NCBI GenBank assembly: GCA_016208685.1
Contig: JACQXM010000027.1
Coordinates: forward strand, 1-64,000
Reading direction: 5' to 3'
DNA length: 64,000 bases
DNA from: Planctomycetota bacterium
Lineage (GTDB): Bacteria; Planctomycetota; Phycisphaerae; UBA1845
The position numbers and the translations under genes are program-made. Under the pieces are notes generated by a model. That model was given only the letters and a program-made list of their open reading frames with translations, was not told where the DNA came from and did no database searches. Positions 1 through 64,000 of this stretch are shown in pieces (position 1 is the stretch's first letter; each line of letters starts with the position of its first letter).

Positions 1-1
1 C

Positions 2-163
2 TCGGCCGCCTATCTGCAGCGATTGGCCGCCCGGGGCATCACCGGCGGCGCCGCTCGGGTCCGCCTGGCCCGCCGCCTGACCGGCATCGTGTTCGCCATG
101 CTCCGGGACCGGCGACCCTATGACTTCGAGCGGTACCTGTCGCAGAAAACCGCAGCCGCATAA
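2..163 (+). CDS. IS110-family transposase, C-terminal end only (runs off left edge)
   Basis: An open frame enters from the left edge and stops with TAA at 161-163, giving 53 residues. The tail has the pattern typical of the end of the IS116/IS110/IS902 transposase C-terminal domain: a run like LARRLTGIVFAMLRD followed by a short polar end with PYDFERYL. IS110 enzymes are DEDD recombinases that insert without long terminal inverted repeats. The catalytic parts lie outside the window, so activity cannot be judged. The aldehyde dehydrogenase gene on the other strand ends only 46 bases downstream, so the right end of the element must lie in 164-209. The assignment rests on a short stretch and is moderately secure. 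Confidence 0.6.
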   Translation, partial: SAAYLQRLAARGITGGAARVRLARRLTGIVFAMLRDRRPYDFERYLSQKTAAA

Positions 164-209
164 GAAAGGGGCCAAAGACATATTGACTACGTCTCAAAAC
201 TCACCCGCC

Positions 210-1661
210 CTACTCGGCCACCCTGACGCAAACGTTCTTCGGCTCCGTGAAGAAACGGATTGCCTCCTGGCCTCCCTCGCGCCCGACGCCGGAGCTTTTC
301 ATGCCGCCGAACGGCACCCTCAGGTCGCGCAGCAGCCAGCAGTTCACCCACACCGTGCCCGAGTTGATGCGGTCCGCCACGCGATGCGCCCGCGCCACGT
401 CGCGCGTCCACAGCGACGCCGAGAGCCCGTAATCCGTGCCGTTGGCGTATTCCACTACTTCGTCCTCGGAGGTGAAGGGTGTGATGGTCACCACCGGCCC
501 GAAGATTTCCTCGCGGTTGACGCGACAATCGACGGGCAGGTCCGTGATCACCGTCGGCTCGACGAAGTAGCCACCACGGCATCGGTCGTTGGGCGGCGCG
601 GCCGGTCCGCCGCCGCAACGGATCGTTCCGCCCTCGTCACGGGCGAGCTGAAGGTACGAAAGCACCTTGTCGCGGTGCGCCGCCGATACCAGCGCACCCT
701 GATCCGTGTCCGGCTCGAGCGGATCGCCCACGCGCAAGGTTCGGGCCGCGGACACGAAGCGCTCCACAAAACTCTCGTAGGCCGGCCGCTCCACGAAAAC
801 CCGCGAGCCGCACAGGCAGATCTGACCCTGGTTGGCGAACGCGGCGCGCAGGCTCTCGCGCACGGTCACCTCGCTATCGGCGTCGGCGAAAATGATGTTG
901 GGATTCTTCCCTCCTAGTTCCAGCCCCACCTTCTTGAACATCGGCGCCGCCGTGCGCGCGATCTCCCGGCCGGTCACCGTGCCGCCGGTGAAGGCGATGG
1001 TGTTGATCCGCGGATGACGCACGATCGCCGCACCCGCGGTCTGGCCTCGCCCGTGCACGATGTTCAGCACACCGGGCGGCAGCCCCGCCTGCCGGCACAA
1101 TTCCGACAGCAGGAAGGCGGTCATGGGCGTGATCTCGGAGGGTTTGGCGACCACGGTGTTGCCGCAGGCCAGCGCCGGCGCTACTTTCCAGGTGAACAGG
1201 TAGAGCGGCAGATTCCACGGCGAGATGACTCCGGCGATGCCCCGCGGCTTGCGCAGCGTGTAGTTCAGCGCCGTTTCGTCCATGGGGTGGCACTCGGAGG
1301 CGGTGTGCAGTACCGCGGTGCCGAAGAAGCGGAGATTGGTGGCCGCTCGGGGAATGTCCAGCGACCGCGCCAGGGTCAGCGGCTTACCGTTGTCCACGCA
1401 CTCCGCCAGGGCCAGGCGCTCCAGGTCGCGTTCGATCAGTTCCGCCACCCGGCACAGGATCTGCGATCGTTTCGCCGCGGGGGTGCGCGACCATTCAGGG
1501 AAGGCACACTGGGCGGCGGCCACGGCCCGGTCCACGTCCGTCTCGTTGCTGTCGGGAACCAGTGAGTAGACCTTTCCGGTGGCGGGCTCGAAGTTGTCCA
1601 GGCAGGCGCCGGACGCCGACTCGACCAACTGGCCGTTGATGTAGTTCAAGATGCGTTGCAT
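210..1661 (-). CDS. aldehyde dehydrogenase, 2-aminomuconic/2-hydroxymuconic semialdehyde type
   Basis: NAD-dependent aldehyde dehydrogenase of 483 residues. SPWN (about 147-150), the general base Glu248 in LELGGKNP and the catalytic Cys282 in NQGQICLCGSR are all present. The C-terminal segment VWVNCWLLRDLRVPFGGM is characteristic of the ALDH8/aminomuconate-semialdehyde group, which oxidises semialdehydes formed after aromatic ring cleavage in tryptophan or aminophenol breakdown. The frame is open further upstream, but those 43 codons lie across a repeat element and look non-coding, so the ATG at 1661 is preferred. The SDR gene follows upstream on the same strand. Substrate is inferred from family resemblance only. 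Confidence 0.88.
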   Translation of the reverse strand: MQRILNYINGQLVESASGACLDNFEPATGKVYSLVPDSNETDVDRAVAAAQCAFPEWSRTPAAKRSQILCRVAELIERDLERLALAECVDNGKPLTLARSLDIPRAATNLRFFGTAVLHTASECHPMDETALNYTLRKPRGIAGVISPWNLPLYLFTWKVAPALACGNTVVAKPSEITPMTAFLLSELCRQAGLPPGVLNIVHGRGQTAGAAIVRHPRINTIAFTGGTVTGREIARTAAPMFKKVGLELGGKNPNIIFADADSEVTVRESLRAAFANQGQICLCGSRVFVERPAYESFVERFVSAARTLRVGDPLEPDTDQGALVSAAHRDKVLSYLQLARDEGGTIRCGGGPAAPPNDRCRGGYFVEPTVITDLPVDCRVNREEIFGPVVTITPFTSEDEVVEYANGTDYGLSASLWTRDVARAHRVADRINSGTVWVNCWLLRDLRVPFGGMKSSGVGREGGQEAIRFFTEPKNVCVRVAE

Positions 1662-1725
1662 GTGCCTAACGAATGCGCCATTCGCCACTTGCCCTTGCAA
1701 TCGGCTCCCCCACCGCTGAAGGGCC

Positions 1726-1834
1726 TGTCGATTTAGTCCTAATCGAGCGCCGAAGGAACCACAATCGGGGGTCCAAACCCCGGTTTCCACTCTTGGCAGC
1801 CCTTTCGTGAATGCCGAGAGTCACTAAATCGACA
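1726..1834. repeat. 109-bp inverted-repeat element between the ALDH and SDR genes
   Basis: The ends are perfect 12-base inverted copies, TGTCGATTTAGT at 1726-1737 and ACTAAATCGACA at 1823-1834. With one mismatch the arms extend outward to GGGC/GCCC. No target-site duplication is obvious. The element sits exactly in the gap between two same-strand genes, so it could be a miniature mobile element or a long hairpin in the transcript. Its TGTCGA start resembles the ends of the element at 59549-59679, but the interiors do not match by eye. Confidence 0.6.
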
Positions 1835-1842
1835 CGCCCGGC

Positions 1843-2625
1843 CTATTGTATCGCGGTTCGCCCGCCGTCGACGGGGAGGTTCACGCCGGTCACATACGAG
1901 GCGGCGGGCGAGGCAAGGAACCCCACGACGGCGGCGATCTCCGCGGGGTCGGCCAGGCGTTGCATGGGGATCGCCGCGATCACGTCCTGACGTACGTCGT
2001 CGACCGATTTGCCCAACTTCTGGGCCTTGGCGGAAAAGAGCGATTCCAGCCGAGCCGTCGCCGTGTATCCCGGAAGCACGTTGTTGACCGTTATGCCGAA
2101 AGGAGCGAGTTCGGCGGCCATGGTGCGGCCCCAATTGGCCACGGCGCCCCGGGTGGTGTTGGACACGCCCAGCCCACGGATGGGCATGATGACCGACGTG
2201 GAGATGATGTTGACGATCCGGCCGTAGCCGGCTTGTCTCATGCCGGGCACGAGCGTCTGTACCAGAAGCTGGTTGCAAAGGAGATGCTGCGAGAACGCCC
2301 GAACGAAGTGTTCCGGCGCGGCGTCGAGAATGGCGCCGTGCGGCGGACCGCCGGTGTTGTTGACCAGGATGTGAACCGGGCCGCAATGCTCGAGGTGGCC
2401 GGCCACGGCGCGTTGCAGGGCCGCGGGGTCGGCAAAGTCCGCAGCGAGAAAACCGTGCTGCTGCCCGCTGCCGGCGTCGAGTTCTTCGGCGGTGCGGCGT
2501 AGCGCCGCTTCGTCGCGGGCGAGGATCGTCACTCGCGCCCCGAGTCGGGCCAGCTCTACGGCACAGGCGCGGCCGATCCCCTGGGTGCTGCCGCAGACGA
2601 TCGCGTGTTTGCCCGCAAGGCTCAT
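1843..2625 (-). CDS. SDR-fold oxidoreductase-like protein lacking the YxxxK catalytic pair
   Basis: A 260-residue short-chain dehydrogenase/reductase fold. The cofactor motif GSTQGIG (12-18), the NNTGG motif (89-93) and the Ser of IISTS (about 142-144) are present. Where the family has YxxxK, the sequence reads SNTTR (155-159), so the catalytic Tyr is Ser and the Lys is Arg. From memory, relatives with an SNT-RGAV pattern occur beside ring-cleavage semialdehyde dehydrogenase genes, as here. It may be a different kind of enzyme on the SDR scaffold, or a binding protein. It is probably co-transcribed with the ALDH, although a repeat element separates them. Confidence 0.85.
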   Translation of the reverse strand: MSLAGKHAIVCGSTQGIGRACAVELARLGARVTILARDEAALRRTAEELDAGSGQQHGFLAADFADPAALQRAVAGHLEHCGPVHILVNNTGGPPHGAILDAAPEHFVRAFSQHLLCNQLLVQTLVPGMRQAGYGRIVNIISTSVIMPIRGLGVSNTTRGAVANWGRTMAAELAPFGITVNNVLPGYTATARLESLFSAKAQKLGKSVDDVRQDVIAAIPMQRLADPAEIAAVVGFLASPAASYVTGVNLPVDGGRTAIQ

Positions 2626-2658
2626 CGTTCCATGTCCATCATCAGTTGGTCCGTCGCG

Positions 2659-4866
2659 CTACGCCCGGGTGCGCAGCAGCTTGTCGGCACCGACGAGAAG
2701 GAGGACCACCATGAGGGCGCTGAATGGGACGGCGGCAAACCCCGGCGACCCACACAGTTCTGGGAACCAGCGCTTCCCGACCGCTAGTGCCTCCCCCAGT
2801 TCCTTGTTGGTCGACATGAAGTTCACGATGATGCCGGCGATGGTGCCGCCCGCAATATATCCCGCCGAAAGGAGCACTCCGGAACTCATCTCCGCTTCCG
2901 CAGCGGAACGGCGGCTCCAGCGATCCGCGAGGTAACGCATCATTCCACCACAGAAGATAGGCGTCGACGCGGACAACGGCAGGTAAACACCCACCGCAAA
3001 CGGAAGGGACGGGATGCCGGCCAACTCCAACACGATGGAGATGGACACCCCGAGGAGAACCAGTGACCACGGGAGTTTCTGAGTGAGAATCCCGTCCACG
3101 ATGAACGACATCAGTGCCGCCTTGGGCGCGGTGAATTTGTCGACCTCCGTGCCGTCGTCGTGCTTCTTCAGCCGCCCGTTGATCCCCGGATCAACCAAGT
3201 ACCGAATAGTTCCGGTTTCGTCGACGAGATACTTGCCGGCGGGCACGCCGCCGATCTGGCCCGCGCGGGCATGCAACACGAGGTATTCGTTCTGGTCCTC
3301 ACCCGCGTAGCGGCCGCCCACCGGTTCTTTCGCCGAAAGCTGCGAGACGTCCACGGTAACCTGTGGCAGTTCCTGGCGCGAATACACCGTGGCGCCGTCG
3401 TTGAGCATCAACAGGGTGACGCCGATCACCAGCGCTGAGGTGAGGGCGCCGACCAGGATCGCAATCTGTTGGTGCCGAGGAGTGGCACCAACGATGAAGC
3501 CGGTCTTCAAGCACTGCGCAACCGTGCCGCCGTTGGAGGACGCAATGCACACGATCCCGGCGATCGAAAGCGCTGTTAGTCGATAGAACTCGCCCGTCCA
3601 ACCGATGGCCACGAAGATCAGGCAGGTAAGCAAGAGCGTGGCAACGGTCATCCCCGAAATGGGGTTTGAGGAGGAGCCGATTTCGCCCGTGAGCCGTGCG
3701 GACACCGTCACAAACAAGAATCCGAAGGCCACGATCAGGATGGCGCCGAGTGGATTCATGTTCAACATCGGCGCCACGGAGATCGCGAGAACCAGCCCCA
3801 GGCAGCCGAAGATCACCACGCGCATCGAAAGATCCCGATCAAACCGCGAACCGCTTCGGGCCACGACCGTGCTGCCACCCCGGTTGCGTGCCGCCAAGTC
3901 GCGGAAGCCGGCGCGAATCGACCCGACGATGGTCGGCAACGACTGGCACATGCTGATGATGCCGCCCGCTGCCACAGCACCGGCTCCGATATACAGCACA
4001 TAGTCGTGCCAGATCTCCTCCAGAGACATCGCGCTGATCAGCTTCTCCGCTGGAAACAGGGGCGCTGTCAGTCCACTACCAAAAAGCATGATCGCAGGGA
4101 TGAGCACCCATGAGGCGAGGATTCCGCCCCCCACCATAATGCAGGAGATTCGGGGGCCGATGACGTAGCCGACTCCCAGCAAGGCCGGTGACGACTCCAG
4201 CGCCACCTCGGCACCTTTGAATTCGAGCTTGCCGAATTTGAGCAGCCGATGCGGCTCGTCCAGCCACAGCTTGAGCGCCTTCATGAGAAACTGATAGACG
4301 AACGCCAGGCCAAACCCCGCGAAAACCGTCTTGGCCGACGCGCCCCCTTTCTCTCCAACGATCAACACATCGGCGCAGGCGAGCCCCTCGGGATAGGCCA
4401 GCTTGCCGTGTTGCTTCACGATGAACATTCGGCGGAGCGGGATCATCATGAGCACGCCGAGCAGGCCGCCGAGAACGGCCACCAGCATCACGCGCGTCAG
4501 CTCCAGGTTGTAGCCCAGAATCAACAGGGCAGGCATCGTCACGCCGACACCGAATGCGATGGATTCACCGGCTGAGCCGGTAGTCTGAACGATGTTGTTC
4601 TCCAGGATCGTCGCGTTGCGTCCGAAGAGCGGCGTGAAGACGCGAAACAGCGTGATGGAGAGCACCGCGATGGGGATCGACGCTGAGACGGTCATTCCCA
4701 CCTGCAGCACCAGGTAGAGCGAGGACGCCCCGAAGATGATGCCGAGAAGGGCGCCTACAACGACCGGCGCGACGCCCAACTCCGGAAGGACCGTCTCCTC
4801 AGGCACGTAGGGCTTGTGCGCAGGGATACCCGGGACCCCCGGGCCGTTCGTGGCGTCGGCTTTCAT
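2659..4866 (-). CDS. OPT-family oligopeptide transporter
   Basis: A 735-residue polytopic inner-membrane protein of the OPT superfamily, with many hydrophobic segments (for example near LGIIFGASSLYLVLQVGM and VVLLLVGADKLL at the C-terminus). Members take up oligopeptides or metal-chelate peptides using the proton gradient. A soluble insert with charged residues lies at roughly two thirds of the length. The ATG at 4866 has GAGAGAG just upstream and begins MKADATNGPG; the longer frame to 4944 looks non-coding. It lies 33 bases upstream of the SDR gene on the same strand and may bring in the substrate catabolised by the SDR and ALDH, but that is inference. Confidence 0.9.
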   Translation of the reverse strand: MKADATNGPGVPGIPAHKPYVPEETVLPELGVAPVVVGALLGIIFGASSLYLVLQVGMTVSASIPIAVLSITLFRVFTPLFGRNATILENNIVQTTGSAGESIAFGVGVTMPALLILGYNLELTRVMLVAVLGGLLGVLMMIPLRRMFIVKQHGKLAYPEGLACADVLIVGEKGGASAKTVFAGFGLAFVYQFLMKALKLWLDEPHRLLKFGKLEFKGAEVALESSPALLGVGYVIGPRISCIMVGGGILASWVLIPAIMLFGSGLTAPLFPAEKLISAMSLEEIWHDYVLYIGAGAVAAGGIISMCQSLPTIVGSIRAGFRDLAARNRGGSTVVARSGSRFDRDLSMRVVIFGCLGLVLAISVAPMLNMNPLGAILIVAFGFLFVTVSARLTGEIGSSSNPISGMTVATLLLTCLIFVAIGWTGEFYRLTALSIAGIVCIASSNGGTVAQCLKTGFIVGATPRHQQIAILVGALTSALVIGVTLLMLNDGATVYSRQELPQVTVDVSQLSAKEPVGGRYAGEDQNEYLVLHARAGQIGGVPAGKYLVDETGTIRYLVDPGINGRLKKHDDGTEVDKFTAPKAALMSFIVDGILTQKLPWSLVLLGVSISIVLELAGIPSLPFAVGVYLPLSASTPIFCGGMMRYLADRWSRRSAAEAEMSSGVLLSAGYIAGGTIAGIIVNFMSTNKELGEALAVGKRWFPELCGSPGFAAVPFSALMVVLLLVGADKLLRTRA

Positions 4867-5786
4867 AGCTTCGCTCTCTCGGTCTGGCCATGCGGTCCGC
4901 CGCGGGATCGCAAGTGCGGGAGTTTCCGGAATCCGCTGTCGCAACGCAACCCCCGGGGCCGCACCGGTTTCGGTTTGCGCGCCGGGCCCCGACTATCATG
5001 GGCTGTGCCCGCGCCGCCAGGCTGCGGGAGCGCGGGGACGCGCCGGCAGCCGTCGGCCCATGCGTTCCACGGCGCGAATGGTGAGGTGCCGCGTTGATGG
5101 GAGTGCCGGCCGGCGGGTTGGGGAGCCGCGAACTCCGGTCCGACCGTCGCGGAAGTACCGAAGGGCTTTTTCCGACCGCTCCGTGCCGTCGCGGTACCGG
5201 ACCCGAGCGTTTCCAGCCCTCGCGGCACTGATCCCGACGGGTTCATGGGGTGGCGACGTCGGGGCCGCGCTGCGGCGTGGCGATGCCGAGCCGTTCGGGT
5301 CGCACCCTGCGTCACCCTCGATGGTTGGCGGCGGGCGCGCCGGGTGCGGCGTTCGGCGTACGCCGCCCGGGACAAAGTGCCATGACGTGGCACGCACTGA
5401 CCGGCGCTGCGCCGACGAATCCACGTGCGGGGCGCGGGCGCAGCGACCTGCGGCCTCTGGAGCGCCGTTGCACGCGTTGGGTGCCCGCGGAGGTACCGTG
5501 ACGCTCGCCGCAGGGCGGCACTTGTCGAGGCGCAACGCAAGCACGGCTGTGCAGGTGGAAATCGCGGGTATATCCCTATGGTCCGTTACCTGGTTCCGGC
5601 CGATGTTAGAACGTCGTCGCTGAGAGCCACGACGTGGCATCGCGGCGCATGATCAAGACCCCGACCGAGTGCCAGGCGCTGAACAGTGCCGCTGCCCCGG
5701 GGAGAGCGTGCCCCGGGGCGGCGCCTGGCACCTACCAGGCGGCGTTGCTCCAGGCCCCCGCCGGCACCCTCCGGATGCGGGTCCGC
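4867..5786. other. 920-bp gene-free stretch with several palindromes
   Basis: Open frames here (for example 4996-5640 minus) have arginine- and proline-rich, low-information translations and no family pattern, so I call no gene. Small perfect dyads are present: CGGCGTACGCCG at 5354-5365, GTGCCA/TGGCAC at 5377-5393, GCCACG/CGTGGC at 5626-5638, and the larger hairpin at 5669-5731. The promoter for the OPT gene should lie close to 4867, but I see no clear -35/-10 pair. Confidence 0.6.
5669..5731. repeat. 63-bp hairpin element with perfect 11-bp outer arms
   Basis: GTGCCAGGCGC at 5669-5679 pairs perfectly with GCGCCTGGCAC at 5721-5731. Inside it a second helix can form between GCCG..CCCCGG and CCGGGG.CGGC. 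It lies about 55 bases after the stop of tsaE (minus strand), so it could act as a transcript end or stabiliser, but there is no T-run. It may be one copy of a dispersed intergenic repeat. Confidence 0.6.
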
Positions 5787-6278
5787 TCAGACAGGGCGCG
5801 CCGCGCGGAAGGCTTCCAGCCACTGTCCGGAAACCGCTTCTGTCGAGCGAAAGCGCAGGCTCCGTTGGTGCGGCCCCGTGGGGCTGATCTCTATGACGAC
5901 GGCGTCAGTGGGGATGATGTCGGGGACTCGGTCCGCCCATTCGATCACCACGGCCGAGTCCGGCCGGGCCAGCTCGTCAAAGCCCAGACCGAGCAACGCC
6001 CTTGACCCGGGCAGCCGGTAGGCGTCCAGGTGATACAACGTCAGCCGTCCCGGGTATTCGTTGAGCAGAGTGAAGGTTGGGCTCGTAACCGCGCGCACGT
6101 CGCCCACGGCATTGCCGAATGCGATGCCTTTCACCAACTGTGTCTTGCCCGCCCCGAGCGGGCCGATGAGGGCGACGGTCATGCCGCCCGCCAGCGCTCC
6201 CCCCAGCGCCGCCCCGAGTTCGAACGTCTCGTGCGGCGAGCTGGTTTCGACGTCAAACTCGAACGGGTTTGCGGTCAA
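5787..6278 (-). CDS. tsaE: tRNA threonylcarbamoyladenosine biosynthesis ATPase TsaE
   Basis: P-loop ATPase of the TsaB-TsaD-TsaE complex that installs t6A37 on ANN-decoding tRNAs. The P-loop GPLGAGKT (about 39-46) and the family motif LYHLDAYRL are clear. I place the start at TTG 6278: it shares TTGA with the thiL stop codon, and AAGGGGA stands 8 bases upstream. That gives 163 residues, near the family size. The ATG at 6323 would add 15 residues that lie inside thiL. The gene is coupled to thiL. Confidence 0.9.
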   Translation of the reverse strand: MTANPFEFDVETSSPHETFELGAALGGALAGGMTVALIGPLGAGKTQLVKGIAFGNAVGDVRAVTSPTFTLLNEYPGRLTLYHLDAYRLPGSRALLGLGFDELARPDSAVVIEWADRVPDIIPTDAVVIEISPTGPHQRSLRFRSTEAVSGQWLEAFRAARPV

Positions 6279-7213
6279 TGCACGTATCCCCTTGGTACCA
6301 GCGGTTCCAGCGTGCCGTCGCACCGCCGAAGTTGAAGCCCCTTGTCCGCCATGCGCCCTATCGGGATCAGCCCCAGGGCGGCGGCGACTCCACCGTGCCG
6401 GGTGTCCGATCCGCCGCCGTCGTCGTCTGCCAGGGCGATGAGCAGTTCGAAGTCCTCACCGTCGCTGAATGCGTGGTCGAGAGGGGGCTTCCCATCCCGC
6501 GCGGCGAGCGTCCGGGCGTCTTCATGGATTACGCTTGCCAGCAACGACTCCTCCAGGATCGCCCCAACTCCTGACGCCTGGCACAGGCGCCACAGGTCCA
6601 GCGACAGCCCGTCACTGATGTCCATCATGGCGTGGAGCCGGATGCCGGCGGCGTGTGCAATCTCGCGTGCCGCCGTGATCCTGGGAGTAAAGGTAAGATG
6701 GCGCCCCAGTATGCTGCCACCCAGCGCTCCGGTCACGTAGAGCTGGTCGCCGACGCGGGCGCCGCTCCTGGTGACGGGGTCGATGCCGGGGAGTGGTACG
6801 GCGGCGATCGTGACGTCGACGGCCAGAGGATTGGGCCAGCGCGTGGTGTCGCCACCGACGATGGCGGTGCCGAACTCAGCCGCCAGCGCGAAGAGCCCCT
6901 CATAGAGCGCGTGGGATTCGGCGCTGCCCCAGGACACAGGCAGCGCCACAGAAACCGTCGCGGCCACGGGCTGTACGGCCATCGCGGCGCAGTCGCTCAG
7001 GCCGCAGGCGATGGCCTTGCGGCCGATCAGGGCCGGCGCGTGCCGGGCGGTGTCGAAGTGGATGCCGTCGAGCAGCATATCGCTCGACACCAGGACGAAC
7101 CCCGGCGGCAACGTGAGCGCCGCCATGTCGTCGCCTATTCCCAGCGCCACGGCGGGATGGGCCGACTGCCGACGCCGGAGCCACTCAACGAATTCCAGCT
7201 CATCATAAGGCAT
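6275..7213 (-). CDS. thiL: thiamine-monophosphate kinase
   Basis: ATP-dependent kinase that phosphorylates thiamine monophosphate to thiamine diphosphate, the last step of cofactor synthesis. The 312-residue protein has the PurM/ThiL fold signatures: GIGDDMAAL near residue 26, a DMLLDGIHF segment, GLSDCAAMA, and the C-terminal SDGEDFELL motif. The start at 7213 (MPYDELEFVEWL) fits family N-termini. It overlaps tsaE by four bases downstream and lies 85 bases after the B12-fold gene on the same strand. No TPP riboswitch was seen upstream. Confidence 0.93.
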   Translation of the reverse strand: MPYDELEFVEWLRRRQSAHPAVALGIGDDMAALTLPPGFVLVSSDMLLDGIHFDTARHAPALIGRKAIACGLSDCAAMAVQPVAATVSVALPVSWGSAESHALYEGLFALAAEFGTAIVGGDTTRWPNPLAVDVTIAAVPLPGIDPVTRSGARVGDQLYVTGALGGSILGRHLTFTPRITAAREIAHAAGIRLHAMMDISDGLSLDLWRLCQASGVGAILEESLLASVIHEDARTLAARDGKPPLDHAFSDGEDFELLIALADDDGGGSDTRHGGVAAALGLIPIGRMADKGLQLRRCDGTLEPLVPRGYVH

Positions 7214-7298
7214 GGCGCTGCGATTCTACCACGCCCCGAGCCGTTCGCCGCGGACTGCCGCGGACTGCCGCGGCGGGGCGCAGCCCGCGTCGCGGCGA

Positions 7299-8027
7299 TC
7301 ACGCCGTAGCGGCCGCGGGCGAAGCGGGACGGCGCCGGCGTCGGCGCTTCTTTGCGGCTCCCAGAGGGCGCGGGATGTGCATATGTGGCTCGGCCTTCTC
7401 GGCCAGGGGAATCGCATCATGTGCCGTTTTTGCAAGGAGGTCTGCTCCGACCTCCTTCCACAGCCCTTCGGCGCGGTTGAACACCCCACCGGATACCATG
7501 ATGTTCAACGTGGGGTGAGCGCCGACACCGCGGATCAGGTCGATAAGGCGCCGAACCCCCGGCACGCCGCTCGGCTGGGTACCGAAGATGAGGAGGATGT
7601 CAGGGCGGAGCTGTCCCACCAGGCTGAGGATCTCGTCGTTGGGCACACCCCCGCCCAGGAAGTACGTCTCCCACCCGCGTGCTTCGAACAGGTCCGCACA
7701 CATCTGGGCGCCCAGCTCCTCCGGCTCACCGTCGGCACAGGCGATAAGCAAGCGCTTGCCGTTGGGTTGGGAGCGAGGCAGATGAAGCTGAAGCTGGTCG
7801 GCGATGCTGCGGTTGATGCGCGTGGCCATGTGCTCGGCGGCGGCGTTGATGCGGTCCCCGCGATAGAGCTTCTCGACCCGTTCCATCGCCGGCCACAGGA
7901 GCTCTGTGTACAGCCGGAAAGGGTCAGAGGTCTGAATGGCCTGACGCCGTACGATATCGCGGCAGGCGGTGCGGTTCCCAGCCAGCAGGGGGGATAGATA
8001 GTCGTCGAGGACGGTCGAGGATGGCAT
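7299..8027 (-). CDS. B12-binding-domain-fold protein, possibly without the cobalt-ligand histidine
   Basis: A 242-residue protein starting MPSSTVLDDYL. The first half is a helical region like the cap module of methionine-synthase or CarH-type B12 proteins (LYTELLWPAMERVEKLY, then AAEHMATRI). The second half is a Rossmann-like B12-binding domain (LLIACADGEPEELG, then LFEARGWETYFLGGG). Relatives carry ExHxxG or DxHxxG; here the matching segment reads EPEELG, with Glu in place of His. The C-terminus is a run of basic residues (KKRRRRRR). In CarH-type proteins this module is joined to a MerR DNA-binding domain, which is absent. Function is unknown: it could be a light or redox sensor, or bind another ligand. 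Confidence 0.75.
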   Translation of the reverse strand: MPSSTVLDDYLSPLLAGNRTACRDIVRRQAIQTSDPFRLYTELLWPAMERVEKLYRGDRINAAAEHMATRINRSIADQLQLHLPRSQPNGKRLLIACADGEPEELGAQMCADLFEARGWETYFLGGGVPNDEILSLVGQLRPDILLIFGTQPSGVPGVRRLIDLIRGVGAHPTLNIMVSGGVFNRAEGLWKEVGADLLAKTAHDAIPLAEKAEPHMHIPRPLGAAKKRRRRRRPASPAAATA

Positions 8028-8231
8028 TAATGTGCGCTCCGTTGGCGCGGATCGAAAACCCAGGAGGCCGTGAAGTCGGCACGGGCCTCCTGCCCGATCC
8101 TGGAGCGATGCCACGCGATCCAGCTTATTACCGGGCGTCCGCCCGGAAGGACTGGCTTGGATGGACTCCAAACCTTAACGCTCTTCGCTCAATCATGTTA
8201 AACTGAGCAATATAGGAGTTTTTGGCAGACC

Positions 8232-8600
8232 ATGTATCGACCGGCCCGTAAAAAAAACTTGAGCCTTCGTGTTCTCAAGCCATTATCCGCGCCTGCGTCG
8301 TTGCCGTTGGGGACGACCCGGGTTCCCGACACAGCGCTCGTGAAGCTAGACGTAGAGGATCCGTATTGGCGCAGAACCTGCGCCTACGTGCGGATGGAAT
8401 GGGGAACGAAGCTGACTTCGGAGCCTGTTGGATGCGGTGACTGGGTGGACGTTCGTCCCCCGGACACGACTCCTTTCGACAACACGGCGTTGTTGACCGG
8501 GCACTTGTCTGCCGAATACTTGCAACGCACGGCGGCGGGGGCTGTGCGGCTATACAGGGACGTCCCAAACGGGACCTGTCAGGAAGGAGACGACCCATGA
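8232..8600 (+). CDS. possible small protein overlapping the start of the propeller gene
   Basis: An open frame of 122 codons whose TGA (8598-8600) overlaps the ATG of the next gene in ATGA, an arrangement typical of coupled genes. AGGAG stands 13 bases before its ATG, which is a long spacing. The translation (MYRPARKKNLSLRV...) matches nothing I recognise, has no signal peptide, and its third-position GC looks lower than in neighbouring genes. It may simply be the leader of the 8597 gene, which has its own strong AAGGAG site. The rest of 8028-8231 shows no convincing feature. Confidence 0.3.
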   Translation: MYRPARKKNLSLRVLKPLSAPASLPLGTTRVPDTALVKLDVEDPYWRRTCAYVRMEWGTKLTSEPVGCGDWVDVRPPDTTPFDNTALLTGHLSAEYLQRTAAGAVRLYRDVPNGTCQEGDDP

Positions 8601-11038
8601 GAACACGGACTGGACTGGTTCTGACGCTCGGCCTCACGCTGGTGTCCGGCTGCTCGATGTACGCAGCCCTGTTCGCGCCGCGGGACACCACGGACGGTAG
8701 CGGCGCGGATACGCAGGCGGCCGCCGAATTGCAGCGGTTCAGCTCCGAGGAGGAGTTCAAGGAGTACTTCGCGCAACAAGTGGTCGACAACAACAGCCGC
8801 TTGGCGGCCGGGCCGGTGGTTCCGGAGGCGGACTCCGGCGCCGCGGATGATTCCGCCGGCGGTGCCGGCGGGGATGCACCCGGCGCGTTGCCGGTCGACG
8901 CCGCGCCATCGCCCGATGGCGACGCAGCCCTGACCAGCGATGGTTCTTTCTCAGGGACCACGATCCAGGAGGAAGGCGTCGATGAGGCGGATGTGGTTAA
9001 GACGGACGGCACCTACCTGTACATCATCAACGAGAGCACGCTGAAGATCGTGCGTGCTGTGCCCGCGGATCAGATGCAGGTGATGGCAGAGATCCCGCTG
9101 GAGGGTTACGGCCGGGAACTGTATCTCCGAGGCGATCAGATTATCGCCCTGACCGAGACCTTCGGCTTCTACGGGTTCTACGCCGTTGATTCGTTGGGCG
9201 GGATTGCGGTGCGTCAGGTAGCCGACGACGACAGCTCGGGCGACGACGAGGCAGGGGCCGATGGGGGCGAAGGCGAAATCGAGGGGGACGAGCCGTCGCT
9301 CATCGCGCCGGATATCGGGATCGTGCCGCCGTACGAGTATTCCCGTCCCACGACGATCGTAACCGTAATCGACGCCGCGGATCGTTCTCGCGCCGTGATG
9401 CGCTCGCGCACCACGTTTGATGGCACTCAATCGTCGAGCCGCATGGTCAATGGGGTGCTCCACCTGGTGCTGGCGAATTACCCCCATTACTACTACGACG
9501 TACTGCCGTTTTTGGGGCGACCGGAGCTGGAGGTGCAAACCGTGGAACCGGAGACGTTGCTCCCGCATTACACTCGCGAGGACGGCGACGGCGTGGAATC
9601 GAGCGGCATGGTGCTGAGCTGGGAGGACGTCTATCGACCCGCGGTACCGGACGGCTTCGGAACGGTCGCAGTGGTCAGCATGGACATCGACAACGGCGCG
9701 GCGTTCACGGCCGTGGGCCTGGTCGCCGAGCCCGGCCTGATCTATTCCTCGACCGAGGCGCTCTACGTCTCCAATACCAACTACGACTACACGGGCGTCA
9801 TGCGGGAGACGACGGACCTGTACAAGTTCGCCTATACCGACAGCGGTCCGGTGTTGGTGGGCGCGGGCCGGGTTCCGGGACGCATTCTCAACCAGTATTC
9901 GATGGGCGAGTACAACGGGTACCTGCGCGTGGCGACCACTGTGGACGCGACGTTCGACGAGAACGGCGTGCTGACGCAGGCGCACAACAATGTATACGTA
10001 CTGGGCGAGGCCGACGGGGCGCTGAACGTGGTCGGAAGCGTGACCGACATCGCCCCGCGGGAGACCATCCAGTCGGCACGGTTCATCGGCGATCGCGGTT
10101 ACGTAGTCACCTTCGAGCAGCGCGATCCGCTGTTCACCCTGGACTTAAGCGACCCCACCAGTCCACGGAAGGTCGGCGAGTTGCACGTGCCCGGCTTCTC
10201 CTCGTTCATTGTACCCATGGATGCGGATCACCTCTTGACCGTCGGTACCTACATTCCTGAAGAAGGATGCACTTGGGACACGGGCGTGCAGCTTTCGATC
10301 TTCGACGTGTCGGATTTCGCCGATCCCAAGCTCCAGCATCTGGAGGTCATCGGCGAGGAAAGCGGTGCCTGGTCCGAGGCACAGTGGAACCCCAAGGCCC
10401 TTACCAACTTCCTGGAGCAGGGCATGGTGGCGCTGCCGGTCTCGGTGGACGAGTACCGCGCGTGCGATTACTTCGAGGAGTTCCCGCCGGAAGTCGTTGA
10501 CGACGGCGTGAGCGTGGGGGTCAGCGTCGATGACGCGGACGGTGGGAGCAGCGGTGGGGGCTCCGCGGGCTCCGACGGTTCCGAGGGCGCGGCCGACGCC
10601 GGTGAGACGGACGCCGACGCGCCGGAACCGGATGAAACGGAACCCGCCGATGAACCGGTTCCGCCGTTTGAGCCCTACATTCCTCCGGGGTACGACGTGT
10701 TGGCGGTGTACACGGCGTCGACGGCCGGCGGTTTCGCGGAGCTGGGGAGACTCAGCACGCGCTTCGAGGATATTGGCTACTACTACGCCTCGTTCACTCG
10801 CGGAGTGTTCATCCAGGATCCCGCGTCGTCGCGGTACTATGTGTATGCCGTGACCGATAACGGTGTGCGCGCCGCGCCGGTGGATGGCCTGAGCGCTGCG
10901 CCGTTCGAGCTGACCCTGCGCGAGCCGATCGATTACGGCGATGGCGGGGGCGTGGTCGAGCCCGACGGCAGCGTGGACGACGGCGTGATTTCCAGTGATT
11001 CGAACGACGATGAGAGCCTGGTCCACGAAGTAGAGTAG
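8597..11038 (+). CDS. exported beta-propeller domain lipoprotein
   Basis: An 813-residue protein beginning MRTRTGLVLTL with a lipobox VSGC at about residues 16-19, so it is probably a lipid-anchored envelope protein. After an acidic, Asp/Gly-rich linker it has the signature EEGVDEADVVKTDG (about 125) that opens the Beta_propel family (PF09826), followed by blade-like repeats such as YLYIINE, LYLRGDQIIALTE and GYVVTFEQRDPLFTLDLSD. A second low-complexity acidic linker (about 635-685) precedes the last blades. The family is widespread in bacteria and archaea and of unknown function. AAGGAG lies 8 bases before the ATG. A terminator-like hairpin follows at 11075. Confidence 0.88.
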   Translation: MRTRTGLVLTLGLTLVSGCSMYAALFAPRDTTDGSGADTQAAAELQRFSSEEEFKEYFAQQVVDNNSRLAAGPVVPEADSGAADDSAGGAGGDAPGALPVDAAPSPDGDAALTSDGSFSGTTIQEEGVDEADVVKTDGTYLYIINESTLKIVRAVPADQMQVMAEIPLEGYGRELYLRGDQIIALTETFGFYGFYAVDSLGGIAVRQVADDDSSGDDEAGADGGEGEIEGDEPSLIAPDIGIVPPYEYSRPTTIVTVIDAADRSRAVMRSRTTFDGTQSSSRMVNGVLHLVLANYPHYYYDVLPFLGRPELEVQTVEPETLLPHYTREDGDGVESSGMVLSWEDVYRPAVPDGFGTVAVVSMDIDNGAAFTAVGLVAEPGLIYSSTEALYVSNTNYDYTGVMRETTDLYKFAYTDSGPVLVGAGRVPGRILNQYSMGEYNGYLRVATTVDATFDENGVLTQAHNNVYVLGEADGALNVVGSVTDIAPRETIQSARFIGDRGYVVTFEQRDPLFTLDLSDPTSPRKVGELHVPGFSSFIVPMDADHLLTVGTYIPEEGCTWDTGVQLSIFDVSDFADPKLQHLEVIGEESGAWSEAQWNPKALTNFLEQGMVALPVSVDEYRACDYFEEFPPEVVDDGVSVGVSVDDADGGSSGGGSAGSDGSEGAADAGETDADAPEPDETEPADEPVPPFEPYIPPGYDVLAVYTASTAGGFAELGRLSTRFEDIGYYYASFTRGVFIQDPASSRYYVYAVTDNGVRAAPVDGLSAAPFELTLREPIDYGDGGGVVEPDGSVDDGVISSDSNDDESLVHEVE

Positions 11039-11074
11039 ACACGATGGAACCATCGGCGGATGGTTGCATGGGAA

Positions 11075-11112
11075 GCGAGGCCCGGCGCGATGCGTCGGGC
11101 CTCGCCGTTTCT
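11075..11112 (+). terminator. rho-independent-type terminator after the propeller gene
   Basis: GCGAGGCCCG at 11075-11084 pairs perfectly with CGGGCCTCGC at 11096-11105 around an 11-base loop, followed by CGTTTCT. The stem begins 37 bases after the stop codon. The T-run is short, as often seen in GC-rich genomes. Confidence 0.65.
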
Positions 11113-11252
11113 ACAGAGCTCCGGTTCGTGGCGGCATGTCGATCTGATAGAATAGTGCCATGCAAGGCCGGCCGCCGTTCCGACATCGGAGTTCTTAGGC
11201 GGCAACGCACGGGCGAGGGCCGTGCCCGGCCTGGTGATGCGAGGGGAATCGC

Positions 11253-14200
11253 GTGGGGAGTCGATGCCTGGGCCGCGGACCTTCCCTCCCGGTGCGCGGG
11301 CCGGTGGCACTCGCATGGCTGGTGGCCGGCCTGTCGGTGTTCCCCGCGGCGCACGCCGACCCGCCCGCAGCGGGCGACTCCGCGCTCACCCTCGCGCAGA
11401 GCGTTGCAGACTTGCAGAGCGGCGGCCCGACCACGTTCGTTTCTGCGCCGGCCGGTCCCGCGCGGATTATCGTACGGTTCAAGCCGGAGGCACCTCCGGA
11501 GGTAAGAACTGAGGCGCACGCCGCTGCCCAGGCCACCGTTGTGCGACAACTTGGAAGGGCGGCCGCAGGACGCACCGCCGGCCGGCGAAGCTCCGACCCG
11601 GGTCGGCATCGGTTTCCCGTGACGTTCGTCCCGGACTTCGAACTGGTTCAGGTCGATGGGCCGCCGCAACCAGCCCTTGCCGCCTATGCGGCGCGGGGGG
11701 AGGTGCTGTATGCGGAGCCGGATTATGTGTGGCGGCTGCCGGAGGACGCGGACGGTAATGGAGTGTCACAATGTGGCACTCACGGCTCCGGTGTGGGGCC
11801 GGTCCGCGAGGGCGCGGGCGGCGGGGGGGCGCAGTCCGGATCGCAGACGAGGCAGGAGGCCGGCGCTCGCGGGAGTGCTTCCGGCGGCGTTGTCCCCGAC
11901 GATCCCGACTTCGCCCTGCAATGGGGCCTGCGCAACACCGGACAGACCATCAACGGCGACGTGGGCGTGCCCGGGGCGGACCTCCGCGCCGGCGGCGCCT
12001 GGGCGCTATGGACCGGCGACCCCGCCTTCCGCGTGGCGGTGATCGACACCGGCATCGACTATGGACATCCCGACCTGGCGTCCAACCTCTGGACCAACGA
12101 CCAGGAGATTCCCGGCAACGGCCTCGACGACGACGGCAACGGCTGGATCGACGACGTCTACGGCTACGACTTCGCCAACGACGACGGCGACCCGCGGGAC
12201 GACCATGGCCACGGCAGTCACGTGGCGGGCATCATCGGGGCCGCGGGCAACAACGGCGTGGGCGGGGCGGGGCTGAACTGGCGCTGCCGGCTGGTGGCGC
12301 TGAAGATCTTCAACAGCAACGGCGACGCCTTCACCTCCGACGCCATCGAGGCGATCGCCTATGCGGTGTCCATGGGCATCAGCGTTTCCAACAACAGTTG
12401 GGGCGGGGACAACTACTCCCAGGCGCTGCGCGACGCCATCGCCGCGGCGCAGTTCGCGGGACACCTGTTTGTCACCGCGGCGGGTAATTCGCTGGGGCGC
12501 AACATCGACGACTTTCCCGTGTACCCCGCCAGCTACGATTTGCCCAACATGCTCACCGTGGCCGCCACCGCCAACGACGATCAACTGTCGTTCGTTTCGA
12601 ACATCGGGGCGCGGTCCGTGGACGTGGGAGCCCCGGGGCACCACATCTACAGCACCGTCACCGGCGGGGGGTATGACTACCTGACGGGCACCTCGATGGC
12701 GACGGGGTACGCCACGGCGGTGGTGGCGCTGCTGCGCGGGCGGCGTCCGGACCTGGGGTGGTCGCAGGTGAAGGACCGTCTGCTGGCGACCACCCGGCCG
12801 CTGGCGTCGCTCCAGGGCCGAACCCTGACGGGAGGTATTCTCGACGCCGCGGCGGCGGTGGGGGACTGCAACGGCAACGCCCTCGCCGATGAGCTGGACA
12901 TCGCCCAGGGCGCCAGCCACGACTGCGACGGCAGCGGCATACCGGACGAATGTGAAGTCGACTGCAACGGCAACGGGCTGGCCGACAGTTGCGACATCGC
13001 CGCGGGCGGGGGTAGCGCCGACTGCAACGGCAACTTCGTTCCCGACGAATGCGATGTGGGGGCGGGGGCCGCGGACTGCAACCACAACGGAGTGCCGGAC
13101 GATTGCGACCTGACTTCTGGGGTGAGCAGCGACGTGAATGGCAGCGGCGTGCCCGATGAGTGCGAATTGTGTGACAGTGCGGCCGACTGTGATGATGGGA
13201 ACTTCTGCACCGACGAGTCCTGCGTCGGCTCCCTGTGTCACTGGCAGAATCGCGCGGGGCCCTGCGACGACGGCGACGACTGCACGGGGGCCGACCGTTG
13301 CGTGCAGGGGGCCTGCCAGGGTGACAAGCTTCCGACACTGGAGTGTGCCCCACTGTTTTCGATGCGGGTGGCGGCGGTGGGAGGCCGGCCGCTGCCCGGC
13401 GGCCCGGCGGCCCAGGTTACCGCCGCCCGCGGCGACCGCATCACCCTGGAACTCTACCTGGAACGCTGGGACCCGGTGAGCGTGCAGGCGTATAACGTCG
13501 TCGTGGACCACCACAGCTACGTCAGCGGCGCCACCGGCGCGCTGACTCCCGTCGTGGAGCCCGACCCCGACGCCGGAGCCTTCATCGACAAACAGCGCGA
13601 CGACTTCATCTTCGGCGCCCGTCCCAACATCACACTGCTGTGGAACACGGAACAGGAGTTCTATCAATACGGCGGTCTGGTGCTCTTTCCCGAAGACTGC
13701 GCAATGGACGACGGCCGTCGCGCCTATCTCGGCACGCTCCTCGTGGATGCCTCGCAGACCGCTTCCGGAACGTTCTCCTTCTGCCTGAATCCCGATACCG
13801 AGAACGCCAGCTTCCTGCTGGGCTGCCCTCTGCCGTTCCAGCTTCGCCAGTTCAACTTCGGCTGCGCCACTATTTCCATACCACTCGGCGACTGCAACCA
13901 CGGGCCCGACTGCAATGGCAACGGCATCTGGGATGTCTGCGACATCAATCTCGGCTACAGCCCCGACTGCAACCGCAATGACCGGCCGGACGAATGCGAC
14001 TTCGCCGACGGCGCCAGTGTGGACTGCAACGGCAATTCCATGCCCGACGAATGCGACATTGCCTCGGGCTCCAGCCGCGACTGCGACGCCAACGCCGTGC
14101 CGGACGAGTGTGAGCCGGACTGCAACGGCAATGCCGTCGTCGACGCCTGTGATCTTCTGTTCCACACCAGTCAGGACTGCAACGGCAACACCGTGCCCGA

Positions 14201-16382
14201 CGAGTGCGACATCGCCACCGGAAACAGCAACGACTGCGGGGCCCTCGGCAATCACATTCCCGACGAATGCGAACCGGATTGCAACATCAACGGCAGTGCG
14301 GATAGCTGCGATCTGGTCATGGGCGTGAGCGCCGACACGGACGCGAACGGCGTGCCGGATGAGTGTCAGAACGTGCGTCACGTTCCCGCCGACTATGCCA
14401 CGGTCCAGGAGGCCATCGACGCCGCCAGCCCCGGGGATACCGTGCTGCTGGCGGATGGGGTGTACAGTGGGGAGGGCAACGTCCTGCTGGACTTCGGCGG
14501 AAAAGTGCTCACGCTTCGCGGCGCGGGCGGTGCCGAGCAGTGCACCATCGATCTGGGCGAATTCCGCCACGGCGTCCTGTTTCGTTCCGGCGAGAATGCC
14601 GCGTCGTCGGTGCAGGGCATTACGTTCCTCAACGGGGCCGTCGGGTTGCAGTTCGAGGACGGGAGCACGCCGCGCATCGAGGATTGCCGCTTCGTGGGCC
14701 AGCGCTCTGCGGGCCTGCTCGCCTATTCCAGCCCGGTGCAGGTGCGGCGCTGCACCATACGCGACGTCCGCCGCGGCCGCAGCGTCTTCTGCTGGACGGG
14801 AAGCGACATGGTGCTCTCGAGCTGCCTGATCGCGGAGAACCGCGGCGGCGGCGTGTACGTGTATGAAAGCAGTCCGGTCTTCGAGAACTGCCTTTTTGCA
14901 CGCAACGGGGCTCGAGTGGGCGCCGCCGTTTACGTGTTCTCCGGGAACCCGACTTTCCGCAACTGCACGATTGCGGACCAGAGTGCCGTTTCGGGCGCCG
15001 TCTTCGCAACGCGCAGCGAGCTTATTCTGGAGAACTCGATCGCCTGGGGCTCCCTGCTGGAATCCGGCCCGCAGATCATCCTGGTGCGCGGCTCGTTCGC
15101 GCGGCTGGACTTCAGCGTGGTGGAAGGCGGCGAGGCCGGCATCTACCACGACGGCAACAGCGTTCTACAATGGGGCTACGGCAACCACGGCGTGGACCCG
15201 CGGTTTGAAACGGGCGCGGATCTGGGCGCTCCGGACCTCTTCCTGAAAGGAGCCTTTCGCCTCCGACCTGACTCGCCCTGCATCAACACCGGCGACCCTG
15301 GATTCCACGGGCGCATCGAGGAAACCGACGTTCTGGGCGGCGCGCGAGTCGTGTTCGAAAGCATAGACATTGGTGCGGACGAGGCGGAGGAGTTCGCGGA
15401 CTGCAACGGCAACGTCAACCCGGACGGCCAGGACGTGCGCGCCGGCTACAGCGCCGATTGCAACGGCACGCTGCGGCCCGATGAGTGCGAAGTCGGCGAA
15501 GGTTCGAGCCGTGACTGCAACCGCAACGCCGTCCCGGATGAGTGCGAGGCCTTGGGCGGGGCGGGCGACTGCAATGGGAACTCCGTACCTGACGCCTGTG
15601 AGTCGGACCGCGATGGTGACGGAGTGATCGACGAATGTGACGCTTGCCCCGATGACCGGTTCAAGGCCCAGCCCGGACGCTGCGGCTGTGGCCATTCGGA
15701 GCGCGACAGCGACGCCGACAGGGTCCCCGACTGCGTCGATGCCTGCCCGGGAGCGGACGATGCCCGCGACTGCGACGCGGATGGCCTCCCCGACGCATGC
15801 GAAATCGCCGGCGGCGGGGCCGCAGACGCCAACGGCAACTTGCTTCCTGATGATTGCGAGGCACCGCGGGTTGCCGCGCGCGGCGGCCGGTACATCGAGG
15901 TGCGGCCGTTCGACTCCGGCGTGCCCCTCGCGCTCCTGCTTACGGGCGACCAGGCGGACCCGGCGGTAGCGTGCGTGGAGCGCTTCGTGCAGCTCGACGG
16001 GCAACTTGGCGCGCAGCCGGCGTTCGGCACGGCGAGCGAGTGGGGAATTCCTGTGGTCTCTGGACCGGAAATCCGCCCAGGAACGACCTACGTAGCGAGC
16101 GCCGGCTTCGCACGGCAAGGCGGTATGGCGTTCACCGCCGGCGCGGAGGTCACCACCGCGCGCTGGGGCGACGTCGACGGCGACGCTCGGGTGACGATGA
16201 CCGACGTGTTCCTCGTGGTGCAGGCCTTCGGCGGTGCATCATATCGGGCGCCGTCGTTTGCTACGGACCTCGTACCGTGTACCCCCAACGCCATGGTCTC
16301 CTTCGCCGACGTCCAAGCGGCGCTGCGTGCCTTCCAAGGAATCCCGTTCGACGAGTCCGACTGCCCGGGGGTCTGCCCGTAA
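11253..16382 (+). CDS. giant exported subtilisin-like (S8) protease with Ca-repeats, beta-helix and dockerin-like end
   Basis: A 1709-residue secreted protein; GTG start with GAGGGG upstream and a signal peptide ending near AAHA (34). Order: I9-like prodomain (about 70-165); S8 catalytic domain with Asp265 (VIDTGID), His320 (HGSHVAG), the oxyanion Asn in AAGNS, and Ser481 in GTSMATGYA; DCNGN repeats (about 535-640); a Cys-rich CDDGDDC segment; a cohesin-like beta domain (about 700-875); more repeats (to about 1045); a parallel beta-helix (about 1048-1360) with EDC/ENC turns; a third repeat block (about 1383-1540); and a dockerin-like C-terminus (from about 1638, GDVDGDARVTMTDV). The Pro of the usual GTSMAxP is Gly here. 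A Gly-rich linker (about 165-212) looks foreign. Probably a surface or secreted protease; target unknown. Confidence 0.92.
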   Translation: MGSRCLGRGPSLPVRGPVALAWLVAGLSVFPAAHADPPAAGDSALTLAQSVADLQSGGPTTFVSAPAGPARIIVRFKPEAPPEVRTEAHAAAQATVVRQLGRAAAGRTAGRRSSDPGRHRFPVTFVPDFELVQVDGPPQPALAAYAARGEVLYAEPDYVWRLPEDADGNGVSQCGTHGSGVGPVREGAGGGGAQSGSQTRQEAGARGSASGGVVPDDPDFALQWGLRNTGQTINGDVGVPGADLRAGGAWALWTGDPAFRVAVIDTGIDYGHPDLASNLWTNDQEIPGNGLDDDGNGWIDDVYGYDFANDDGDPRDDHGHGSHVAGIIGAAGNNGVGGAGLNWRCRLVALKIFNSNGDAFTSDAIEAIAYAVSMGISVSNNSWGGDNYSQALRDAIAAAQFAGHLFVTAAGNSLGRNIDDFPVYPASYDLPNMLTVAATANDDQLSFVSNIGARSVDVGAPGHHIYSTVTGGGYDYLTGTSMATGYATAVVALLRGRRPDLGWSQVKDRLLATTRPLASLQGRTLTGGILDAAAAVGDCNGNALADELDIAQGASHDCDGSGIPDECEVDCNGNGLADSCDIAAGGGSADCNGNFVPDECDVGAGAADCNHNGVPDDCDLTSGVSSDVNGSGVPDECELCDSAADCDDGNFCTDESCVGSLCHWQNRAGPCDDGDDCTGADRCVQGACQGDKLPTLECAPLFSMRVAAVGGRPLPGGPAAQVTAARGDRITLELYLERWDPVSVQAYNVVVDHHSYVSGATGALTPVVEPDPDAGAFIDKQRDDFIFGARPNITLLWNTEQEFYQYGGLVLFPEDCAMDDGRRAYLGTLLVDASQTASGTFSFCLNPDTENASFLLGCPLPFQLRQFNFGCATISIPLGDCNHGPDCNGNGIWDVCDINLGYSPDCNRNDRPDECDFADGASVDCNGNSMPDECDIASGSSRDCDANAVPDECEPDCNGNAVVDACDLLFHTSQDCNGNTVPDECDIATGNSNDCGALGNHIPDECEPDCNINGSADSCDLVMGVSADTDANGVPDECQNVRHVPADYATVQEAIDAASPGDTVLLADGVYSGEGNVLLDFGGKVLTLRGAGGAEQCTIDLGEFRHGVLFRSGENAASSVQGITFLNGAVGLQFEDGSTPRIEDCRFVGQRSAGLLAYSSPVQVRRCTIRDVRRGRSVFCWTGSDMVLSSCLIAENRGGGVYVYESSPVFENCLFARNGARVGAAVYVFSGNPTFRNCTIADQSAVSGAVFATRSELILENSIAWGSLLESGPQIILVRGSFARLDFSVVEGGEAGIYHDGNSVLQWGYGNHGVDPRFETGADLGAPDLFLKGAFRLRPDSPCINTGDPGFHGRIEETDVLGGARVVFESIDIGADEAEEFADCNGNVNPDGQDVRAGYSADCNGTLRPDECEVGEGSSRDCNRNAVPDECEALGGAGDCNGNSVPDACESDRDGDGVIDECDACPDDRFKAQPGRCGCGHSERDSDADRVPDCVDACPGADDARDCDADGLPDACEIAGGGAADANGNLLPDDCEAPRVAARGGRYIEVRPFDSGVPLALLLTGDQADPAVACVERFVQLDGQLGAQPAFGTASEWGIPVVSGPEIRPGTTYVASAGFARQGGMAFTAGAEVTTARWGDVDGDARVTMTDVFLVVQAFGGASYRAPSFATDLVPCTPNAMVSFADVQAALRAFQGIPFDESDCPGVCP

Positions 16383-16445
16383 CTCCGCAGCGCGCCGCCA
16401 CCGCAGGGGGTGCGTGACCGGTTAGCTCGTGCGAAATTCCTATCT

Positions 16446-16557
16446 TAGCTCGTGCGAGATTCCCATCTCGCACGCCGTGTTCGCAGGATGCCGATCCTGC
16501 GATCTTGCGGGAACGGATTCACGCAGGCGCGGGTGCGAGAACGGATTCTCGCACCAG
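16446..16557. repeat. 112-bp hairpin-cluster repeat, copy 1
   Basis: First full copy of a direct repeat that is itself four hairpins in a row: GTGCGAGAT/ATCTCGCAC, GCAGGAT/ATCCTGC, GCGGGAA/TTCACGC (one mismatch) and GTGCGAGAA/TTCTCGCAC, each with a small loop. A broken partial copy precedes it at 16423-16445, and an extra copy of the last hairpin follows at 16562-16583. It lies in the 559-base gap after the protease gene. I see no gene in 16383-16941. Confidence 0.85.
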
Positions 16558-16683
16558 CTGGAGAGAACGGATTCTCGCACCAGCCGGCCAGACCCCCAGC
16601 CAGGTCACAACGCGAAGCACACTAGCCAGGTCGCGTGTTCGCGGCGATACTACGGAGCTGTGTGCGCCTCGGGGCTGCCCGAA

Positions 16684-16795
16684 TAGCTCGTGCGAGATTC
16701 CTATCTCGCACACCGTGTTCGCGGGATTCCGGTCCTGCGACGGTGCGGGAACGGATTCCCGCAGGCGCGGGTGCGAGAACGGATTCTCGCACCAG
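16684..16795. repeat. 112-bp hairpin-cluster repeat, copy 2
   Basis: Second full copy, the same length as copy 1 and mostly identical. Differences fall largely in loops or keep pairing: the third hairpin is perfect here (GCGGGAA/TTCCCGC), and the second becomes GCGGGA/TCCTGC with a G-T pair where copy 1 has A-T. It ends about 146 bases before the GTG start of the exported-protein gene at 16942, so it may lie in that gene's leader. Confidence 0.85.
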
Positions 16796-16941
16796 CCGTT
16801 CGGGGCACGGCGAGAGATTGCTCGACGACCCACGGCGGGCGAGGCAATGGCACACCTGCCGTCCAGGCGGACGACCGATGGCAGCGGCTAGGGAGACGCC
16901 GTTGCGGCGCGGCAGGGTCTTTCCGAGGAGGTGCGAACAAC

Positions 16942-17790
16942 GTGAAGTACATTCGAATGGCAGCCTGTTTTGCCCTGGCCGCGGCGGTTGCGCCGACGGT
17001 CGCACAGGGACAGGTCGTTCCGTGGACGTTCTACACCGACGCGGCCTCGGGTGCGGAGTGCGCCGTGGTCAACGCCCGCGACAACGAGTTCGTCGTGCTT
17101 GCGGATACCGATGAACTGGCGTTCATCAACGCCGCCGCGAACACGCTCGACGTCCTTCCGGACACCTTCGTCGACGTCGACGGCGCCGTGTTCCTGGCGG
17201 CGGAGCCTGTCGGCTTCGTATCGTTCTTCGACGATGGCGACGGGGCGCCGACGGTCTGGTGGACCTCGGACCAGGGCCTGGTTTGGGCCGTCGCCTTCGA
17301 CGGTGTCACCACGGTGCTCACGGAGACCGATCGCGTTCCCGCGGACTTTGTCGGCGTGCCGTGTGATCCGTGTTCCCTCCTCGATGACCCGGGGCTTTGC
17401 GGCGCCTGCTTGGACGACGCGGAGTGTGACGACGGCGACGACTGCACGGACGACGTTTGCGATCCCGCCGTGGGCTGCGTGTTCGCGGAGGTCATCTGCG
17501 ACGACGCCAATCCCTGCACCGACGACGGCTGTGTGGGCGGCGCCTGCGTTTATGTGGACAACAACGACCCCTGCGACGACGGCGACGAGTGCACCGACTT
17601 CGACCAGTGCGAAGCCGGCGCCTGCGTCGCCGTGCTCAACCCCGACTGCGACGTCATCGTCGTCGAACCGCCGATCGTGGTGCCGCGAGTTTCCCTCAGC
17701 TTCTGCGCCGGCGGGGCCTCGCTTGCGATGTGGCTAACCCTCGCCGGCCTGGTTTCCCTCGGCGCGGCTCGGCGCCGTGGAGGGTCGTGA
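16942..17790 (+). CDS. exported Asp/Cys-rich protein with C-terminal membrane tail (paralog 1 of 2)
   Basis: 282 residues; GTG start at 16942 with GAGGAGG about 10 bases upstream. The longer frame to 16690 runs through the hairpin repeat and is rejected. A signal peptide ends near VAQGQ (26). A beta-rich domain (about 28-145) contains SGAECAVVN, EPVGFVSF and TVWWTSDQG. A Cys-rich block follows with repeats such as CDDGDDCTDDVCD (about 150-240). The C-terminus is Cys-Ala-Gly, a hydrophobic helix and RRRGG. The next gene encodes a clear paralog of the beta-rich part and starts 3 bases after this stop, so the two are surely co-transcribed. I recognise no family; probably surface-attached. Confidence 0.85.
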   Translation: MKYIRMAACFALAAAVAPTVAQGQVVPWTFYTDAASGAECAVVNARDNEFVVLADTDELAFINAAANTLDVLPDTFVDVDGAVFLAAEPVGFVSFFDDGDGAPTVWWTSDQGLVWAVAFDGVTTVLTETDRVPADFVGVPCDPCSLLDDPGLCGACLDDAECDDGDDCTDDVCDPAVGCVFAEVICDDANPCTDDGCVGGACVYVDNNDPCDDGDECTDFDQCEAGACVAVLNPDCDVIVVEPPIVVPRVSLSFCAGGASLAMWLTLAGLVSLGAARRRGGS

Positions 17791-17793
17791 TCC

Positions 17794-18471
17794 GTGCCAG
17801 CCCATGGGTCCAGCAAGTCGTTCCCGCATCGGTGCGTCCTGACGCCGCCCGCGCGCTCGGCGAGCGCCGCGCGTCCCAAGTCGCCACACCCGCCGCGCCG
17901 TGTCTTGTGCGTCGCGTTGATGGCTGCCCTCTCCGCATCCGCCGGTGCCGCCCAGGCTCAGGTACGGTTCTGGGACACCCTGACGGACGGCGTGTCGGGC
18001 ACGGTGTGCGACGTGGTCAACACCGAAAACGCCCAGTTGCTCATCCGCACAGACACGGGGCAGTTGCAGATTCTAAATGCGGGGCGAGACGTCATCCTTG
18101 CCGACCCGGTGGTTACGGCCGAAGGCGACGTGGTGATCAACGGCGAGCCCGTGGGGTTCATCGACTTTCAGAGCGATGCCGACGGCAACCGCGTGGTGTG
18201 GTGGACGTCGCTGCTGGGCCAGGTCGTCCGCATTGACGACTTCTCCGGCGAACCCTCCTCCACTACACGGCTTCCCGGTGATTTTCGCAACGCGCCCTGC
18301 GACATCTGTGAGGTCGAGGAACTCCTCGACGACGCGTCGTTTTGCGACGATGGAAACTCGGACGAGCCGCCGATCACCGTCCGCCTCTGCGGCCGAAACG
18401 TCGTGGTGTCCATGGTGGGCAGCCTCATGATGCTGAGTTTTGCCGCCCTATGGCGCCGCGGGGAGCTATAA
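17794..18471 (+). CDS. exported protein with C-terminal membrane tail (paralog 2 of 2)
   Basis: 225 residues from a GTG at 17794; a later start near the signal peptide (RRVLCVALMAAL) is possible. The mature part repeats the pattern of its neighbour: SGTVCDVVN, LLIRTDTGQLQILNA, GEPVGFIDF and RVVWWTSLLGQV line up with SGAECAVVN, EPVGFVSF and TVWWTSDQG. The Cys-rich repeat block of the first protein is reduced to a short CDICEVEELLDDASFCDDG segment. The end again has LCGR, a hydrophobic helix and WRR, so the tail is shared too. Transaldolase starts 14 bases downstream. The pair looks like a local duplication of an undescribed exported family. Confidence 0.82.
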   Translation: MPAHGSSKSFPHRCVLTPPARSASAARPKSPHPPRRVLCVALMAALSASAGAAQAQVRFWDTLTDGVSGTVCDVVNTENAQLLIRTDTGQLQILNAGRDVILADPVVTAEGDVVINGEPVGFIDFQSDADGNRVVWWTSLLGQVVRIDDFSGEPSSTTRLPGDFRNAPCDICEVEELLDDASFCDDGNSDEPPITVRLCGRNVVVSMVGSLMMLSFAALWRRGEL

Positions 18472-18485
18472 TCCGGAGAGCGTCC

Positions 18486-19604
18486 ATGAAAACCAACCTG
18501 CACCGCTTGTTTGAGCTCGGCCAGTCGATCTGGTGCGACAACATCTCCCGCCGGATGATCGAGTCCGGTGAGCTCCAGCGGCTGATCGACGCGGGCGTGG
18601 TAGGGGTGACGTCGAACCCCACCATCTTCATGAAGGCCATCACCAGCGGCAGCGACTATGACGGACGGCTCGCGGCACTGCTCGACGAACGGTTGGATAC
18701 CTACGCGCTCTACGAGCGGCTGGTGCTCGATGACATCGCCGACGCGGCCGACATTCTGCGCCCGGTGTACGACCGCACGCGCGGGGCCGACGGCTACGTA
18801 AGCCTCGAGGTCAACCCCAAGCTGGCGTACGACACGCAAGCGACCATGGCCGAGGCGCGCCGGTTGTTCGAGGCCTTGGCTCGGCCCAACATTTTCATCA
18901 AGGTCCCCGCCACCGAAGAAGGCATCCCGGCGATCGAGTCGCTCATCGGCGCGGGCGTGAACGTCAACGTCACGTTGATCTTCGGGCTCGGCCCTTACGA
19001 ACGCGTGATGCAGGCGTACCTGGCAGGGTTAGCACGGCTGGCGCGCGACGGGGGACGGCTGGACCGCGTGGCGTCGGTGGCCTCCTTCTTCGTCAGCCGC
19101 GTGGACACCCTGGTCGACAAAAAGCTCGCCGCCAGGCAGGCAGAGGGCGCCGCGGTGGATCACCTGTTTGGTCAGGCGGCGATCGCCAACGCCAAGTTCG
19201 CCTATGCCCGGTTCGTGGAGGTGTTCGACCACGCCGGTCCCTTCGGCGCGCTGGCGACCCGGGGGGCGCGCGTGCAGCGCCCGCTCTGGGCCAGTACCAG
19301 CACCAAGGACCCGCGCTACAGCGACACCATCTACGCCGACAATCTGGTGGGCCGCGACACGGTGAACACGCTTCCGCCCGCCACGCTCGAGGCCGTGCTC
19401 GACCACGGTAACTGCGAAGTCACCATCGGCCGGGACCTCGACCTGGCCCGCGCCGCCGTTGACGAACTGGCGGAGCTCGGCATCACTATGCACGCGGTCA
19501 CGGAGCAGCTCCGTACCGAAGGCGTGGCGGCGTTTGCACAGTCCTTCGACGAACTGCTCGCCAACCTGGCCGGCAAGAACCAGCGCGTGCGGGCGACGGT
19601 GTAA
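18486..19604 (+). CDS. tal: transaldolase
   Basis: A 372-residue class I transaldolase of the pentose phosphate pathway, transferring dihydroxyacetone between sedoheptulose-7-phosphate and glyceraldehyde-3-phosphate. The signatures GVTSNPTIFMKAI (about 40-52), VSLEVNP (105-111) and NIFIKVPAT with Schiff-base Lys139 are present. The length and TSTKDPRYSDTIY segment fit the long bacterial tal group. GGAGAG lies 5 bases before the ATG. TATAAT at 18467-18472 overlaps the previous stop codon but is probably too close to be this gene's promoter. It probably reads through from the two exported-protein genes. Confidence 0.95.
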   Translation: MKTNLHRLFELGQSIWCDNISRRMIESGELQRLIDAGVVGVTSNPTIFMKAITSGSDYDGRLAALLDERLDTYALYERLVLDDIADAADILRPVYDRTRGADGYVSLEVNPKLAYDTQATMAEARRLFEALARPNIFIKVPATEEGIPAIESLIGAGVNVNVTLIFGLGPYERVMQAYLAGLARLARDGGRLDRVASVASFFVSRVDTLVDKKLAARQAEGAAVDHLFGQAAIANAKFAYARFVEVFDHAGPFGALATRGARVQRPLWASTSTKDPRYSDTIYADNLVGRDTVNTLPPATLEAVLDHGNCEVTIGRDLDLARAAVDELAELGITMHAVTEQLRTEGVAAFAQSFDELLANLAGKNQRVRATV

Positions 19605-19617
19605 CGCGCTGCGACGC

Positions 19618-20577
19618 TCACCTCGATGAATCCCATGCCCGGCCCGGGTCGGGCGGCGCGGCGGGGCTCTCGTCTCCCTCCGAGCCCGGGGCGCGGGCTT
19701 CGCTCACACACTCCCTGGCGACACGGTACAGTCGCAGCCATTCGCCCACCGCAAATGACTCCGGCCGGCGCGAGCCGTCGAACTGTTCGAGCACCCACGC
19801 CCGCCGCGGTTCGGCCAGCGCGTAGCCCAGCGCCGACCGCAGCGTCTTCCGGCGGTGCTCGAACACGGCCCGCACCAGTTCCGTGAAGGGCGCGACGTCG
19901 CTGCCGGCAAGCGGCGGGTCGTCGCGAACTTCCATGCCGACCATGACCGAATCGACCGTGGGCCGTGGCCAAAAAACGTGAGGCGGAAGGCGTGCGATCG
20001 TCTTCACCTCCGCAAGCAACTGCGACATGATGCTCAGCGGCCCGTACGCCTTGCAGGAGGGCGCTGAGGTGATGCGTTCCCCAACCTCCGCCTGCACCGT
20101 AAAGCACAACCGGCGTACCTGCGGGTAGTCCGCCAGCAGGTTCATCACCAGCGGCGTGGCGACGTTGTAGGGCAGGTTCGCCACCAGTTTCACCCGGGCA
20201 CTGTGGGGGGCGCTGGTGCGGATCAGGTCGGCCACTTCCGATCGCAGGTGGTGCTTGCCCGCCAGGACGTCGCCTTCCAGCAGCGTCAGACCGGGGACAT
20301 CCTGGAATCGCTGCGCGAGTAGGGCGGACAGGTCGCGATCGATTTCCACGGCCACCACGCGGGCGCCACGGGCGAGCAGCAGATCGGTCAGTCCGCCGGT
20401 CCCGGCGCCGACTTCGAGCACCAGGTCGTCCGGACCGACGTCGGCCGCCTGCACCAGCCGGCGCATGAGGTTGCCGTCGATGAGGAAATGCTGTCCGAAC
20501 CGCTTTCTCGGGCGCATGCCGGCCTGCGCCAGAAGCGCCTCGATCTCACGTTTGGTCTGAACCGGCGACACGGCCAT
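19618..20577 (-). CDS. rsmA: 16S rRNA dimethyladenosine (A1518/A1519) transferase
   Basis: SAM-dependent KsgA/RsmA methyltransferase that dimethylates two adenines in helix 45 of 16S rRNA during 30S assembly. The protein opens with the typical RKRFGQHFLID, followed by the SAM motif LEVGAGTGGLTDLLL and the NLPYNVATPL catalytic motif. The ATG at 20577 (MAVSPVQTK, 319 residues) fits family starts; the frame is open to 20616. It converges with tal across only 13 bases. The C-terminus is extended by a Pro/Ser-rich tail. Confidence 0.94.
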   Translation of the reverse strand: MAVSPVQTKREIEALLAQAGMRPRKRFGQHFLIDGNLMRRLVQAADVGPDDLVLEVGAGTGGLTDLLLARGARVVAVEIDRDLSALLAQRFQDVPGLTLLEGDVLAGKHHLRSEVADLIRTSAPHSARVKLVANLPYNVATPLVMNLLADYPQVRRLCFTVQAEVGERITSAPSCKAYGPLSIMSQLLAEVKTIARLPPHVFWPRPTVDSVMVGMEVRDDPPLAGSDVAPFTELVRAVFEHRRKTLRSALGYALAEPRRAWVLEQFDGSRRPESFAVGEWLRLYRVARECVSEARAPGSEGDESPAAPPDPGRAWDSSR

Positions 20578-20716
20578 GCGGCACGCGATTCTACGGCACG
20601 GCGACGGATTTTTCATTCGGGGTCCACGACCGGGCGCGGCAACACCGCCGCGGAGGGGCGTTGCCGGGCGTCGCGCAGCCCGGTATTCTATTCAGAACCT
20701 TTTGAAAGGACCGCAC

Positions 20717-21262
20717 ATGCCCCTCACGGCCGTGGAGAACGCCAGGAACCTGTTCATCCGCCGATGGGGAGAGATGGGGGCGAGCTGGGGCATCAGCCGC
20801 ACGATGGCGGAACTCCATGCCCTGCTCTACCTCTCCAACGAGCCGCTGTGCACCGACGACGTCATGGCTCAGCTCTCCATCTCCCGCGGCAACGCCAGCA
20901 TGAACTTGCGGGAACTGGTCAACTGGGGCCTGATTCACCGCGTGCATCGCCGCGGCGACCGAAAGGAGTATTTCGAGGCCGAGAAGGATGTGTGGCAGAT
21001 GTTCGAGACCATCATCCGGGAGCGACGGCGACGGGAGGTGCTGCCCATCGTCGAGACCATCGAGCGTTGTCGGTCGATCGTGGAGGCCGAGAAGAAGACG
21101 TTGCCCGCCACCCTGCGCCGGACCGCCGAGGAGGATCAGAAACGCTACGCGGACATCCTGGAGTTCTGCGAGGTGATGAACAGCATTTTCAACCTGGTGT
21201 CGCGCGTGGGCAAAACGGGCGTCCGGCCGCTGGCGAAAGCCCTGGGCAAACTCGCGGGCTGA
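20717..21262 (+). CDS. GbsR/MarR-family transcriptional regulator
   Basis: 181 residues with a winged-helix domain of the GbsR type: an N-terminal helix (ENARNLFIRRWGEMG), then a recognition region (DDVMAQLSISRGNASMNLREL, broken by one residue class change) and a wing with HRRGDRKEY. The C-terminal half is helical and charged and probably dimerises. The ATG at 20717 follows AAAGGA by 7 bases. GbsR-like proteins control osmoprotectant or metabolic genes, but nothing here indicates the target. It is divergent from rsmA and 127 bases upstream of the next gene. Confidence 0.85.
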   Translation: MPLTAVENARNLFIRRWGEMGASWGISRTMAELHALLYLSNEPLCTDDVMAQLSISRGNASMNLRELVNWGLIHRVHRRGDRKEYFEAEKDVWQMFETIIRERRRREVLPIVETIERCRSIVEAEKKTLPATLRRTAEEDQKRYADILEFCEVMNSIFNLVSRVGKTGVRPLAKALGKLAG

Positions 21263-21389
21263 CGACGGGGTGGAGGCGACGCGGGCCGGCCGCGAATAAT
21301 GACACCTTCCGCCCGAATACCGTCGGGAAAGCCGTCATCCGCCGGCCGAGCGGCATTCGGCGCGGGGGGCGACAACTGGAGTTTCGACC

Positions 21390-21977
21390 ATGAACACCAC
21401 GAATCGCATGTCACCGCTCACCGCGCTGTTTTTCGGCATCTTCGGCATCGGTGCCGTGGCAATCGCGGGTGGAACCGCGGTCCTGCTCCGCGGTCTGAGC
21501 ATAGTTGACGGCCAAGTCTCCAATATTCTGGAACTGGCGGAAGGCACGGTCGAGGGCCTGCCGGCGATCCTGGAGGGTCTGCCGCCGGCGATCGGCGACG
21601 TTCTCAGTGACCGCCGTGCGCCGGACTACACGCCGCAGATTGACGTGGCGGTTCGCTTCGTGACCGACGAGCGGAGGGCGGCGCCGCGGCCCGCAGTCAC
21701 CGTAAAGAACAACGGCGGCGACATCGTGACCCTGCTGGCAATCCACGTGACCGCGGTGAACTCGGACCAGTCGCCGGTGGCGGAATGGACGGAAGTGGTT
21801 GCCACGCCGCTGGCGCTGGAAGGCAACTGGCGCGGCCCGATGCTGCCTCATGCGGAGCGGGTCGTGCTGCTGAGCCCGCGGTACGATCTGAGCGCCCCGG
21901 CGGCCGGACTGGTCGGCCGCGTGGAGATTTCCGACGTCCGGATTTGGGTCGCGAAGGAACCGGTCGACCGCCCATAG
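21390..21977 (+). CDS. membrane-anchored hypothetical protein
   Basis: A 195-residue protein with one N-terminal hydrophobic segment (about 9-34, LTALFFGIFGIGAVAIAGG) and no cleavage site, so it is likely anchored in the inner membrane with the rest outside. The exposed part contains a beta-rich stretch (IDVAVRFVTDERRAAPRPAV to VRIWVAKEP, with breaks) like an immunoglobulin-type fold. No family recognised. It may share a transcript with the GbsR-like gene. Confidence 0.7.
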   Translation: MNTTNRMSPLTALFFGIFGIGAVAIAGGTAVLLRGLSIVDGQVSNILELAEGTVEGLPAILEGLPPAIGDVLSDRRAPDYTPQIDVAVRFVTDERRAAPRPAVTVKNNGGDIVTLLAIHVTAVNSDQSPVAEWTEVVATPLALEGNWRGPMLPHAERVVLLSPRYDLSAPAAGLVGRVEISDVRIWVAKEPVDRP

Positions 21978-22611
21978 GGACTGGTCGCGCCTCCGCCGTA
22001 CCTCCACTAGAAGCGCGCATCGCGGCACCGCTGGTGAGTGAACCATGGCGCCGACCACCGCCCGTGTAGTATCTGCCTGACGGCTGGGGCCGTGCCCCTT
22101 GCCGACCACCGGTTCTCGAGCCCCAGTGGCTCCGGTCCCCTCCAACCCCGGGCGACCCGTCCACGTCATTCGGCTCGTGGGCATCCCGCCGGCAAACCGT
22201 GCGGTCTGCGCTGATAGCCAAACGTGCCTTCGCGGAACGACCACGCCGGGCCCGCCACGGAAGACGGCCATTTTTGCGTTAATATGCGCATTCGGGCTGA
22301 TCTTCCAACGACTGTGCGTCGTGGGCGAGAGCCTACGAATGTCCGTAACCAGTGCAAACGCCGGAGCGTCTATCATCCGATGGATGCTAAGTCCTTGAAT
22401 GAAACCGCCGGTTGTGATAACTATACAAGCGTATGAGCGGACGTTGAGCGTCCCGGCGTCCGATGTCGATCGGTGGGCAGGCATGGGACCCTCAGGCGGC
22501 GGTTCTTGCGCACCGAGCCACCTCCGACGTATCCATCGTGGATAAGACCCCCGGCTCAGGGTCGCGGGTTGCAAAGATTGGGCGTAGCGGACAATGTGTA
22601 AGGAGTTTCCA
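21978..22611. other. 634-bp intergenic region
   Basis: No convincing gene. Frames across it have arginine-rich translations and start or stop arbitrarily. It should hold the promoter of the cohesin-like gene; the best candidate I see is weak (TTGAAT at 22395-22400, 17 bases, TAACTA at 22418-22423). No strong hairpin noted. Confidence 0.5.
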
Positions 22612-23193
22612 ATGAAGAACGCGGTGAAGTTGCTACTTGTGGCCGTCGCCGGCGTCGGCTTTGTGCCCGCGGTGCTGGCGGGCGACGTAACGTCGGCAGC
22701 CCCTGAGAACGCGGCGCAGATCTCCATGCGCGTCGCCCAGTCCTCGGCGCAGCCGGGCGGCACGGTGGCGGTGGATGTGTTCGTCTCCAACGCCAAGGAC
22801 ATGGCCGTCTTTCAGCTGCGCGTCGAGGCCACGGGCGGAGATCGCGGCAGCATGAAGCTAGACGGCATCAAGGTGGCTAAGGAGCGGCCCGACTTTGTGT
22901 TCGGAACGGCCGAGATCCTCGACGCCGCTGACATGGTGAACGGTCGGGTCGGCGCCCTGCGCTACAACGGCGGCAACACGGTGGACAAGCCGGCCTACCT
23001 GGCGACTTTCACCTTCAAGGCGTCCGACGATGCCCAGGGCACGTTCCGCTTCTCCCTCAAAGAGGGCGACGATAACTTCCTGAACGACTCCAACGCCATC
23101 CTCATCCCGCACAAGAAGGGCGCGCCGGTGGAAGTGTCCGTCGGCAAGCCCACCGCCAAGACGCGCGAGGAGGAGCGCGGCGGGCGTAAGTAG
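22612..23193 (+). CDS. secreted cohesin-like domain protein
   Basis: 193 residues; ATG at 22612 with AAGGAG six bases upstream. A signal peptide (MKNAVKLLLVAVAGVGF) ends near VLAGD. The mature protein is one beta-sandwich domain with the cohesin pattern: an opening ISMRVAQSSAQPGGTV, then VDVFVSNAKDMAVFQLRVE, and a closing YLATFTFKASDDAQGTF strand pair. The last 20 residues are Lys/Arg/Glu-rich. Cohesin domains bind dockerins. Several dockerin-like C-termini are encoded in this window, so it could be a receptor module, but it has no visible membrane or cell-wall anchor. Homology is judged by pattern only. Confidence 0.75.
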   Translation: MKNAVKLLLVAVAGVGFVPAVLAGDVTSAAPENAAQISMRVAQSSAQPGGTVAVDVFVSNAKDMAVFQLRVEATGGDRGSMKLDGIKVAKERPDFVFGTAEILDAADMVNGRVGALRYNGGNTVDKPAYLATFTFKASDDAQGTFRFSLKEGDDNFLNDSNAILIPHKKGAPVEVSVGKPTAKTREEERGGRK

Positions 23194-23340
23194 TCGCCGC
23201 GGGATGCCGGTGCCGTGTGTCGCGACGTTCGCTACGGGTCGTGCAGCGCGGCAGGCGAGGCAGAGGAGTCAGTCGCTCGTACTCCTTCGCCCGGTATGCA
23301 TCGCATCGCAGTCCGGGCCGTTCGACTCATGAGATTCCCA

Positions 23341-23372
23341 CGCGGGCCGCTTGCGAAGGCAGGCGGCCCGCG
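23341..23372. terminator. bidirectional terminator-like hairpin between convergent genes
   Basis: CGCGGGCCGC at 23341-23350 pairs perfectly with GCGGCCCGCG at 23363-23372 around a 12-base loop. It lies between the ends of the cohesin-like gene (plus) and fmt (minus), 12 bases from the fmt stop. T-runs are lacking on both sides. Confidence 0.55.
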
Positions 23373-23384
23373 GTCTTGCGCGGG

Positions 23385-24299
23385 TCAACCGCCGGTGACG
23401 TAGTCAGCCCAGCTCATCAGGCGACCCGAAGTGGGTCGGATCTCGAGGATTTCGACGAACCCGTCCGCCGCCGCCACGAAGCGGCGCTCGTCGATGGTCC
23501 CCGGCGACACGTGCGGGCGGGCGTACGGCTGAGCGGGACGGGCGCGAGTGATGCTGACGTCCTCCCACCGGCCGTCCTTTCCGGCAAAACGCGTTGCCGC
23601 CCCCGGCCAGGGCGTCATGCCGCAGATGTGGTTGGCCACCTCGCGGGCCGGCCGGGCGAAATCGACGAACCCATCCGCCTTTTGTAGCTTGGGCGCTGGA
23701 GTGGCGGCACTCTCGTCCTGGGCCGTACCCGGCGGGATGGCGCCGCCGCCGAACAGCTCCAGCGCCGCCGCGACCGCATCCACGCCGATCGCCGCCAGCC
23801 GGTCGTGAAGTTCTCCCGCGGTTTCCTCCGGTTTGATCAGCGTCCAGCGCGAAGTCAGGATCGGCCCGGCGTCCATACGCTCCACCATGCGAAAGACGGT
23901 GCAGCCGGTTCTCTCCTCTCCCTTAACGATCGCCCAGTTGATCGGCGCCGCGCCGCGATAGCGCGGAAGCAGGGAGGCATGCAGATTCAAGCACCCGCCC
24001 GGCATCGCTGCCAGCAGCGGTGTCTTGAGTTTCTGGCCGAAAGCGATGGCCAGCCCCAGGTCCGGAGCCAACCCGCGCAGCTTCTCAACGAAGTCCGGAG
24101 CGTTGACATCCTCAACAGCGAGGGTCTCCAGTTTCAGTTCGTCGGCCAGGGCATGTACCGGTGTACGCACCACGCGCCGTCCGCGCCCGCTTGCCCGCGC
24201 CGGTTGCGTAACTACCGCCGCGATCTCGTGGTTACTGCCCGCCAGCCAGCGCAGTGTCGGCTGCGCGAAGGCACCGGACCCAAAGAAAATCAATCGCAC
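23385..24299 (-). CDS. fmt: methionyl-tRNA formyltransferase
   Basis: Transfers a formyl group from 10-formyl-tetrahydrofolate to Met-tRNAi. The 304-residue protein has MRLIFFGSGAFAQPTL at the N-terminus, the catalytic NLHASLLPRYRGAAPI segment and MDAGPILTSR, then an OB-like C-terminal domain. Its usual partner def is not adjacent. It is on the minus strand with the GNAT and the C39-like gene upstream, at short gaps. Confidence 0.95.
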   Translation of the reverse strand: MRLIFFGSGAFAQPTLRWLAGSNHEIAAVVTQPARASGRGRRVVRTPVHALADELKLETLAVEDVNAPDFVEKLRGLAPDLGLAIAFGQKLKTPLLAAMPGGCLNLHASLLPRYRGAAPINWAIVKGEERTGCTVFRMVERMDAGPILTSRWTLIKPEETAGELHDRLAAIGVDAVAAALELFGGGAIPPGTAQDESAATPAPKLQKADGFVDFARPAREVANHICGMTPWPGAATRFAGKDGRWEDVSITRARPAQPYARPHVSPGTIDERRFVAAADGFVEILEIRPTSGRLMSWADYVTGG

Positions 24300-24379
24300 G
24301 GTGACTACCTTTCCGGCCGCCGTGGACGCCTGCCTTCGCCTTCGCGAACCGGACGCCCGTCGCGCCGGCCCCTGACCTA

Positions 24380-24865
24380 CTACGCGCTCACGGTCCCACC
24401 GCCCGGACCGGATCCCGCCCCGGGTTTTCCCAGGCGCATCGCGAAATGATGGCTCGTAATGTCCATTCCGTGTTTCAGGTAAAACCGATGCGCCGCGAAC
24501 CGCTGCACGCCACTGTCCAGATGAAGCTGATCACAGTCCTCCGCCTCGGCGCGAGCCACGAGCCAATCAAACAGGGCCCCGCCATAGCCGTGTGACTGAG
24601 CGGCCTTGCGGGTAACCAGATCATCCACGTAGAGAATCCGGCCCCAGGCGAGGAACTCACCGAACCGAAACCCCGCCAGCGCCTGAATCTCGCCCGCAAC
24701 CTCGAGAAACACCAGCGAGTAGCCCGCTTTCATCTGTCGGCGCACCTGCGCGCGGAAGGATTCGGATTCGAGATGCGGGCGCAGTTCCTGCACCACCGGA
24801 AAGCACCGGGTGACTTCCGCGTCGGAGTCGGCAACGGCGATGCGGTAGGGGGGCTCGGCGTTCAT
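24380..24865 (-). CDS. GNAT-family N-acetyltransferase
   Basis: 161 residues from the ATG at 24865 (MNAEPPYRIAVAD). It shows the GNAT fold: FLEVAGEIQALAGFRF, then the acetyl-CoA loop VTRKAAQSHGYGGALFDWLV, where the usual R/QxxGxG/A is Q-S-H-G-Y-G, and LDSGVQRFAAHRFYLKHGM at the C-terminal strand. The substrate cannot be told from the sequence. It lies 80 bases upstream of fmt on the same strand. Confidence 0.87.
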   Translation of the reverse strand: MNAEPPYRIAVADSDAEVTRCFPVVQELRPHLESESFRAQVRRQMKAGYSLVFLEVAGEIQALAGFRFGEFLAWGRILYVDDLVTRKAAQSHGYGGALFDWLVARAEAEDCDQLHLDSGVQRFAAHRFYLKHGMDITSHHFAMRLGKPGAGSGPGGGTVSA

Positions 24866-24935
24866 AGGCGGTCCGTGGAGCGCGGCTTCCGGCCGGACAA
24901 AGCGCAAGACAGGGTCGTCGACGCCGGCGGGGTGG

Positions 24936-25937
24936 TCAAGTGGCCGGCAAAGGCCGTTCCAACGCCACCCGGAGTTCGTCAACGACGGCGCGGACGCGGG
25001 TCAGGGGGGCTGTCATCGCCTTTCGAACAATTTCGGCACCGGTCTTGGCGCGTGCCGGTTTGGAACCTATGGGGTTCGCAAGGATATCGGCGACTTTGCC
25101 GGCAAGCCCGGCGCAATGCACCAGGAGCGATCCCGGGGCGGGCGAGGCCGGCTGATGTTGCGCGAAGAACCGCTGCGCGGACCGATGCCCGGCGGCGATG
25201 GACGCCGTGAGACGGATGTGCGCTGCGACGAGTTCGTAGACCATTGCATCCGCCGATTCCAGCGCCGTCGTCCACCAGTCGATCCAGGCGTCCAGCGCCG
25301 GGAGGCCGGTAACGGCGCCGGCGACGGTGTCGGCGGTGTTGTTGATTGTCCGCCGCGCGAGCTCGAGCGCCTGCGCTACGAGCACCCCTTCCCGCGGTGT
25401 CCTCGGCACAGGCGCTTCCACAACGTACACCTGAGTTGGCGGCCTGGTCAGTGGCAGTGGCGAAGCCGGGGATGGAGCGGACGCCGGGAACGGCCGGCCC
25501 GCGAACCCGACGCCTTCTCGCGTCGTGCTCTCGATGACTCCCCACAGACCGTCTGCCTGGCCCTCCCATCCTTGCCACGCGAGCACCGGCTGGCCATTCT
25601 CCAAGGCGCGCCGAACGAGCGGCGCGTAGCTGGCCTCGAAATGCTGAGCAAACTCCGCTGCGCGGTGCAGGCCGTGCGCCGCACGCGGTGGATGCAGGTC
25701 GCGGACCGTCATCCCGAAGAGGCTGGCGGCTTGCGGCAAGAAGGCGTCACGAGCATACGTTATCCACCGCGCAAGGTCGGGCTCGCCGGGGACGGCGCAG
25801 ATCATCAGTGAAAGCCCCAGGGCGGCATGCAGGTCGTCCCGGTCCAGGTCCGTGCCGGCCCGGCGCGCGACGAACCCCAGCGCCGACGTCAGTGAAAAGG
25901 CGGGATCGGTCTCGGGATCGCGGAACGTTGTATTCAT
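24936..25937 (-). CDS. hypothetical protein, possibly BtrH/C39-like fold
   Basis: 333 residues from the ATG at 25937 (MNTTFRDPETDPAF); the open frame extends to 26303 but that part is low-information. An N-terminal segment SLTSALGFVARRAG followed by LRRALENGQPVLAWQGW-like text (YAPLVRRALENGQPV) suggests the substrate-binding layout of BtrH-N or C39-like domains. No clear Cys-His pair is visible, so a peptidase role is not supported. The C-terminal half is helical (REGVLVAQALELARRTI). No gene name given. Same strand as the GNAT and fmt genes. Confidence 0.7.
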   Translation of the reverse strand: MNTTFRDPETDPAFSLTSALGFVARRAGTDLDRDDLHAALGLSLMICAVPGEPDLARWITYARDAFLPQAASLFGMTVRDLHPPRAAHGLHRAAEFAQHFEASYAPLVRRALENGQPVLAWQGWEGQADGLWGVIESTTREGVGFAGRPFPASAPSPASPLPLTRPPTQVYVVEAPVPRTPREGVLVAQALELARRTINNTADTVAGAVTGLPALDAWIDWWTTALESADAMVYELVAAHIRLTASIAAGHRSAQRFFAQHQPASPAPGSLLVHCAGLAGKVADILANPIGSKPARAKTGAEIVRKAMTAPLTRVRAVVDELRVALERPLPAT

Positions 25938-26441
25938 CAAACGGAAACAGCTCCCTCCGCAGCCCGTTCCCCGGCGCCATGTCGGCGGCGCCTTGCGCAG
26001 TTTAGGGAAGCGGGGGCCGTTAGAAAACCAGTGAAGCGGTGCGGACTGTTGTGAGGCCGCCGCGGCCGCCGCACGCCGAACTTGTACGCCGTCTTTACCA
26101 TCGAAGCTTCGTAACCGGCTCGCTCGCAGCGGCGCTCTTCGGCAGTTTTCGCCGATCACGCGTGACGGGGGAAGAAAGTGTCCTGATCCGCCGCCGGCCA
26201 CGCGAATCAGTATTGATAGCCCGGATCGACGCGGATATCCTAACCCACGGTGATTGGTCGGCCGTCGCGCATCGCGCGTGGGCAGCGCCGCGCCATGCCG
26301 CAAACACGGCGCCGCCCGATTCGGGGCACCGCGATTCTCCCCGTACGGCGGGCTTGCCCCGGCAAAGCGCGATCCGGCGATTGCCGATAATGTAGCGTGC
26401 CCGGACGCCTGGGCTCGTCACCGTGCGCCGAAGCCGAACGT
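25938..26441. other. 504-bp divergent intergenic region
   Basis: Lies between a minus-strand and a plus-strand gene, so it should contain two promoters, but none is clear. A perfect 10-base palindrome CGAAGCTTCG is at 26102-26111. No gene called. Confidence 0.5.
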
Positions 26442-26855
26442 ATGATCGAAAAGACCTGTAACCTGTGGCTGGAGTCCGCGACGTGGCGCTGCATCCCCAC
26501 GTCCGGCGCCACCACGCCGGATGGAAGCGCCATACTCGACAGCGGGCTCGGCAAGGAGGCGGTGCAGAAGTTCTTCAACCTCGACGCCGACTTGGGGCGC
26601 CTGCTTACCTCCTGCGGCAACCACGTGCACGAGCTGCGGCCGGGGCTGCTTTCCTTCCCCATCAAGCAGTACCATTGGTCGGGTGTGAACCTGCCGATCC
26701 TCCAGCGCAGCGCTCAGGAGCTCGCGGCCAAGGTGGGGACGGCCAAGACCCTGCTGCCTCGACCGCCCCTCGGGCCCACGGACCCGCCCTGGGAGGAAAT
26801 CGCCAAGGCGCTGGCGTCACTCCCCGACAACATCATCGTCGTGGACCACAAGTAG
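26442..26855 (+). CDS. small macro-domain-like (ADP-ribose-binding-type) protein
   Basis: 137 residues from the ATG at 26442. The pattern follows stand-alone macro-domain-like proteins seen in bacteria and phages: an N-terminal strand ending in an IPTSGATTPDG loop, then a helix GSAILDSGLGKEAVQKFF matching the GxAvMGxGlA-type loop, a GNHVHEL turn, LLSFPIKQYHW, and LPILQRSAQELAAKV. Macro domains bind ADP-ribose or remove it from proteins or nucleic acids. The Asn of the classical motif is not obvious, so catalysis is uncertain. The ribosome site is weak. The assignment is from pattern memory. Confidence 0.65.
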   Translation: MIEKTCNLWLESATWRCIPTSGATTPDGSAILDSGLGKEAVQKFFNLDADLGRLLTSCGNHVHELRPGLLSFPIKQYHWSGVNLPILQRSAQELAAKVGTAKTLLPRPPLGPTDPPWEEIAKALASLPDNIIVVDHK

Positions 26856-26975
26856 GAAGCGGCGGCCTCAGGAGCGCGGCCTCGTGTTCCGGCGGTCCCT
26901 TGTGGCGGAATCCGTCGGCTGACGTCCGCCGCGCCACGGCCGACGTTGGGGGCCGTGCGCACGCTCGAGATGGTG

Positions 26976-27848
26976 CTACGCGGGTCGTTCCATGTAGCAG
27001 ATGAGCTTGTACGCCAGCCTCGCAGCGAGGAACTCCGTCACCGCTTGTCCGGCGATGGGCACGACCTCGACGATGTCCGCGCCCACCACGTTCCTCTCGG
27101 CCGCCACCAGCCGCAACAAGCCCGTGACCTGATACCAGTCCAAACCTCCGGGCTCCGGCGTACCGGTCCCGGGAGCGTACGCGGGGTCGAATCCGTCGAT
27201 GTCGATGGTGACGTACACGTTGTGGCCCAGGCCGCGCAGCACGCGATCAACCCAGTCGTCGTCCATCATGCACTGCCGCGCGGTGACCGGCTCCATCCCG
27301 CGGCGGGACAGGAAGCGATGCTCTTCGCGCGAGACGTTGCGAATGCCCACCGGCACGACTGTCGCGCCCAGCTCCAGCACTCTCCGCATGGCGCAGGCGT
27401 GTGAGTACGGCGTGCCCTCGTAGCTGTCCCGCAGGTCGAGGTGGGCGTCGATCTGCAATACCGATAGCCGCTTGTGGCGGCCGGCAACGGCGCGGACCAG
27501 GCCGGGCGTGATGCTATGTTCCCCTCCCAGCGCCAACGGAAACTTGCCGTCGCGCACCACGCGCCGCGCCGCGGCGAAGACTTCGTCGTGCATCGCCGCC
27601 GGGCCGGCCATGTTGGGCAGGAGTGGGTCCAGTGTGGCGATTCCCGCCCGGAAGCACTCGCCCCGCACTTCTTCATCGAAGAACTCGACCTGCTGGGATG
27701 CAGAAACGATCGCCGCGGGACCGTTACGAGTGCCCACCTGGAAGGACGTGGTAGAGTCGTAGGGTATCGGAAGCACCGCGTACTTCGCGGTGGAGTAGCG
27801 TGCGAAGCGCCCTTCCAGGCCGAGAAAGTTGTTCGGGGTCGTCGCCAT
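26976..27848 (-). CDS. speB: agmatinase / ureohydrolase family
   Basis: Manganese ureohydrolase of 291 residues, hydrolysing agmatine to putrescine and urea in polyamine synthesis. Metal ligands appear in GGEHSIT, DAHLD (with a preceding QID) and DIDGFDP; the SHACAMRR substrate loop follows the agmatinase pattern. The usual DIDVxDP reads DIDGFDP. GGTGGAG stands just before the ATG at 27848. The open frame extends a further 435 bases but lies in non-coding-looking DNA. Arginase or guanidino-acid hydrolases are alternatives. Confidence 0.9.
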   Translation of the reverse strand: MATTPNNFLGLEGRFARYSTAKYAVLPIPYDSTTSFQVGTRNGPAAIVSASQQVEFFDEEVRGECFRAGIATLDPLLPNMAGPAAMHDEVFAAARRVVRDGKFPLALGGEHSITPGLVRAVAGRHKRLSVLQIDAHLDLRDSYEGTPYSHACAMRRVLELGATVVPVGIRNVSREEHRFLSRRGMEPVTARQCMMDDDWVDRVLRGLGHNVYVTIDIDGFDPAYAPGTGTPEPGGLDWYQVTGLLRLVAAERNVVGADIVEVVPIAGQAVTEFLAARLAYKLICYMERPA

Positions 27849-28146
27849 TTTCTCCACCCGGATGCTAACGTGTCCGCGGCGTACTGGAAACGGGCGCCGG
27901 GGCGTAACGTCGGCGGCTGGTCGCGCCCGAGAACGGAGCGGCATGCGAACCGCGGACCACGCCCCTGCGCCGGCTGCCTCACGAGCGAACGCAGCGGGCA
28001 CGGCCATCACACGCCGCCGGCAGTGCCGCGCCGGGGACGAGGCGTGGCGCGAACGCTGGGGCAAATGGGATTCCCGCAGCAGAACCCAACGCCCGCCGGT
28101 CTCGCCGAACATATGCAGGGGGGGTATCCATCGGCCTTGCCGCGTT

Positions 28147-28166
28147 GGCAGAACGAACGTTCTGCC
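28147..28166. promoter_or_regulatory. 20-bp palindrome, LexA-box-like operator candidate
   Basis: GGCAGAACG, AA, CGTTCTGCC: two perfect 9-base arms around two bases. The centre reads GAAC-N4-GTTC, the spacing of the LexA box known from Firmicutes and Actinobacteria. It stands 28 bases before a -35 element and inside the 500-base divergent gap 27849-28348 between speB and the 28349 gene. No other feature was seen in that gap. The regulator is not known. Confidence 0.5.
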
Positions 28167-28194
28167 CATCGGGGCGTTTCGCACGCGAATTATC

Positions 28195-28224
28195 TTGACA
28201 TTGCGGCATGAAAACTGGTAGGTT
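28195..28224 (+). promoter_or_regulatory. sigma-70-type promoter for the IPTL-tailed gene
   Basis: A perfect TTGACA at 28195-28200, an 18-base spacer and TAGGTT at 28219-28224 preceded by TG one base upstream (extended -10). It leaves a leader of about 120 bases before the ATG at 28349. Confidence 0.5.
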
Positions 28225-28348
28225 GCTGATTGGAGCGCGTCCCGATCGGATATGGCGGGGCTGAGCCCGGCCATCCCACCCACGCCAATCGGTGCCGCTT
28301 CGGCTCTCGTCGTTTGGTGTCACGTTCATTTTGGGAGGTGGTGCGCTC

Positions 28349-28861
28349 ATGCTACGGTCAGGTCTGGTACTCACGCTTGCGGTATGTGGATTATGCTCGT
28401 TGCTGCCCGCGCGGGCGTTGGCGCAGGGTTGCCCGTGTGACGGGGATGTCAACAACGACGGGCCGATCAACGTGATCGATATTGCCACCGTTGCCGACTG
28501 TGCCCGGGGCGTCAGTTGCTCGAACTGCGTTCAAAGCTGCGACGTCAATTGCGACGGAACGGTGGACTTTGTCGACATGGGAGCCGTGGTTTGCCAGTTC
28601 GAGGCCAGGACCAACTGCTGCGCCGAGCCCAACGGCGCTTGCCTGGGTGCCAGTCCGGCGGCGTTTGACCACTGCATCTATACCTCGCCGGCCGCGTGCG
28701 CGCTCTTCAGCGGCACCTATACCGCCGACGGGCTGGAGTGCACGGAAGTCCCGGCGGTCTCCGAGTGGGGCATGGTGGTACTGGTGTTCGGCACGCTCAC
28801 CATCGGCACGCTTTCATTCCGCCGGTTGCACGCGCGGCCGGTTACTTCCGGTCGCCGTTGA
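28349..28861 (+). CDS. exported dockerin-like protein with IPTL-CTERM-type sorting tail
   Basis: 170 residues; GGGAGG lies 10 bases before the ATG. After a signal peptide (to about ALAQ, 26) comes a dockerin-like pair: GDVNNDGPINVIDIATVADC and CDVNCDGTVDFVDMGAVVC, each with a calcium-loop pattern. A Cys-rich middle follows (CCAEPNGACLG). The C-terminus reads VPAVSEWGMVVLVFG, then a hydrophobic stretch and FRRLHARP, the layout of IPTL-CTERM tails recognised by exosortase-like or archaeosortase-like systems. No exosortase gene is in the window. A surface-displayed dockerin is the natural reading. Confidence 0.87.
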   Translation: MLRSGLVLTLAVCGLCSLLPARALAQGCPCDGDVNNDGPINVIDIATVADCARGVSCSNCVQSCDVNCDGTVDFVDMGAVVCQFEARTNCCAEPNGACLGASPAAFDHCIYTSPAACALFSGTYTADGLECTEVPAVSEWGMVVLVFGTLTIGTLSFRRLHARPVTSGRR

Positions 28862-29354
28862 CGGTTGCACCGGGCCGACGAAGCCGTGGTCACGCCTGCT
28901 TCGCGCCGCCGAGAGGCTCGATCGGGCACTCGGCGAACCAGGACGGTCTTGCGCTTTCGGGCCTGCGCAAAGGACCGATTCTCGTCGCGCGATCTCCATT
29001 CCCCCGTTTCCCTTACCCATCGCTCGCGGCGCCGCGGCTACCGGTAACCGTCGGTCGAGATAAGCCTGCCCCGGCGCTTTGCTGAATCCGGCGCCGCGTT
29101 GCAATGCGCTCCCGGGGGCGGTACAGTGCCTAGAACGGTCAAGGCGAGACCTCCCCATCACTCATGTTCGGGGCAGGGGACGGTTCCGCGGTAGATCGCA
29201 GAGGGAGTGGCTTCGATGCCGCCAGGCGGCGCTTCCTCCGGCATTTCGTTCCACTTGGCGACTATCTACATCCGATGCCGAAGGAAACTGACCGCGCTTT
29301 GGAAACCGGCACAGGTCTTGCATGCCGGCGGGGCGGACGTCTGGAGTAGCTGCA
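28862..29354 (+). other. 493-bp intergenic region
   Basis: No gene or clear promoter identified. The frames across it are short shadows. It holds the ribosome site GGAG eight bases before the next ATG. Confidence 0.5.
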
Positions 29355-32300
29355 ATGAAGGCGTTGCGTACGCGGTTTACGGTGGCGCAAGTGGTGGGGG
29401 GGCTGCTGCTGTTTGCAGCGGCGGTGATGCGCGCGGCCGGGCCGGAAGACCGGCGTGGGGCGCCGGGAGGACCGGTAACCAGCCCGGCGCCAGCGCTGCT
29501 TGACTCGGGCAGCGACATCGAGGGCGAGGCGGCCCCGGGCGCCACCGAGGGGGATGATCCCGGCATTCCGGCCGGCGGTCCCCTGCGCAGCGAACCTTCC
29601 GGCGAGGAGCTTGTCGCGGTTCCTACAGGCGCCGAAATCCTCCGCCACGTGGCCCGCGACGGGCGGGTGATCGTCGAAGCGGGAGAGCTGAAGGCCGCCA
29701 CGGGTGAGAAGCTCATCTACAGCAACACCGGCGGGACGCTGGCCTACTGGCCCGGCCGAAACATCCGAGTCGCCGATGATGTCGCCACCATCGCGAGCGA
29801 ACCCTGCAACCTGACCCGATACGCCATCAAGGTCACCGGTGGGGTGCCGGCCGGGACCGGGGTATTCACCTGCAAGGTCAGCTTGTGGACGGACTGTCCG
29901 CCGCCGCAGGGGACGGGTACGTTGATCCCCGGAAGCGAAATGACGTTCGCAGCGCTGTCTGACAATGCCGCGAGGCTGCACGAGCTGGTCGTCGATGTTT
30001 CCGCGTCCCCGGTAGCGATTCCCCCTGTGCTTTGGGTCCGCGTGCAGTTCGATACACCGTCGGCGGGATGGCTCGTCGGCGCACCGCCGGAATTGGGTTT
30101 TTCCGGGGACTTCTACTATCATTCGTCGGTTGGTTGCCACGCTTGGTTCGGCGGCGGTTCTATCTATTCGGCACTCTTTGTTCAGGTATTTGCTACGGAT
30201 TCCTGCCCAACGGCCCATGTCTCCTACGCTTCCGCCGCGGCCACGAGCCCGTGGTTGGCGCTCGGGAAGGACGTGCTCGGCGCCGACGACCTCATCCTGA
30301 CCGACCCGGCGTGCGAGCTCGGGGCGCTGGAAGTGACTTGGCACGGAACTTCGACCCCCCGAGCCCTGGTGGATCTCGACTTGCGCGCCCCCGGAGCGCT
30401 TCTCCCGATACCCGGCACTGCGCGACCGGGCGTTCCCCTGATTCCGCATTCACGGACCGAGCATTACACGTTCCCGCCGGGGATATTGCTGCCGAACCCT
30501 GTCTGGCTCTCGTGGAAGACGGATCAGTCGGGTGCAGGACCCGTCGTCTCCACCCAAACGGTGCTCGGGGCGAACAGCCCGCTTCTGTACCGTTTAGATC
30601 CTGCCGAGCCCGGTGTGTGGCGTGCCTTCCTGCCACTCGGCGGAGCCGGGATCATCGCGGCGCGCGTGCATTGCCGCGGCGAGGTGCCGCTTGGCGCTTG
30701 CTGTCCGACGCAGGGACCTGGCGAGCCCCAGGAGTGCCGCGACGGCGCGTCGGCAACGGACTGCATTGGCGGGCGCTGGATCCCCGGCGCGTCCTGCGCA
30801 TCGGATCCGAGCGACCCGACGGCCCCACCCTGCGGGACGCCTGCCTGCTGCCTCCCCGACGGCGGCTGCGCCGACCTTTCGCCTGCCGAGTGCTCGGCGA
30901 TCACCGATCCATTCTCTCCCGCGAAAACCTGCGACGCTCAGACTCCCTGCGGCCCTGGACGCATCTGCCAGCCCGACGGGACGTGCGCGCCGCGGACCGC
31001 GGTGACGCGAAGCGGTAACTCTTGCGACGACTTGGGCTTCACCTGCCCGGTCTTCCAGTGCTTCTACAGCACCGGGGAATGTCTCGGAGAGGACTACGAC
31101 ATTCCCTGCGGTGATCCCGGCGCACCGGGCTGTCCCGGGGAACGGGTGTGCCAGGCGCCTGACGCGCCCTTCTGCACGCCGCGACGGGGCTGCGACGACC
31201 TAGCCTGCTGCAATCTGATTTGCTCGGCGCCTGGCGGCGATCCTTCCTGTTGCGACGCTCGATGGGATCACCATTGCGCGCGTCTGGCCAATCAACTTTG
31301 TTCCGTGCCACCGACCAACGACCACTGCTGGGATTCTGAGGCGCACGAAGGCGCACAACCGATTACCATCGACCCGACCACACTCCATGGAACCGCCTAT
31401 GTCTACAACCGCTCGGCAACCACAGACTACGAGGATCAAGTCCTCCTCCCGTACCTGTCGCCCCTTGCCGGCACGGTTTGGTACACTTTCACCATGGCCG
31501 ACACTCCCGAGGACTACACGACTGCGCGAATTCATACTTGTGGCACACCGGACGAGGGCACGGTTCGCGACTCCATTATCGCCGTGTTTGTCGCCACTGA
31601 CCACACGACAGACGAGGCGGCGTGCAACTCGCTTGAGCCCATGGCCTGCAACGACGACAACGGCGCATGCGCCAACGATCCACATCTGTCCGAGCTTTGT
31701 CTTTCCGGGCTCCAGGAGGGCGCCACCTACCATATTCTCGTGGGGACACCCTCCGCGTCGGCCCGCGGCTATTACGAATTGGACATCGAGATCCCCTGTC
31801 CCGTCGAACCACCGCCCAACGATCACTGCCACAACGCCCAACCGTTGCCACAGGACTCCCTCCCCATCCAAGTCCCCTTCGATCTGCGGGGAACGGCCTC
31901 GGACTGTCCCGGCTCACGGTGCCAGCTCACGATGGCCAACGACGTTTGGTTCACATACACCTCTATCTGCGATGGCTACTCCCTTTTCGAAACCTGTAGC
32001 CCGACCGAAAATGAGCCTGATCCGGCCACCGTGCTCGCGGTATACACGCTCTCGGATTCACCTGACCCTTGCGCTCCCGTGAATTGGTCCGTCGTTACCT
32101 GTAATGACGATGCACCGGTGAGCGCCGTTGAGCACCTCTTTCGTTCTCAAACCTGTCGTTTTGGGACCGGCCAGTGCGACACTTCCGCCCAATGTCCTGG
32201 AAGGCGGTGCGAAGATAGCGGTGCGATGTGCTCAAGCGACACGGATTGTCACGTGTGCTCGCGGACTCTATGGCGCTGTGGCTCTGACTGGGCCTGTCGG

Positions 32301-35249
32301 ACATGCGAGCACGTAAATCGCCACTGCTTTTCTGATTTTGATTGTGGCTACAGGCCCTGCGTGCTTACGCAATTCTGCCGCACCGACGGCGGGCCGTGCG
32401 TTGCCGACACCTGCGTCAGCTCTTGCGGCTCAGGCAGCGCGGTACGCCTTCCCACTGGACCGGGTGAACGTTTTCTCATCCGCATTGCCGGTGAGGAGGG
32501 GGCTGAAGTTGGCGGCTTTCTCACCGTGCGCTGTCTCGAAGGCGATTGTCAGCCGAATGGCGTTCCCGATGTCGACGAGATTACCGCCGGAATTGTCGCT
32601 GACTGCAATCACAACATGCTGCCGGATTCGTGTGAGGTGCGTGACCACCCCTCGCTTGACTGTAACCGCAACAGCAAGCCGGATGTCTGCGAAATCGATC
32701 AGAACAGCACCGCGCCTGGCGGGCCGTTTCTCTGTACTGCCAACTGCGATCCGGATTGTAACGGGAACGGCCGAATCGACCGTTGTGACGCCACGGGAGC
32801 CGCCGACTGCGACCAGAACGGAATCCCGGACGTCTGCCAGATCGACCAGGACAGCACCGCGCCCGGCGGGCCGTTCTTCTGCACATCCGGGTGCGAACCC
32901 GATTGCAACGAGAACGGCCGACTCGACCGTTGCGACGCCGTCGCAGGGAGCGACTGCAACGCTAACGGCGTGCCCGACGTCTGCGAAATCGACCGCAACA
33001 GCACGGCGCCGGGCGGACCGTTCTTCTGCACCACGAACTGCGATCCAGACTGTAACCGTAACGGACGGATCGACCGGTGCGACGCCACGGGAGCAAGCGA
33101 TTGCGATTTCAACCGGGTGCCCGACGTCTGTCAGATCAGTCGCGACAGCACCGCGCCTGGCGGACCGTTCTTTTGCACATCCGGATGCGAACCCGATTGC
33201 AACGAGAACGGCCGACTCGACCGTTGCGACGCCGTCGCAGGGAGCGACTGTAACGCTAATGGCGTGCCCGACGAATGCGAAGTCGCGGAGGGCTACCCCC
33301 CCGATTGCCAGGACAACGGTGCACTCGATGCATGCGACATCGCCCAAGGTGTGAGCCGCGATTGCAACGCCAACCTGGTGCCCGACGAATGCGACCCCCC
33401 GTGCGACGACCCCATCGTGAGGCGGGATTGTGAGATCGACTGCACGCTTAACGGTGTGCCCGATGATTGCGACATCGTCATGGGTACGCTGATTGATTGC
33501 AACGCCGACCAAGTGCCGGACGAATGCCCGCGCCTCGTTGCGCATCCCAGCGGAAGCAACATCGTGTTCGGAACCGCCGCGGCGATGAGTGGGACGCGTT
33601 TGCTGGTGGGCGCCGCGTTCGAGAGCCACGACGCGCGAGCCCGATCCGGCGCGGCGTACCTTTTCCGCGAACTGGGCGACGTGTGGACCGCGGAAGCGGG
33701 GCTGTTTGCCCCCGATGGTGATTCGAACGACGCCTTCGGGGCGGCGGTGGACATCGAGGGCGATTTGCTGGTCATCGGAGCTCCCTACGCGCCGGGGCCG
33801 TCGGCGACTACCTACACAGGCGCGGCCTACGTCTTTCGGCAGGAGGCCGCCGGGAGCTGGTTGCAGGAGTTCAAGCTGGTGCCCTGGGGAGGCGAGTCGG
33901 GTGACTACTTCGGAGTCGCCGTCTCCCTCAGTGCTGGACGCCTCGCCGTCGGCGCGAGCAGCGCCCGCTGCGCGGCCGGGCCGCGCTGCGGCGCGGTGTA
34001 CGTGTTCCAGTACACCCCGCAAGGATGGGTCCTGGAGGCGCAACTGTTCGCGCCGGATGGCGCACCTTCGGACTCCTTCGGCGCGGCCGTGGCGCTCGAC
34101 GGCGACATGCTGCTGGTCGGCGCCGACGGCGACGACTTCTCCGGAACGAACAACGCGGGCTCAGTGTGTGCCTTCCACCGAACCGCCGCGGGATGGTCGC
34201 TCGAGGCTCAGCTCACCGCGCCGGTCCCTCAGCCCGGAGGCTCCTTCGGCCACAGCGTTTCCCTTTCAAGTGACCTCGCTGTGATCGGCGCGTACGGGAC
34301 GGACCTGACCGGCGACGCGGACGCCGGCGCGGCCTTCGCCTTTCGCCGCGTGGCCACCGGCTGGGCTTTTGAGACCGAGCTTTCGGCGCCCGATGCCGCC
34401 GCGGGGGATCATTTCGGCGTAGCCGTTGCGGTCGACGCGCGGCGGCTGCTCATCGGCGCGTTTCGCGACGACTACGTCGCTGCCGACTCCGGCTCTGCGT
34501 ATCTCTTCGAACGCGTGGGCGATGCGTGGATCTGGCGATACAAACTCCCGCCCGGCGGCGAGCCGGTGCGACGCGGCTTCGGCGCGGCCGTGGCGCTCAG
34601 CGGACATCGAGCCGCAGTTCTCGCCTGCTTGTGGAACCTGGTCGGAACCAACAACCCCGGGACCGCGCACGTGTACGACCTTCGTCCGCCGGCCTGCGCC
34701 TGTCCGCGCGGGCCGGTTAGCTGGCTGGACCCGCCCGCGGGAGTGATCGACGCCCGGCTGCCGCACGCTGTAGGCGACGCCGCGCAGCGGTTCGGGATCG
34801 ACACCATCGTCGTGCAGGGGCCGTCCGGGGCGCCGGCCGGATGCTGGTCGGTCTGCGAGACCGGCGTAGCACCGGAGAACGCCATCATGGAGGTCCGCGA
34901 CGACGGTGGGGGGGTGTACAGGCTGAAACTCGCGCGGCCGATCACCCCTGGGGAGGCGATCACGGTAACGTACCGAACGGAAGCCGGAGGGCAGACCGCG
35001 ACATTCTCCGCCCATCCCGGCAACGTGGACGGCAACTCGTGGGCGAGTGCGATCGACATCGTGCGGTTCGTGGATTGTTGCCTGAACGGCGTGTGCTCGC
35101 CGCGATTCGGCCGGTACAGTTGCGACATCGACCATTCGGGGGACGTAACCCCGGATGACCTGCAGCGTGTCGTGGATCTGCTCCACGGCGCGGGCGAGTT
35201 CCGCGCCTGGTACGGCACCCGCGCCCCGGCGGGGGGGTGTGAGCCGTAG
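29355..35249 (+). CDS. giant exported protein with Cys-rich modules, Ca-repeats, FG-GAP propeller and dockerin
   Basis: 1964 residues from the ATG at 29355. Order: signal segment (KALRTRFTVAQVVGGLLLF); beta-rich N-terminal part (to about 440); Cys-rich motifs such as GACCPTQG and CCLPDGGCADL (about 442-648); two related NDHC-type domains (about 653-815 and 820-1062); tandem DCNxNGxPDxC repeats (about 1065-1394), including a 98-residue internal duplication; seven FG-GAP blades (about 1395-1775), each opening like FGAAVALDGDMLLVGA; and a dockerin-like pair at the end (about 1885-1964, GNVDGNSWASAIDIVRFVDC). FG-GAP heptads build integrin-type propellers. No membrane tail is seen. Role unknown; presumably cell-surface or secreted, perhaps held through the dockerin. 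Confidence 0.92.
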   Translation: MKALRTRFTVAQVVGGLLLFAAAVMRAAGPEDRRGAPGGPVTSPAPALLDSGSDIEGEAAPGATEGDDPGIPAGGPLRSEPSGEELVAVPTGAEILRHVARDGRVIVEAGELKAATGEKLIYSNTGGTLAYWPGRNIRVADDVATIASEPCNLTRYAIKVTGGVPAGTGVFTCKVSLWTDCPPPQGTGTLIPGSEMTFAALSDNAARLHELVVDVSASPVAIPPVLWVRVQFDTPSAGWLVGAPPELGFSGDFYYHSSVGCHAWFGGGSIYSALFVQVFATDSCPTAHVSYASAAATSPWLALGKDVLGADDLILTDPACELGALEVTWHGTSTPRALVDLDLRAPGALLPIPGTARPGVPLIPHSRTEHYTFPPGILLPNPVWLSWKTDQSGAGPVVSTQTVLGANSPLLYRLDPAEPGVWRAFLPLGGAGIIAARVHCRGEVPLGACCPTQGPGEPQECRDGASATDCIGGRWIPGASCASDPSDPTAPPCGTPACCLPDGGCADLSPAECSAITDPFSPAKTCDAQTPCGPGRICQPDGTCAPRTAVTRSGNSCDDLGFTCPVFQCFYSTGECLGEDYDIPCGDPGAPGCPGERVCQAPDAPFCTPRRGCDDLACCNLICSAPGGDPSCCDARWDHHCARLANQLCSVPPTNDHCWDSEAHEGAQPITIDPTTLHGTAYVYNRSATTDYEDQVLLPYLSPLAGTVWYTFTMADTPEDYTTARIHTCGTPDEGTVRDSIIAVFVATDHTTDEAACNSLEPMACNDDNGACANDPHLSELCLSGLQEGATYHILVGTPSASARGYYELDIEIPCPVEPPPNDHCHNAQPLPQDSLPIQVPFDLRGTASDCPGSRCQLTMANDVWFTYTSICDGYSLFETCSPTENEPDPATVLAVYTLSDSPDPCAPVNWSVVTCNDDAPVSAVEHLFRSQTCRFGTGQCDTSAQCPGRRCEDSGAMCSSDTDCHVCSRTLWRCGSDWACRTCEHVNRHCFSDFDCGYRPCVLTQFCRTDGGPCVADTCVSSCGSGSAVRLPTGPGERFLIRIAGEEGAEVGGFLTVRCLEGDCQPNGVPDVDEITAGIVADCNHNMLPDSCEVRDHPSLDCNRNSKPDVCEIDQNSTAPGGPFLCTANCDPDCNGNGRIDRCDATGAADCDQNGIPDVCQIDQDSTAPGGPFFCTSGCEPDCNENGRLDRCDAVAGSDCNANGVPDVCEIDRNSTAPGGPFFCTTNCDPDCNRNGRIDRCDATGASDCDFNRVPDVCQISRDSTAPGGPFFCTSGCEPDCNENGRLDRCDAVAGSDCNANGVPDECEVAEGYPPDCQDNGALDACDIAQGVSRDCNANLVPDECDPPCDDPIVRRDCEIDCTLNGVPDDCDIVMGTLIDCNADQVPDECPRLVAHPSGSNIVFGTAAAMSGTRLLVGAAFESHDARARSGAAYLFRELGDVWTAEAGLFAPDGDSNDAFGAAVDIEGDLLVIGAPYAPGPSATTYTGAAYVFRQEAAGSWLQEFKLVPWGGESGDYFGVAVSLSAGRLAVGASSARCAAGPRCGAVYVFQYTPQGWVLEAQLFAPDGAPSDSFGAAVALDGDMLLVGADGDDFSGTNNAGSVCAFHRTAAGWSLEAQLTAPVPQPGGSFGHSVSLSSDLAVIGAYGTDLTGDADAGAAFAFRRVATGWAFETELSAPDAAAGDHFGVAVAVDARRLLIGAFRDDYVAADSGSAYLFERVGDAWIWRYKLPPGGEPVRRGFGAAVALSGHRAAVLACLWNLVGTNNPGTAHVYDLRPPACACPRGPVSWLDPPAGVIDARLPHAVGDAAQRFGIDTIVVQGPSGAPAGCWSVCETGVAPENAIMEVRDDGGGVYRLKLARPITPGEAITVTYRTEAGGQTATFSAHPGNVDGNSWASAIDIVRFVDCCLNGVCSPRFGRYSCDIDHSGDVTPDDLQRVVDLLHGAGEFRAWYGTRAPAGGCEP

Positions 35250-35341
35250 AGGGGCAGGCGAGGCGCCCAATAGGCTGGTGTCACCGGAACTGTTGACCGA
35301 CCCCGCCCCGGAAGTCAGGCGGAGCGCCGCGGGCCGTATCG

Positions 35342-36853
35342 TTACCGAAGCAGCATCAGCGTTGAAAGCGGGAAAGTCACTATTCGAGGGTCGATGACCG
35401 TGTCGTCGTCGTGGAGCGTAATGAGCAACGCAAACGGCGCATGGTTCGTCACCTTCTCGATGAAGGTCCGGAGGCCCTCCGTGTCACCGGCAGGCTCGAT
35501 TCGCCGCCGGTACTTGACTTCAATGGGAATCCGCCGGGTTCCTACCGTCATAACAAAATCGACCTCGGGCTCGTCCGCCCGCGCCGGCACATGACTTAAG
35601 GCCAGCGAGGGAATGGTCGCAAGAAGGGCGCCAGCCACGCTCTCGGCGATGTGCCCAGCGAGGTCCGACAACCCTGGTTCCGCGCGCAGCGACGTCGGAT
35701 CGATGGGAACGAATTCCTGTAGAAAGCTGGCACGCAGTCCATGGTCGGAAAGGCACAGCTTTGCACTCCCGCGGCGCCGCTTCAGCCGGATTTCCAGCGG
35801 GTCAACCAGGCGCAGCAGGAGCGTGTCGCCGAGAAACCTCAGGTAATGATGGATCCGCTGCGTCCCCACGTTGGCGTGCAAGGCGCGACGCGCCTCCCGT
35901 GCCAGCGTGTCGGCCGTTGGCGCCTGGCCGACGTAGCGGCACGCCAGGCGAAAGAGCTCTTCGAGCAGCGGGGCATCGCGCTTTCGACCGCGCTCACCAA
36001 CGCGGAGGTCGTGTTGAATGACCTTTTTGACTACGTTTTCGTTCAGCTGTTGCGCAAGCTCTGGCCAGGCGACGTCCGAAAGCTGGTGCACGAGCGGATA
36101 GCCGCCACGCTCGGAAAACCAACCGAAGGCCACGTCCCGGCTGGCCGCGATCCGGCGTCCATGAGCACGAAGGTCAAGCCAGAACTCGCGACGCGTGAGC
36201 GGCTCGGTGCCGTTGTCCGCGAGAAAGGGCCCTCCCAGATCCATGCCACGAAAGGCGGCGACTTCGGTGAGTGACAAGACGCCGGCCTCAATGGTGGTGA
36301 TCCGGCCGGCGAGGCTGTCCCGCCCCTGCTCAATCCGCAGCGCGGAGCTGCCAGTGACAAGAAGCTGCGTGGTGCTCGAGTCAACCAGGCTCTTGAGCTG
36401 CACATCCCAGTCTGTGAGGTTCTGCACTTCGTCCAGGAAGATGTACGTGTTCTGCCCGCGGTGCGCCAGCTCATTGAGCGTGGCCCCAAGCACATTGGCC
36501 TCATACCAGTCAACCAGCCGCAGCAGTTGTTCCGAGAGGCGAGCGAGCTCCGGAAGCTCGTCGCATTGCAGGCGCAGGATGCACGCGGGCCGAACGCCTC
36601 CGTCCAGGAGGTCCTGGAGCACCTGAAGCTGGGCGATCGTCTTCCCGATCTGGCGCGGCCCGCGAACCACAACGATGGGAGCCAGACGCGAACGCAAGCG
36701 CGCGTGGATCTGGGTCACGAGGTGCCGCCGCGTCTCCGGCAGACGACGTTGCGGCTTTGCCTCCCACCAGGGGTTCATGCGGCGGATGTCGAGAACGAGT
36801 GGGTCGGGAAGCCTGAACTGTGGGAAAAGGTGACGGTCGATCATCTCTCCCAT
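35342..36853 (-). CDS. AAA ATPase with C-terminal DUF4143 (PD-(D/E)xK-like) domain
   Basis: 503 residues. The P-loop [10 protein letters not shown] (about 63-72) and Walker [11 protein letters not shown] place it in the AAA_14 ATPase group, and [11 protein letters not shown] is the usual sensor-like segment. The DUF4143 C-terminus has [21 protein letters not shown], a nuclease-fold signature (E...D...ExK). Such proteins are common, patchily distributed and of unknown function. The start overlaps the hutU stop by 13 bases at 36853; an ATG at 36844 gives a four-base ATGA overlap and is equally possible. It is downstream of hutU on the same strand, perhaps only by chance. Confidence 0.88.
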
Positions 36854-38526
36854 GCTCCCTGGGGGATTACTACGCCCGTCTCCCGTGCCACCTCCCTCGC
36901 CTTCTCATACCCCGCATCGACATGCCGGAAGATGCCCATGGCCGGGTCGGCGGTTAGGACGCGCTCCAGGCGCGCCGCGGCCTGCTGCGTGCCGTCGGCG
37001 ACGATTACCTGTCCGGCGTGGATGGCGTAGGGGATTCCCACGCCGCCGCCCTGGTGCACGGATACCCAAGTCGCCCCGCAGGCCGTGTTGAGCAGGGCAT
37101 TGAGGATCGGCCAGTCGGCGATGGCGTCCGAGCCGTCCTTCATGCCTTCCGTTTCGCGATTGGGCGAGGCCACGCTGCCGCAATCCAGATGGTCCCGCCC
37201 GATGACGATGGGCGCCGAAATCTCGCCGCGTGCCACCAGCTCGTTGAACACCAACCCCATCTTCGCCCGGTCGCCGTAGCCCAGCCAGCAAATCCGCGCC
37301 GGCAGGCCCTGAAACGCCACACGTTCGCCGGCCAGGCGAATCCAGCGACACAGATGCTCGTTGTGCGGGAAGGTCTCCAAGACCGCGCGGTCAGTCCGCG
37401 TCAGGTCCTTCGGATCGCCGGAAAGCGCCGCCCAACGGAAGGGACCCTGCCCCTCGCAAAACAGCGGACGGACGAAAAGCGGCACGAAGCCCTGGAAATC
37501 GAAAGCGTTCGATACGCCCGCGAGCTTCGCCTGAGTGCGGAGGTTGTTACCGTAGTCGAAGGTGATCGCCCCGCGGCGCTGGAGCTCCAGCATGGCGCGA
37601 ACGTGCTCGGCCATGGAGCGCATGGACTCCGCGATGTAACGCTGGGGGTCGGCTGCCCGGAGGTGCACCGCCTCGGCGAGGGCCATCCCATTGGGCACGT
37701 AGCCGTTCAGGGCGTCGTGCGCCGAGGTTTGATCCGTGAGCACATCGGGCGTTACGCCGCGGCGGACCAGCTCCGGCAGCACGTCGGCACAATTCCCTAC
37801 CAGACCGACGGACAATGGCCGCTTCGCCGCTACGGATTCCGTCGCCCAACCCAGCGCCTCGTCGAGGTCGGCCGTCCAGCGGTCCAGGTAACGCGTCTTG
37901 ATGCGCCGCTCGATCCGCGCCGGGTCAACCTCGACGCACAAACATACGCCCTCGTTCATGGTTGCGGCGAGCGGCTGCGCCCCTCCCATGCCGCCCAGGC
38001 CGCCCGTAACGACCAGCCGGCCGCGGAGCGTCCCGCCGAAGTGCTGCCGGGCGCAGGCCCCGAAGGTTTCGTACGTCCCCTGGAGGATTCCCTGCGTACC
38101 GATATAGATCCAGCTTCCGGCCGTTATCTGCCCGAACATGGTCAGGCCCATCGCTTCCAAGCGGCGGAACTCTTCCCAGGTGGCCCAGTGCGGAACGATA
38201 AGCGAGTTGGCGATGAGGACCCGCGGGGCGTCGGAGTGGGTCTTGACGATGCCCACCGCCCGGCCGGATTGGACGAGTAGGGTTTCGTCGTTTTCCAGCG
38301 TCTTCAGCGCCGCGACGATGCGGTCGAAGTCGGCCCAGCTTCGGGCGGCCTTGCCGCTGCCGCCGTAGATGATGAGCTCCGCGGGGTTCTCCGCCACGTC
38401 GGGGTCGAGGTTGTTCATCAGCATGCGCAGGGCGGCCTCCTGCTGCCAGCCTTTGCAGGTGATGCTCGTACCGCGCGGGGCGCGAACCGCGCGCGGCGAT
38501 GGTTTGGCTGCGGTTGCGGTGGTCAT
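36841..38526 (-). CDS. hutU: urocanate hydratase
   Basis: A 561-residue enzyme that converts urocanate to imidazolonepropionate in histidine catabolism, using tightly bound NAD. It has the family signature [15 protein letters not shown]-type N-terminus ([15 protein letters not shown]), [35 protein letters not shown] and [14 protein letters not shown]. The length and start fit the family. No other hut gene is in the window. A DUF4143 ATPase gene overlaps its 3' end. Confidence 0.96.
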
Positions 38527-38603
38527 GGTGGGATTATAACCGCGTCGTTACCCGCCAGCACGGGCGACCGGACGTTTGACGGCCAACGAGTGAACTTCCT
38601 AAG

Positions 38604-38924
38604 ATGCGCACAATGACCACCGAGCAACTGCGCCGATTCCTGCTTGCGCAGCCGTTTCGGCCCTTCACCATGCACTTGGCCGACGGCCGGCAGATCATGG
38701 TCAAGCATCCGGAGTTCGTGGCCGCCAACCCCGTCGGGCGAACCGCGATCGTGTTCTATCCCGACGACACCTTCGAGGCGATCGACGTGCTGCTGGTAAC
38801 GAGCATCAAGACAATCAACGGCGCCCGTCGGCGTCGGCGCCGCACGGCGTCACACTGCCGCAGACGGCGTCGCCGGCGCGCTGCCTACGCCCCGCCGGGT
38901 GCGTTCCCGCCGCCGTCCAGATAG
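38604..38924 (+). CDS. small conserved-type hypothetical protein with Arg-rich tail
   Basis: 106 codons. The first 73 residues look like a real compact protein: MTTEQLRRFLLAQPFRPF, then LADGRQIMVKHPEF and FYPDDTFEAIDVLLV, a pattern I associate with small planctomycete proteins of unknown function. The remainder is a low-complexity Arg run and crosses into the convergent 3' end of ruvX (40-base overlap), so the stop may have been lost or shifted. The real start may be the second ATG at 38613. Confidence 0.7.
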   Translation: MRTMTTEQLRRFLLAQPFRPFTMHLADGRQIMVKHPEFVAANPVGRTAIVFYPDDTFEAIDVLLVTSIKTINGARRRRRRTASHCRRRRRRRAAYAPPGAFPPPSR

Positions 38925-39322
38925 CCCTGCAACATCACCTGTGCCGCCACGCGGTCTAGGCGGCCCTTCTTCTGCTTGATGGTGAAGTCGCCGGGGCGGA
39001 GGAGTTCCTCCGCGGTGTCCGTCGAAAGCCGCTCATCGCAGAAGTGCACCGGCAGGCCGGTCCCCAGATGAAGCTCCTCGCCAAAGGCCCGCGACTGGCG
39101 GGCTTGTGGGCCTTCCGTGCCGTCCATGTTCAACGGCAACCCGACCACCAGGATCTGGCAGTCGTAGTCGGTGGCGTACTTGGCGACCATGCGCACCTGT
39201 TCCCGCACGCCGCCGTACACGGCGAGCGTCGCCAGGGGGGTCGCCACGCGCGTGGCGGTGTCGCCGACCGCCAGACCGATGCGGCGCGAGCCGTAGTCGA
39301 TGCCAAGGTAGCGTGTGGTCAC
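38885..39322 (-). CDS. ruvX: Holliday junction resolvase-like nuclease RuvX/YqgF
   Basis: 145 residues of the RNase-H-fold YqgF family, implicated in pre-16S rRNA 5' processing and proposed as a resolvase. Active-site pattern: GIDYGSRRIG with Asp9, VVGLPLNMDG, and DERLSTDTAEELL. The start is GTG, overlapping the stop of the Pro-rich ORF in GTGA, so translation is probably coupled. It is the last gene of the pcrA-manC group. Confidence 0.93.
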   Translation of the reverse strand: MTTRYLGIDYGSRRIGLAVGDTATRVATPLATLAVYGGVREQVRMVAKYATDYDCQILVVGLPLNMDGTEGPQARQSRAFGEELHLGTGLPVHFCDERLSTDTAEELLRPGDFTIKQKKGRLDRVAAQVMLQGYLDGGGNAPGGA

Positions 39323-39477
39323 TTCTTCTTCGGCGGTGGTGGCGGAGGGGGTTCGGGTTTCTCGATCTTCGGCGGCGGGGTTGCACCATGCTTCCCGCCT
39401 GACTTTGGATCCGGTGTGACCGGGGGCACGCCCGGCAACGGATCCGTCGGAATCGGCTGTGGCGCCTTAGCTCCCAT
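39319..39477 (-). CDS. 52-residue proline-rich protein upstream of ruvX
   Basis: Starts ATG at 39477 with AGGA seven bases upstream and ends TGA overlapping the GTG of ruvX in GTGA. The translation is MGAKAPQPIP..., rich in Pro, Lys and Thr, ending in a Pro7-Lys3 tail. It also overlaps the end of the preceding 48-codon ORF. No family recognised. The overlaps on both sides argue that it is translated, if only for coupling. Confidence 0.55.
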   Translation of the reverse strand: MGAKAPQPIPTDPLPGVPPVTPDPKSGGKHGATPPPKIEKPEPPPPPPPKKK

Positions 39478-39613
39478 GCGAAGTTCCTGTATGCCGCAGT
39501 CGCTCCAACATGCGGCGGACGGCCTCGCGCTCCGTCGGGTTTTCAACGACTTCCGCCCTGTTGCCCTCGAAATGGCAGATGACACCGACGATTTCTTGCG
39601 ACGCCCAATCCAC
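39467..39613 (-). CDS. 48-residue hypothetical protein between manC and the Pro-rich ORF
   Basis: From GTG at 39613 to TAA at 39467-39469. The translation is protein-like rather than shadow-like: VDWASQEIVGVICHF, then EVVENPTEREAVRRMLERL and a short tail, suggesting two strands and a helix. The stop falls 8 bases inside the next ORF. GGGA stands 7 bases before the GTG. The reading frame is open further up into manC without another good start, so it could also be a remnant of a longer gene. Confidence 0.5.
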   Translation of the reverse strand: MDWASQEIVGVICHFEGNRAEVVENPTEREAVRRMLERLRHTGTSHGS

Positions 39614-39630
39614 AATGCGATCCCATTTCC

Positions 39631-40701
39631 CTACAAGTACTGTTCCCCATGCACCCGCCGCACTTCGTCCACCAGCTCCTTGATGCTTTGCGCGTCGCGC
39701 TTGGTGCAGATCAGCGTGGCATCCGGCGAGTGGACGATCACCAGATCGTCAACGCCGATGGTGGCGATCAGATGTTCATCCTCGGAAACCACGATGTTCC
39801 CCCGCGAGCCCAGGTGCAGCGTGGGACCGCCCGAGGTCACGTTGTGATCGGCGTCCGCCTCGATGACCGACTCCATCGCCGGCCACGAACCCACGTCCAC
39901 CCAGTGGCAGCCCAGCTCCACTACCAGCACCCGGTCCGCACGCTCCATCACGGCAAAGTCAATGCTGATCTTCATGAGCGACGGATACAGGGCGCCCGCC
40001 TTGTCCTGACGCGCCGGCGTGCGCCAGGCGCGAGCGATTTCGCAGATCGGTCCATGCGATTGGGGCAGGTGCTTCCGGAGCTGATCGAGCACGGTGCCCG
40101 CCCGCCAGGCGAACATGCCGCTGTTCCAGTAGTACTCGCCGTCGGCAACGTAGCGCATGGCCTCCGCCAGGTTCGGTTTCTCGATGAATTGCCGAACCTC
40201 GTACACTCCGTCGGCGATGCGCTCGCCGCGATGCACGTAGCCGTATGCGGTATCCGGACGGTTGGGGCGCACCCCCATGGTCACTAGCGCGTCGGGGTTC
40301 TCTTCCGCGGCGCGAAAGGCCTTGTCCGCGGCTTCGCGGAAACGGTCCAGCGGCGTGATGATGTGATCGGCGGTGAACACGCCGACGACCGCGTCGGGAT
40401 CACGGTCCGCCAGGATGGCGGCCGCCAGGCCCACGGCGTTGGCCGTGTCGCGACCGGCGGGCTCGCCCAGCAGGTTCTCGTCCGGCAGCTCCGGCAGCTC
40501 CCGGGCCACCACCGGCAGGTAGACCTGGTTGGTAATCACGTTGATCTGCTGCGGAGGAAGCAGCGCGGCAGTGCGCTCGTACGACTGCCGCAGCAGGCTC
40601 GTGCCGTTGAAGATGCGCAGGAGCTGCTTGGGGCGGCTGTTGCGACTGAGCGGCCAGAGCCGCCGACCCGCTCCACCCGCCATGATCACCGCATGTCGCA
40701 T
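39631..40701 (-). CDS. manC: mannose-1-phosphate guanylyltransferase
   Basis: 356 residues, forming GDP-mannose from mannose-1-phosphate and GTP for glycan and glycolipid synthesis. Nucleotidyltransferase signature at the N-terminus (MAGGAGRRLWPLSRNSRPKQ), then FTADHII, FIEKPN, YYWNSGMFAW and VGSWPAM. No C-terminal isomerase domain, so it is the monofunctional type. It lies 86 bases downstream of pcrA. Confidence 0.94.
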   Translation of the reverse strand: MRHAVIMAGGAGRRLWPLSRNSRPKQLLRIFNGTSLLRQSYERTAALLPPQQINVITNQVYLPVVARELPELPDENLLGEPAGRDTANAVGLAAAILADRDPDAVVGVFTADHIITPLDRFREAADKAFRAAEENPDALVTMGVRPNRPDTAYGYVHRGERIADGVYEVRQFIEKPNLAEAMRYVADGEYYWNSGMFAWRAGTVLDQLRKHLPQSHGPICEIARAWRTPARQDKAGALYPSLMKISIDFAVMERADRVLVVELGCHWVDVGSWPAMESVIEADADHNVTSGGPTLHLGSRGNIVVSEDEHLIATIGVDDLVIVHSPDATLICTKRDAQSIKELVDEVRRVHGEQYL

Positions 40702-40787
40702 GACAGACGTCCGTCGCCCGCAGAACCCCGGTTACCGCCGGCCGGCACCGCCGCGTGTTGCCGGCCGCCCCGCGGCCGTCGTCGGCT

Positions 40788-42956
40788 TTACTCCACTTCG
40801 TCGAAGTCGACGCGCACGAGATCGGCGAATTCCAAGGCCCAGCTTCGCTTGGGCCCGCTCTGAAACTGCACGTCCACGTGCGTCCGCTTGCCGCCGCGGG
40901 TGAGGGAAAGCACCTGGCCCAGCCCCAGTACCGGGTGCCGCACCAGGGTGCCCACGGTCCACTGGTCCAGGTCCTCCGGCAGCCGACCCGCATCCGCCCG
41001 CTTGCGCTGCGGCGCGGCGTCCGCGGGCGTCGACCATTCTACCGCGGCCGGCGGCAACTCGTCGAGGAAGGGGCTGCGCACCGTGGCCAGAGTGCTGCCG
41101 CGGACGAATCGCTGGCGGGCGCGACTCAACGTCAACACCTTCCGCGCCCGCGTCATGCCCACGAAGCACAACCGCCGCTCCTCCTCTTCGTCCCCGCGGA
41201 CGAACTCGTCGCGGCGGAAGGGCAGCAGTCCGTCCTCCAAACCGATGATGTACACGACATCAAACTCCAGACCCTTGGCGGCGTGCAGGGTCATCAGTGT
41301 CACGCCGGCGCCGCTCTGCTCCACGCTGTCCACGTCACTGACCAGAGCGGCGTACTCCAGCCAGTCGATGAGTGTTGCCTCGGGACGATCCGCCTGGAAC
41401 AGCGTGGCGGCGTTGATCAGCTCGTCGAGGTTGCGGCGCTCCGATTCCTCCCGGTCGCCCTCCTGCATGTACATGGCGCGCAGCCCTGTGCGGCTGATGA
41501 CCTCGCCCAGCGCCGTCGCCGGCCGCTGCTCTACTGCCGGGCGGAGCGAACGAAGCAGCTCGCCGAACTGACGCACCTTTACCGCGGCCCGCCCCAGTTC
41601 CGCGAAATCCCGGTCGCTCGTGATAAACTCCAAAGCGGTGACGCCCTCCAGCCCCGCAGCCTCCCTCAGACGCTCCAGCGTGGTGTCGCCGATGCCGCGC
41701 GCGGGGGTGTTGATAATACGGAACAGCGCCACCTCGTCGGCGGGGTTCACCAGCACCCGCAGGTATGCCAGGACGTCCTTGACTTCCTTGCGATTGTAGA
41801 ACTCCACACCGCGAGCCACCTGGTACTTGATGCCCTCGCGCAACAGCGCCTCCTCGACGGCGCGGCTCAAGGAGTTCACGCGATAGAAGACGGCGATGCC
41901 GCCGGGTGCCGTCCTGCCGCGGAGCCGTTGGGAGATGTCCCGGGCCACGCCCGCGGCCTCTTCCTCGCTGTTGTCATACTGCAGGACCCGCGGCCAGGGC
42001 CCTTCCTCGTTCTGCGTCCACAGGGCCTTGAGCTTCCGACGCCGATTGCCCGCGATGAGCGCGTCCGCCACCGCCAGGATGCGCTGGGTGGAGCGGTAAT
42101 TCTGCTCTAGCCGCACCACGCGGGTCGAGGGAAAGTCGTGCTCGAAGCTGAGGATGTTCTCCAGGTTGGCTCCGCGCCAGCCGTAAATGGACTGGTCGGG
42201 GTCGCCGGTGGCGCAGAGGTTCTGCCGCTTCTCGACCAGCTTGCGGGCGATGAGATACTGCGCGGCGTTGGTGTCCTGATACTCGTCGATCAGCACGTAA
42301 CGGTAGCGGTCCTCCAGCTCGTCGCGCAGCGCCTCATCGTCGCGGAGCAGCAGCGCCACGCGCATCAGCAGATCGTCAAAATCCAGCGCGGCGTTCTCCG
42401 CGAGGAGCGTCTCGTAGCGCTCGTAGATGCGCGCGATGGTCGCCTCGCGCCAATCACGGGTGTGCGGTGCGAACGCCCGGGCGGAGCGCAGGTCGTTCTT
42501 GGCCGTGCTGATGGCCCCCTCCACCGAAGCCGGCGACCAGTTGGTCGTGGAAAGCTGACAGTCCTCGATCGCCTGCTTGAGGAGTCGCCGCCGATCGTCG
42601 CGATCGAAGATGGTGAAGTTGCGCGGAACCCGGGCCCGCTCATGATGGATACGCAGCAGCTTGGCGCACAGCGCGTGGAACGTGCAAACGGTCATGCCCT
42701 CGGCCACCGACAGGGCGTCGATGCGCTCGCGCATCTCTCGCGCCGCCTTGTTGGTGAAGGTGATGGCAAGAATCTGTCGTGCAGGGGCGGCGGTGAGCGC
42801 CAGGTGCGCGGCGCGGCGGGTAACGACGCGCGTCTTGCCGCTGCCCGGGCCGGCGATCACCAGCAGCGGTCCGTCGGTATGGAGCACCGCCTCCCGTTGC
42901 GGCTCCGTCAGCTCCGCCAGCAGCTCCGCCACTCGTGTCGAATGGGACGATGTCAT
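40788..42956 (-). CDS. pcrA: ATP-dependent DNA helicase UvrD/PcrA
   Basis: 722 residues of superfamily 1A, a 3'-5' helicase for repair and replication restart. Helicase motifs: LTEPQREAVLHTDGP (Q motif), Walker A IAGPGSGKT (34-42), VLIDEYQDTN, GDPDQSIYGWRGAN, LEQNYRSTQRIL and VTLMTLHAAKGLEF. A Tudor-like C-terminal module (LVRHPVLGLGQVLSL) is typical of PcrA. The ATG at 42956 (MTSSHSTRV) is chosen; the open frame runs on to 43358 through repeats. Confidence 0.95.
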   Translation of the reverse strand: MTSSHSTRVAELLAELTEPQREAVLHTDGPLLVIAGPGSGKTRVVTRRAAHLALTAAPARQILAITFTNKAAREMRERIDALSVAEGMTVCTFHALCAKLLRIHHERARVPRNFTIFDRDDRRRLLKQAIEDCQLSTTNWSPASVEGAISTAKNDLRSARAFAPHTRDWREATIARIYERYETLLAENAALDFDDLLMRVALLLRDDEALRDELEDRYRYVLIDEYQDTNAAQYLIARKLVEKRQNLCATGDPDQSIYGWRGANLENILSFEHDFPSTRVVRLEQNYRSTQRILAVADALIAGNRRRKLKALWTQNEEGPWPRVLQYDNSEEEAAGVARDISQRLRGRTAPGGIAVFYRVNSLSRAVEEALLREGIKYQVARGVEFYNRKEVKDVLAYLRVLVNPADEVALFRIINTPARGIGDTTLERLREAAGLEGVTALEFITSDRDFAELGRAAVKVRQFGELLRSLRPAVEQRPATALGEVISRTGLRAMYMQEGDREESERRNLDELINAATLFQADRPEATLIDWLEYAALVSDVDSVEQSGAGVTLMTLHAAKGLEFDVVYIIGLEDGLLPFRRDEFVRGDEEEERRLCFVGMTRARKVLTLSRARQRFVRGSTLATVRSPFLDELPPAAVEWSTPADAAPQRKRADAGRLPEDLDQWTVGTLVRHPVLGLGQVLSLTRGGKRTHVDVQFQSGPKRSWALEFADLVRVDFDEVE

Positions 42957-43420
42957 GTCGCCGCTGTATAGCCGGGCGGACGATGGGCGTCCATATCGCC
43001 GACAACTGGTCAGCGCGTGACGCACGGGCACGATCTGATTCCGTTTGCCGACGGGTAAACGTCGACCGGCGTGCACACGGCCACGCCGCTCATTGCAGAC
43101 TCGGAAGCGGCCGGGTGCCGTGGCCAAGCACGCGCGGGGTGCCATGGCCAAGCACGTCCGCCGGAGGCGGACAAGCGCCGCCATGCACAAGCACGTGGAG
43201 AAACCAGAAGCAACAAAACCTCCGTGCCGGCCCGGAGTCTTCGCCGGTTCTCCACGCGCAGCGCTCCGCGAGGTCGCGGCTCGTTGGACGCCGCGCATGG
43301 CGGCGCTCGCCACCGGCTCGCTTGGCCATGCCACCCGCCGCTCGCTTGGCCATGCCACGCGCGCAAGGGGAAAACTGCTCGCGCTTGCCTCGTTCGCGCG
43401 GGCCTTGATAATCGTCCCGC
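42957..43420. other. 464-bp gene-free gap between pcrA and selB
   Basis: Divergent promoters for pcrA and selB must lie here but are not clear. Most of the gap is repeats (43114-43358). A hairpin GTCCGCC/GGCGGAC is at 43156-43172. I looked for a tRNA-Sec gene and found no T-loop or UCA anticodon arm. Confidence 0.55.
43114..43358. repeat. paired 24-bp-period repeats in inverted orientation
   Basis: GGTGCCRTGGCCAAGCACG occurs at 43114-43132 and 43138-43156 (period 24). Its reverse-complement relative GCTTGGCCATGCCAC occurs at 43320-43334 and 43344-43358, also 24 apart. The two pairs face each other across about 160 bases and could fold into one long hairpin. Confidence 0.7.
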
Positions 43421-45391
43421 ATGACGCATCCGCTCCCAGCCCCGCCGCGCGCTGACGCGACCGAGCGACACTTCATCCTCGGCACCGCAGGGCACATCGA
43501 CCACGGCAAGACCTCCCTGGTCCGAGCGCTGACCGGCGTCGACACCGACCGCCTGCCCGAGGAGCAACGGCGCGGGATGACCATCGAACTGGGGTTCGCG
43601 GCGCTGACCGTGGGCGACACGCAATTCGGCGTGGTGGACGTGCCGGGGCACGAGCGTTTCGTTCGCACCATGGTCGCCGGCGCCACCGGCATCGATATCG
43701 CGCTGCTGGTGGTGGCCGCCGACGACTCGGTCATGCCGCAGACCGTCGAGCACGTGGACATCCTGCACCTGCTGGGCGTGGACCACGCCGTGGTCGTCAT
43801 CACCAAGATCGACGCCGTGCCCGCTGACATGGCGGAGCTGGTGGCCGAGGACGTGCGCCAACTGCTGGCCGAAACGCCTCTGGCGACGGCGCCCGTCTGC
43901 CCCGTTTCGTCGCTCACCGGCGAAGGCGTGGAAGCGCTGAAGGGCACCCTTCGGGAAATCGCGCGGCGCATCGCCAGCAAGCCGGCGCGGAACCCCTTCC
44001 GCCTGGCCGTGGACCGCGTCTTTACCGTGCCAGGTCGTGGCACTGTGGTCACGGGCTCGGTGCTTCGGGGCGTGGTGGGGGAGGGCGACACGCTGGAGGT
44101 CGTCCCCGGCGGCCGAACCTGCCGGGTGCGCGATCTGCAATGTCACGGCGCGGCGTCGGCGCGGCTGAGCGGCGGGCAGCGAGCGGCCATCAACATCAGC
44201 GGCGTCGAACGCTCTCTGATCGCGCGCGGATCAGAGCTGGCGACGCCGGGCTACCTTCAGCCGTCGCCTATGATCGACGTGCGCCTGCGCTGCCTGGCGT
44301 CGTACGGCCGGCCCCTGCGCTCGACGCGAACCGTGCGCCTGTGCCTGGGCACCCGCGAGCTTCCGGCGCGTGTGGTTCTGCTGGACAGTGCGGAACTCGC
44401 CCCCGGCGGCGCGGGCTATGCTCAGTTGCGCGGAGGGGAGCCGCTGTTTACGACCTACGGACAGCGATTCATCATTCGCGACGAGTCGGCCATGCGAACC
44501 ATCGGTGGGGGGGTGGTGCTGCGGCCTGCCGGTCGGCGCCGGCGCCTGGACGCCGCGGTGGAGCACGAGGCCCTCGCCCATCTGGAAAACGGCAGCGCCG
44601 AGGATCGCGTGGAACAGGTGCTGCGCCTGGCGCGCTTCACGCGGCCCACTGATCTCGCCCTGTGTGCGGCCGCCGGCGTTGAGCTTGATGAACTGCCGGA
44701 GGTTTACACCCGGCTGCGATCGGCCGCGCGCTGGGCGCCGGTGGCGGGCACCAGCGTGCACGTTGTCCCGGCGGCGATCGACGACCTCACGGCGCGGCTG
44801 ACATCCTGGCTGGAACGGTTTCATCGGGCGCACCCCGAACTGCCGGGAAGGCCCGCCGATTCCGTTGTCGGCTGGCTGGCGCGGGCGTCGGACAGGTCGC
44901 TGGCCCGGCCGCTACTGGATCGCATGCTCGCGGAAAAGGTCCTGCGGCGCCTGGGCCGCTTCGTCTGCCTGCCGGCCTTCGCGCCGGCACTCTCCAACGC
45001 CGACGAGAGACTCCTCGGGGAGCTGCTGGAGGAGATGCGCGCTGGGGGATTTCAACCGCCGGCGCTCGAAACCCTGTCCGTCGCTGCCCAGGCGGACCGC
45101 AAACGGTGGGAGCGACTCGCCTCTCTCGCCGTCGCCCTGGGCGAGCTCGTAGAGGTCGCCCCACAGGTGTACCTGCATACCCAAAGTGAACAGCGGCTAC
45201 GCGAGTTGATCCGCGATCTCATCACGGAGCGCGGCCCGGTTACCGTCGCCGAGGCGCGCGAAGCCCTGAATTCAAGTCGCAAGTACGTCGTTCCCTTCGT
45301 AGAATATCTGGATCGGATCGGATTCACGAAGCGGATCGGAGATCGCCGCGTGCTTGCGCAAACCGAAAGCCGTCCGGGGAATCAGCCATGA
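43421..45391 (+). CDS. selB: selenocysteine-specific elongation factor
   Basis: A 656-residue GTPase that delivers Sec-tRNA to UGA codons with a SECIS element. G1 GHIDHGKT (24-31), G3 DVPGH (73-77) and G4 TKID (128-131) are present, followed by EF-Tu-like domains 2 and 3 ([20 protein letters not shown]) and a C-terminal winged-helix series (about 400-650) that binds SECIS RNA. Its TGA stop overlaps the selA ATG in ATGA. Presence of selB and selA implies the genome also has selC and selD elsewhere. Confidence 0.95.
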
Positions 45392-46833
45392 CCGCCGACG
45401 TCCAACGCCTGCTCCGCGCGCTGCCCTCGATATCGGCACTGTTAGAACACCAGGAAGTCGGCCGGTGGCTGTGCGGCATACCCCGCGCCGCGGTGGTCAG
45501 CGCGCTACAGCACACTCTGGACGCATCCCGGGCGAGGATTCTCAGCGGAGCGCAAACTCAACCCGTGGAAGTCGACGCCCTGCTGGATGGCGCCGAGGCG
45601 AGGCTGCTGGAACTGTCGATCCCCAGTCTGCGGCGCGTCATCAACGCCACCGGCATCATACTCCACACCGGACTGGGGCGGGCACCGCTATGCGATGCCG
45701 CCATCGAAGCCATCGTCGAAGGGGCGTCCGGGTATTGCAACCTCGAGTACGAGCTGGAAACCGGAGGCCGGGGCAAGCGGAGCACGCACGTGGCCGGGCC
45801 GGTGGCGGCCCTCACCGGGGCGGAATCGGCCACCGTGGTCAACAACAACGCCGCCGCAACCCTGCTCCTCTTGAACACTTTCGCCAACGGACGGGAAGTG
45901 GTGGTCTCACGTGGCCAGTTGATCGAGATCGGCGGAAGCTACCGTCTGCCAGACGTGATGGCGGCAAGCGGCGCCGTGCTCCGCGAGGTCGGAACCACGA
46001 ACCGCACCCGCGTCACCGACTATGAGCGTGCGGTCACCGAGCGGACCGCCATGCTGCTGCATGTGCACACCAGCAACTTCCGCGTGGTTGGTTTTACGGA
46101 AGCGGTTCCCGTCGCGGCGCTGGCGGCGCTGGCGCGGCGTGTGGGATGCCTGGCTGTGGACGACCTGGGCAGCGGGGCGCTCCTGCCCCTGGCGGCTCTC
46201 GGCCTGCCCGACGAGCCCTGCGTGCAGGATTCCGTGAAGGCCGGCGCGGACCTGGTGTGCTTTTCGGGCGACAAGCTGCTGGGCGGGCCGCAGTGTGGGA
46301 TGATCGTGGGAAAGCGCGAACTTATCGAACGGCTGGAAGCCAACCCCCTCATGCGCACCTACCGTGTGGACAAGCTCACACTGTTGGCCCTGGAGGCAAC
46401 GCTGCGCTGCTACCAGGACGCCGGTGAGGCGGTGGCGAGCATTCCAGCGCTGAGCATGATGCAGGCATCAACCGACGCCCTCGCGGACCGGGCCCGGGAA
46501 CTGGTGGACCAGCTTCACAGTGCCCTGCCGGAGGAGCGATTTCTGATCTGCTCCGACACCACTTTCGTCGGCGGGGGCGCCATGCCGGAAGAGAGGCTCG
46601 CGACCGTCCTGGTGCAATGGCGGCCGAGTATGGCGTCCGTCGATGAAGCCGCCGCCGCGTTGCGTCGCGCCGAGACGCCAGTGATTGTGCGCGTCCACGA
46701 GGACGCCGTCTGCTTTGACCTGCGAACCGTGCGCCAGGCAGATTACGAGGCGTTGGTGGCGGCCGTGGTTTCCTTGGCCCTCGACGAACAGGCCGAACAT
46801 CCATCCGACGGGCTCCCGCTGCCCATCCTGTAG
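45388..46833 (+). CDS. selA: L-seryl-tRNA(Sec) selenium transferase
   Basis: 481 residues, a PLP enzyme converting Ser-tRNA(Sec) to Sec-tRNA(Sec) with selenophosphate. The N-terminal tRNA-binding domain ends before RRVINATGIILHTGLGRAPL; the PLP Lys is Lys296 in SGDKLLGGPQ, and the preceding AVDDLGSG carries the PLP-ring Asp. Coupled to selB by a four-base overlap. The order selB-selA is the reverse of the E. coli selAB operon. Confidence 0.96.
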   Translation: MTADVQRLLRALPSISALLEHQEVGRWLCGIPRAAVVSALQHTLDASRARILSGAQTQPVEVDALLDGAEARLLELSIPSLRRVINATGIILHTGLGRAPLCDAAIEAIVEGASGYCNLEYELETGGRGKRSTHVAGPVAALTGAESATVVNNNAAATLLLLNTFANGREVVVSRGQLIEIGGSYRLPDVMAASGAVLREVGTTNRTRVTDYERAVTERTAMLLHVHTSNFRVVGFTEAVPVAALAALARRVGCLAVDDLGSGALLPLAALGLPDEPCVQDSVKAGADLVCFSGDKLLGGPQCGMIVGKRELIERLEANPLMRTYRVDKLTLLALEATLRCYQDAGEAVASIPALSMMQASTDALADRARELVDQLHSALPEERFLICSDTTFVGGGAMPEERLATVLVQWRPSMASVDEAAAALRRAETPVIVRVHEDAVCFDLRTVRQADYEALVAAVVSLALDEQAEHPSDGLPLPIL

Positions 46834-46960
46834 CGTTCAGACCACTGCTTGCTTGGCGCGGCGGTTCCTGATACAAAGTCGCCGTTGGGATTTGTTGTGC
46901 CTGTTCGCTGCCCGCCTGGGGGTTGGTCAGCGCGCAAGCATTGTTCGCAAAGGAAGTTAG

Positions 46961-47155
46961 ATGCCACGACCGACAAAGGCCTTCCGCCGCCAGAAGATCA
47001 ACGCGGCGATCGCGTTTAAACGGGGCGACCGCAAGGAGGCGTACCAGCTTTGGGAGAAGGCGGCCGCGTCGCTCAAGGCGCATCGCGACAAGAAGCGTAC
47101 CAAAAAGGCGACCGCTGCGGCCGAAGGCGGAACCACCGAGGCGGCGCCTTCCTGA
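46961..47155 (+). CDS. small basic protein
   Basis: 64 residues, MPRPTKAFRRQKINAAIAF then a Lys/Arg/Ala-rich helix-prone tail. AAGGAAG stands about 6 bases before the ATG. The charge and size suggest binding to RNA or ribosomes, but this is inference. It lies between selA and the kelch gene and looks like a real gene by its ribosome site and composition. Confidence 0.7.
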   Translation: MPRPTKAFRRQKINAAIAFKRGDRKEAYQLWEKAAASLKAHRDKKRTKKATAAAEGGTTEAAPS

Positions 47156-47256
47156 CGACCGGCACGACCGGAACGCCACAGCCCGCGCGTCGCCTTGCGA
47201 GAGCCGTCGGCCTCCGTGGGAAGGTCCGCTCTCGGGTCGCGCGCCTGCCGCCGGTG

Positions 47257-48312
47257 ATGGTTGCCAGCATGTCCCGCTCGTTCCAGCTTTTCCTGGCCGT
47301 CGCGCCGTTGGCCGCCGGCTGCACGCCATGCCCGGCGAGTGTCACCGGCGGTTCCTGGGAGACGCTTCCATCCCTCCAGATCGCGCGTCAGGAGACCGGC
47401 GCGGCGCGTATCGCGGACAAAGTCTATGTCGTCGGCGGCCTGGTAGGCACCACGACCTTCACGGCCACCGACACCGTCGAGGTCTTCGACATACCCTCCC
47501 GCCAATGGACGTTCGCGCCGAGTCTTCCCGTAGCGCTGGATCATATGGGTGTGGCCGCGACCGGCGGGAAGCTCTACGTAATCGGCGGCTATTCCGGAGA
47601 TTTTCAGGCGCGAAATGCGGTCTACGTCTTCGACCCGCAACAGTTGAGCTGGTCCAACGGGCCGCCGCTTCCCGGCCCACGTGGTGCCTGTTGGGCGGTT
47701 GCTCATCAAGGGCGCATCTACGTGTTCGGGGGTGTGGACGCGTCCGGAACGGCGCAGGCATCCACATTCATACTGGACCCGACAAGCAACACGTGGACGA
47801 CGGGGCTGGACATGCCGACGGCCCGGGAACATCTGACGGCCGCCGCTGTCGGAGACTTCATCTACGTCATCGGCGGTCGCAATGGCAGCGCCACCGACGC
47901 GGTCGAACGCTATGAGCCTGCGACAAACCAGTGGACGGCGCAACTCGCCATGCCCACGCCCCGCAGCGCTGCCGCAACGGCGGCGTTCTCTGGCCGAATT
48001 CATGTCGCCGGGGGCGAGGTCCCGCAGCTTTTCGACGTGCACGAGGTGTTTGACACCACGACCAACGTCTGGACGACCGACCTGTCCATGCCTGTTCCGC
48101 GACATGGCGTGGCGGCTGTCGCGCTGGATGATCGCATCGTGCTGCCGGGCGGCGGGACGGTCCAGGGACTGGCTCCGTCGCGTTTCGTCGACAGTTTCAT
48201 CCCCGCCCTCGCCGCTATACCCGCGACTTCAAGCGCATGGCTCGTCGCCGGCATGATAGGCGTGGCCTTTGCCGGTGCCGCGCTGCTTAGCCGCTTCGGT
48301 CGCGGCACGTGA
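47257..48312 (+). CDS. kelch-repeat lipoprotein with C-terminal membrane segment
   Basis: About 351 residues from the ATG at 47257 (an ATG at 47269 fits the lipoprotein signal as well). Lipobox LAAGC near residue 26. Kelch-type blades follow, each with a G-G-x-Y/W layout: KVYVVGG, KLYVIGGYSGDF, RIYVFGGVDASG, FIYVIGGRNGSA, RIHVAGG. The C-terminal stretch SSAWLVAGMIGVAFAG is hydrophobic and ends SRFGRGT. A signal at both ends is unusual and could mean a lipid anchor plus a sorting tail. Confidence 0.85.
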   Translation: MVASMSRSFQLFLAVAPLAAGCTPCPASVTGGSWETLPSLQIARQETGAARIADKVYVVGGLVGTTTFTATDTVEVFDIPSRQWTFAPSLPVALDHMGVAATGGKLYVIGGYSGDFQARNAVYVFDPQQLSWSNGPPLPGPRGACWAVAHQGRIYVFGGVDASGTAQASTFILDPTSNTWTTGLDMPTAREHLTAAAVGDFIYVIGGRNGSATDAVERYEPATNQWTAQLAMPTPRSAAATAAFSGRIHVAGGEVPQLFDVHEVFDTTTNVWTTDLSMPVPRHGVAAVALDDRIVLPGGGTVQGLAPSRFVDSFIPALAAIPATSSAWLVAGMIGVAFAGAALLSRFGRGT

Positions 48313-48335
48313 GCCGGCTATGGCCGCTCGAGCAA

Positions 48336-48469
48336 GGTTCGCGCTGAGGTTCTCGCCTGGCGCGGCAGACCGCAAAGGGCGTTTCACAACGGTGTGACCG
48401 AAGGGTTCGCGCTGAGGTTCTCGCCTGGCGCGGCAGACGGCAAAGTGCGTTGCGCAACGGTGTGACCGA
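48336..48469. repeat. tandem 68-bp repeat, two 66-bp copies
   Basis: Copies at 48336-48401 and 48404-48469 differ at only a few positions and begin GGTTCGCGCTGAGG, ending GGTGTGACCGA. They sit just after the kelch gene in the 448-base gap 48313-48760, where I call no gene. No ribosome site or open frame spans them. Confidence 0.85.
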
Positions 48470-48760
48470 TAACCCCTCGCGTTTTCGGCAGCGAGACCCC
48501 CATAGCGCAACGTAACATTCATTATAGGACGTTCAGTTCACGGTGGGGGAGCTACGTTTCGCGACTCAGGTTCGCACATAACCTTGCGGTCAGGGTTCCC
48601 GCCATGCCACCCGGGCGGCCGCCTTCCTGGGCCGCCGCCTCCAGGGAACAAACTCCGGCGCCGGGCCTAGACGGCGGCGACAATCGCCCGGGGTCGACGT
48701 ACAGGAGCCGTCGACTTACCGGTGGTGCGACTCCGCTATCGTACACGACCTCCGAACCGC

Positions 48761-49318
48761 CTACGGCCGGCGGCGACGATCGCGGATCACTCGGGCGGCC
48801 ACGGCGAGCACCAGCAGCAGGTTCCGTCCGCCACGAGTCAGTTCATAAAGGTCGCGTTGCTTGGGCCGTAGTAACCCCGCCAGACGGAGCTGGTTGATAT
48901 GATGGTACAAGGGGCCTGCTTTGGCGCGCGTCACACGCCGCAGCGCCCGGTAGGTGGCCGGACCGTCGAGCAGCATGCGCAGAATCGTCGCCCGTTGCGG
49001 GTGCCCGGCGGCCGCGAACGCCCCGCAAACCCGCACAACGGCCGCCGCGGAGGCGCCACCCCCCTGCCGCGCAGTTTCTGCCGGGCGGCTGCCTTGGACC
49101 GTCGTCGCGGCCCGCGTCCGCAGACGAATCACCTCGCAGATCCGGTCCCACCCCCCTGCCGTTCGTTCTCCGAGTCTCAGGGCCGCCGAGCACGCGACCG
49201 CGGAGGCCTTCGCCGCTCCGCTCGCGCGCCGGTTGCCTGGCCCTGTGGGCTCACGGGCCTTTGTTAGTGCCGGGTTCGCGGTCTTTCTGCCGCGTCGCAA
49301 ACGTTTCGCCTTTCGCAT
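48761..49318 (-). CDS. ArsR-like winged-helix transcriptional regulator
   Basis: 185 residues from the ATG at 49318 (MRKAKRLRRGRK), with GGGA just upstream. The N-terminal 85 residues are basic and disordered-looking. The second half is a winged helix of the ArsR type: AAGHPQRATILRMLLDG, then ALRRVTRAKAGPLYHHINQLRLAGLL. No metal-binding cysteine pair is visible, so the ligand is unknown. Possibly an autoregulator acting on the AT-rich dyad upstream. Confidence 0.75.
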   Translation of the reverse strand: MRKAKRLRRGRKTANPALTKAREPTGPGNRRASGAAKASAVACSAALRLGERTAGGWDRICEVIRLRTRAATTVQGSRPAETARQGGGASAAAVVRVCGAFAAAGHPQRATILRMLLDGPATYRALRRVTRAKAGPLYHHINQLRLAGLLRPKQRDLYELTRGGRNLLLVLAVAARVIRDRRRRP

Positions 49319-49425
49319 GTTGTCCCTTTCTCGCCCCGTAACCGAGCTCGTCCCTACTCCGCCGCCCATGCTTTCCCGGACCCTTTAACGCCCTGCCGGA
49401 TCGTCGTCGACCCGCTACTGGTATT

Positions 49426-49455
49426 ATATTAGCGTATAACATTCTTATGTAATAT
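49426..49455. promoter_or_regulatory. AT-rich 30-bp imperfect dyad between divergent genes
   Basis: ATATTA at 49426-49431 and TAATAT at 49450-49455 flank an AT-rich core (TATAACATTCTTATG), standing out sharply from GC-rich surroundings. It lies about 108 bases upstream of the ArsR-like gene (minus) and 217 upstream of the lipoprotein gene (plus), suitable for an operator or overlapping -10 elements. No other feature is seen in 49319-49671. Confidence 0.45.
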
Positions 49456-49671
49456 CGTTCTGTATCGTCGAAACACTCCAGCTCCCTGCGGCCGAACCTC
49501 CGGCCGACAAGCCCCGGGACGGCGAACTTGCCCTGCTCGCCCGGAGCGCCTACGATGATCCCTATGCTTAGCAGACTTGGCACCGTGACGAGTCGACCCG
49601 CCACCGCAATCCGGCCCCCAAGCCGCCGCGCGCGATGTTTCGATATCCCGCGCGCCGCGGCCCGCCCGCCG

Positions 49672-50292
49672 ATGGCCGCGGCTCTGTTTGGCCGGCGGAC
49701 AGTCGAACACAGGCAATGGGTAGCCGTGCTCCTCGGGTTTCTCGCGTGCGGCTCCGGTGGTTGTGGCCGCGACGCACCCGCCCCGCCGCCCGCCGCCCAG
49801 CCAGCGCCCGCTATCGACCCGAAGCCCCTACTCGTGTTCCCCGACGAACTTCGGGTCACCGACCCCGGAGTGAACGACTTTCTCGACCGGGCCATGCGAC
49901 TCGGGGCCTCGGGCAACTACGATGAATTCCGGCTCCTGTGGAGCGCCCGGGATGAGCCCCTTTCCCGAGCCGAATACGACGAAGGCTGGCAGGCCGTCCG
50001 CACCATCCGCATCAGCGCCCTGGAGCGCGTTCAGCTCGCCTCCGGCGATGGGCCGGCGCCGCCGCGCGCCGACCCCGTCTACGCGACCTATGCCGAAGTC
50101 GAGCTGGACCCGACCCAGAAAGCGGGAAAACGCGACGCGCGGCGCAAAGTGATCTGCATGTTGGTGCAGGAGCACGGGGAATGGCGCCTGGCCCGCGCCC
50201 CCAAGCCGCTGCGCGAGTGGCTGCGCACCAAAGTCGAGGGGCCACCACCGGCGCCGGGAGCGACCCCGCTCGCGCCACAGCCGACGCCTTGA
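49672..50292 (+). CDS. small lipoprotein, hypothetical
   Basis: 206 residues from the ATG at 49672, with lipobox GSGGC at about residue 27-31 after WVAVLLGFLACG. The mature part has a DELRVTDPGVNDFLDRAM helix, a NYDEFRLLWSARDEPLSRAEY segment and YATYAEVELDPTQK strands, perhaps an NTF2-like layout. Pro-rich end. No family recognised. The upstream frame is open to 49528 but is not needed. Confidence 0.65.
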   Translation: MAAALFGRRTVEHRQWVAVLLGFLACGSGGCGRDAPAPPPAAQPAPAIDPKPLLVFPDELRVTDPGVNDFLDRAMRLGASGNYDEFRLLWSARDEPLSRAEYDEGWQAVRTIRISALERVQLASGDGPAPPRADPVYATYAEVELDPTQKAGKRDARRKVICMLVQEHGEWRLARAPKPLREWLRTKVEGPPPAPGATPLAPQPTP

Positions 50293-50739
50293 CGGACGCC
50301 TTTGCGGCGGGCGGATTCCCGGGTCAGCCCGGTGATTCGGCTCCGCCCCCTCGAGCGCCGTTCAAACGCGCGCGGAATGTCAGCCACCCCTGGCCTTCGG
50401 GCACGCCGGTCCCACGGTGTTCATCTCCGGGATCCGCAGCCGCGCCGTCAGGGCGCAAGTTGCGGCAGCCTTGCCGATCGCGGGGCCGCCCCGCACACCC
50501 CACGGCCCCAACCCTCGCGCGCGATGGATAGGTCGCCATTTCCTGCCGTCATCGCGTGCCTGGCATCTTTTTGTCGATCCGGTTTGCCTTGAGACATGGT
50601 GTTGTGCATACTTGGTTATGAAGGTCTGTGGACCTGGTCCCGGGAAACGCCTCGGGACAAACCTCACGCGGGAAGCCTCGCAGGAGCGGCGTGATCACCC
50701 GCCGGTCGGGGCTTCTCTTTTTGCGCACGGACGACCAGC
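50293..50739. other. 447-bp intergenic region
   Basis: Frames here are short and unpersuasive. A small hairpin GTCCCG/CGGGAC occurs near 50638-50659. No clear promoter for the M4 peptidase found. Confidence 0.5.
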
Positions 50740-53700
50740 GTGAGATGGGGGCACCATTCCGGTCGATACGCACCACCGCGCCGACTCCGCCGGCCGACAC
50801 AACCATTCCGTCAGACATTCGTTGCCGTCGCCGCCGGAGTCGCTGCGACGGGACTTGCCGCCGCGCCGGACGACCTGGTCGTACGCCGGCGTTCCCCGTC
50901 CACCGGCCTGGCGACGTTTGTTACCGTATCAGACAGCGTGCCGGCCGGCACCATTCCCGTCAGCCGCACCGATCCTGTCTCGTTCCTTCACGCCCACGGG
51001 GCGCTCTTCGGCCTGTCCGACCCCGCGCGACAATTGGTCGCAGACCCCGCCGGACCGCGAACGGACGCATTGGGCTACACGCACACTAGTTTCCGTCAGG
51101 TGCATCGCGGTGTGCCGGTGTTCTCGGGCGTACTCCGCGTGCACCAGAACGCGGGCTCGCACGTGACCGCCGCCAACGGAGACTTCTACCCTGTCGCGGA
51201 CAAACTCAACGTCACCCCACGACTGACACCAAACGCTGCGACCGTCATCGCCGCGGCTCGCCTCCCCGGGCCTGCCGCTGTGGAACATGCGGAACTGGTG
51301 ATCGTCGATCCCGGTTGGTACGGCGACCCTCCGCGCGGGCCGCACCTGGCGTACCACCTCATCCTCGGAAGCGCGGAAGCGGGAGTCCGTGAAGCGTTTT
51401 TTGTTGAGGGCCAAACCGGAGAGATTCTCGATCAGTGGTCGGTGCTGCCCACGGCCCGCGTCCGCAGCATCTACAGCGCCGGCGGGACGGCCGCCCTGCC
51501 CGGCACGCTGCGCCGCAGCGAGGGCCAACCCCCGGTTTCCTCGCCGCCGGACGTCAACCGCGCGTACGACTACTCTGGCGACACCTACGACTACTTCGCA
51601 CGAGCCTTTGGCCGCGACAGCCTGGACGATCTGGGCCTGACCCTCGTGCTCACCGCGAACTCCGTCGCCGTGCCCTGCCCCAACGCGCAATGGAACGGCG
51701 GGCAATCGCTCTTCTGCACCGGCACCGCCGCCGACGACGTGGTGGGCCACGAACTGGTTCACGGACTTACCCAATTCACCGCCGACCTCATCTATCAGAA
51801 TCAACCGGGCCAGCTCAACGAGTCCTTCTCCGACGTGTTCGGCGAACTGGTGGATCTGTTCAACGGCAACGCGGCGTTCGTGGGCCCCGCCGGCGGGACC
51901 CCCTGGCCCGTGGACGCCACTTACGTCGGCTCGGGCCGCGACTTGTCGAACCTCCGCCGCAGCTCCAGCATAGACGCCTGTAATAACTCCACCTCGTACA
52001 CCAATGGCGTGCGCTGGATGGTGGCGGAGGACGCCACCGCCTTTCTACTCGCCATACGCGACATGTGGAACCCCACCTGCCGCAACGACCCCAGTACCGC
52101 CAACAGCTCGCTGCAAACCTGCGACCCGGACGACAACGGCGGTGTGCACAGCGGCAGCGGTGTCCCCAACCATGCCTTCGCCATGCTCACCGACGGGAAG
52201 AACTTCAACGGTCAAGCGGTGACAGGCATTGGGCCCATCAAGGCGGGCGCGGTGTGGTATCGCGCGCTCACGGAGTACCTGACTCCGGCGTCGGACTTCG
52301 CCGATGCCTACGTGGCGTTCAACCAGGCGGCCGCCGACCTCATCGGAACGACCCCCAACGATCCGCGAACCGGCGCCCCTTCCACGAGCGCCTTCACCGC
52401 GGCGGACGCCGCCGAGGTGAACGAGGCGCTACTGGCCGTGGAGATGAACACCCAGGGCCGATGCGGAGCGAGCGCCGATCTGCTCAACCCGGCGTCTCCG
52501 GCCACCTGCACGCCGCGCGTGACGCTGTTTCGCGACCAGTTCGACTCCGGGATCAACGGCTGGGCGGTTTCCAACACCAACCCGCCCACAGACTACAACT
52601 GGCTGCAAACACCCGACCTGCCGGCGGGCCGCCAGGGAACGGCCTGGTACTGTCCCGATCCCGACGTGGGCAACTGCACCACCATCGACGAATCCGCCGT
52701 ACATACCCTCATCAGCCCATCCATCGCGCTGCCGGGAACGATCCCGCAGCCGACCCTCGCCTTTACGCACTACTTCGCCAGCGAAACGGGATGGGACGGC
52801 GGCAACGTTCGAGTTCGCGTCAATGGCGGCCCCTGGCAGCTCGTTGCACGAACGGATTTCACGTACAACCCCTATAACACCACTCTCAATACTGCCGGTG
52901 CGGGCAACAGCAATCCGATGGCCGGCGAGCCCGCGTTCACCGGCGTCAGCGGCAAGTTCGGAACCTCGCTCGTTAACCTGAGCCGCTTCGTCAGCGGCGG
53001 GGAGACGATCCAGGTCCGCTTCGACTTCGGTAAGGACGCGTGCGCCGGAATCGACGGATGGTACCTGACCGACTTCGAAGTGTTTGTCTGCGGCTGTGAC
53101 GCGGCCGCCGGCTGCGACGACGGGCGCTTCTGCAACGGGCCTGAATCCTGCGTCGACCTCGTGTGCCACTCGGGGGCCGTGCCCTGCCCCGGCACCTTCT
53201 GCGACGAATCGACCCACAGTTGTCTGGACGCCGTCTTCTCCGACGACTTTGAAAGCGGCAACATCCGCGGTTGGACCATCTGGCCCACGGCGGGCGGGGA
53301 TTGGACCATCGGCGACCCGGTCGGCACCCTTTCCGGCGGCGCCGCGGCGCAGCCCGAGAACGCGTTCGACGGCCTCGGATGCGCGTTCACCGGCCAGAAC
53401 ACCACCGCTGAGGAGGGCGATGTCGACGGCGGCGAGACGGCGTTCATCTCCGCTCGCGTTGACCTGTCGACCGCCTACCACGCGGAACTGTCCTTCCTTC
53501 GCTGGTTCTTCAACCGCGACCTCGGCGAAGACCCCGACGACTACCTGGCGCTGGATATCTCCAGCGACGACGGCGCGAGCTGGTTCAACCTCGACGCCCT
53601 GAACTATCAGCAAAGCGCTAACGCCTGGACCAGGCAGAGCTTCGCGCTCGAGGACTATATGGCGCTGACGAACGCGGTGCGCATCCGCTTCCGCGCCGCA

Positions 53701-54402
53701 GACGGACCGACAGCGGACAACGTCATCGAGGCCGCCATCGACAACGTAGTCATCGCCACTACCGGTGAGTGCAACGACGACGGAGACTGCGCCGACACCG
53801 ACGCCTGCACGGACGATTTCTGCGACCTGGGAGTGTGCGCGCATGGAGGCGCGACGTGTGGAGTGATCGTGGACAGTGATCCGCCCAGCGGCGCGATCGA
53901 CGCCCGGCAGCCGCACGCGCCGGCAAGCCCCGCGCTGCCCCAGGGCTGGGACAGCGTCGACCTGGTCTATTCCGGCGGAGATTCCGGCAGCGTGCGGCGC
54001 GACGATCTGGCACTCAGCGAGACCGGTGGGGATGGAACACCGCCGCTCATTGCGTCCGTGTCGCCGCTGGGGCCCACGGGCCTGCGGGTCAGCTTCTCGC
54101 GGCCCATTGAGCCCGGGGCGTGGACGGTGCTCACCGACCGGCGAAACGGGCGGTTGGTGTGCCTCGGAGCGCTCCCGGGGGACGTGGACGGCAGTCGGCG
54201 CACGGTCGCCTTGGACATTCTTGCCCTCGTCGATTCACTCAACAACGTGCCCGGCGCAGTCCTTCCCGCCTACGCAACCGACATCAACCGCTCCGGCGTC
54301 CCCAATGCCCAGGACATCACCCGACTCGTCGACCTTTTGAACGGCGCCGGAGCTTTCTCCCCCTGGGTCGGCCGGCAGCTCCCCGCGTCACCTTGCGACT
54401 GA
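50740..54402 (+). CDS. exported M4 (thermolysin-like) metallopeptidase with dockerin-like C-terminus
   Basis: 1220 residues from a GTG at 50740; signal segment TFVAVAAGVAATGLAAA (about 27-43). A FTP/PepSY-type propeptide precedes the M4 domain, which has HELVH (His337-His341) and, 24 residues on from the first His, Glu361 in NESFSD: the thermolysin zinc site. A later GGVHSGSG supplies the expected His. Two jelly-roll domains follow (from LFRDQFDSGINGW and FSDDFESGNIRGW), then Cys-rich CDDG segments and a dockerin-like pair (DINRSGVPNAQDI). Secreted, presumably active on proteins. Calcium repeats resemble those of the S8 protease. Confidence 0.93.
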   Translation: MRWGHHSGRYAPPRRLRRPTQPFRQTFVAVAAGVAATGLAAAPDDLVVRRRSPSTGLATFVTVSDSVPAGTIPVSRTDPVSFLHAHGALFGLSDPARQLVADPAGPRTDALGYTHTSFRQVHRGVPVFSGVLRVHQNAGSHVTAANGDFYPVADKLNVTPRLTPNAATVIAAARLPGPAAVEHAELVIVDPGWYGDPPRGPHLAYHLILGSAEAGVREAFFVEGQTGEILDQWSVLPTARVRSIYSAGGTAALPGTLRRSEGQPPVSSPPDVNRAYDYSGDTYDYFARAFGRDSLDDLGLTLVLTANSVAVPCPNAQWNGGQSLFCTGTAADDVVGHELVHGLTQFTADLIYQNQPGQLNESFSDVFGELVDLFNGNAAFVGPAGGTPWPVDATYVGSGRDLSNLRRSSSIDACNNSTSYTNGVRWMVAEDATAFLLAIRDMWNPTCRNDPSTANSSLQTCDPDDNGGVHSGSGVPNHAFAMLTDGKNFNGQAVTGIGPIKAGAVWYRALTEYLTPASDFADAYVAFNQAAADLIGTTPNDPRTGAPSTSAFTAADAAEVNEALLAVEMNTQGRCGASADLLNPASPATCTPRVTLFRDQFDSGINGWAVSNTNPPTDYNWLQTPDLPAGRQGTAWYCPDPDVGNCTTIDESAVHTLISPSIALPGTIPQPTLAFTHYFASETGWDGGNVRVRVNGGPWQLVARTDFTYNPYNTTLNTAGAGNSNPMAGEPAFTGVSGKFGTSLVNLSRFVSGGETIQVRFDFGKDACAGIDGWYLTDFEVFVCGCDAAAGCDDGRFCNGPESCVDLVCHSGAVPCPGTFCDESTHSCLDAVFSDDFESGNIRGWTIWPTAGGDWTIGDPVGTLSGGAAAQPENAFDGLGCAFTGQNTTAEEGDVDGGETAFISARVDLSTAYHAELSFLRWFFNRDLGEDPDDYLALDISSDDGASWFNLDALNYQQSANAWTRQSFALEDYMALTNAVRIRFRAADGPTADNVIEAAIDNVVIATTGECNDDGDCADTDACTDDFCDLGVCAHGGATCGVIVDSDPPSGAIDARQPHAPASPALPQGWDSVDLVYSGGDSGSVRRDDLALSETGGDGTPPLIASVSPLGPTGLRVSFSRPIEPGAWTVLTDRRNGRLVCLGALPGDVDGSRRTVALDILALVDSLNNVPGAVLPAYATDINRSGVPNAQDITRLVDLLNGAGAFSPWVGRQLPASPCD

Positions 54403-54438
54403 CCCGCCGGCCGTTTGAGCCGTCGGCGGCCCGCCCCG

Positions 54439-54489
54439 CGCCAGGGTTGTGAGCACGGCCGGGCCGGTGGCGCAGTGCCGGCCCTGGCG
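54439..54489. terminator. hairpin between the convergent M4 and czcA genes
   Basis: CGCCAGGG at 54439-54446 pairs with CCCTGGCG at 54482-54489; the loop itself is GC-rich and can fold further. It lies between the ends of two convergent genes. No T-run, so termination is an inference. Confidence 0.4.
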
Positions 54490-54506
54490 GCATCGCACGC
54501 GCCGCC

Positions 54507-57500
54507 CTATCCCGGAGAAGCCGCGGCGGCGGTCGTCGGCGTCCGACGGCGTCGCGGGGCCGCGGCCAGGAACGAGTAAAGGACCGGGAGCACGAGCAGC
54601 GTCAGCATGGTCGAGGTAATGACGCACCCGATCACCACGGTCGCCAGCGGCCGCTGCACTTCGGCACCCACCCCGGTATTTAGCGCCATGGGGACGAATC
54701 CCAGGCTGGCGACCAGACCGGTCATCAGCACCGGACGAAGGCGCGTCAGCGCCGTCTGCAGGATGGCGTCGTGCCACGTGGCTCCGCGCGCCAGCATGCC
54801 GCGCAAGTGGGAGACGAAGACCATGTCCCCAAGTACGGCCACGCCCGACATCGCTACGAACCCCACGCCCGCGGAGATGCTGAAGGGCATGTCGCGCAGG
54901 TACAACGCCGCCACGCCCCCCACCGCGGAGAGGGGCAGGGTCGTGAGTATGCGCACCACGTCGGCCACCCGGCGGTAGGTCAGATATAGGAGAAAGCAGA
55001 TGAGCCCCAACGCCAGGGGCACGACGAAGAGCAGTCGCGTCCCGGCGCGCTCCAGGTGTTCGAACTGGCCGCCGTACCGGACGTAGTAACCCGGGGGCAG
55101 CGTGGGTTCCAGTTCGTCCCGCAGCCGGCGCTGCACCTCCTCCACAAACCCCCCCACGTCGCGTCCCCGCACATTGCTTTGCACCACGATCCGGCGTTTG
55201 CCCCATTCCCGGTTGATGGTCGAAGGGCCGGAGACGATCTTCAGGTCGGCGAGCGTCGACAGCGGCAAACGCTGCCCCGCGCTGGTGGGGATGAGCAGGT
55301 CCGCGACTCGCTGCGGGTCGGATCGATACGCGTCCGGCAGGCGCACGGCCAGGGGGAACCGCGACTGCCCCTGCCGAATCTCGCCCACGATCACATTGCC
55401 GATGGCGGACACGTAGTCGAGCACTTCGCTCGCCGGCACTCCGTAGCGCGCCAGTTGATCCTGGCGCAGGCGGACTTCCAGAACCGGCTGACCGGTAAGC
55501 TGTTCGGTCGTGGTATCGCTGTTGCCGGGGGCGGAGCGCAGCACGGTTTCCACCCGTCGGGCGATCTCCTTGAGCTGCTCGAAGTCGTCTCCGAACACCT
55601 TGACGCCCAGGTCGCTGCGGATGCCGGCGATCATCTCGTTGACCCGCAGCTCGATGGGCTGAGCGAAGATCGTGCGCATGGCGGGCATGCCGGCGAGCTC
55701 CGCCTCCATCTGCCCCACCAGTTCCTCCTGCGTGGACGCCCGCGTCCAGCGGGCCCGGGGATGGAGTGTCATGAAGATGTCAGTCAGTTCCAGGCCCATG
55801 GGGTCCGTGGCCACCTCCGCCGAGCCGGTGCGGGACCAGATGTACTTGATTTCATCGGGAAAGCGCTGGAGCAGCAGCCGCTCCAGCGCCGTCCCGTAGC
55901 GGACCGACTCCTCCACGGAGACCCCCGCCAGGCGGACCGCGTTCACCACGATCGCCTCCTCGGACAGCCGCGGGATGAACACGCTTCCGAGGTTGAGGGC
56001 CATGACGACGCCGGCGCTGAGGCCGACCGCCGCCGCGGCCAGCACCGCGCCGCGCGCCGAGAGCACCCGCAGCAGCACCGGCTGATACAGGCGTTTGCAC
56101 TGGCGTACAATCCACGGTTCGCGGTGGGCCACGGCGCGCCCCAGACCCAGGCTCGCCAGCACCGGCATGAGCGTGAGCGAAAGCACCATGGAGCCGGTGA
56201 GCGCGAACAGCACGGTCAGCGCCATGGGGGCGAACAGCTTTCCTTCGATCCCCTCCAGCGTCAGGATGGGCAGGTACACGATCATGATGATCAGTTCGCC
56301 GAAGAGCGTGGGCTTGCGCACCTCGATGGCGGCGTCGCGCACCACTTCCAGCGGCGTGCGGGACGCCGGAGCCTCGCCCAGACGGCGCACACTGTTCTCA
56401 ATCATGATGACCGAGCTATCCACGATCAGCCCGAAATCGATGGCGCCCAGGCTCATGAGGCTCCCGGCGATGCCGGCGCGGAGCATGGCGCTGCCGGCAA
56501 ACAGCATGGATAGCGGAATGGCGGCGGCCACCATCAGCCCGGCGCGCAGGTTCCCCAGGAAGGCAAACAGCACCACGACCACCAGCAGGGCGCCTTCGAA
56601 GAGGTTCACTTCCACGGTGCGCAGCACGTGGTCCACCAGCTCCGTGCGATCGTACACCGCGGTCACCTCGACCTGCCCGGGGAGCGTGCGCCGGATCTGC
56701 TCCATGCGTTCCTTCAGCCGCGTGGTGACGTCGTGCGAGTTTTCCCCCATGCGCATGAAGCCCAGGCCCAGCACGCCTTCCCCACGGCCCTGAAACGTGA
56801 CGGCGCCCCGTCGAATCTCGTGGCCGTCGATCACCTCGCCCACGTCGCGTATGAAAACCGGCACGCCGTCGACCGCCGCGATCACGATCCCGCCGATCTC
56901 CTCCAGGGACGTGACCAGCCCCACGCCCTGGACGATCACCGCCTCACCGGCGCGGGTGATGCTGCCCCCGCCTACGTTGCGGTTGTTGCGTTGCAGCGCC
57001 TCCACGACGTCCATAAGCGTCAGGCCGTATTTCAGCAGCTTGTCGGGCTCGACGACGACCTGGTATTGGCGCTCCAGGCCACCCCAACTGTTGACCTCGG
57101 CGACGCCGGGAACCTCGCGCAGTTGCGGCTTGATGACCCAGTCCTGGAGCGTGCGCAATTCCGACAGGCCGAGCGTAGGACTGGTCACCAGGTAGTGATA
57201 GACCTCGCCCAGCCCGGTCGCCACCGGACCCATGGCGGGCGGCGAGATGCCCTCCGGCAGCTCCACGGTCCCCAGGCGTTCGAGGATCATCTGTCGCGCC
57301 AGGTTAATGTCGGTGGCATCGTCGAAGATGACGGTGACCTGCGACAGCCCGAACTTGGAGAGGGAACGCACCTCGGTAAGGCCCTTAAGCCCGCCGATCG
57401 CCTGCTCCACGGGAAAAGTGATCTGCTGTTCCACCTCCGCCGCCGACAGCGCCGCCGCTGTGGTGTTGATCTGCACCTGCACCGGCGTGGTGTCCGGAAA

Positions 57501-57614
57501 GGCGTCGATGGGCAGGTGCGCCAGGGAGAAGGCTCCCGTGGCCACCAGCACCAGGGTCAGGCCGATGACCGTGGCGCGGTGACGCAGCGACCAGGAGATG
57601 ATGGCGTTGAGCAC
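54507..57614 (-). CDS. czcA: CzcA-type heavy-metal efflux RND inner-membrane pump
   Basis: 1035 residues, the RND proton/metal antiporter of a tripartite pump. It opens MLNAIISWSLRHRATVIG and has the paired RND periplasmic domains. TM4 carries the acidic triad Asp393, Asp399 and Glu406, spaced 6 and 7 apart as in CzcA (402, 408, 415), which favours divalent Zn/Co/Cd-type over CusA-type Cu/Ag export. Starts 3 bases after the adaptor gene. No outer-membrane CzcC partner is in the window. Confidence 0.92.
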   Translation of the reverse strand: MLNAIISWSLRHRATVIGLTLVLVATGAFSLAHLPIDAFPDTTPVQVQINTTAAALSAAEVEQQITFPVEQAIGGLKGLTEVRSLSKFGLSQVTVIFDDATDINLARQMILERLGTVELPEGISPPAMGPVATGLGEVYHYLVTSPTLGLSELRTLQDWVIKPQLREVPGVAEVNSWGGLERQYQVVVEPDKLLKYGLTLMDVVEALQRNNRNVGGGSITRAGEAVIVQGVGLVTSLEEIGGIVIAAVDGVPVFIRDVGEVIDGHEIRRGAVTFQGRGEGVLGLGFMRMGENSHDVTTRLKERMEQIRRTLPGQVEVTAVYDRTELVDHVLRTVEVNLFEGALLVVVVLFAFLGNLRAGLMVAAAIPLSMLFAGSAMLRAGIAGSLMSLGAIDFGLIVDSSVIMIENSVRRLGEAPASRTPLEVVRDAAIEVRKPTLFGELIIMIVYLPILTLEGIEGKLFAPMALTVLFALTGSMVLSLTLMPVLASLGLGRAVAHREPWIVRQCKRLYQPVLLRVLSARGAVLAAAAVGLSAGVVMALNLGSVFIPRLSEEAIVVNAVRLAGVSVEESVRYGTALERLLLQRFPDEIKYIWSRTGSAEVATDPMGLELTDIFMTLHPRARWTRASTQEELVGQMEAELAGMPAMRTIFAQPIELRVNEMIAGIRSDLGVKVFGDDFEQLKEIARRVETVLRSAPGNSDTTTEQLTGQPVLEVRLRQDQLARYGVPASEVLDYVSAIGNVIVGEIRQGQSRFPLAVRLPDAYRSDPQRVADLLIPTSAGQRLPLSTLADLKIVSGPSTINREWGKRRIVVQSNVRGRDVGGFVEEVQRRLRDELEPTLPPGYYVRYGGQFEHLERAGTRLLFVVPLALGLICFLLYLTYRRVADVVRILTTLPLSAVGGVAALYLRDMPFSISAGVGFVAMSGVAVLGDMVFVSHLRGMLARGATWHDAILQTALTRLRPVLMTGLVASLGFVPMALNTGVGAEVQRPLATVVIGCVITSTMLTLLVLPVLYSFLAAAPRRRRTPTTAAAASPG

Positions 57615-57617
57615 GCC

Positions 57618-59486
57618 CTACCTCCCCGGCTCGACTTCGCAGCACCCGGCACCGATGCTGCTTTTGAGAATTTCAGTCTTAAGCAGGAAGCTGCCCGCGG
57701 TCACGATCGGCTCGCCGGGATCGACGCCGCCGCGCACCTCCCAGTACGCCCCCGCCGCCGCCCCCAGCGCCACTTTGCGCGGCCGGAAGGTGTCGTCGGA
57801 TTCCTGCACGAAGACGAGCTGGCAGCATCCGTCCGTCTGCACCGCGTCCTTGGGCACCGTGACCACTTCATCATCCTCGTGCAGCACGATCCGCGCCGTG
57901 CCGAACATGTTGGCACGAAGGAATCCCGACTCGTTGGCCAGGGGCACCCGCGCCTGAACGGTCCGCGTGCGGTCGTCCACCTGGCTGCTGATCCATTCGA
58001 TCTCGCCCGCGAAACGCCGGCCGCGCAGGGCATCGGGGCTGAAGTGCACCGGCAGCCCCGGCCGCAGCACCACGAGATCGCGCTCATGAACGTCGAGGAT
58101 CAGCCAGAGGTGCGACAGGTCCGCGACGGTGTAGAGGGCGCCCTCCTCGCTTACGGATTCGCCGACCACCGCCTGGCGCTGCACGACATGGCCATCCAGG
58201 GGGCTGCGCACTTCGTAGCGCAGCAGTGACGCATCGGTGTCGTCATCCAGCAGCGCCACCGCCTCCTCGGTGAGCCCCAGGATGTGCAGTTGCCGTTCTG
58301 CCACATGCATGGCACTGCGGGCGATGGTCAGCGCCTTGTCCGCGGCGAGAAGCTCGCGCTCGGCGCTGAAGGCGATTTCCTCATGAACCGCCTGGAACTC
58401 GGCTTCCGCGGCGTCGAGGTTGCTTCGTGCCGTCTCGAAGGCGCGGTCGCTGCTGAGCTCCTGCTGGCGAAGGCGCTCCTCGCGCTCGAAGGCCGCCCGG
58501 GCGAGCTCGCGCTGCGAATGTGCCTTGAGTAATCGGCTCTTGGCGTCGCCGATCTTCACGGACGCGAACCGCTCGCGCATTTCCTGCGTCGAGTCCGTCT
58601 GCTCGCAGGAGGCGAGGATGTGCTGCGTCCCGCGGAAGACGGCCTCGGCGCGTTCATGATCGGCGGTGGCAAGCAGATACCGCTCCCGCGCCTCGATGTA
58701 ACGGCTCTTGGCCTCCGCCAGCGTCGGACTCTCGAGAATCGCCAGCACCTCGCCAGCGTGAACGGTCTGCCCCAGATCGGCTCGCGCTTCGCGGATGACG
58801 CCCTGCACACGGGGCGTAACCCGCGCCAGGCGCGTCTGGTCGAAGTCAAGCTCACCGGGGCACTCCAGCGTCGCCGAAACCCGGCGGCGCTCTACCGGCT
58901 CGACCTTGATGCCGGCCTTCTCCAGGATAGTGCGATCCAGGAAGCGGACCTGGTTGCGATCCACGTTGCACGCGGGATCATTCCCGGTGAACAGGGCGCG
59001 GGCGTCGGCCCCGAGCGGAGCGGGCGCGCCGCCGTCCCGGGTTCCGGCGTCAGCGCCGCGGCCCGGTCCCGCCCCTTCCTTGGGCGGCGCTTCCTCCGGG
59101 GACGCGGGCTGGGGCACCGTCGTACCCGGCTCCTTAGGACGCAGCGCCTCCCACTTGGCTTTCACGTCCGGATTGCAGATGGTGCACTGCGTTTCCGGCA
59201 GTGCATGTTCACCGCACCAGTCGTTGGCCGCCTTGAATTTGGGTATCAGTGAGGCGTCGCAACGGGTGCATACAGATTCCGGCACGCCGTGGCCGCTGCA
59301 CCAGCCCTTGTCCAAGGTCGGCGGTACGGGACTGGATTCCGGACCGACCGCGTGCAGGACGCCTCCGGCGGGCGCCGGCGCGGCGGCCGGCGGCCTCGAC
59401 TCCTCCTTCTTGCAGGCCCCGGCGAACATCGATGCCCAAGCCGATACGATCACCAACGTAGGTGTGAGAAACCACGAAAGACGCAT
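57618..59486 (-). CDS. czcB: CzcB/CusB-type adaptor with N-terminal double zinc-hook
   Basis: 622 residues, periplasmic adaptor linking CzcA to an outer-membrane channel. Lipobox FAGAC at Cys25. Two WC-xx-H-...-CxxC motifs follow: Cys63, His66, Cys73, Cys76, and Cys91, His94, Cys101, Cys104, a likely metal-sensing or -handing module. Then a barrel-sandwich (VTPRVQGVIREARADLG), a long coiled-coil hairpin (about 270-400) and the beta-barrel region. Coupled to czcA by a 3-base gap. Confidence 0.9.
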   Translation of the reverse strand: MRLSWFLTPTLVIVSAWASMFAGACKKEESRPPAAAPAPAGGVLHAVGPESSPVPPTLDKGWCSGHGVPESVCTRCDASLIPKFKAANDWCGEHALPETQCTICNPDVKAKWEALRPKEPGTTVPQPASPEEAPPKEGAGPGRGADAGTRDGGAPAPLGADARALFTGNDPACNVDRNQVRFLDRTILEKAGIKVEPVERRRVSATLECPGELDFDQTRLARVTPRVQGVIREARADLGQTVHAGEVLAILESPTLAEAKSRYIEARERYLLATADHERAEAVFRGTQHILASCEQTDSTQEMRERFASVKIGDAKSRLLKAHSQRELARAAFEREERLRQQELSSDRAFETARSNLDAAEAEFQAVHEEIAFSAERELLAADKALTIARSAMHVAERQLHILGLTEEAVALLDDDTDASLLRYEVRSPLDGHVVQRQAVVGESVSEEGALYTVADLSHLWLILDVHERDLVVLRPGLPVHFSPDALRGRRFAGEIEWISSQVDDRTRTVQARVPLANESGFLRANMFGTARIVLHEDDEVVTVPKDAVQTDGCCQLVFVQESDDTFRPRKVALGAAAGAYWEVRGGVDPGEPIVTAGSFLLKTEILKSSIGAGCCEVEPGR

Positions 59487-59548
59487 GCACTATTCCCTTC
59501 TTCCAATATCAAACTTGAACCTCGCCCCATACCGAACCGCGACCGTAA

Positions 59549-59679
59549 GAGGCTGTCGAAATACTCCCGTTGAGGTATTTCGACACCTGTTTTGAGGGCA
59601 CTTTTGCCACTCGGACCCCAGTCTCGGAGGGCGAAAAGTACCTCTTCCGAGGTCGCGTCGACGGTATTTCGACAGCCTC
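59549..59679. mobile_element. 131-bp MITE-like element with 16-bp terminal inverted repeats
   Basis: GAGGCTGTCGAAATAC at 59549-59564 is the perfect inverted partner of GTATTTCGACAGCCTC at 59664-59679. GTAA directly flanks both ends (59545-59548 and 59680-59683), a plausible 4-base target duplication. The left end contains another inverted copy of the arm (GTATTTCGAC near 59574). No transposase frame. It lies in the 386-base gap between czcB and the Cys-rich gene, where I see no other feature. Confidence 0.8.
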
Positions 59680-59872
59680 GTAAGGTCGCGAGCAAGTCGC
59701 GGAAGTGCGACGCAATCTCGCGCCCATTGATCTCGGTACCCACGCACTGCGTGACGCCGCCGGATGGGAGTTGCGACCGCCAGGGAACGCTCAGCCCCCT
59801 GGCGCCGGAGCGCGTTCGCGCCGCGCAGTTTTGTTGCTTACGCGCGTTTCAACCGGGAAAGGCTGGGCAGAA

Positions 59873-60262
59873 TCAGATCAGGAGTGGGAGCGTGCGCGCA
59901 GTCTCGGCGCGCGGCTCGATGGGGAGTCCGGCACCACAGGGCGCGCCGGAGGCGCGAGGGCCGTCGGCCAGGAAGGCCGACTCCGTGGGAAAGGGAACCG
60001 GCACCGGGGCGCCCAGCAACCGCAGCCACTCGCGGGGCCCCGCCGTTGAAAACTGTGCCCTCGACGTGACCACGCTTTGACACGGATCATCCGGACATCC
60101 GTGGCATGAGCAGGGTGTGTCGCAATCGCACTCGTGGTCCGGACAACAGTCCCCGCCCAGCCCGCAGGCGTGGACCAGCAGCCCGCCGGTGCACAGCACC
60201 GGCTGCGCCGTCAGCACCCAGGCGGCGAGCAGCGTCGCGGTTATGGGTCGGGTACGGGTCAA
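59873..60262 (-). CDS. exported Cys/His-rich protein beside the efflux genes
   Basis: 129 residues from TTG at 60262, chosen because TGGAGG stands 9 bases upstream. A signal peptide (ITATLLAAWVLTAQPVLC) is followed by HACGLGGDCCPDHECDCDTPCSCHGC, here broken as HACGLGGDCC plus DHECDCDTPCSCHGC, a dense metal-ligand cluster. The C-terminal half is Pro-rich. Its position upstream of czcBA and its ligands suggest metal binding in the periplasm, inferred from context. Confidence 0.65.
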   Translation of the reverse strand: MTRTRPITATLLAAWVLTAQPVLCTGGLLVHACGLGGDCCPDHECDCDTPCSCHGCPDDPCQSVVTSRAQFSTAGPREWLRLLGAPVPVPFPTESAFLADGPRASGAPCGAGLPIEPRAETARTLPLLI

Positions 60263-60494
60263 ACGGGCTAACCTCCAGCTACGCCCCAGTATGGATACCT
60301 CCCGCGGACAGGTCAATCCGTGCCGCGCATGTTACGGCATCGTGACGGCCTGCCCGCGGAGCACGCCAAACTATCGGCGTTCCCTGGACGGTCCCGTAGC
60401 GTTCCTGATGTTGTCCCCTTGGAGCCTCGCCACGGACCTGCCGGCAGGCAGGACTGGCCTGCGCACGCGCGCAGCATTGTCCGGCGGGCGGCGG

Positions 60495-60500
60495 TATAAT
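60495..60500 (+). promoter_or_regulatory. consensus -10 box for the VCBS surface gene
   Basis: A perfect TATAAT lies 24 bases before the ATG at 60524, with GGAGGG between. No good -35 at 17 bases upstream; TTGTCC at 60477-60482 is too close. The start site would be near 60507. Confidence 0.4.
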
Positions 60501-60523
60501 CACCCCCACCGGAGGGCTCACCT

Positions 60524-62101
60524 ATGGCTTTGAAACGCGCGGGGATTGTATGTACCTGGGGATGCGCGGCGCTCGGTGCGATCCGAGGGGTCCGGGCGGG
60601 CGAGTTGCAGGTGGTGAGCGTTTCGCCGCCGCGGCACAGCCTGACGGCGATGGTAAACACGCCGATCTCCATCACCTTCGACCGACCGGTGCAGCCGGCG
60701 ACCATACTCTCGGGAGGCAGCTTCTGGGCCTTCGGCCGCTGGAGCGGAACAGCCCTGGGGAGCTACTCCTTCTCCGATGGCGGTGCGACCGTCACCCTCA
60801 CCCCCCTGGAGCCGTTCTCCGCAGGCGAGACGGTCATGGTCATTCTGTCGCACAACATCCTGGCAACCGACGGCTCTCCGCTGCGCGGCGCCGGCTACTC
60901 CTACCAGTTCTGGACCAGGACGCAGCCGGCACCCATGGATTTCGTCGAGATCGGCCGAATGAGCACGCGTACCACTCCTCTTCAAACCAGCCGAGCCTAC
61001 GGCGGCATCGCCTCCGACCTGAATCACGACCGATTCACCGACATCACGATCGTCAACGAGGTCTCGAAGGACCTTCGCGTGTTCCTCAACCGCGCCGACT
61101 CCACCGGGCTATACGACCCCTTCCTCCAGCCGACCTTCCCCGTGGGCAATCGCGCCAGCCCCTCAGAGCCTTCGGATTTCAACCTCGACGGGCACGTGGA
61201 CATCTGCGTGGCGAACATCAACGACGACACGGTGTCGGTTCTTCTGGGGCTCGGTGACGGCACCTTCGGAACGCAACAGATCATCACCGTGGGCGGCGAC
61301 CCGCGGGGCATCGCGGTTCTGGATGCCGACGGTGACGGCGACACGGACATTGTCAACACCAACTACAGCACCAGCTCCATGTGCCTGATCCGCAACGACG
61401 GCAACGGCGTGTTCGGCGCTGCCGCCTTCTTCGACGGCGGCACGCAGAGCGAGTGGGCCCTTTCCGCCGCCGACATGAACGACGACGGCATCCTGGACCT
61501 TGTTCTCGGCGGCCAGTCCTCCGGGCAGATCGTGGTTCGCCGCGGCAACGGCGACGGGACCTTCTCGCCGCTCGCCAACCAGACCTGCGGCGGACTGGTG
61601 TGGATGCTGAACACCGGAGACCTCAACGGTGACGGCGCTGAGGACGTGGCGGTGGTCAATAGCGATACAAACAACGCCGCCATCCTCCTCAACAACGGTT
61701 CGGGGGGCCTGAATCCCCCGCAGATCTACGCCACCGACCCGTTCCCGCTGGCCAGCGACGTGGGCGACCTGGACGGCGACGGCGACCTGGATTGGATCAC
61801 CGCCAGCTACAGCGGCGACTGGCGGATTCATACCAACGACGGTCAAGGGTCCTTCAGCGTGCTCGGAGAAGTGCCGGCGCCGATCGCCGCATCATGTTCG
61901 CTGTGCCTGGACTTCGACCGCGACGGCGATCTGGACCTTGCCCTGATCGACGAACGCGAAGATGTGGTCATCCTCATGAAGAACAGCGGCACCACGCTAC
62001 CGGTGCCCGCGCTTTCGGCGGTCGGCACGGCGGTGTGCGGCGCACTCCTGGCGCTGAGCGGCGCCGCCGTGCTCAAGCGCCGGCGACGATGTGTTTCCTG
62101 A
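60524..62101 (+). CDS. exported VCBS/FG-GAP repeat protein with Ig-like domain and C-terminal sorting tail
   Basis: 525 residues; GGAGGG 6 bases before ATG. Signal segment to about 26, then a SbsA/Big_5-type Ig-like domain (VVSVSPPRHSLTAMV to about 140), then VCBS/FG-GAP blades with Ca-loop DxDGDxDxD pattern: DLNHDRFTDITIVN, DFNLDGHVDICVAN, DADGDGDTDIVNTN, DMNDDGILDLVLGG, DLNGDGAEDVAVVN, DLDGDGDLDWITAS, DFDRDGDLDLALID. Seven blades. The tail VPALSAVGTAVCGALL ends KRRRR. Surface location likely; partner unknown. Confidence 0.9.
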   Translation: MALKRAGIVCTWGCAALGAIRGVRAGELQVVSVSPPRHSLTAMVNTPISITFDRPVQPATILSGGSFWAFGRWSGTALGSYSFSDGGATVTLTPLEPFSAGETVMVILSHNILATDGSPLRGAGYSYQFWTRTQPAPMDFVEIGRMSTRTTPLQTSRAYGGIASDLNHDRFTDITIVNEVSKDLRVFLNRADSTGLYDPFLQPTFPVGNRASPSEPSDFNLDGHVDICVANINDDTVSVLLGLGDGTFGTQQIITVGGDPRGIAVLDADGDGDTDIVNTNYSTSSMCLIRNDGNGVFGAAAFFDGGTQSEWALSAADMNDDGILDLVLGGQSSGQIVVRRGNGDGTFSPLANQTCGGLVWMLNTGDLNGDGAEDVAVVNSDTNNAAILLNNGSGGLNPPQIYATDPFPLASDVGDLDGDGDLDWITASYSGDWRIHTNDGQGSFSVLGEVPAPIAASCSLCLDFDRDGDLDLALIDEREDVVILMKNSGTTLPVPALSAVGTAVCGALLALSGAAVLKRRRRCVS

Positions 62102-62449
62102 GTTCCGGTGCCACCGATCTGTTGTGTCATCGATCGTGAACCGTATCCAGCCGCGGGCCTTCAGCCCGCGCGGCCCCTCGAAGGCCGAAAGCCCGCCGCC
62201 AGGGCGATCCGCATACGGTCCGGTCATTGCGAGACACTACACGAGCGCGGGAACCTGAGTTCCTGACCAGACCCCCAGGGGCACGAGGGACACGGAGCCG
62301 AATGACTCGGAGGGTGAGATTCCCTGCGGGATGACTCACAGCACGACGACAACAAACTGTTGGCCGTGGAGCCGAATGATCCGCACCGGCCAAGGCACCA
62401 AGTACTTTGGCTTCGTGGTCCTCGTGACCCTCGTGGTGAGAAACGCGGG
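62102..62449. other. 348-bp intergenic region with a hairpin element and CACGAGG repeats
   Basis: ACCGTAT at 62140-62146 and ATACGGT at 62213-62219 bound an 80-base element containing CGCGGGC/GCCCGCG (62152-62170), which may terminate the VCBS gene. Near 62409-62440, minus-strand CACGAGGGT, CACGAGGAC and CACGAAGCC repeat with period 9. No gene called. Confidence 0.6.
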
Positions 62450-63289
62450 CTAACGGGCCAGCAGGACCATGGCGTGTTGCTGAGCGATCCCCGCCAGGGA
62501 GGCCCGCTCTACCATCAACGTCTTCCCCACCTCGACGACCAGCATTCCCGCACCGTGCCGCGCGAGGTTGGCGATGGTCTCGGGGCCGATGGTGGGCACG
62601 TCGAAGCGCATGTCCTGGTTGGGTTTGGCAACCTTAATCAGCGTCCACCCGCCCTGGGGGCAGAGTTGACCGGCACGTGCGATCATCTGGTCCGTGCCCT
62701 CGATCGCCTCCACGGCGATGACCTCCGTCTCCTTCACCGCGATCGCCTGGCCGATGTCCAACCGCGCGATCTCCTTGGCGATGGGCCAGCCGAACTCGAT
62801 GTCGCGCATCTGCTGCAGCGTGGGCTGCCGCTGCGTGAGCACGCCCTCGGGCGCGAGGTCCTCGGCGCAGTAACGAACGCAGTCCTGCATGATGATCCCG
62901 TGTCTGGCGAACTCCCGGGCTACGGCCGCCAGCACCGTGTCGTTGCGCTTGTCCGGAATCTCGCGAAACCAGATGCGCAGCGCTGTAAGGTCCGGCATGA
63001 GGCGCAGCAGCCGCAGGCGGCCGTACATGCTCGACTTGCGCACCGAGCCCGCCAGGATGACGCCGTCCGCCCGGGCACGCTTTAGCAGGCGAATCCACCG
63101 CCCGATCCGCGCCAGGCCCGCCCAGTGGAAATCGTCCGCGGCGGACGCGATCGCCGCGTCCACGAAACCGCGAAGGCCGACAACCGTCACGTGACAGCCG
63201 CGCCGCTTGGCGCCATCGAGCACCATGAAAGGGAAGCGGCCCGCTCCGGCGATGATCCCGATCCGCGTCGCATCCTTCGCCTCCGCCAT
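62450..63289 (-). CDS. lpxI: UDP-2,3-diacylglucosamine pyrophosphatase LpxI
   Basis: 279 residues of the LpxI (DUF1009) family, which hydrolyses UDP-2,3-diacylglucosamine to lipid X in lipid A synthesis, replacing LpxH in many bacteria. Typical segments: IGIIAGAGRFPFMVLDGAKR, VILAGSVRKSS, the C-terminal DMRFDVPTIGPETI and VVEVGKTLMVERASL. It starts 3 bases after the lpxD stop. Confidence 0.93.
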   Translation of the reverse strand: MAEAKDATRIGIIAGAGRFPFMVLDGAKRRGCHVTVVGLRGFVDAAIASAADDFHWAGLARIGRWIRLLKRARADGVILAGSVRKSSMYGRLRLLRLMPDLTALRIWFREIPDKRNDTVLAAVAREFARHGIIMQDCVRYCAEDLAPEGVLTQRQPTLQQMRDIEFGWPIAKEIARLDIGQAIAVKETEVIAVEAIEGTDQMIARAGQLCPQGGWTLIKVAKPNQDMRFDVPTIGPETIANLARHGAGMLVVEVGKTLMVERASLAGIAQQHAMVLLAR

Positions 63290-63292
63290 GGC

Positions 63293-64000
63293 TCAGCCGC
63301 TCGCCACGCCCAGCTTCTCGCGCAACTCTTCCACCTGGCGCTCCAGCTCCCTGACCCGCCGGACCCACTCAGGAAGCCGCTGCATGGCCAGTAGGGCGCG
63401 CTTGGCGTCCCCCGCGTCGATCGCGGGCGAGCCGAACATCTTGGCGTGGTCCGGAACGTCGCCGGAAATGCCGGACTGCGCGCCGACCGATACCTCGTCG
63501 CCGATGGCCAGGTGCCCGGCGACGCCCACCTGCCCTGCCAGCGTCACGTGCCGCCCGACGGTGACCGATCCGGCTACGCCCACCAGCCCGACGAACATGC
63601 AATCCGCACCGACCTTGGTCCCGTGACCGATCACCACCACGTTGCCGAACTTGGTGCCGGTCCCGACCTCGGTGCGGCCGAGGGTGGCGCGATCAATGGT
63701 GCAGTTGGCGCCGATCTCCACGTCGTCTCCGAGCACGGCACGCCCCACCTGCGGAATCTTGACCCACTTGCCATCCAGGGGCGCGTAGCCCAGTCCGTCC
63801 TCGCCGACCACCGAACCGGCGTGGATCGTCACGCGGTTGCCGAGGACGCAATGGTCGTAAACAACGACGTTGGGGTAGAGCGTGCAATCATGACCCAGGT
63901 GGGCGCCGTCGGCAACATAGCAACCGGGGTAGAGGGTGCAGTTGTCTCCGATGACGACTTCCGCCGCGATGGTCACGCCGGGGGCGATGTTGGGACGAGC
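63293..64000 (-). CDS. lpxD: UDP-3-O-acylglucosamine N-acyltransferase LpxD, C-terminal part (runs off right edge)
   Basis: The frame is open to the right edge; 235 codons seen. It is a left-handed beta-helix of hexapeptide repeats ([32 protein letters not shown]) with the likely catalytic His in [11 protein letters not shown], and a terminal helix ([18 protein letters not shown]). It adds the second acyl chain in lipid A synthesis. The N-terminal domain and start lie outside the window. Confidence 0.92.

Follow-up and report, generated by a model that had tools for sequence, protein, structure and literature searches.

The closest described systems are the REPINs or BIMEs and their RAYT (TnpA-REP) genes, known together as REPtrons in Pseudomonas, E. 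coli and Stenotrophomonas (PMC3116915, PMC8266576). They share with the repeat considered here the dispersed intergenic inverted hairpin doublets with a 5' tetranucleotide foot, the ability of the doublets to fold either as one long hairpin or as separate hairpins, and a RAYT gene with members of its own repeat family on its flanks. The RAYTs have been described as mostly single-copy and domesticated, with no evidence of mobility (PMC8266576). A second comparison is offered by the TIRtrons (TIRYTs), in which, as here, a RAYT-like gene lies inside inverted terminal repeats that are themselves palindromic; these repeats are long, some are double palindromes, and some form repeat families (PMC3733652). 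In the main TIRYT group, subclass 2.1, a C-terminal HTH domain has been reported (PMC6006769). Class 3 HUH proteins, from Planctomycetes and Acidobacteria (PMC6006769), likewise include planctomycete RAYT-like genes with atypical flanking hairpins that reach a high copy number, and the IS200/IS605 family (IS608, ISDra2) has in common with the present elements a Y1/HUH transposase, hairpins near the ends and a foot adjoining the hairpin. In the open-access literature, no description was found of TIRtrons or TIRYTs in Phycisphaerae, nor of the present repeat family or of any RAYTs in this class.

The 113-bp units found in the window, the whole analysed stretch of 64,000 nucleotides from a Planctomycetota bacterium of the class Phycisphaerae, are very probably non-autonomous elements of the REPIN/MITE type belonging to a Phycisphaerae RAYT. 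They would derive from an autonomous element of about 675 bp, in which a RAYT gene (HUH/Y1 nuclease, about 177 aa) lies between inverted two-hairpin ends, each made of an outer hairpin with the foot GCTG or GCTC followed by an inner hairpin. The foot of REPINs and BIMEs is GTAG, which the E. coli RAYT needs, a point that weighs against the attribution, and even the wider GTAG-REP super-family foot (GTAG or GTGG/GGAG-like) is not that of the Phycisphaerae hairpins; moreover, unlike in REPINs, each arm consists here of two tandem hairpins, outer and inner, with one common loop motif.

The sequence-only reading of the window had described a 112-bp direct repeat in two full copies, each a string of four consecutive hairpins, together with a broken copy and a stray hairpin. 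The repeat is real, with two ungapped copies of 113 nt that are 92% identical (9 differences) and each contain the row of four short hairpins; the broken copy and the stray hairpin correspond to a half copy and a half hairpin. Each unit is, in addition, a single long inverted repeat of the order outer-inner / inner'-outer', an architecture absent from that reading. The copies sit between a subtilase/beta-helix gene, which ends at 16382, and a frame for an exported-type protein on the + strand starting near 16942, and they begin 64 bp past the subtilase gene. The features are as follows.

16423-16445, + strand: truncated left outer hairpin from an older copy, directly abutting copy 1 (repeat family D3)
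16446-16558, + strand: copy 1, complete miniature element, a two-hairpin arm and an inverted two-hairpin arm with the feet GCTC / CAGC outside
16448-16473, - strand: copy 1 outer hairpin, type b, loop GATTCCCATC, 5' foot GCTC at 16448-16451
16481-16502, - strand: copy 1 inner hairpin, type b
16506-16525, + strand: copy 1 inner hairpin, type a, inverted, one stem mismatch
16533-16558, + strand: copy 1 outer hairpin, type a, inverted, foot CAGC (read as GCTG on the opposite strand), matching the family motif exactly
16563-16584, + strand: truncated right outer hairpin from an older copy (repeat family D2 and motif search)
16684-16796, + strand: copy 2, complete miniature element, 92% identical to copy 1
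16686-16711, - strand: copy 2 outer hairpin, type b, foot GCTC
16719-16740, - strand: copy 2 inner hairpin, type b
16744-16763, + strand: copy 2 inner hairpin, type a, stem perfect
16771-16796, + strand: copy 2 outer hairpin, type a, foot CAGC, matching the family motif exactly

Since the truncated hairpins at 16423-16445 and 16563-16584 bracket copy 1, the latter lies inside or beside an older copy. A complete miniature element between truncated outer hairpins, as in the window, was also observed at G000:C39:39204-39336, a layout that hints at insertion inside or next to earlier copies.

As RNA, each copy has its predicted energy minimum in one long hairpin, at -70.5 kcal/mol for copy 1 and -80.9 kcal/mol for copy 2 (z-scores -8.2 and -10.4, respectively; no equally good fold among 200 shuffles). 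With DNA parameters, copy 1 is most stable as four hairpins (-42.0), and for copy 2 the long form reaches -44.4 vs -39.9 for the four hairpins, so that both folds are nearly equal as DNA. The earlier observation that changes between the copies tend to keep pairing was borne out: the second stem shows two changes from A-T to G-T, and copy 2 has a perfect third stem. Across the family, the outer hairpin closes its loop with an A-T pair in 265 copies and with T-A in 22, and double changes occupy 10 cells in the outer hairpin (shuffle maximum 7) and 33 cells in the inner hairpin taken at a fixed offset (shuffle maximum 26), counts that serve as supporting evidence only because related copies are not independent.

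The repeat counts rest on pattern searches. In its own genome, BLAST with the window region returned 12 places, and the outer hairpin GTGCGAGAANGGATTCTCGCACCAGC, with the 5' foot GCTG or GCTC and the loop TCCN, gave 19 matches at up to 3 mismatches and none with the reversed control; together with the fold z-scores and the shuffles, this argues against a chance repeat. The outer hairpin is carried by 19 of 60 relatives, with as many as 239 matches on both strands of one genome. Class-wide, at 2 mismatches, 30 of 298 genomes were positive, all of them within the 65 sampled from the order of the window, and none of the 233 genomes of the class outside this order carried the hairpin. Among the exact matches listed from a public genome collection, nearly all belonged to metagenome-assembled genomes of Phycisphaerae and other Planctomycetota. 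The hairpins lie mostly outside genes, 36% being inside called genes vs 79% of sequence called coding by a crude gene calling. The many dispersed copies with compensating changes, proposed by the sequence-only reading as the mark of a REP-like or RNA element, have been found in this way in the own genome and in the relatives.

In 305 copies, conservation ends right after the foot, reading outward CCAGC or CGAGC; in 146 copies outside the exact search seeds, the foot was GCTG (tail CCAGC) in 73% and GCTC (CGAGC) in 22%. Of the inverted pairs within 300 bp, 42 carry their feet on the outside and 4 on the inside, an over-representation of the REPIN arrangement, and the commonest spacing of about 85 is that of the window itself.

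Relatives have pairs of inverted outer hairpins, spaced about 650 bp, between which lies an open frame for a REP-associated tyrosine transposase (RAYT), and in ten genomes the hairpins form inverted ends around an intact gene of about 177 aa. Three of the proteins score 107.5-114.9 bits with the NF047646 equivalog model (cut-off 80), and a weak Y1_Tnp (PF01797) is the sole Pfam domain in the 177 aa. The residues H58, H60, Y137 and N141, which represent the HUH motif, the catalytic Tyr and the neighbouring Asn, are invariant in 11 RAYT proteins, and the best PDB fold match of a structural model of moderate confidence (pLDDT 72) is 4er8, the E. coli RAYT-REP complex (E 7.8e-6). The C-terminal HTH or DnaA-like extension of TIRYT subclass 2.1 is absent from this protein (177 aa, Tyr at 137). 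Class 3 HUH proteins differ, by their description, in the foot CnGA and a class-specific profile, in contrast to GCTG/GCTC and the general RAYT equivalog model here. Unlike in the IS200/IS605 family, the ends are inverted to each other and doubled, and the IS200 model remains below its cut-off (16.9 bits vs 55). Sites of the attC type were considered for the imperfect palindrome and dropped, the gene between the ends being a RAYT.

Cognate RAYTs, defined by E <= 1e-30, were found in 10 of the 298 genomes, all ten repeat-positive; such co-occurrence would arise by chance with a probability of 2e-11 over the class and 1.7e-4 within the order, the genomes being phylogenetically non-independent. 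About two thirds of the repeat-positive genomes are without a cognate RAYT, which calls for either loss of the gene or action in trans. The bare presence of PF01797 was rejected as a marker, because nearly every genome has several Y1_Tnp genes, with the repeat or without, and only the cognate clade matters. Every cognate locus looked at has an outer hairpin nearby, most of them on both sides and most with inner hairpins, in the usual order outer-inner-gene-inner-outer, from which one or more hairpins deviate in the G030 locus (L230) and in L267, L269 and L270. A tree of 47 RAYTs places all 12 flanked members on one branch (support 100/99) in which host families are mixed, and this mixing suggests that flanked RAYTs may have passed between hosts. 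Four more RAYT-like genes of a more distant kind, three of which score the same, were observed within 5 kb at G038:C1:2614693-2619377, pointing to a second, tandemly multiplied RAYT system.

The window copies are tied to these elements by their arms. Over 51-52 bp, the right arm of copy 1 matches the intact RAYT element of genome G038 at both ends and that of G019 at the right end, in each case with 88% identity, and the right arm of copy 2 matches ends of RAYT elements with 90% identity. Forms with an internal deletion occur in the own genome, where an element of 192 bp on contig C14 and another on C18 hold 33 codons of the RAYT C-terminus (67% identical), lying between or next to hairpins of the window type, and where an element of 112 bp on C13 aligns over 85 bp with the end of the G038 element at 85% identity. 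Such gene-less 113-bp versions and decay intermediates, by which the repeat is tied to the gene, distinguish the family from TIRtrons. Two elements of the own genome (L005 at about 1620-1760, on C13, and L006 at about 1570-1640, on C16) have beside or inside them another repeated hairpin of the CCACTGCTGACACAGCAGTGG type, which may be a second repeat family.

In one relative, G295, three intact RAYT elements of about 675-680 bp are 92-95% identical and end abruptly, with unrelated flanks beginning at the foot; they are located on contigs C505 (L271, L272) and C480 (L266), two of them about 3 kb apart. Here, unlike in REPtrons, the RAYT and its arms are a discrete element in several near-identical copies. 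The inverted-repeat architecture and the internally deleted forms are also what would be expected of a MITE derived from a conventional DD(E/D) insertion sequence whose terminal inverted repeats are long, but the intact elements encode an HUH/Y1 RAYT, their ends are hairpins with a foot, the three G295 copies are without obvious target duplication at their boundaries, and no DDE transposase was seen between such ends in the loci read, which makes this origin hardly conceivable.

The very stable fold and the pairing-preserving changes, as well as the intergenic position 64 bp after the subtilase gene with a + strand frame following, could also be explained by a structured regulatory RNA, or an mRNA-stabilising or terminator element, placed before the exported-protein gene and kept by selection at this locus; for REPs elsewhere, transcription and action as RNA have been reported as plausible (PMC3733652). 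This is very unlikely to be the origin of the repeat, as the 64-kb window has no Rfam match at the gathering threshold, the copies occur on both strands, their distribution over tandem, convergent and divergent gaps is that of the background (by crude gene calls), the palindrome is symmetric on both strands, and the same sequences are the ends of transposase elements. An RNA role acquired after insertion is possible. Of the two natures proposed by the sequence-only reading, the REP-like palindromic element has therefore held, as REPIN-type doublets of a RAYT system, and the structured RNA upstream of an exported-protein operon has found no support.

The descent of the units as REPIN/MITE-type elements is, on the level of sequence comparison, well supported by the shared ends, the intact and decayed RAYTs between them, the sharp boundaries, the single flanked clade, the co-occurrence of gene and repeat, and a genome in which the RAYT element is dispersed in several copies.

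The hairpins are of two types, a with the loop GAATCCNTTC and b with the loop GATTCCNATC, and both hairpins of one arm tend to be of the same type (Fisher 5e-9, related copies being non-independent). The classified miniature elements of 107-119 nt comprise 19 b/a and 3 a/a, in counts from loci seeded with type a hairpins, which b/b elements would escape; RAYT-bearing elements are a/a wherever classified. Such mixed-type doublets resemble the heterotypic y/z doublets of E. coli. When b is changed to a in silico, the DNA folds, near parity before (median -0.3), come to favour the long hairpin (-3.5 kcal/mol), which motivates, without demonstrating, the notion that short hairpins stay accessible when the arms are mixed. 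A bolder reading, for which we see some chance while considering it on balance doubtful, is that of a non-domesticated Phycisphaerae RAYT lineage, in which the RAYT and the two-hairpin inverted ends would make up an active IS-like element that follows a non-GTAG recognition code of its own, and the miniatures would spread preferentially as b/a, since the A-T swap near the loops of the two hairpins of one arm would weaken the 113-nt hairpin and leave the short ones free for the enzyme.

The opposite view, that the hairpins were spread by a RAYT long ago, are now immobile, and have been multiplying mainly through tandem duplication and recombination, draws on the relatives, where 80 direct neighbours stand against 42 REPIN-oriented ones, on fixed-period tandem arrays such as L191 and L194, and on the own genome, which holds RAYT fragments only; it is opposed by the dispersed matches, which reach 239 per genome and lie on both strands, and by the several well-preserved dispersed RAYT elements of G295, and we regard it as rather unlikely. 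The dispersed matches and the G295 elements speak for transposition, in the relatives' recent past at any rate. Regular head-to-tail arrays of outer hairpins were observed at L191 1141-1556, L194 4393-5017, L152 1707-2093 and L122 2471-3138, with fixed periods of about 49, 156 and 47 bp, and the one at L122 includes stretches of the RAYT C-terminus.

The own genome (93% complete) yielded no intact cognate RAYT, only the C-terminus fragments and three more distant RAYTs of 26-29% identity; the cognate gene may be missing from the assembly, or another RAYT may serve. Because only cognate fragments were found, the family looks relict in this genome, and the window copies are now probably only passive intergenic hairpins.

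By analogy with the enzymes of E. coli and IS608 (PMC8266576, PMC6006769), the movement of the REPIN/MITE-type elements would begin with hairpins folding in single-stranded DNA, such as the lagging-strand template; the RAYT would bind foot and hairpin, its tyrosine would cut beside the foot at each end, and the hairpinned strand, excised or copied, would then be joined into another site.

The earlier statement that the repeat matches no known element is thus to be divided: in kind it belongs with the RAYT/REPIN systems, yet its foot GCTG or GCTC in place of GTAG and its two-hairpin ends set it apart, which is why no match had been recognised. New here are the two-hairpin ends, the non-GTAG foot, the mixed-type ends and the multicopy RAYT. 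The path from the RAYT element through internally deleted intermediates (192 and 112 bp) to gene-less 113-bp palindromes would provide a concrete transposon-to-REPIN series, and the different foot with the common loop TCCN would constitute a new recognition code. For the Phycisphaerae, the RAYT system puts a name on a large and previously unlabelled repeat family.
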